DNA of 20,258 nucleotides from a virus (IMGVR_UViG_3300037070_008288:1-20258), one strand, 5' to 3'; shown: positions 1 to 20,258, counted from the first letter of the stretch. Notes: a model not told the origin generated them from the letters alone. Program-made: numbers and translations.

Positions 1-132
1 TTGGACCGTCGACCTAGTAAACTCTTCATAGATGTCCGTGTTGAATGCTTGGTTCTCAAATGTCAATGTATTGAGAGTCCACTCACTCTGTAAGTGACCT
101 TCAATCAGTTTCTGGGCACCAGAAAAGATCAT
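1..132 (-). CDS. Tail terminator protein, N-terminal part (cut by window edge)
   Basis: Only the first 44 codons are present; the gene runs off the left edge. The peptide has the N-terminal pattern of siphophage tail terminator proteins: a short helix (AQKLIEGHL), then W-T-L-N-T-L-T-F-E-N and a beta strand. Such proteins cap the finished tail tube and join it to the head. Its ATG overlaps the stop of the preceding gene as ATGA, so translation is probably coupled. Position after the neck and closure genes is where a tail terminator is expected. Assignment rests on a short fragment plus gene order. Confidence 0.6.
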   Translation of the reverse strand, partial: MIFSGAQKLIEGHLQSEWTLNTLTFENQAFNTDIYEEFTRSTVQ

Positions 133-506
133 TTTCTTACAGAAGCACTCGCTACAGAAAGAGCAAGTACGCCGGTGGGCGCTTGCATGGAATAACCATT
201 TTCGATGCGCAAAGCATATGGCTGACTATTTGATATATAAACCATATCACCAAGCCTATATCCCTTCGGCCAATAAAACACCGGACGTGGCAATGGTGCT
301 TCGGGTGCGCCTCCCGTCGTGGTGGATTCATCAGGTTCTCTGAATCCTATTCGCCAGCTCGCACGAAAAGATCCAGTGTAAACCGGAGACCGGTTCACCG
401 CCCCAAAGAAAACATCCCTGACGTAAGATCGTACCGCAGTTTCAGTTACTTGTTCGAACTCTTTATGATCTAGCCAGCGTCGAACGTTTACTGTGACCTT
501 AAGCAC
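129..506 (-). CDS. Neck / tail-completion protein, HK97 gp10-like
   Basis: 125 aa. It has the hallmarks of the HK97-gp10 / minor tail family that links the head connector to the tail: an N-terminal helix, the segment SPVYTGSFRASWRI (about residues 39-52), then VYISNSQPYALRIENG (about 89-104) and a C-terminal strand. The start is GTG and lies inside the end of the upstream gene (8-bp overlap). No strong ribosome site is visible, so coupling is likely. It sits between the head-closure gene and the tail terminator, as in other siphophages. Confidence 0.65.
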   Translation of the reverse strand: MLKVTVNVRRWLDHKEFEQVTETAVRSYVRDVFFGAVNRSPVYTGSFRASWRIGFREPDESTTTGGAPEAPLPRPVFYWPKGYRLGDMVYISNSQPYALRIENGYSMQAPTGVLALSVASASVRK

Positions 507-873
507 TCAAGGGCCTTGCTTGCACCGTGGAAAATCCTATTTCAGAGCCGACGTATTGTGGCTTGCTTCGCATGATACGATATTGCAAGCCATTTACGGT
601 GAGTGTATCATTCAGCTTTGGAATAGGACTGCCATCCTGGTGGAAGACCATGATCTTTGCATCTGATGCTAGATCACGATCTGCTTCGATCTCCCTCTGA
701 TTAAAGGTGGTAACCACCACCTTAACATCAAAAACCCTGGTTGTGTACACCGTGGCCCCGCCGGGTGCATATACAGTGGGCGTACGCTCTTGATGCCTAC
801 CCACCACCGCTAAATCTTCAATGGCCTGTACAGCAACCTTAACCGCATCTAGCACAGTAGCCTTGAGAGCCAT
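499..873 (-). CDS. Head closure (stopper) protein
   Basis: 124 aa, predicted beta-rich after a short N-terminal helix. The pattern LNDTLTVNGLQYRIMRSKPQY followed by a closing strand resembles phage head-closure/stopper proteins, which seal the portal after packaging and form the docking face for the tail. Its ATG overlaps the stop of the adaptor gene by one base (TAATG). Family membership is inferred from size, fold pattern and order: adaptor, closure, neck, tail terminator. Confidence 0.55.
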   Translation of the reverse strand: MALKATVLDAVKVAVQAIEDLAVVGRHQERTPTVYAPGGATVYTTRVFDVKVVVTTFNQREIEADRDLASDAKIMVFHQDGSPIPKLNDTLTVNGLQYRIMRSKPQYVGSEIGFSTVQARPLSA

Positions 874-1418
874 TACGCCCTCACAAGACTAATGTTCTTG
901 GCCATCCCAGATGTTGGAACGCTCGGTGCCTCGATCTCACCAAATCCGTTTATGATTGCAGCAATCTTGTCAGGCACATATATCTTGCTTTGATTAGCTT
1001 TCTCATTGAAATTAACTCTTATCTCACCAACCTCAACTTCATCAATCAACGCGTTACCAGCCAGAGGCGTGTTATCACCTATGGTCTGCAGCCACAGAGC
1101 TTCCTCGATCGTGGCGTGCTTGATCTCCCAAGGTATTTCATCCTGAGGAATTGGATATGAGTCACGATAAACCTGATACCGTGGCCATTCCAAAGCTTGC
1201 TGTTGATTGGTGCGCTCGCCCTGCCAGCAGAAGTACCAGTCAAGCTGACGAGTGGCCTGGATCAGGAGACGAGACTTATCGTCCGTATCCAGATCCAGCC
1301 ACACATCGCGTGCTGCTTCATCAAGAACATAGATATTGACGTAGTCAGCCGCCTCAGCTACGGTAACGTAGCTGTTAGAGGTTAGCCCACCGGGCGTAGC
1401 ATCAACGACGATGGCCAC
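873..1418 (-). CDS. Head-tail adaptor, DnaT-like connector family
   Basis: 181 aa, GTG start preceded by GAGG five bases upstream. The N-terminus SNSYVTVAEAADYVNIY (about 14-30), then the helix around DDKSRLLIQATRQLDW, and ALEWPRYQVYRDSYPIP (about 75-91) match the all-helical connector proteins often annotated as DnaT-like. They bind under the portal as the first adaptor ring. It directly follows the capsid gene and precedes the closure protein, which supports the role. The C-terminal 60 residues are less typical. Confidence 0.65.
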   Translation of the reverse strand: MAIVVDATPGGLTSNSYVTVAEAADYVNIYVLDEAARDVWLDLDTDDKSRLLIQATRQLDWYFCWQGERTNQQQALEWPRYQVYRDSYPIPQDEIPWEIKHATIEEALWLQTIGDNTPLAGNALIDEVEVGEIRVNFNEKANQSKIYVPDKIAAIINGFGEIEAPSVPTSGMAKNISLVRA

Positions 1419-1427
1419 GTCAGCCTC

Positions 1428-2360
1428 TTACGTGAACTTGACGTTCGTTGCCCTTGCAATCCCAAGCTGGCTGTACACTGCCAGACCTGCGTAGAAGCGC
1501 AGACGAGTAATGGTATTGTTCGTGCCTTCAGCCTCGCCCAGCTCCGTGACAAAGATACCGGAGTTGTTGGAGCTGGTCAGGCCAGCGATCCCAATCATCC
1601 TGGATCCGTCGTCCCAGACACCGGCGTAGATGTCACCGACCTTGGTCGGAGAACCAGTAACATCGACCCAGTCATTGCGGAACATCGGAATCCCACGATA
1701 TCCAGGAACCGAGCCACCACCAGGCAGTGCTATGGTTTCAGTGATGTTGGCGCCGCCGAGAGTTCTCAGTTGACTGAAGTACTTGCGAATGGCCGCATCA
1801 GGCATCATGAAAAAATCGACCTGACCATCCTTGGACTTGATCATGGAAATCAGCTCATCCAGCATGTCCAGAGACAGGGTGGTTGAGCCAAAGCTCTTGG
1901 TCTGTGCAGCGGGAACGAGCTTCTCCAAACCATCGAACTGCTTCGGGTTGGAGGTAGCATCGCCATTGATGAACAGGTCCTGGTACTGACGCGCCAGGCC
2001 TTTGGCCTTGGATGCAACTTGGATCGCCCGCTGATCATTGGGCGTGGTCATCGTGGTCTGAACGAAGTGATCAACGTACGCATCACCGAGCATGACCTTC
2101 AACGCACTGGTCACTGGGGTGAACGTGGCTGGCGTCTTGGCCTGAGCGGTGATCACGTTGACCGTGTCATCACCACCGATACCAATCACGTCAACGCCGC
2201 CAATGGCGTTTTCCCGATTGTACTCAATGGCATTTCCCACGATCTGATCGAAGGGCATGACATTGTAAACTTGGTTGACGGTGACAATCGTTTCGATGAC
2301 ACCAGCAACGAGGGGGTTGTTCTGAAGCTTTGCTGCTTCAGCTAAGGTAACAGAGGGCAT
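1428..2360 (-). CDS. Major capsid protein
   Basis: 310 aa, the main shell subunit. The N-terminus MPSVTLAEAAKLQNNPL, the central run with NGDATSNPKQFDGLEKL (about 154-170), FFMMPDAAIRKYFSQL, and the C-terminal end with RLRFYAGLAVYSQLGIARA are characteristic of HK97-fold capsid proteins of the roughly 300-residue class. No large N-terminal delta domain is evident, and a separate scaffold gene lies just upstream. The ATG has a good AGGAG site five bases upstream. The gene has its own promoter and a structured 5' leader within the 156-bp gap upstream, which fits the very high expression a capsid protein needs. Confidence 0.85.
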   Translation of the reverse strand: MPSVTLAEAAKLQNNPLVAGVIETIVTVNQVYNVMPFDQIVGNAIEYNRENAIGGVDVIGIGGDDTVNVITAQAKTPATFTPVTSALKVMLGDAYVDHFVQTTMTTPNDQRAIQVASKAKGLARQYQDLFINGDATSNPKQFDGLEKLVPAAQTKSFGSTTLSLDMLDELISMIKSKDGQVDFFMMPDAAIRKYFSQLRTLGGANITETIALPGGGSVPGYRGIPMFRNDWVDVTGSPTKVGDIYAGVWDDGSRMIGIAGLTSSNNSGIFVTELGEAEGTNNTITRLRFYAGLAVYSQLGIARATNVKFT

Positions 2361-2435
2361 CTGAGCTCCTGGAAGTTAACGGACTACGTCAACCTCCACC
2401 GGAGGCCCAAGCACACGCTGCATGCTCAGACAATG

Positions 2436-2474
2436 GGGTGTTGGCACCTATGCGCAGCATAGGCGCCAACATCC
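2436..2474 (-). promoter_or_regulatory. 5'-terminal stem-loop in the capsid mRNA leader
   Basis: On the minus strand an 18-bp arm starting GGATGTTGGCGCC pairs with a downstream arm around a 3-base loop (TGC), with one G-T pair and one mismatch. It begins almost exactly where transcription from the adjacent promoter should start (about 2472). No T-run follows it, so it is not an intrinsic terminator. A hairpin at the very 5' end is a known way to protect mRNA from 5'-dependent decay; that role here is inferred. Confidence 0.65.
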
Positions 2475-2478
2475 TTTA

Positions 2479-2507
2479 ATTATACACCAAATGCAAAGGT
2501 ATGTACA
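2479..2507 (-). promoter_or_regulatory. Promoter of the capsid gene, TGTACA-17-TATAAT
   Basis: The minus strand has TGTACA (2507-2502), a 17-base spacer and a perfect TATAAT (2484-2479). The -35 continues upstream into a 20-base block, CCTAATCAAAACGGTGTACA, that recurs with one change at 18999-19018 on the plus strand. The block overlaps the scaffold stop codon. Confidence 0.75.
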
Positions 2508-2516
2508 CCGTTTTGA

Positions 2517-3251
2517 TTAGGGCCCAATTGGGCCTCCCATGCGCGGGGCCAGACCTGCGTTCAAGCCAGCAGCGATCTTCTCCACTGGAGTCATATTAGG
2601 CTTCATACCCGGACCACCGCCACGTGCGCCCGGCGCACCAGAACCAGTGAATCCTGCAAAGAGGTGAGGAGCTGTGTTCTTCAGCTGCTTGGTCCAAGAA
2701 TCAATGGAGACGGGCGATGTGCCGTCCTCACCATAGACCACCTCGCCCTTCTCATTCTTCATGACAGGCCGACCATCCTGGATCGAAAACGCGGTCTTCG
2801 CACGAAGCACAATGTCATCGATCGCAGTGGAGAGGATGCCATGTGTAACCGCAGAAGACTTCACCGCATTATCAATGAGCAAGGTCTCCAGCTGGCGATT
2901 AGCAACCTTGAGCTGCTCATCACGAGTCTGAACCTCTCTATCATACTGAGATCTCATTAGCTGGACGCGCTCAGCGATAACCTCATCGACCTTGCCCGCC
3001 TCAATGAGCTGCTTCTCACGGACCTTGCGATCTGTCTCCATCAGCTCAGCGTACTTCTTCGGATCAAGATCCTTGAACGCTTCCATCTTCTTCATGAGGT
3101 CGACGTTGGTCTGCCGAAACTCATTTAGCTTGCTCTTGTCTGTAGCTCCATCAGCATCAAGGACGAATGAACCATCCTCACGCTTAACGTAGAACGGACG
3201 AACAGCTTCACCTACCTCATTCAAATCACTAACTGTGTACTTCAGAGCCAT
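2517..3251 (-). CDS. Capsid scaffolding protein
   Basis: 244 aa, highly charged and mostly helical, with a long central coiled-coil region (about residues 35-130) rich in K, E, Q and R. A low-complexity Gly/Pro/Ala/Met tail follows (about 200-244, GSGAPGARGGGPGMKP). This composition and the place between portal and capsid are typical of phage scaffolding proteins, which direct shell assembly and are then lost from the procapsid. The ATG has GGAGG five bases upstream. No protease motif was recognised, so how the scaffold is removed is not evident. The end of the gene carries the palindrome GGCCCAATTGGGCC next to the capsid promoter block. Confidence 0.75.
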   Translation of the reverse strand: MALKYTVSDLNEVGEAVRPFYVKREDGSFVLDADGATDKSKLNEFRQTNVDLMKKMEAFKDLDPKKYAELMETDRKVREKQLIEAGKVDEVIAERVQLMRSQYDREVQTRDEQLKVANRQLETLLIDNAVKSSAVTHGILSTAIDDIVLRAKTAFSIQDGRPVMKNEKGEVVYGEDGTSPVSIDSWTKQLKNTAPHLFAGFTGSGAPGARGGGPGMKPNMTPVEKIAAGLNAGLAPRMGGPIGP

Positions 3252-3263
3252 GGGATCCTCCCA

Positions 3264-4643
3264 TTATTGTGGTTGCGGTTTAGCTGGGGCTGGTGCTGCC
3301 GGTATTGGTTTTTTGAGGTCAGCAATCTGTACCGGCGTCAGAATACCTTCGAGCTGCTGATCGTCTGGAATAGTCGGATCAAGATACTCCGACCGCTTGA
3401 GGTTGTAAACCAACGTTGCCTTGTCAATCTCACCATTGAGGTATGCCGTAAAGAGCTCACGAAGCACCGCAGCTTCAAGGCGGATGGTGAGAAAGTCCTT
3501 GTTAAGAGATATCGACGGTGGCGGCACGTCCATCACCTTGGCCAACGTCGAGTAAGTCATATTCAGCCCAGTCTCAGTGGAGAGCACGAGCTGCTTGAGC
3601 GATGCGGTCTCACTCATGTAACGCAGACGAACTGTCTCAGCGGCCTCTGAACCCTTGCTAGATGAGTCCACCAGCCTAGCGCTCATTGATGCCATGAGCC
3701 CGATCTTCTCCTTGAGAGCGTTCTCAAGTGAGCCCAGGCCCTGGCCGAGAAATTCTAGATACTTTGCATCTGAACCCTCATTGGGCAGCACCCACGCAGC
3801 TGTGCCACCAATCTTGAGACTGGTACTGGAATCTGCACCGATGATGACCGGTGTCGGCAGACCGACGAAGTGACGGCCCCACTCCAGATCAGCACTGGTC
3901 ATGTAGTGGGATATGTTGATCGTAGCGATGTCCAGCATCGGTGGCTTGTCAACGGGCATGTGCACGCCGGACGTGCCAAAGCAGGTAAATGGTACGTAGT
4001 TGATGCTCCGCCCGCGAAAGAGCGGTGTCATCGCGGACGTGATGTTAAGATCATCATCCAGCAGCTGCACGGTATAAGCACCGCCCACCAAGCCGCACCA
4101 GCGGTACTGCACCTGAGGCCGATAGAAGAATCGCTTCTGTGCATCTGGAACATAGATGGTTTCTCTGAGCAGCACCCACTCCAATGATCCATCAGCGTAC
4201 ACACCCCAGTTGATGATGTGCTCAGCATCATAGGTCACGAGGATGGGCTCGCTGGCTCCACTGACTGGGGCATCGACCAAAGTTCCAATCCGCCCCATCA
4301 GGATCACCTCCTGGAGGCACCTGATATAAAACTCAGTAAACTGGTATGACTCAACGCCATCAGTGAAGTACGGTTTCAGCGTATCATCGTACTCCGTCTC
4401 AGGGTCCTTGGAGGTGGTGAACCCAACCAGCGTGGCTACGGTCTTGCTCGTGATTGGAAAGAACAGTGCACGACGCTTGTAATTATCATAGTCACCAGTC
4501 TCTTGACCACCTAGCGAAGGGAGGTAGAGAGTGCCCGCGGTCTTGATCGCCTTTGACCCGTTGAAGCAATCACGGATCATTCGGTACTCCTCCTGAATGT
4601 TGATGTATTCAGGGTGAGCAAACTCACTTAGCTGCTTGGCCAT
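3264..4643 (-). CDS. Portal protein (DUF4055-like)
   Basis: 459 aa. It forms the ring at one capsid vertex through which the terminase pumps DNA. The N-terminal region around YKRRALFFPITSKTVATLVG (about 56-75), the acidic and helical middle and the long helical stem near LGSLENALKEKIGLMASMSA (about 303-322) match portals of the DUF4055 type. The Pro-rich C-terminus (PIPAAPAPAKPQPQ) is short and flexible. I chose the ATG at 4643, with AAGGA seven bases upstream and one base after the terminase stop. A longer reading from 4676 would overlap the terminase by 32 bp. Order terminase, portal, scaffold, capsid is standard. Confidence 0.8.
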   Translation of the reverse strand: MAKQLSEFAHPEYINIQEEYRMIRDCFNGSKAIKTAGTLYLPSLGGQETGDYDNYKRRALFFPITSKTVATLVGFTTSKDPETEYDDTLKPYFTDGVESYQFTEFYIRCLQEVILMGRIGTLVDAPVSGASEPILVTYDAEHIINWGVYADGSLEWVLLRETIYVPDAQKRFFYRPQVQYRWCGLVGGAYTVQLLDDDLNITSAMTPLFRGRSINYVPFTCFGTSGVHMPVDKPPMLDIATINISHYMTSADLEWGRHFVGLPTPVIIGADSSTSLKIGGTAAWVLPNEGSDAKYLEFLGQGLGSLENALKEKIGLMASMSARLVDSSSKGSEAAETVRLRYMSETASLKQLVLSTETGLNMTYSTLAKVMDVPPPSISLNKDFLTIRLEAAVLRELFTAYLNGEIDKATLVYNLKRSEYLDPTIPDDQQLEGILTPVQIADLKKPIPAAPAPAKPQPQ

Positions 4644-4644
4644 C

Positions 4645-6060
4645 TCAATATCCTTCGTAAGCCTTAGCTTCTGCACGGAGGATGTTCTTCAGCGCGCGAT
4701 ACCTGATCACGTCGTAGATGTGATCATCCGCTTCAGAATCAACATCCTGAGGATTTTCCGGATCAAGCGGCAGCTCTGGAATCTGCACAATCGCATTCGG
4801 GCACGTGCGGCAGAATAAAAGCCAAGGATTTTCTGGATCCCTCACTTTCGTGGCCAGTAACATCTGTCTAGTGATAACAAATCCCCGTTCACGTGATCCA
4901 GAGCGTTTGTCCCCCTTATAGAAGCGCACGCCCTGCTGAACATAATAATCATGAATCGAAGCATAACCAGCCTGTTTATCAAATATCGATGCATCAGCAG
5001 GCCCTGGTTGAACTCGATGACGGATTCTTCGCATGACCTCAAACTGCTTCATCCGAGCGCCCAGCTCAACGGGCGTCGCTCTCAGACCCTTACCTTCCTT
5101 ATCAGCGAAATAAATCTCGTGCAACAGCACCAGAGACTTCCGAGGAAGAATGACTGGTAGATCATTGATAATAGCACGAGTACCATCGCTCTCTGCAAAA
5201 TAGAGTGTTGCTCCTGGTGCAGAGTAACCATAATCATGTCCTCTGTCGATCTTCCACGTGGGAGGTACCACAATGTCATCAATAACATGTTTTTCAGAAT
5301 CCCACAGATCACCAAAGGCTGAGCCCTCGTCAAGGTCCCAGACGCCCTCTAGGTACGCGCGCGCCTGTCTCTTATCACCCAAACCCAGGATGCGCTGCCC
5401 ATACTTGGGGTCATTCCGCATCATCAGCACGTTATCAGTATGTACAGCGGGAATGAACTCCCTGCTCATGCTACCATCGCTCTCTGGAGCGTTGAACAGC
5501 TTACCAGGTCCAAACGCAACAAAACCTGATTTGAAGTATTTGTGCGAGATGCCACCTGGGTTGGAAGCGTAGATGATCTTCGGCAGCACCGGCTTCCACT
5601 TCTCAGGAATCTCTAGTGTACCAAGACGAACCCGGGTTCTGATGAATCGAATCATCTTCTCAGTAAACTGAGTAGCTTCATCGATGAGCAGCAGATGAAT
5701 CTCCGCGCTCAGATACTGCTGAATATCTGGCTCGTGCTGAGCATGACAGAGGTAGATCTGTGCTCCGTTGTAGAAGGTATAGACTCCATCAGACTTGTTA
5801 AACACAACGTCGCCGGCCTTTAGCAGATCTCCCAGCAGAGCTTGGAAGCCGTCCACGTTGTACACATGACTGATATAGAGTTCTCTGTACAGGCGCCTGA
5901 AGAGAAAGATCTTCAGGTTAGGAATCTCGAGCGCCAGTACGATAGCTATGACGCGCAGAAAGTAGCTCTTGCCCCCACCGGCTGCGCCACCGTAGAGCAC
6001 TTCATTAGCAAGTGATAAAAGCGCTTGCTTCTGCTTCGGATAGAGCTTAAACTGAATCAA
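4645..6060 (-). CDS. terL: Terminase large subunit (packaging ATPase and nuclease)
   Basis: 471 aa. The ATPase half shows Walker A GGAAGGGKS (residues 24-32) and Walker B LLLIDEA (123-129). The C-terminal nuclease half shows the acidic residues of the RNase-H-like fold: RGHDYG, PADASIFDK, and DSEADDHIYDVIRYRAL near the end. It cuts concatemeric DNA and drives it into the procapsid through the portal. The start is TTG, overlapping the preceding stop as TTGA; no ATG occurs before the Walker A motif, so TTG is the credible start. The small-terminase candidate is not adjacent but 8.4 kb upstream, beyond the fibre genes. Confidence 0.92.
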   Translation of the reverse strand: MIQFKLYPKQKQALLSLANEVLYGGAAGGGKSYFLRVIAIVLALEIPNLKIFLFRRLYRELYISHVYNVDGFQALLGDLLKAGDVVFNKSDGVYTFYNGAQIYLCHAQHEPDIQQYLSAEIHLLLIDEATQFTEKMIRFIRTRVRLGTLEIPEKWKPVLPKIIYASNPGGISHKYFKSGFVAFGPGKLFNAPESDGSMSREFIPAVHTDNVLMMRNDPKYGQRILGLGDKRQARAYLEGVWDLDEGSAFGDLWDSEKHVIDDIVVPPTWKIDRGHDYGYSAPGATLYFAESDGTRAIINDLPVILPRKSLVLLHEIYFADKEGKGLRATPVELGARMKQFEVMRRIRHRVQPGPADASIFDKQAGYASIHDYYVQQGVRFYKGDKRSGSRERGFVITRQMLLATKVRDPENPWLLFCRTCPNAIVQIPELPLDPENPQDVDSEADDHIYDVIRYRALKNILRAEAKAYEGY

Positions 6061-6383
6061 AGCTCTTTCACTTTCATATAAAGAGTCCAGTCATCAACAA
6101 GTCCGCTATCAGTGGTGATGCGGCATGTTGCGGAAATCTTCTCACCAACCTCGCCACCAGCGATAATTGCTGTTACCTCAAGACCATTGCTTTCTGATTT
6201 TTGTACAACGGCCGTAGCTGAGTTGCCGATGATGATTTGATGGACTGCAATCTGGCCATCAGGATCAAAATCATCAAGCCACTTTGACCAATCCCATGTA
6301 TAGTCCAAGACTGCGTTCGGATCTTTCACAATGGTCGGCTTACCATTAATCAGAGTAAAACCTTCCGAATTAGCCGTGGTCAT
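6057..6383 (-). CDS. Fibre-tail adaptor-like protein
   Basis: 108 aa with a single Ig-like domain. The motif KDPNAVLDYTWDWSKWL (about 21-37), the central strands and the ending CRITTDSGLVDDW followed by MKVKEL match the small phage family annotated as fibre-tail adaptor: a D-P-x-x-V-L-D-Y-x-x-D-W-S start and an I-T-T-x-x-G-x-x-D-D-W/R ending. Such proteins are thought to connect receptor-binding fibres to the particle. The ATG has AGGAG seven bases upstream and overlaps the previous stop as ATGA. Lying last in the surface-protein cassette fits an adaptor. Confidence 0.65.
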   Translation of the reverse strand: MTTANSEGFTLINGKPTIVKDPNAVLDYTWDWSKWLDDFDPDGQIAVHQIIIGNSATAVVQKSESNGLEVTAIIAGGEVGEKISATCRITTDSGLVDDWTLYMKVKEL

Positions 6384-7870
6384 CTGCTAGCTCCTGGAAC
6401 GGTGTATTTGCGATTTGATGATGCAATGTGCCAGGTGCGCGCCTCACTATCAGTGAACAGTAGTGTGCTCGCCGTGCAATGATCCATCATCACCGCAACT
6501 TCTACTCGCTCATCCTCGCCCTCAATACCATGATAAGCTAATAACTCATTAACCTCAACAACGTCTGCATCCTTAAAACTTTCACAGCTTTGTAAACTAT
6601 CCAATACCGCAACTTCTGCTACCACCGTAGCAGAACCACCGATCAGAATAGCAAAGCTCAGATCATTAGGTGTGGTTGACTCACTAACAAGTCCATCATT
6701 GGTTGTAGCAGCATTACTAGCATCAACAAGAGTACCTAGATTTTCCGCTACCTGGCTAGAGCTGGTCCATCCTTGAGTGTCACTAGCATCTACAAAAGCC
6801 GTAACCTCTACTACGGCTATACCAAAAGTGCCTGTTGCATTACTTGTATCTGCAGCAGGTGCAGATTCTACTATGCCACCAGCCAGCTGACCCAGCGGTA
6901 CCGCATCATGCAGATCCGAGAAATTCGCCGTTTCAGCCACACCAGCAAAGAGCGCTTGTCCAGCTGATTGGACATCAAGAGCTGTAGCAAATTCGGTGTG
7001 TGAAACCCCGCCAAAAGCATTCTGAGCATCAACTAGGGTGGCAGCTTCATCACACTGCTCAGCCAATACACCTGAGCGTGCAAAGCCGAGCTCCGGCGAA
7101 GATGGTACACCTATGTTGCCCTGTGCGGTTACAAAGGCATTCGGGCGTGCAAAGCCAGAATCATATTCATCTCTAAGGTCAAGATCCTCAACTATGTTCT
7201 CAGTTTGATTAGCACTGGTCGACAATATATCAATTGCAAGTACTGATTCTGCCACCGGACCATGATAATTGCCCGTTGGATCATCAACTGTATCCTCTAT
7301 CAACCCGAGGAATTCACTGATCTGAGCCGCCTGACCTACGCGTGAGAAAGCCACATACCGACGAATCGGCAGACGATGCGGACCAAGACCAGTTAGGTCT
7401 CGACTGAAAGCCGTGTCTTGCGCAGCAATGGCAGTGGCAGATTCTGCAACGCTCACCACCGAGCGCAGACCTGCGCTCGTACTATCAACTAGATCTATGG
7501 ATTCATCAGCCGCACTAGCATGTGGGAAAGCTGCATAGGGTGCCATCGGCAGGCGATGGGCCCCAATTTCTGAGCGAAAAGCCGACAAAACACCTATGGC
7601 TGCGTTCTGAGAATCTCCCTGACCTCCACCTACCGGAAAAGATAATTCACTTACTATTGAAGCACTACGCCAGCTCGCCGCTACGGTGTCAGTTGCAAGA
7701 CCTGTCGGATTGTAATCCTCCTGAACCTGGCTATTAGCTGAAATCAGAGTTGCATTGACATTGTCAATTATGTCTAATGCATCTGTGACGTCATTAGTCG
7801 GGCGCGCAAAGGTCGCATAGCGCCGAATCGGCAGCCTGTGACCACCGAGCGAGAATAGATCAGCTGCCAC
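6380..7870 (-). CDS. Repeat-rich virion surface protein
   Basis: 496 aa, GTG start one base after the preceding stop; function not recognised with certainty. Three copies of a G-x-H-R-L-P-(I/M)-x-x-Y-x-x-F motif lie near residues 9-21, 103-115 and 163-175. Much of the rest consists of degenerate Ala/Asp/Ser-rich repeats of the type E-x-A-x-x-x-D-A-S/Q (for example AFVDASDTQ, LGTLVDASNA). Such repeats occur in phage structural and fibre-associated proteins. The C-terminus has the pattern TWHIASSNRKYTV. It lies between a beta-rich protein and the fibre-tail adaptor, which suggests a place in the fibre or baseplate. There is no signal peptide or enzyme motif. Confidence 0.55.
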   Translation of the reverse strand: MAADLFSLGGHRLPIRRYATFARPTNDVTDALDIIDNVNATLISANSQVQEDYNPTGLATDTVAASWRSASIVSELSFPVGGGQGDSQNAAIGVLSAFRSEIGAHRLPMAPYAAFPHASAADESIDLVDSTSAGLRSVVSVAESATAIAAQDTAFSRDLTGLGPHRLPIRRYVAFSRVGQAAQISEFLGLIEDTVDDPTGNYHGPVAESVLAIDILSTSANQTENIVEDLDLRDEYDSGFARPNAFVTAQGNIGVPSSPELGFARSGVLAEQCDEAATLVDAQNAFGGVSHTEFATALDVQSAGQALFAGVAETANFSDLHDAVPLGQLAGGIVESAPAADTSNATGTFGIAVVEVTAFVDASDTQGWTSSSQVAENLGTLVDASNAATTNDGLVSESTTPNDLSFAILIGGSATVVAEVAVLDSLQSCESFKDADVVEVNELLAYHGIEGEDERVEVAVMMDHCTASTLLFTDSEARTWHIASSNRKYTVPGASR

Positions 7871-8437
7871 TTACAAAATGGCAAATGTATCGCCACTCTG
7901 TGGAATCGACGGTAATGCGTCTGCAGCATTAAGCGTCAGTGTTGGCGTGCCACCTGAGGTGTTAGCTGTAATCCGCGCACCTGCGCCCTTAAGTCCAGTT
8001 GTGGCTGTATCACCCCTAAACAGGATCTGCCTTCCCGCTAGTGCATTGGTGCCGATACTGGTCGATGACGCAAAAGCAATCGCGCTAGTCGTCACGGACG
8101 TAGCAGTCGAACTCGCACCTACTGTACCATAACCGATAGTCTTCGCCGAAGCATTCAGCGCGTCAGAAGCGTACTTATCAACGGTGTAGATCTGCACTGA
8201 CGCTGAAACCGCAGTCGAGTTGATGAAAGTAAACACAACATGCGCACCATCAGTATCAGTAGCCGCTGGTGAGAATGACCATACTCCATTTCCCTCAGTC
8301 GTGGCAGAGCCAAGCGATGCCTGCGTACCACCGTCTTTCAGCCCGTACACTGTAGTGGTACCCCCTGTAACATCTGAACCATCCGACTTGGCCACCAGAT
8401 GTGCCGAGACGGTCTGACCTGCAATGTTCCTAAACAT
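7871..8437 (-). CDS. Beta-rich structural protein, unknown role
   Basis: 188 aa with strong Thr/Ser/Ala/Gly bias. The first half looks like a carboxypeptidase-regulatory or Ig-like beta sandwich (GTTTVYGLKDGGTQASLG, EGNGVWSFSPAATD). The second half ends GRQILFRGDTATTGLKGAGA through PSIPQSGDTFAIL, a C-terminal pattern seen in several phage tail or fibre-associated proteins. The ATG has GGAG five bases upstream. It abuts the repeat-rich gene and probably belongs to the same assembly. No catalytic residues are recognisable. Confidence 0.5.
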   Translation of the reverse strand: MFRNIAGQTVSAHLVAKSDGSDVTGGTTTVYGLKDGGTQASLGSATTEGNGVWSFSPAATDTDGAHVVFTFINSTAVSASVQIYTVDKYASDALNASAKTIGYGTVGASSTATSVTTSAIAFASSTSIGTNALAGRQILFRGDTATTGLKGAGARITANTSGGTPTLTLNAADALPSIPQSGDTFAIL

Positions 8438-8455
8438 TTCTGCTCCTTCCCCGTT

Positions 8456-9253
8456 CTACGGGAGTCTTGTAACAATGACACGTCGATTCGGCGGACCTAC
8501 AAGAAAATTGTTAAAGCTACCACTTACAATCGGCAAGGTAACTGCAGGATCATTCGTACCGACGCCGAGATTGGCTCCAGCCGACCACGCAGCCGCAGTT
8601 CCCGAAGCGGTGATGTTGTTGGCCATTGTGACCTCGTCCATCATCGGACTGACACTAAAGAGGTTAGTAGTGTCTTGCACATCGATAACAAGATCCTCCG
8701 CACCACACTGTGCCGTGCTCAAAGCTCGAGTCCATGATTTGTAGTTCATGATCTTCGAACCCGCAGCCATATTGTTGCCAGTCAGGGCGTTGTGAAAAAA
8801 CCATTCGTAAAGCGATTCTTGTGAACGCGTGGCGACGTTATCAGCACAAGTACCACCGACTGCGTTCAATGTGCCGGTACCTATCCTCATTTTCATATTG
8901 AGGGCAGTGGAACTCGAACGAACAATACAGAACGTGTACCAGCCAGTGGTCAGGTCAACGGCCGATCCTGAGGTTGTTCCGCTATTACTGATCCAGCACA
9001 GCAGTTGCGCAACGCCAGAGGCACTTTCTTGAATAAAGTCACAGGCGCGGTTGAAGTTGAACGAGCCACCATTGCTGTTGCCGAGTCCCCAAATGAAATC
9101 ATCGGTCGGGTTAGAGTCAGATACATAACACCGAAAGATAACGGTGTAGGGGTTCTTGGCGTTAAGACTGCCCGTGCCGGCAACGGTAGCAGTACGACGC
9201 AGGCACTGATTAGTGCCGGTGCCTGTATTCGCGGTAATAACTTGAATCGCCAT
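8456..9253 (-). CDS. LamG / concanavalin-like domain virion protein
   Basis: 265 aa. The run YTVIFRCYVSD, AQLLCWISNSGT, TTGWYTFCIVRSSS, MKMRIGTGTL and MNYKSWTRALSTAQCGAE follows the strand order of the LamG/concanavalin-A jelly roll, including the W-x-R-x-L-S near the end typical of phage LamG proteins. Such domains usually bind glycans, so a role in host-surface recognition is likely. The ATG has AGGAGG five bases upstream. It contains six Cys, unusual for a cytoplasmically assembled virion protein, with no sign of export. Confidence 0.65.
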   Translation of the reverse strand: MAIQVITANTGTGTNQCLRRTATVAGTGSLNAKNPYTVIFRCYVSDSNPTDDFIWGLGNSNGGSFNFNRACDFIQESASGVAQLLCWISNSGTTSGSAVDLTTGWYTFCIVRSSSTALNMKMRIGTGTLNAVGGTCADNVATRSQESLYEWFFHNALTGNNMAAGSKIMNYKSWTRALSTAQCGAEDLVIDVQDTTNLFSVSPMMDEVTMANNITASGTAAAWSAGANLGVGTNDPAVTLPIVSGSFNNFLVGPPNRRVIVTRLP

Positions 9254-9261
9254 CTAGCCTC

Positions 9262-11004
9262 CTAGACCCATGCCTTCGAGCGAATAACCTGCACCGGGAA
9301 ATCGGTGCTGTCAATGTAGTACATGCACTTCAGAGTAGGTACATAAACACCACCGCGCCCGGCCCAACATGGGTTCATGTTGTACTGCTTCATAGCAGCG
9401 CCACCGCACCCGACCGTTTGCTGAGTAGTCTCTTTCTCCCACGTCCACGTGCCAGTAAACTCTGCACCCTTCGCAGGCATCCGGAGTTTCCAGATGTCAA
9501 GCGTCGTCTGCTGATCCCTCGGGACGCCATGAATCGTGCCTCTACGACGTGGTAGAAAGATGATGCAATCCTCAGCCTCACAATACTGTAATCGATCGTT
9601 GGTTCCGCGAGTCGGCTGCGTATAGCCCACCGGATTACCGGGCGAGCCTTCATTGAGCCGGTACTGACCCTGCATCAAATCGCCGTTGTCATCTCCATAG
9701 GTCGTACCATTCTTGAATCCCGGCCAACCAGTATCAGTATTGGCATCCAAAGCCGCCTTATACGGAGCACCGTGCGGTGGATTAACATTCAGTCGAATTT
9801 CTGACCAGGTGAACGCCGTACCGAAAGTATAATTCTTCACGCTAAACCCATACAGGTACGGGATGCGGAAGGAATAATTCGGAGTATCACCAATGGCTTT
9901 TATGTAGATGAACATGTCGCGTCCGGGAATGTAGCAAATTCCAGGACCCAACGAATTCTGATTGAAGTTTGCACCATCGGTTATATGCCACCGATATGGC
10001 TTTGACTTGAAGTCCATGACCAATGGTCGCGTGCCACCGACATACCAAATGAGATTACGACCTGAGTCGAATTCGAGAGCGACCGCCTTAACACTGAACA
10101 ACGGCATCACGTAATTCTGTCCCCAGCCTCCAATCCCACTGAACGTGTCCCACACCATGGTGGAGTAATCAAGCTTGAACACCTGATAGTGAGTCTCCTG
10201 AACATTCGTTCCTGTCTGCGAATGGGATGCGAGCAGCAGAGAACCCAGCGGGCCCCCGCCACCCTCGGGCGGCAAATCAAGAATCCCGCAGTAGGTGTGT
10301 GGGGGATATGGATTGAACACCGTTGCACCAACTCCATTCACATCACCAGCACCGGGGATCGGAGTATCATCCGCATATTTAATGTAGTTACCAGTTTTAG
10401 CTACTCGATTAGCTATAGCAGCGGGGGACTGCTCATCCTGCCGTGACGAGTCAGGCGGCTGATCCCATTGGGGTGGGCTAGTGCCTGAACCACGCTTGAC
10501 CACAGTTCCAGTTGGTGTTGGAAACAAACCAAATTGTATACTGATTGACTTGTCGACGTTCGTCAGGATCGGATAACGAAGATGCTTCCACTTACCCTCA
10601 GCTAAATCGAACGCAACTGTCCAAGGGCCACCCAGTGTAAAGTGCCCGCCGTTATGCATGACGATCGACCCATGCGCTCCGAGCAGCGGTGAAAAGGCAG
10701 CGCCAGCCTGTGACTCGAGCAGCTGGAAAATCTGCGTGGTTGTACCGGCGTTGTAGCTGAAGATGTTGCGGTAGTACGGAGCAGCAGTAGTGGCGCGCGA
10801 GGTGCCGTCCTCAAAGAAATAGTCAGGATTGATTCGATTGACCGTATCAATCTGGCCCGGCAAGTCAGCACGATAGATGTTGTTGAAGCGACCAATCCCA
10901 TCGCTGATATCAGGTACCCACGACGGCAAAGCAGACGAACTTGACTGGACAGTGATCGTAGTTGAGGTGCTAGCTTTGCGGCGCGGAGGGACGTATGCTG
11001 TCAT
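9262..11004 (-). CDS. Propeller-like receptor-binding / tailspike protein
   Basis: 580 aa. A short basic, Ser/Thr-rich N-terminal arm is followed by repeated blade-like units of Kelch or galactose-oxidase style: AHGSIVMHNGGHFTLGG with TVAFDLAEGKWKHL; YQVFKLDYSTMVWDTF; AVALEFDSGRNLIWYVGG with KPYRWH; DRLQYCEAEDCIIFLP with LDIWKLRMP. The last blade seems closed by GGVYVPTLKCMYYID. Beta-propeller domains in phage surface genes are most simply receptor- or glycan-binding modules. ATG overlaps the previous stop as ATGA. The domain assignment is by pattern, and an enzymatic activity cannot be claimed. Confidence 0.55.
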   Translation of the reverse strand: MTAYVPPRRKASTSTTITVQSSSSALPSWVPDISDGIGRFNNIYRADLPGQIDTVNRINPDYFFEDGTSRATTAAPYYRNIFSYNAGTTTQIFQLLESQAGAAFSPLLGAHGSIVMHNGGHFTLGGPWTVAFDLAEGKWKHLRYPILTNVDKSISIQFGLFPTPTGTVVKRGSGTSPPQWDQPPDSSRQDEQSPAAIANRVAKTGNYIKYADDTPIPGAGDVNGVGATVFNPYPPHTYCGILDLPPEGGGGPLGSLLLASHSQTGTNVQETHYQVFKLDYSTMVWDTFSGIGGWGQNYVMPLFSVKAVALEFDSGRNLIWYVGGTRPLVMDFKSKPYRWHITDGANFNQNSLGPGICYIPGRDMFIYIKAIGDTPNYSFRIPYLYGFSVKNYTFGTAFTWSEIRLNVNPPHGAPYKAALDANTDTGWPGFKNGTTYGDDNGDLMQGQYRLNEGSPGNPVGYTQPTRGTNDRLQYCEAEDCIIFLPRRRGTIHGVPRDQQTTLDIWKLRMPAKGAEFTGTWTWEKETTQQTVGCGGAAMKQYNMNPCWAGRGGVYVPTLKCMYYIDSTDFPVQVIRSKAWV

Positions 11005-13745
11005 GGCAGATTCCGAGCTACTCTGTTATTGAGGGAGAAGCCTACAAAGCCGTTCATCCACTGAGTCATGTTTGTGACCTTGCCAGTCTGCTCGCCACTA
11101 ATTCCATAGACACGCTCCCACATCGCGTCGGCCCCCGGTATGCCCCGCTCCTTAGCTGCGCAGATCGCCGACCACACGCGCGTTTCGTAGCCGTTCTGTC
11201 CGACGTTGATGGGGCCGCAGTCAGCCCACTCATTCCATCTGGGATTAGGAGTATTGCCTCCCTTGGCATAGTTCTGATAGAGCCACGGCCCGCTCTCCGG
11301 CGGCGGTGCATCGATGCGATCCATGTTCCTTGCCGCGCCCCAGTCGTTGGCAAACTCCACCCGCCCGATCGTTCCGGCTTCACCCATGCCCGGATCTTCC
11401 AACCCGTTTGTGAAATAAGCGATACCGATGGTTTCAGAGTAAAGCGTGTTCAGGCGGAACTCACCGCCGGTGGGCTCGTTGGTCACGCGCACTGGGAACT
11501 TGCAGAGCCAGTCCGCTGTTGCATCGAAGGTCGCCTGATCCGCGCCGCGCATCAGCTTCATCCTAGATGTAATATCGTAGGAGTTGGTGATCCAGCAATG
11601 CTCCCAGACGTCCGTGTTGAAGTGCGGCCGATCGGTGCTGTGGTCGTGGAAGTCGTTGCTCGGCGCTTCCTGCACCTCCCATGGAGCGTAACGAAACATG
11701 ATGTCAAGCTTGTTCTTCGGATGATCCCTAAACACGTTGCACTCATTAGCGGCAGTACGCAGCATCAGCGCGCGATAGGAGGTGCAGTGATCAGTGGCCA
11801 CACCAGAGAAGAACTTCGGATGCAGGTTAGGTGTCAAGAATGTCCCATAGCCATAGTTCCTCATTCTCCATGCATGGACACGCGGATCAGCACTGTAGAT
11901 CGTCCAGCCCACATGAGTACCGAAGGTAGCGTGCATCGCCATCGCCTTCTGGGCAATTTCAATGATGCACGGCGACGGACGACACATAAACGCCACCACC
12001 GGATTCGCAGGATGGTGTGCAGTGTCATAGGTAGCATTACTATTACCAGTCTGTTGATTGATGTTCGGAAAGTCAACGAGGCCACCGCCAGAGGTGTAGT
12101 CCTGGCGCCGATTCAACAGGTCTGAACCATTAGGCACAAGGCCCGTGGTCGATTTGCGCCAGTTGATGTTGTAAGTCAGCAGAACCAGCGCGTTCTGGAT
12201 GCAAGCGTTATGGCAACGCTTGTTGCCGGTTAGCATGTAATCAGCTTCCCAACCGGCCAACGTTCCTATCGGGCCGCGCGCTGCTTCACCCGTCCCTCCC
12301 ATGTTGGTCGGCAGCTGGCGACCGGTGTTCCATGGTGTGTATTTGTCGGCGCCGTAGGCTTGGTTACCCCAGTTACCGGAAGATCCCGGAGGTACGGCCT
12401 CGAAGTTAGTCGTGATTTCCCGCGCCGGTGCCCAGAAATAAGGCAGCGCCCGCATCGACATCTTGTCGTGCGTGACCTGCAAGCAGCCCTGCGGACCTCC
12501 TGCTGGGCCCGTGCCTGGTCTCGGAAAATCATTGACCCCAGCCGGCCCAATCCATGTGGAGCAGTACCACGCGCGCGTCTTCTGGTGAATCTGCAAGTTG
12601 GGGCAACCGCTGCTGTTCACCGTTGCAAGGGTCACCCCATTAACATCGACCGTCGCGCCCGTGTAGCTCAGATCGGGGATCACCGGGATCGGGCTGGCGG
12701 CGATGTCCATCTTAGAGTTTTCAACCACCACCTCAACGAAGGCACGATCATCGGGCGACGCCCAAGCATGGATATCGATCACCCCCTCCATCGCACTGGT
12801 ACCGATGGGCACACGGTAGCGGGCACAGATAAAGCGCTCGTTGGACCACCAGACAAACTCAGGATTATCAAAGTTACTGATTGTGCCTGCACCGACGGTA
12901 CCGAAGTTAAAAGCGATGGACGTAACCATAGCCCCGATGCGCGTCGGTAGCACGGCGGGCACCGTCGATGGCTTGACCTGCCTAAGGCGGATGGTCTCCG
13001 GCGTACTCGCAACAACGTCAGGCGCTCCTGCTAACACAACAATCTGCGCACTGCCATCCTCCCACGCACTGATAACGGTGCCCACCAGAGTAGACTCATC
13101 CGGGCTGCCGAGCGTTTGCCCCGCAGGTACAACTGTCTCAGGCGGATACACCGTCGCGAGGATGGGCAGGCGCCCAGCCACCGTCGTCGGGACGATGGTT
13201 AGCGTTGCCAGTGCATCGGGCTCAGTATAAGTGAAGAACACCCCGGCAAGCGATCCTGGTACCGTCGTGGGGCCGATGGTGAGCAAGCCCGCCTCAGTCA
13301 GTGTCACCCCAAGCGGCAGCTGAGCTCCAAGCGGATCCACCCCATAGATGCCACCAGGCTTATAGTTGAAGGGCCCAGTGGTAACAAGGTTGAACGGCGT
13401 CGTGCTCCCTTGCACGAACGTTATCGTCCCACCGTTAACTATCCAGTTATCAGACGGCACCGAGCCACCCGTCGCATCGGAGAAATCTGATGCTACAGCA
13501 GCCTCAGGTCGTGTCGCGGCGAGCTTAAACAGCACACTAGACGCGTCTAACGCAGTTGCCACCTCAGCCCTGGTGGCCGGTGCGGCCAGCACCACGCCAG
13601 AGACGGTGTCAACCGCGACCATCACCTCCGCTCGCACCACGGCCTGTGATGCGAGGATAGCAATGGCCCGCCCCTTGGCCGCTATGTTAACTAGCGTGCC
13701 ATCGAGAGACCCTCCTTGCGGGAGGGTCGGCTGGGTGCCGCGCAT
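11001..13745 (-). CDS. Large tailspike-like protein, possible polysaccharide-active domain
   Basis: 914 aa, the largest protein here. Residues about 35-95 hold three short repeats (VVRAEVMVAVDTVSG, ATRAEVATALDASS, ATRPEAAVASDFSD) like those in the repeat-rich protein. Residues about 95-400 are beta-rich, with Ig-like putative-domain patterns and a lectin-like segment. Residues about 440-910 look helical and Trp/Tyr/His-rich (EADYMLTGNKRCHNACIQNALVL, TYDTAHHPANPVVAFM, FHDHSTDRPHFNTDVWEHCW), resembling the alpha/alpha-toroid folds of glycosidases and polysaccharide lyases. Inference: a host-polysaccharide-degrading or -binding spike. No catalytic residue can be named safely. The start lacks a clear ribosome site and probably depends on coupling. 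Confidence 0.5.
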   Translation of the reverse strand: MRGTQPTLPQGGSLDGTLVNIAAKGRAIAILASQAVVRAEVMVAVDTVSGVVLAAPATRAEVATALDASSVLFKLAATRPEAAVASDFSDATGGSVPSDNWIVNGGTITFVQGSTTPFNLVTTGPFNYKPGGIYGVDPLGAQLPLGVTLTEAGLLTIGPTTVPGSLAGVFFTYTEPDALATLTIVPTTVAGRLPILATVYPPETVVPAGQTLGSPDESTLVGTVISAWEDGSAQIVVLAGAPDVVASTPETIRLRQVKPSTVPAVLPTRIGAMVTSIAFNFGTVGAGTISNFDNPEFVWWSNERFICARYRVPIGTSAMEGVIDIHAWASPDDRAFVEVVVENSKMDIAASPIPVIPDLSYTGATVDVNGVTLATVNSSGCPNLQIHQKTRAWYCSTWIGPAGVNDFPRPGTGPAGGPQGCLQVTHDKMSMRALPYFWAPAREITTNFEAVPPGSSGNWGNQAYGADKYTPWNTGRQLPTNMGGTGEAARGPIGTLAGWEADYMLTGNKRCHNACIQNALVLLTYNINWRKSTTGLVPNGSDLLNRRQDYTSGGGLVDFPNINQQTGNSNATYDTAHHPANPVVAFMCRPSPCIIEIAQKAMAMHATFGTHVGWTIYSADPRVHAWRMRNYGYGTFLTPNLHPKFFSGVATDHCTSYRALMLRTAANECNVFRDHPKNKLDIMFRYAPWEVQEAPSNDFHDHSTDRPHFNTDVWEHCWITNSYDITSRMKLMRGADQATFDATADWLCKFPVRVTNEPTGGEFRLNTLYSETIGIAYFTNGLEDPGMGEAGTIGRVEFANDWGAARNMDRIDAPPPESGPWLYQNYAKGGNTPNPRWNEWADCGPINVGQNGYETRVWSAICAAKERGIPGADAMWERVYGISGEQTGKVTNMTQWMNGFVGFSLNNRVARNLP

Positions 13746-13748
13746 GGC

Positions 13749-14429
13749 TTACAGCGCGAGCGAGTACGTCACATTCAGCACATCGGTGTTCGCCACCGAC
13801 TTGTTGCCCCCTGAGAAGTCTCCAGCAGAAAGCAGAGTTCCCGTGGTGTTGTCCTTGGTGGCTGAACCAGCCAGAGTCACGAAGCAACCTGCAACAGTGC
13901 CACTCGACGTGAAGGTGTAAACCACCGCTGCACTGGTCTGCTTCACGCCGGCCGCTGATGCAGCGAACGCCGGGCTGGGTCGATTGCCCGAGTAAGCCGG
14001 CACGTTGGTCCCGCCCACCTCGCTCCACGCCGCGTGCGAGGTCATAGTATCAGAGGCAGCCGCTGAGCCGACGCCCTTAAGCCCCATCACCACAGCTGCG
14101 GTGTAACCAGCACCTCCCAGGATGGTGTCAAGTGTCAGGTTCTTCCCGACGGTCGTCACAACGTTATGGATAACGTCGTTCCACGCCTCCTCGCGCGGGA
14201 GCCCGATGAAGATCTGTTCCGCTTCATCAATGCGGGATTGCTCAGCGCCCTCCTGTCTCAGCAGAGCCAGCTCCTGAGCGTGAAACGCCGCGAGCGTCTC
14301 ATATCCTGCTTTCACCCGCTGGCACGAGACGTGGTACGTTCCAGCAATATCCATTACCTCGTCGTTGGTGCGACGCGCGATGAGCGATGCGCCTAGACCA
14401 TCAACAGCTACCAGCCTATCTTGGGTCAT
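13749..14429 (-). CDS. Virion-associated beta-rich protein, unknown role
   Basis: 226 aa. The N-terminal third is helical (DEVMDIAGTYHVSCQRVKAG, then a charged coiled coil). The C-terminal half is Gly/Ser/Thr-rich beta structure (HAAWSEVGGTNVPAYSGNRP, FTSSGTVAGCFVTLAGSATK, ending LNVTYSLAL), a pattern seen in many phage structural proteins of unknown function encoded next to terminase genes. I chose the ATG at 14429 with AGGAG seven bases upstream, not the ATG 13 codons earlier, which would overlap the preceding gene and has no ribosome site. Confidence 0.55.
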   Translation of the reverse strand: MTQDRLVAVDGLGASLIARRTNDEVMDIAGTYHVSCQRVKAGYETLAAFHAQELALLRQEGAEQSRIDEAEQIFIGLPREEAWNDVIHNVVTTVGKNLTLDTILGGAGYTAAVVMGLKGVGSAAASDTMTSHAAWSEVGGTNVPAYSGNRPSPAFAASAAGVKQTSAAVVYTFTSSGTVAGCFVTLAGSATKDNTTGTLLSAGDFSGGNKSVANTDVLNVTYSLAL

Positions 14430-14464
14430 CCTAGAGCTCCTGAAAAGTGATTGGTGTAAAAGGA

Positions 14465-14800
14465 TCATTCCTGGTCCAGCGGGACCAGCTCTGACTGGTT
14501 CGTTATCAGCGGAACCTCCGCCACAACGCGGCCATCCTCAACGTCAATATCCTCGAACAGTGTAACCACCACTCTACGGAGATCACTGATTTCCGCTTTG
14601 ACCTCGACTGAACTAAGCTTGGGCTGGACATAGGGCAAGATCGCTTGGTGCACTGCGAGCTCCAACCGGGGATCACAAGTGACATCCTTCTTATGTGCTA
14701 AGCGCGCGAGCGCTATGAGCGGGTGGTACTCAGGGTACTCCCTCTGGACGAGCGCGAGCGCCATCTCCGCTGGAGCACGCTCTTCGACTACTCGGTACAT
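14465..14800 (-). CDS. Small-terminase-like protein
   Basis: 111 aa, mostly helical. The segment YPEYHPLIALARLAHKKD (about 22-39), then LELAVHQAILPYVQPKLSSVEV (about 46-67), matches a phage family with helix, ...HPL..LA.LA..., and the Q/H-K/x-x-x-x-Y-x-x-P-K-L-x-x-V-E signature often annotated as terminase small subunit or DNA-packaging protein. It would select phage DNA for the large subunit. It is the first gene of the long minus-strand operon, directly behind a promoter. The ATG falls at the predicted +1, so the mRNA may be leaderless; a later ATG (codon 13) has GGAG directly adjacent but too close to be ideal. Confidence 0.5.
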   Translation of the reverse strand: MYRVVEERAPAEMALALVQREYPEYHPLIALARLAHKKDVTCDPRLELAVHQAILPYVQPKLSSVEVKAEISDLRRVVVTLFEDIDVEDGRVVAEVPLITNQSELVPLDQE

Positions 14801-14807
14801 CCCTAGG

Positions 14808-14836
14808 ATTGTACTATACCCGATAAGGATTGTACA
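14808..14836 (-). promoter_or_regulatory. Promoter of the structural operon, TGTACA-17-TACAAT
   Basis: On the minus strand TGTACA (14836-14831) is followed after 17 bases by TACAAT (14813-14808). The upstream block CCTACCAAACCCGTGTACA (14849-14831) resembles the block at the capsid promoter (about 15 of 19 positions allowing one gap). Predicted start of transcription coincides with the ATG of the small-terminase-like gene. Confidence 0.6.
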
Positions 14837-14937
14837 CGGGTTTGGTAGGGGTCCCCGGATGACTTACGGCTCCCGGAAAGCTAAAAAGGCACTTTTTTGA
14901 TAATTTTATGTGTTTTTATGGCTTTTTGATGATTTTT

Positions 14938-14959
14938 GCGTCTCTTAGAGACGCTTTTT
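14938..14959 (+). terminator. Plus-directed hairpin terminator without an upstream gene
   Basis: GCGTCTC and GAGACGC form a perfect 7-bp stem with a TTA loop, followed by five T. It would end rightward transcription, yet no plus-strand gene lies to its left. It may mark a short RNA or block read-through into the regulator region. Confidence 0.5.
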
Positions 14960-15012
14960 GACTTTTTTCATCGCCCCGACGCACTTTTTTGACTTTTTCA
15001 TCGCCCCGACGC
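14954..15012. repeat. Two-copy 30-bp tandem repeat
   Basis: The unit runs CTTTTTTGACTTTTTC then ATCGCCCCGACGC, at 14954-14982 and 14984-15012. The copies differ only by one T moved between the two T-runs. The repeat supplies four of the phased T-tracts. A minus-strand reading of it gives a repeated MKK-S/V-KK peptide that I do not regard as coding. Confidence 0.75.
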
Positions 15013-15246
15013 CCCGATGCGCACTAGAAAATCTGGAAATGACTTTTTTGCTCAAAATGCCAACTAGACAGCCCCCCCGAGCGTGGCCAGCTAAGGGCCC
15101 CCCAAATCCTTCATTTAATCGTAATAAATCGTTACATATAGATACAAATCGATACATAATTGAAACAATCTTGATACAATAAACATATATAATGGTTTTG
15201 TTGAATGATTGTATGTAAGATTTACAAAGACAAGAGATAGTGATAA

Positions 15247-15265
15247 GAGAATGACAATCATTATC
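15247..15265 (+). promoter_or_regulatory. Fur-box-like sequence
   Basis: GAGAATGACAATCATTATC agrees with the classical 19-bp Fur box GATAATGATAATCATTATC at 17 of 19 positions. It lies just upstream of the first operator of regulator A. Binding by an iron-responsive Fur repressor is a prediction from the match alone. Confidence 0.45.
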
Positions 15266-15282
15266 ATTAGGGAAGGAATCGA

Positions 15283-15299
15283 TACACATTACAAGTGTA
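15283..15299 (+). promoter_or_regulatory. Upstream operator of regulator A, TACAC-N7-GTGTA
   Basis: TACAC and GTGTA form an inverted repeat with a 7-base spacer (ATTACAA), and the spacer edges extend to a nested ATTACA-AG-TGTAAT palindrome. Its centre is 26 bp upstream of the second operator. The equivalent position upstream of regulator B is degenerate. Confidence 0.55.
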
Positions 15300-15308
15300 A
15301 TAATTCGT

Positions 15309-15325
15309 TACACTTTATTTGTGTA
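15309..15325 (+). promoter_or_regulatory. Promoter-proximal operator of regulator A
   Basis: TACAC-TTTATTT-GTGTA overlaps the -35 hexamer of the promoter. The same site with spacer TTTTCTT is at regulator B. Overlap with the -35 suggests repression or a switch, by inference autoregulation by the helix-turn-helix protein encoded downstream. Confidence 0.6.
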
Positions 15326-15350
15326 CAAATAAATCAATTTAGTTTAATAT
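15322..15350 (+). promoter_or_regulatory. Promoter of regulator A, TGTACA-17-TAATAT
   Basis: TGTACA is separated by 17 bases from TAATAT, a weaker -10 (4 of 6 matches). The predicted +1 is near 15357. Confidence 0.55.
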
Positions 15351-15355
15351 CTTTT

Positions 15356-15385
15356 TATACAAACTTAATTCTCTCGGTTTGTATA
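15356..15385 (+). promoter_or_regulatory. 5' stem-loop in the regulator A leader
   Basis: TATACAAAC and GTTTGTATA pair perfectly over 9 bp, beginning at the predicted +1. The 12-base loop contains TTCTCTC, which is complementary to GAGAGAA at 15399-15405 just before the ribosome site. A pseudoknot or alternative pairing that modulates translation is therefore possible. Confidence 0.55.
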
Positions 15386-15423
15386 AGTGTTTAAGTAAGA
15401 GAGAAACTTTTGGAGATAGTAAA

Positions 15424-15726
15424 ATGTCAACGAAACCCGAAGTTCAAGTTGTAACGATCGAAATGTTCGAAGAGTTGAAGGCAAGAGTAGCAAAGCTCGA
15501 AGAACAAGCATCGAAGAGCAGGGGAACAGCATCGACGAGGGAAATGACGGACGACGATGCGAAACGGGTCCTCAACGGCGATCTCAAAGAAAAGTCGCAC
15601 AAAGTTGCGGCGGAAACCCTGGGATTGTCCTACGGACAAGTTTATTCGGCGCGCGGCGAATACACTTTCAAACATGTTTTGAAAGCGCTAAAAGCCGAAG
15701 GTTGGAAAAACGGCTGGGTGAAGTAA
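15424..15726 (+). CDS. Coiled-coil / helix-turn-helix regulator, copy A
   Basis: 100 aa; no named family recognised. Residues 13-33 form a short coiled coil (EMFEELKARVAKLEEQ). Residues 40-95 form a compact domain starting REMTDDDAKRVLNGD, with a helix-turn-helix-like core HKVAAETLGLSYGQVYSAR (59-77), the A-A-x-x-L-G-L-S-x-x-x-V-Y spacing being typical of DNA-reading helices. Likely a small oligomeric DNA-binding regulator. The last 81 residues are 93% identical to copy B, yet only about a third of the codons agree. The ATG has GGAG eight bases upstream. It is monocistronic, with paired operators before it and a terminator after it. Confidence 0.75.
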   Translation: MSTKPEVQVVTIEMFEELKARVAKLEEQASKSRGTASTREMTDDDAKRVLNGDLKEKSHKVAAETLGLSYGQVYSARGEYTFKHVLKALKAEGWKNGWVK

Positions 15727-15733
15727 GAAAGTC

Positions 15734-15761
15734 GGGCGGGAAGAAATTCCCGCCCTTTTTT
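15734..15761 (+). terminator. Intrinsic terminator after regulator A
   Basis: GGGCGGGAA and TTCCCGCCC form a perfect 9-bp stem closed by a GAAA tetraloop, followed by six T. It starts seven bases after the stop codon. Confidence 0.9.
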
Positions 15762-15782
15762 CCCTACCACACGGAGATCGAA

Positions 15783-15896
15783 ATGTACACGAATCATTCG
15801 CACATCAAAGACTACAAGACGCGGATGCAAGTCATCTGGTCGAAGACCATGCTGCACTACACCGGCGGCAACGCTTTCCGGCTGGTGAAAGCATGA
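15783..15896 (+). CDS. Micro-protein, 37 aa, unknown
   Basis: Starts at an ATG with GGAG six bases upstream. The protein is basic and aromatic (HSHIKDYKTRMQVIW, HYTGGNAFRLVKA), without a membrane segment or known motif. It is the first of three overlapping micro-genes, its stop overlapping the next ATG. It lies directly behind the strong terminator of regulator A with no clear promoter, so expression would need read-through, antitermination or an unseen start. Ribosome site and tight coupling are the main evidence for its being real. Confidence 0.5.
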   Translation: MYTNHSHIKDYKTRMQVIWSKTMLHYTGGNAFRLVKA

Positions 15897-15997
15897 ACGA
15901 CAACGCCCTTCGCGCGACGCGCCTCGTTTGCCTGACGATCTTCCTGGTCGCCTGCCTCATGTACGTCCAGGACTACATCGCGTGGTGCCCCAAGTGA
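15893..15997 (+). CDS. Small membrane protein, 34 aa
   Basis: Start ATG overlaps the previous stop (ATGA). The peptide has a basic N-terminus (RATR) followed by one hydrophobic helix, LVCLTIFLVACLMYV (residues 11-25), and a short polar tail, so it should be an inner-membrane micro-protein. The next gene starts inside its stop codon. The pair of single-helix proteins could belong to a lysis, exclusion or signalling function; no family was recognised. Confidence 0.5.
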   Translation: MNDNALRATRLVCLTIFLVACLMYVQDYIAWCPK

Positions 15998-16086
15998 CCG
16001 CAGAGCTCATAGTGGTCATCGGCCAGGTGTGCACGATCGGCGGCGTCTTCATCGGGTACGCCCTCGATAAACTTCTCAAACGCTAG
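15994..16086 (+). CDS. Small membrane protein, 30 aa, GTG start
   Basis: GTG start overlaps the preceding TGA (GTGA). One hydrophobic stretch (LIVVIGQVCTIGGVFIGYAL) spans nearly the whole peptide and is followed by a basic end, DKLLKR, suggesting N-out/C-in insertion. The gene is followed within six bases by a perfect terminator, so it closes the micro-operon. Function unknown. Confidence 0.45.
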   Translation: MTAELIVVIGQVCTIGGVFIGYALDKLLKR

Positions 16087-16091
16087 CCAGC

Positions 16092-16117
16092 GGGCGCCTT
16101 CGGGCGCCCCCTTTTTT
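16092..16117 (+). terminator. Intrinsic terminator after the micro-operon
   Basis: GGGCGCC-TTCG-GGCGCCC, a 7-bp GC stem with a stable TTCG loop, then CC and six T. The same 18-base hairpin follows regulator B. Confidence 0.9.
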
Positions 16118-16125
16118 CGGCCCTC

Positions 16126-16242
16126 GCCCCAGATGGCGAGGCGCGTGGCCGTCAGCCTGTCTCCCACCCCCCCAGCCCCCCTCCGCGCGGGCGCAGCCCC
16201 GTCAGCCTGGCAACGGGGGCCTGCCCCAGATGGCGAGGCGCG
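16126..16242. repeat. GC-rich spacer with two repeat families
   Basis: GCCCCAGATGGCGAGGCGCG occurs identically at 16126-16145 and 16223-16242. CCGTCAGCCTG occurs at 16149-16159 and 16199-16209. Both families recur on the far side of regulator B. The spacer has C-runs and no credible gene, and its composition is far more GC-rich than the flanking promoter. Confidence 0.75.
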
Positions 16243-16273
16243 CTGCCCACGCATTACAATTGAAATACTTCGT

Positions 16274-16290
16274 TACACTTTTCTTGTGTA
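16274..16290 (+). promoter_or_regulatory. Operator of regulator B, TACAC-N7-GTGTA
   Basis: TACAC-TTTTCTT-GTGTA overlaps the -35. It is the core of a 41-bp element (16253-16293) that agrees with 15288-15328 upstream of regulator A at 36 positions. Confidence 0.65.
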
Positions 16291-16316
16291 CAAGGGTAAC
16301 AATGATGATGTACTAT
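16287..16316 (+). promoter_or_regulatory. Promoter of regulator B, TGTACA-18-TACTAT
   Basis: TGTACA is followed after 18 bases by TACTAT (4 of 6 consensus matches). Predicted +1 near 16323, at the base of the leader hairpin. Confidence 0.5.
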
Positions 16317-16320
16317 TCTT

Positions 16321-16344
16321 ATGTGCGTTAATTAAGACGCACAT
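16321..16344 (+). promoter_or_regulatory. 5' stem-loop in the regulator B leader
   Basis: ATGTGCGT and ACGCACAT pair perfectly over 8 bp around TAATTAAG. It sits at the predicted mRNA 5' end and stops six bases before AGGAG. Same place as in regulator A, but unrelated sequence. Confidence 0.6.
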
Positions 16345-16360
16345 TTAAAGGAGATAGGAA

Positions 16361-16654
16361 ATGGCGAAGATTGAGATTGGTTTTGAGGATTTCCAGGCCC
16401 TGGTTGCTCGGGTTGCGAAGCTCGAGGAGCAGGCGGCGAAGAGCCGGGGCATTGCGAGCACCCGGGAGATGACCGATGAGGACGCCAAGCGGGTTCTCAA
16501 TGGGGATCTGAAGGAAAAGAGCCACAAGGTGGCCGCGGAGATCCTCGGGTTGTCCTACGGGCAAGTTTACTCGGCCCGCGGGGAATACACCTTCAAGCAC
16601 GTTCTGAAGGCCCTCAAGGCGGAGGGCTGGAAGAACGCTTGGGCGAAGGCCTAA
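16361..16654 (+). CDS. Coiled-coil / helix-turn-helix regulator, copy B
   Basis: 97 aa, close paralogue of copy A: coiled coil at about residues 8-30, then REMTDEDAKRVLNGD and the helix-turn-helix-like HKVAAEILGLSYGQVYSAR (56-74). Only six of 81 aligned residues differ from A (S/A, T/I, D/E, T/I, G/A, V/A), but 54 of 81 codons differ. By hand count only about 13 of these codons end in A or T, against about 36 in A. The N-terminal residues before the coiled coil are unrelated. ATG has AGGAG seven bases upstream within a leader sequence like that of A (GGAGATAG). Own promoter, operator and terminator make it a self-contained cassette. Confidence 0.75.
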   Translation: MAKIEIGFEDFQALVARVAKLEEQAAKSRGIASTREMTDEDAKRVLNGDLKEKSHKVAAEILGLSYGQVYSARGEYTFKHVLKALKAEGWKNAWAKA

Positions 16655-16661
16655 GCACTGG

Positions 16662-16685
16662 GGGCGCCTTCGGGCGCCCTTTTTT
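16662..16685 (+). terminator. Intrinsic terminator after regulator B
   Basis: GGGCGCC-TTCG-GGCGCCC followed by six T, eight bases after the stop; identical in stem and loop to the terminator of the preceding micro-operon. Confidence 0.9.
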
Positions 16686-16741
16686 ACGTCCCTGATCCCC
16701 TGTGGGTCATCTCCTCCGTCCCCCTGCCCCTGGGAGCATGC

Positions 16742-16824
16742 CCGTCAGCCCCAGATGGTGAGGCGCCTCGCTCGAAGCGCATTTCCTCCGTTCCCAGGCC
16801 CCGGGGCGCACTGCCGTCAGCCTG
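16742..16824. repeat. Second GC-rich spacer with the same repeat families
   Basis: GCCCCAGATGGTGAGGCGCC (16748-16767) differs from the copies left of regulator B at two positions. CCGTCAGCC (16742-16750) and CCGTCAGCCTG (16814-16824) match the second family. Regulator B is thus bracketed by direct repeats. Confidence 0.7.
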
Positions 16825-16841
16825 CTGGGCACAAAAATGAC

Positions 16842-16863
16842 AAAAAAAGCGCCCGAAGGCGCT
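16842..16863 (-). terminator. Intrinsic terminator after regulator C
   Basis: On the minus strand AGCGCC-TTCG-GGCGCT is followed by a run of T (16848-16842), about 12 bases after the stop of regulator C. It uses the same TTCG-loop design as the two plus-strand terminators and faces them. Confidence 0.88.
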
Positions 16864-16875
16864 ATTTCCGATGAT

Positions 16876-17319
16876 CTACGTGCGCCGTTTCCAAGGCGAG
16901 CGCCATCCAGACTCTTCGAGCAGGCGGTGAATTGGCTTGAATGTGTAGCACATGCGACAACTGTAAACTTGGGCGTAGGTAAGCCCCAACATCGTGGCGG
17001 CCTCACGATGATTCAAATCCTTGTAATCCCCGTTAAGGACCTTGAGAGCGTCCTCGCGAGTCATCTCACGAATGAGGGCTGAGGATCGGTTCTTGTTGAC
17101 AATCCTCGAATTATCTCGCTCCTCGAGGACTCTAATACGCTCCAGGAGATCTTTTTGGGTCTTTTCCAGTTGATGTATCTTCTGCAGTCCCTGAACATAC
17201 GCGGATAGGCCCTCGTGCAAAGGCCTAACCATCTCCTCCAGATCTTTTTGATTCTTCTCGATGTGTGCCAGACGGGATGCCATTAGCGGCCCCCAAACTG
17301 TCTCGTCCATGTCAGACAT
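16876..17319 (-). CDS. Coiled-coil / helix-turn-helix regulator, copy C
   Basis: 147 aa, more distant paralogue of A and B. Residues about 15-70 form a longer coiled coil (LAHIEKNQKDLEEM, LEKTQKDLLERIRVLEER). Residues 84-140 repeat the shared domain: REMTREDALKVLNGDY, then the helix-turn-helix-like NHREAATMLGLTYAQVYSCR. About 32 of 62 residues agree with A. The C-terminus is strongly basic (WRSPWKRRT). Invariant among all three are REMT, D-A, VLNGD, H, AA, LGL, Y, QVYS, R, YTFK and the final G-W. It is the last gene of the operon transcribed from 18578, overlaps the preceding gene by 8 bp and ends at a strong terminator. Probable DNA-binding regulator under different control from A and B. Confidence 0.7.
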   Translation of the reverse strand: MSDMDETVWGPLMASRLAHIEKNQKDLEEMVRPLHEGLSAYVQGLQKIHQLEKTQKDLLERIRVLEERDNSRIVNKNRSSALIREMTREDALKVLNGDYKDLNHREAATMLGLTYAQVYSCRMCYTFKPIHRLLEESGWRSPWKRRT

Positions 17320-17605
17320 TGGCTACGCCCCGTTCTTCAAGAATACCGTTGATGAGCATCAAGGTAACAATGCCCTTTGGAGTGAGCCCATAGTAACCTA
17401 TGGGATCCGTATCAAAGCGCCCACACTCAGAAATCGTGGGGTTGGTGATGGAAATACCATCAAAGAGGAATGAGATGCGTGTGGTTTCAGTGCGAAGTAT
17501 GGTCCATTCCTTGCTTGGTTCCACCTCCTGCATGGTTAAGAGCATTTCACGAGGCATCATGCCCCGCAAGATCCTGTACGGGGTGATCTCATCATAGCGG
17601 CTCAT
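17312..17605 (-). CDS. Small phage protein, unknown
   Basis: 97 aa, ATG overlapping the previous stop (ATGA). The N-terminal half has mixed structure (RYDEITPYRILRGMMPREML). The middle is beta-like (RISFLFDGISITNP), and the C-terminus YYGLTPKGIVTLMLINGILEE looks like a helical, winged-helix-style ending. No family recognised. Coupling to the upstream gene and overlap with regulator C suggest coordinated, early-type expression. Confidence 0.6.
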   Translation of the reverse strand: MSRYDEITPYRILRGMMPREMLLTMQEVEPSKEWTILRTETTRISFLFDGISITNPTISECGRFDTDPIGYYGLTPKGIVTLMLINGILEERGVANV

Positions 17606-17814
17606 AATGGCGCTACCTCAAGATCATCCACAGAACAAGAGCATTCCGGGGTGGGCCAACCATTGTAAAACAGTGACCGGGCACCGATTGGCGCGATGTT
17701 CTTCGTGGAATAGGTGCACTCGTGATGATTTTTGCACCAAAGTTTGATGTGCTGGCCGTATGGAACATCCTTGACAAGCACCCCGTACTGACCCCAATTT
17801 CCAAGATCTGGCAT
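17602..17814 (-). CDS. Small Cys/His-rich protein, unknown
   Basis: 70 aa. Cys and His are spaced as WCKNHHECTYS and later ECSCSVDDL, which could bind one zinc ion, though spacing does not match a standard finger. The ATG has AGGAG six bases upstream. It precedes the next gene with an ATGA overlap. Unknown role; small zinc-binding proteins are common among early phage genes that act on host enzymes. Confidence 0.6.
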   Translation of the reverse strand: MPDLGNWGQYGVLVKDVPYGQHIKLWCKNHHECTYSTKNIAPIGARSLFYNGWPTPECSCSVDDLEVAPL

Positions 17815-17826
17815 GACTATCTCCTG

Positions 17827-18084
17827 TTAGAAATACCGATGTGACCACGAGTGACCACAGCGAGAGCACTGAAGATGCTCACAAGCACCTTCCGGGCCGG
17901 CGTAGCTCCCCACATCCTCGTAGATGTGACCCTTCCGGTTGCACACCATCTCAAGCAGATGGTGCTTCACCACGTAGTACAGTGCCTTTCCCACGTACAC
18001 CCAATGCGGGAACAGGCGATCACGCTGGTCAAAGTAGTCCCCAGCGCGCAGATCGTGAGCAAGTTCGTTGATGTATCGGACCAT
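17827..18084 (-). CDS. Small zinc-ribbon protein (DUF1660-like C-terminus)
   Basis: 85 aa from the ATG with GGAG six bases upstream, one base past the previous stop codon. The N-terminus is helical (INELAHDLRAGDYFDQRDRL). The C-terminus CNRKGHIYEDVG then CEHLQCSRCGHSW gives a Cys-x4-His and Cys-x2-Cys-Gly-His arrangement like the short phage DUF1660 family, which is also C-x-x-x-G-H ... C-x-x-C-G-H. Probably binds one zinc. Longer readings upstream would overlap the preceding gene and lack a ribosome site. Confidence 0.6.
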   Translation of the reverse strand: MVRYINELAHDLRAGDYFDQRDRLFPHWVYVGKALYYVVKHHLLEMVCNRKGHIYEDVGSYAGPEGACEHLQCSRCGHSWSHRYF

Positions 18085-18085
18085 G

Positions 18086-18340
18086 TTAGGCTCCACACTT
18101 GTGCTGATGGGTGCGACCTGCGGACATGTGAACCCCACACTTCGGGCACACAGCACGCACGCGATGAAATAAACCACGCTCCTTGGCCTCAGCCAATGAG
18201 AGCACGTAGATCATGACGCCCTGCACTTCGCGTGCTGGCATCCCCTCAACTGGCAACTTCTTCTTAGGAGCTAGTCCCAAGAATTTGTTCATGTCACCAG
18301 AAAAGTGCCGACCATAATCTCCAACAAGGCGGAATCCCAT
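18086..18340 (-). CDS. Small zinc-finger-like protein, unknown
   Basis: 84 aa. Start chosen at the ATG with GGAG seven bases upstream, one base after the preceding stop; a longer frame to 18424 runs through the upstream gene. The C-terminus is CPKCGVHMSAGRTHQHKC (residues about 66-83), a compact Cys-x2-Cys...His-x-His-x-Cys cluster that should bind zinc. The rest is basic with a helical middle (REVQGVMIYVLSLAEAKERG). Function unknown; neighbouring genes also encode small zinc-binding-like proteins. Confidence 0.6.
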   Translation of the reverse strand: MGFRLVGDYGRHFSGDMNKFLGLAPKKKLPVEGMPAREVQGVMIYVLSLAEAKERGLFHRVRAVCPKCGVHMSAGRTHQHKCGA

Positions 18341-18341
18341 C

Positions 18342-18506
18342 TTAGCACTCCACCGAGGTGATGTGGGCGACGGCCCCGAGCTTCCCAAATTCTTTTTCGG
18401 AAGCGATGTTGAAGTCCGCAACATACTGCTCGAATGTTACAGTGGCAGCCTCATAATCCGCAACCTCTGAGATCTGAAGCTTCACGGTGTAAATCACTTG
18501 GCGCAT
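18342..18506 (-). CDS. Small acidic protein, 54 aa, first gene of the early-type operon
   Basis: ATG with GGAG nine bases upstream, about 36 bases downstream of the predicted transcription start. Sequence begins MRQVIYTVKLQI and continues with an acidic helix region (SEVADYEAATVTFEQY) ending AHITSVEC. A beta-alpha-beta plan is plausible. It is one base away from the next gene. The tight chain of genes down to regulator C indicates a single operon. No family recognised. Confidence 0.6.
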   Translation of the reverse strand: MRQVIYTVKLQISEVADYEAATVTFEQYVADFNIASEKEFGKLGAVAHITSVEC

Positions 18507-18525
18507 TTTCACAATCTCCGTAATG

Positions 18526-18542
18526 TGATCGAATTACGATCA
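18526..18542 (-). promoter_or_regulatory. 5' stem-loop at the start of the 18506-16876 operon
   Basis: On the minus strand TGATCG-TAATT-CGATCA is a perfect 6-bp stem whose first base is at the predicted +1 (about 18542). It ends about six bases before the GGAG of the first gene. Confidence 0.5.
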
Positions 18543-18548
18543 TGAACT

Positions 18549-18578
18549 ATTATACACCGTCCTTGCGCTCCATGTACA
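18549..18578 (-). promoter_or_regulatory. Promoter of the small-gene operon, TGTACA-18-TATAAT
   Basis: TGTACA (18578-18573), 18-base spacer, perfect TATAAT (18554-18549). Unlike the capsid promoter it has no CCTAATCAAAA block upstream and no TACAC-N7-GTGTA operator. Confidence 0.65.
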
Positions 18579-18692
18579 TAAATTCATTCACAATTTTCTA
18601 TGCTCCTACGATCAAAGTTTCATCGGTATGTGCTGCCCACCCATACCCAGAGTTGCCACCGACTGCCACCCGGCCCGGGCAGCCCGTCGCCT

Positions 18693-18910
18693 CTTAAGTT
18701 ATTAATTTTATTAAACTTTTAGGTGTAGCCACTTTACGTCCCCCGAATACGACCGGCTTTAGGAATAACAAAATTATTAAATTATTAATGGCGCTGGTTC
18801 TCTGGTTGTGTATTATGGGAAAATTCCTCCTTATTTTTCCTATTAATAATATAAATTCTATGGATAAAAAGGGCTTATACCTAAATATTTAATAAAATTA
18901 ATAACTTAAG
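18693..18910. repeat. 218-bp AT-rich segment bounded by 35-bp inverted repeats
   Basis: Arm 18693-18727 begins CTTAAGTTATTAATTTTATT and pairs with 18876-18910, which ends AATAAAATTAATAACTTAAG. The outer 23 bp match perfectly and the full 35 bp at 32 positions. Inside, TTATTAATGG near 18781-18790 and CCTATTAATAA near 18839 give further imperfect pairing, and GGGAAAAT/ATTTTTCC near 18818-18841 forms an inner hairpin. No transposase and no flanking target duplication are visible. Confidence 0.75.
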
Positions 18911-18976
18911 TGTTAGTAAGATCGCCCATTTACGTTCACCTCCGATGTGGTTGAAATGATCATTGTGGGCCAGGCA

Positions 18977-19004
18977 TAAAATTAGGCCTTATGTAAGGCC
19001 TAAT
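18977..19004 (-). terminator. Weak hairpin terminator of the 20258-19043 cluster
   Basis: ATTAGGCCTTA and TAAGGCCTAAT form a perfect 11-bp inverted repeat with two central bases. On the minus strand it is followed by TTTA, a short T-run, about 40 bases past the last stop codon. The hairpin also touches the upstream end of the plus-strand promoter. Confidence 0.5.
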
Positions 19005-19012
19005 CAAAAAGG

Positions 19013-19041
19013 TGTACAAACAGAGAAATCCACGTTATAAT
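19013..19041 (+). promoter_or_regulatory. Plus-strand promoter facing a minus-strand gene cluster, TGTACA-17-TATAAT
   Basis: TGTACA, 17-base spacer and perfect TATAAT. The 20 bases ending in the -35 (18999-19018) match the capsid promoter block at 19 of 20 positions. The predicted start, near 19048, lies inside the last codons of the minus-strand gene 19043-19537, and no plus-strand gene follows, so the transcript would be antisense. Confidence 0.65.
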
Positions 19042-19042
19042 A

Positions 19043-19537
19043 TTACCCCTCCTTTTTCAAGGTCACCTCGAGCGCCCATGCTTCGAGCGTTGCGCGTCGT
19101 GCTTTGCGTCTCGCGCCCCCAGGCGTCAGCTCGCCATGAGCCTTGCGCAGCTTTTCTCTGTGTGCTGCACTGAGCTTGTAGGGTGCCATGTGCGTGACCC
19201 CGTACCGCGTGTAGGCCCCAATGCCAAACTCCTTCAGCAGCCTCACCTTCATGTCCTCGTAGCTCTCCCAGGGTATGCCCACTCCTCTTGAGATCCCATA
19301 GGGCACGAATGCTCGGTAGTGCCTCGCGTTCTCCTCGCACCGCCTGCACCAGATAGCTGTGTGACCCTCCTTCCTGCGATCCACTGTTGAGTACCGGACC
19401 CACCGGTAGCTGTCTCGAGGCTGGTCCTTCCCGCACCAGGAGCAGAAGGTGTACATCTGAAACGGCCGGCAGCGGGCCATGACGGTTGATCGCCACGCGT
19501 CCACCAGCTGGTCGATACTGCGCTTGTCTCCTGTCAT
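19043..19537 (-). CDS. Zinc-ribbon phage protein, possibly endonuclease VII-like
   Basis: 164 aa from an ATG that overlaps the previous stop (ATGA); longer readings to 19711 run through two upstream genes. It has CSWCGKDQPRDSYRW and then WCRRCEEN (about residues 32-70), two Cys-x2-Cys knuckles some 30 residues apart. This treble-clef-like spacing is seen in N-termini of phage endonuclease VII/HNH-type and related zinc proteins. The remainder is basic and helical (SAAHREKLRKAHGELTPGGA) without an identifiable H-N-H active site, so nuclease activity is not established. Last gene of its cluster. Confidence 0.6.
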   Translation of the reverse strand: MTGDKRSIDQLVDAWRSTVMARCRPFQMYTFCSWCGKDQPRDSYRWVRYSTVDRRKEGHTAIWCRRCEENARHYRAFVPYGISRGVGIPWESYEDMKVRLLKEFGIGAYTRYGVTHMAPYKLSAAHREKLRKAHGELTPGGARRKARRATLEAWALEVTLKKEG

Positions 19538-19686
19538 GTGACCCGCCCTAGCCACGCCCTGAGCGTGGCCTGTTCTTGCCAGACCCGCCACAGAGCATGA
19601 GGTCTGGAAGGGTGAGACCGCCCGCCAGTTAGCAGCACGAACTTCCACCAAGACAGAAGGACGAAAGCTGTCATCGGTTCTACCAT
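19534..19686 (-). CDS. Small membrane-anchored protein, 50 aa
   Basis: ATG preceded by GGAGGT six bases upstream, a strong ribosome site. Residues 6-20 (TAFVLLSWWKFVLLT) form one short hydrophobic segment. A basic, Trp-containing tail follows (WRVWQEQATLRAWLGRV) that could lie on the membrane surface. It overlaps the preceding gene by 7 bp and the next by ATGA. Unknown function. Confidence 0.5.
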   Translation of the reverse strand: MVEPMTAFVLLSWWKFVLLTGGRSHPSRPHALWRVWQEQATLRAWLGRVT

Positions 19687-19790
19687 GGCCACACCTCCGG
19701 TACATAGGCAACAGCCGCGAGGACGGCGAGCATCGTCACTACAGCAACGGCGTCCCAGAAGCGGTCCCACGCCCAAGCCTTAACAATCAT
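19680..19790 (-). CDS. Micro membrane protein, 36 aa
   Basis: ATG overlaps the previous stop (ATGA). Sequence MIVKAWAWDRFWDAV followed by the hydrophobic helix VAVVTMLAVLAAVAYV and a Trp/Pro end (PEVWPW). A single-pass membrane micro-protein is the natural reading. Coupled on both sides. Support is coupling and composition rather than homology. Confidence 0.5.
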   Translation of the reverse strand: MIVKAWAWDRFWDAVAVVTMLAVLAAVAYVPEVWPW

Positions 19791-19939
19791 AGCACGCCCT
19801 CTACGATGGCTTTGGTAGCTGTTTGAAAGATCATGTGGATCTGCTCCGAGGTATAGCCTGCTCGCTGAAGCTCCTCCTTGAGGATGCTGAGCTTCTCCAC
19901 GGCGTACTGCAACGTCTCTGTGCTGATGCTGGCCATCAT
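19787..19939 (-). CDS. Small helical protein, 50 aa
   Basis: GGGAGG lies just upstream of two adjacent ATG codons (ATGATG); the first overlaps the previous stop, the second has better spacing, so start is uncertain by one residue. The protein is a helical hairpin by pattern (LQYAVEKLSILKEELQRAGYT, then EQIHMIFQTATKAI), similar in style to small phage helix-loop-helix proteins such as those with a YT-x-E-Q-I-x-x-x-F motif. Function unknown. Confidence 0.55.
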   Translation of the reverse strand: MMASISTETLQYAVEKLSILKEELQRAGYTSEQIHMIFQTATKAIVEGVL

Positions 19940-20109
19940 GAGCCTCCCTTTCGCACCATCCGCGCCCTGAGCATGGCTACGCACCTCGTGCGTAGTGCGT
20001 TGACCTCGTCCGCGGCCCACTCAAGCTGGTCTCGCATGAGGTCCTCCTGCAGGTCCAGCATGCTCTCATTGAGAGCCTTAACACGGTCTCTTAGATCCAT
20101 CTTCTTCAT
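19936..20109 (-). CDS. Small coiled-coil protein, 57 aa
   Basis: Charged helix throughout (LRDRVKALNESMLDLQEDLM, then LEWAADEVNALRTR) with heptad-like spacing and a basic end, MVRKGGS. The start at 20109 has GGAG eleven bases upstream. An in-frame ATG at 20136 overlapping the previous stop (ATGA) would add nine residues and fits the coupling seen elsewhere in the cluster, so either is possible. Likely an oligomeric small protein of unknown role. Confidence 0.5.
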   Translation of the reverse strand: MKKMDLRDRVKALNESMLDLQEDLMRDQLEWAADEVNALRTRCVAMLRARMVRKGGS

Positions 20110-20132
20110 GATACCTACCACTCCTTTCCAGA

Positions 20133-20258
20133 TCATGTCTGTAGCCAGGTTATGAGCAGGATGATGCCCACCCAGAAAAGCAGCGCAATGAGCAGCCACC
20201 GCCAGAAGAGTCTCTTGATCACCTCACCCTCTCGCACCTCGTGCCTAGCGGTACCTCC
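20133..20258 (-). CDS. Small single-helix membrane protein, 5' end uncertain
   Basis: The frame is open to the window edge. From a GTG at 20222 it encodes 29 residues, with a basic start (IKRLFWRW) and one hydrophobic helix, LLIALLFWVGIILLI, ending TWLQT. A second GTG five codons earlier or a start beyond the window are also possible. Stop overlaps the ATG of the longer reading of the next gene. Probably an inner-membrane micro-protein; the third in this cluster. Confidence 0.45.
   Translation of the reverse strand, partial: GGTARHEVREGEVIKRLFWRWLLIALLFWVGIILLITWLQT

Follow-up and report, generated by a model that had tools for sequence, protein, structure and literature searches.

We analyzed a virus record of 20,258 bases (here called the window), the left part of which is a leftward structural module encoding the major capsid protein, the portal, and the large terminase. 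The structural operon opens with a separate conserved small gene (14465-14800; Xp15 gp03). To the right of this module lie, on the plus strand, the genes of two small proteins, A and B, and farther right, on the minus strand and convergent with B, the gene of a third protein, C, which is the final gene of a leftward operon (Table 1). An original prediction had proposed these three open reading frames with their strands, their location in a regulatory zone, and the position of C at the end of a convergent operon, and all of this is borne out.

Table 1. Genes and regulatory features around A, B, and C, with positions counted from the first base of the window
Feature	Position	Strand	Details
Protein A	15424-15726	+	100 aa; coiled-coil helix (residues 12-32) and four-helix domain with helix-turn-helix (59-66/70-77)
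Protein B	16361-16654	+	97 aa; sister paralogue of A
Protein C	16876-17319	-	147 aa; predicted 75-residue helix (6-80) and same domain as A
Promoter of A	15321-15350	+	GTGTACA (-35), TAATAT (-10), 17-bp spacer
Promoter of B	16286-16316	+	GTGTACA (-35), TACTAT (-10), 18-bp spacer
Promoter of divergent structural operon	14808-14837	-	GTGTACA-N17-TACAAT
Promoter of operon ending with C	18549-18578	-	TGTACA-N18-TATAAT
Promoter of major capsid gene	2479-2508	-	CTAATCAAAACGGTGTACA-N17-TATAAT; same class
Repeat pair upstream of A promoter	15288-15312	+	ATTACA and GTTACA, 19 bp apart
Repeat pair upstream of B promoter	16253-16277	+	ATTACA and GTTACA, 19 bp apart; layout as for A
Repeat array	15131-15178	+	GTTACA-GATACA-GATACA-GAAACA-GATACA, steps of 10, 10, 11, and 11 bp
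5' leader hairpin of A mRNA	15354-15387	+	11- to 12-bp stem
5' leader hairpin of B mRNA	16321-16344	+	z -4.3
Intrinsic terminator after A	15734-15761	+	
Intrinsic terminator after B	16660-16685	+	
Intrinsic terminator after C	16842-16863	-	

A search of the whole record with A matched exactly three places (E-values 3e-64, 1e-49, and 2e-20, the last with 49% identity over 80 residues), confirming that the three proteins are paralogues, and the motifs said to be common to them are present. A and B, thought to be about 93% identical over 81 residues, agree at 76 of the 83 residues (92%) of their shared stretch. The terminal G-W holds for the window's own clade but is not a feature of the whole family. 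Across the same stretch the DNA of A and B is only 74% identical, with 49 synonymous versus 7 non-synonymous codon differences; because dN is 0.075 and dS is saturated, the codon pattern indicates that both are real genes under purifying selection. Their base composition differs strongly (GC3 is 0.55 in A and 0.80 in B), so they may have been brought together by recombination between related phages rather than by simple local duplication. As near-copies, A and B may be partly redundant. In the family tree, which was built on 59 columns only and does not resolve the deep forks, A and B are sisters (98/94) and C groups with the G001 and L005 proteins (95/93); by this measure C appears to belong to an older subfamily than the A/B pair.

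The DNA next to A and B has features of its own. Three tiny open reading frames of about 37, 34, and 30 codons lie between the two genes (15784-16086, plus strand) and are followed by a terminator (16092-16116); the last two look membrane associated by eye. B is flanked by GC-rich non-coding stretches (16120-16245 and 16715-16830) with repeated CCCAGATGG(C/T)GAGGCGC and CCGTCAGCCTG-like pieces.

About 30 distinct homologues came out of scans of annotated phages and of viral contigs, all from one lineage of siphoviruses of roughly 45 to 60 kb that includes Xanthomonas phage Xp15, Acinetobacter phages Effie, HHU4, and MD-2021a, and IMG/VR contigs. Judged by sequence, the family reaches beyond this phage, which corrects the original prediction, since Xp15 gp02 and the Acinetobacter phage proteins, 'hypothetical' in GenBank, are members. 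The domain profile (MT..DA..V..GD-SHK.AA..LGLSYGQVYS.R..TFK) is matched by A, B, and C, and each of the 11 genomes examined carries at least one copy of the gene. In the annotated phage collection exactly five records have it (Xp15, Effie, HHU4, and two of MD-2021a), and the same five are the best matches to the window's portal and the sole full-length matches to the Xp15 primase-polymerase; hence, the family gene is tied to one phage lineage. The homologues of these phages (Xp15 gp02, YP_239270; Effie gp50; those of HHU4 and MD-2021a) are 44 to 51% identical and occupy the same divergent position; they are single copy, were deposited as hypothetical, and no C-type partner was found for them. 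A-type genes diverge from the terminase/structural operon at the same position in the window, Xp15, Effie, and MD-2021a. At least two copies occur in the window and in G001, G003, L005/L063, L007, L028, L065, and L066. L028 is a 49-kb contig of a cellular genome (an Acidimicrobiia MAG) with two copies and may be a phage contig. Orthologues of C are present in G001, L005/L063, L065, and L066, and an A-type gene converges with a C-type gene in the window, L063, L065, and L066. No further contigs came up when the Effie protein, or C alone, served as the query. In the Effie record (MW176033.1) the family gene is found twice, exactly 50,000 bases apart, so that the record has a repeated end of about 3.6 kb (1-3598 and 50001-53598), which is a long terminal repeat or else an artefact of assembly.

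What kind of protein is this? The original prediction of a coiled-coil and helix-turn-helix family without a name agrees with both the AlphaFold2 models and the family-wide search. The model of A, computed from an alignment of 21 sequences, has an overall pLDDT of 84 and of 92 to 95 in the four-helix domain; an N-terminal coiled-coil helix of 21 residues (12-32) precedes helices 43-51, 59-66, 70-77, and 83-91. In the model of C (pLDDT 91) the single helix 6-80 is followed by the same domain. The recognition-helix residues, SYGQVYS.R, are nearly invariant across the family. No helix-turn-helix model scored above its curated cut-off in any member. Below the cut-offs, weak matches were found to Sigma70_r4_2 (PF08281; 9 of 21 members, with 12.5 bits for A, 14.9 for B, and at best 24.2 for L020 against a cut-off of 25.7), to the NUMOD-like model (14 of 21), and to HTH_23 (8 of 21), and in many members these matches coincide on the same residues.

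A, B, and C match no named family: searches of Pfam, PHROGs, and NCBIfam with the family proteins gave nothing above cut-off, and a PDB sequence search returned only chance coiled-coil matches. No HNH or GIY-YIG nuclease domain matched in family proteins of 100 to 147 aa. Foldseek detected no solved structure in the PDB with a significant E-value, and its weak top matches were mostly helix-turn-helix proteins; sigma region 4, resolvases, and KorA were among them. In the comparison with viral models, Xp15 gp02 was the significant match (E-value 6e-6). The likeness to sigma-70 region 4 (PF08281) and to the NUMOD-like helix-turn-helix of phage HNH endonucleases (PF22083) lies in the helix-turn-helix core, on the same residues. 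Unlike proteins of those two families, A, B, and C have neither a nuclease nor sigma region 2, begin with the coiled coil, and stay below the curated cut-offs.

The upstream DNA supports the prediction that A and B each have an operator-like element and a promoter of their own. The same -35/operator element, TTACACTTTNNNNGTGTACAA, precedes A (15308) and B (16273), and the window contains no further copy, even if 3 mismatches are allowed (0.01 expected); each promoter has GTGTACA at -35. Nowhere in the window are WTACA sites denser than in the repeat array farther upstream of A. Upstream of 29 family genes, an unbiased count of 6-mers gave TGTACA 19 times (2.5 expected), GTGTAC 15 times (1.5), and GTTACA 15 times (2.4), and TTACA pairs 10 bp apart were seen 6 times (0.0), counts that are inflated and not fully independent because the genomes are related. 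In the 10.6 kb that lie upstream of A-type genes we counted TTACA-N5-TTACA 7 times, versus 21 times in the other 602 kb (500 shuffles gave a mean of 0.018 and at most 1). TTACA-N7-10-GTGTAC is found, in the window and in G003, solely before the two family genes of each; G003 has GTTACA-N4-GTTACA-N8-GTGTACA before both copies and nowhere else, and in G006 four TTACR sites follow one another with a spacing of exactly 10 bp. Clear phased TTACA pairs are present in only about 10 of the 29 A-type upstream regions. Those of G004, L013, and L007 have neither TTACA pairs nor GTGTAC, and that of Xp15 lacks GTGTAC and has TTAACA repeats 11 bp apart instead. Dense CATATGATATGATATC repeats lie in the same divergent intergenic zone of the Xp15 record (1199-1300; L026, L029).

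GTGTACA is part of a wider pattern, a promoter type of the lineage in which it occupies the -35 position and TATAAT the -10 position. Promoters of this class precede A, B, the structural operon, the capsid gene, and the C operon in the window. When the hexamers found 16 to 18 nt before a -10-like box were counted without bias, GTGTAC/TGTACA ranked first or nearly first in most family genomes, with 4 observed versus 0.12 expected in the window, 7 versus 0.08 in G001, 8 versus 0.16 in G003, 6 versus 0.10 in G005, 5 versus 0.15 in Xp15, and 7 versus 0.66 in Effie; TTGACA is almost absent at that position. G004 has no GTGTAC promoters, G002 uses mainly TTGTAC, and G006 also has GTTTAC. Four phages without the family, including Acinetobacter phage AP22, have no GTGTAC promoter class. 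TGTACA sites are mostly -35 elements of a lineage-wide class, so that A, B, or C binding to them, as the original prediction envisaged, is one possibility among others. The original prediction had also named TACAC-N7-GTGTA sites; as a single palindromic operator we rejected this sequence, because GTGTACA recurs at the -35 position of other genes where the TTACAC half is missing. Only the A and B promoters have the TTACA part, and the GTGTACA part is shared with other phage genes. A further GTGTACA-N17-TATAAT promoter, at 19013 within an AT-rich, apparently non-coding stretch of 450 bp (18580-19030), points right into a region coded on the other strand and is a possible start of an antisense or small RNA.

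We think it fairly probable that A, B, and C are lineage-specific small phage transcription factors that act autoregulatorily at the junction of early and late genes. A self-regulating factor fits because an oligomerizing helix is combined with a near-invariant recognition helix and with phased repeats in the protein's own promoter, where specific sites are found in that TTACACTTTNNNNGTGTACAA stands only before A and B and phased repeats are enriched before A-type genes. The family, its predicted fold, its position, the repeats, and the promoter class are computed results, and from them we infer DNA binding and the pairing of protein and site. The N-terminal coiled coil would join the subunits into dimers, or into larger oligomers, and TTACA-type half-sites would be read by the helix-turn-helix at the C-terminus. 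On A-type promoters such sites are spaced by 10 or 19 bp and share one face of the DNA; they overlap the GTGTACA -35 element or lie immediately upstream of it, and a protein bound there would most likely set its own level, with a sign of regulation that we also infer. Acting from the intergenic DNA where the structural operon and the A gene diverge, it could influence the switch to structural gene expression, a role that is plausible because the A-type gene sits between divergent blocks. C, encoded in the convergent operon with a promoter of the same class, might provide a second input through the same domain.

The alternative that survives best, itself unlikely, is that the family determines promoter specificity: the sigma-region-4-like domain would bind GTGTACA instead of sigma region 4, or alongside it, and so direct host RNA polymerase to all GTGTACA promoters of the phage. 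The enrichment of GTGTAC/TGTACA before the -10 box, the near absence of TTGACA, the lack of the class in the four phages without the family, and the nearest domain matches, which are to sigma region 4, all point this way. However, GTGTACA at -35 is an association only, G004 keeps the same recognition helix yet has no GTGTAC promoters, and early-gene promoters use the box before a phage protein could exist, unless it is injected. Moreover, an equally good candidate is the small gp82-like protein (L035:48718-49227, which is Xp15 gp82; homologues in G001 to G006, Effie, and HHU4), which is present in all nine near-complete genomes and most divergent in G004. Its profile (motif GTTVGK..DIRKGRNFAYV) matches the family helix-turn-helix in register with modest significance (probability 36%, E-value 4e-4), and on this similarity it is a possible distant paralogue and regulator; no copy turned up in the window, possibly an incomplete record. 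Rather improbable, in our judgment, is a stronger form in which the family, acting perhaps alongside the gp82-like protein, would be a novel type of sigma-appropriation factor: two sigma-region-4-like helix-turn-helices, dimerized by the coiled coil, would replace -35 recognition. If true, the whole lineage would be transcribed from GTGTACA instead of TTGACA promoters.

Readings as an origin-binding or a DNA-coating protein are less likely. We give little credence to the first, in which the AT-rich zone of phased repeats would be a replication origin and the protein, as an iteron-binding factor, its initiator or organizer. The zone at 15100-15420 is AT-rich, with five phased RWTACA sites 130 to 190 bp from the A promoter, and the same zone of Xp15 has dense TGATATGA repeats. 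However, the repeats are usually right at promoters, the GC-rich region upstream of B has only the promoter-proximal pair, the GC-skew minima of Xp15, Effie, and HHU4 are about 3 kb away, and the primase/polymerase and helicase are encoded elsewhere. GC skew was discarded as an origin marker, because it follows transcription direction and is uninformative. An abundant DNA-coating or packaging accessory (nucleoid-like or small-terminase-like) in place of a specific regulator is very improbable: terminase small subunits also contain a coiled coil and a helix-turn-helix, and 5' hairpins like that of the major capsid mRNA suggest stable, abundant transcripts, but the first small gene of the structural operon is positionally the more natural small terminase, A-type genes lie on the opposite strand and not as first packaging gene or next to the large subunit, and the site pattern is local, not genome-wide.

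An autoregulatory helix-turn-helix factor, the reading we prefer, would be of a known kind for a phage; the family, the paired arrangement, and the promoter class appear undescribed. Phage T4 MotA is a middle promoter activator, and the family would work alike if it acted with host sigma-70 on a box that substitutes for the -35 element; MotA is unrelated in sequence and fold as far as known, and no AsiA counterpart was identified. Plasmid proteins of the KfrA type are longer and have an N-terminal DNA-binding domain. The family helix-turn-helix is C-terminal, no sequence match with KfrA was found, and the analogy is one of architecture only: KfrA of plasmid RA3 is an alpha-helical coiled-coil DNA-binding protein that oligomerizes (PMC7783346).

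We found no description of the family in the curated families searched or in the literature, covered mainly by titles and abstracts; by title or abstract, no paper containing GTGTAC dealt with phage promoters of this kind, literature on phage Effie was not found, and the sources searched, at that level, describe no transcription control in the Xp15/Acinetobacter phage lineage. The regulator family, its likely sites, and the promoter class provide a testable map of gene timing in these phages, and the promoter class would aid operon annotation in them. The pairing of A with C and the duplication of A and B raise the question of why a phage keeps several copies of one regulator.

The leader hairpins and terminators ascribed to A and B were also found. 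The overall folding energy is ordinary for the A leader (z -0.45) and significant for the B leader. Among 26 family leaders, 15 start with a stem 6 bp long or longer (1.8 expected from shuffling), and hairpins are also seen at certain other promoters of this class, that of the capsid gene among them. A shared sequence in the hairpins was considered and rejected: the stems differ between phages, and only the place is kept. Because the stems differ and promoters such as that of the capsid gene share the feature, the hairpins are probably mRNA-stabilizing or protected ends, not the protein's site. A scan of the window with Rfam found nothing.

The major capsid leader (2361-2474, minus strand) is very stable and folds into three hairpins (-63 kcal/mol, z -6.5). 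A CUCC-GGU-GGAG or CCUC-GGU-GAGG hairpin, with two compensatory pairs, precedes the capsid gene in the window and six relatives, and in G001, G002, and G007 pairing is possible between the 5' half of this hairpin and the CCGGAG of the ribosome binding site; this leader is a possible translational switch for the capsid gene.
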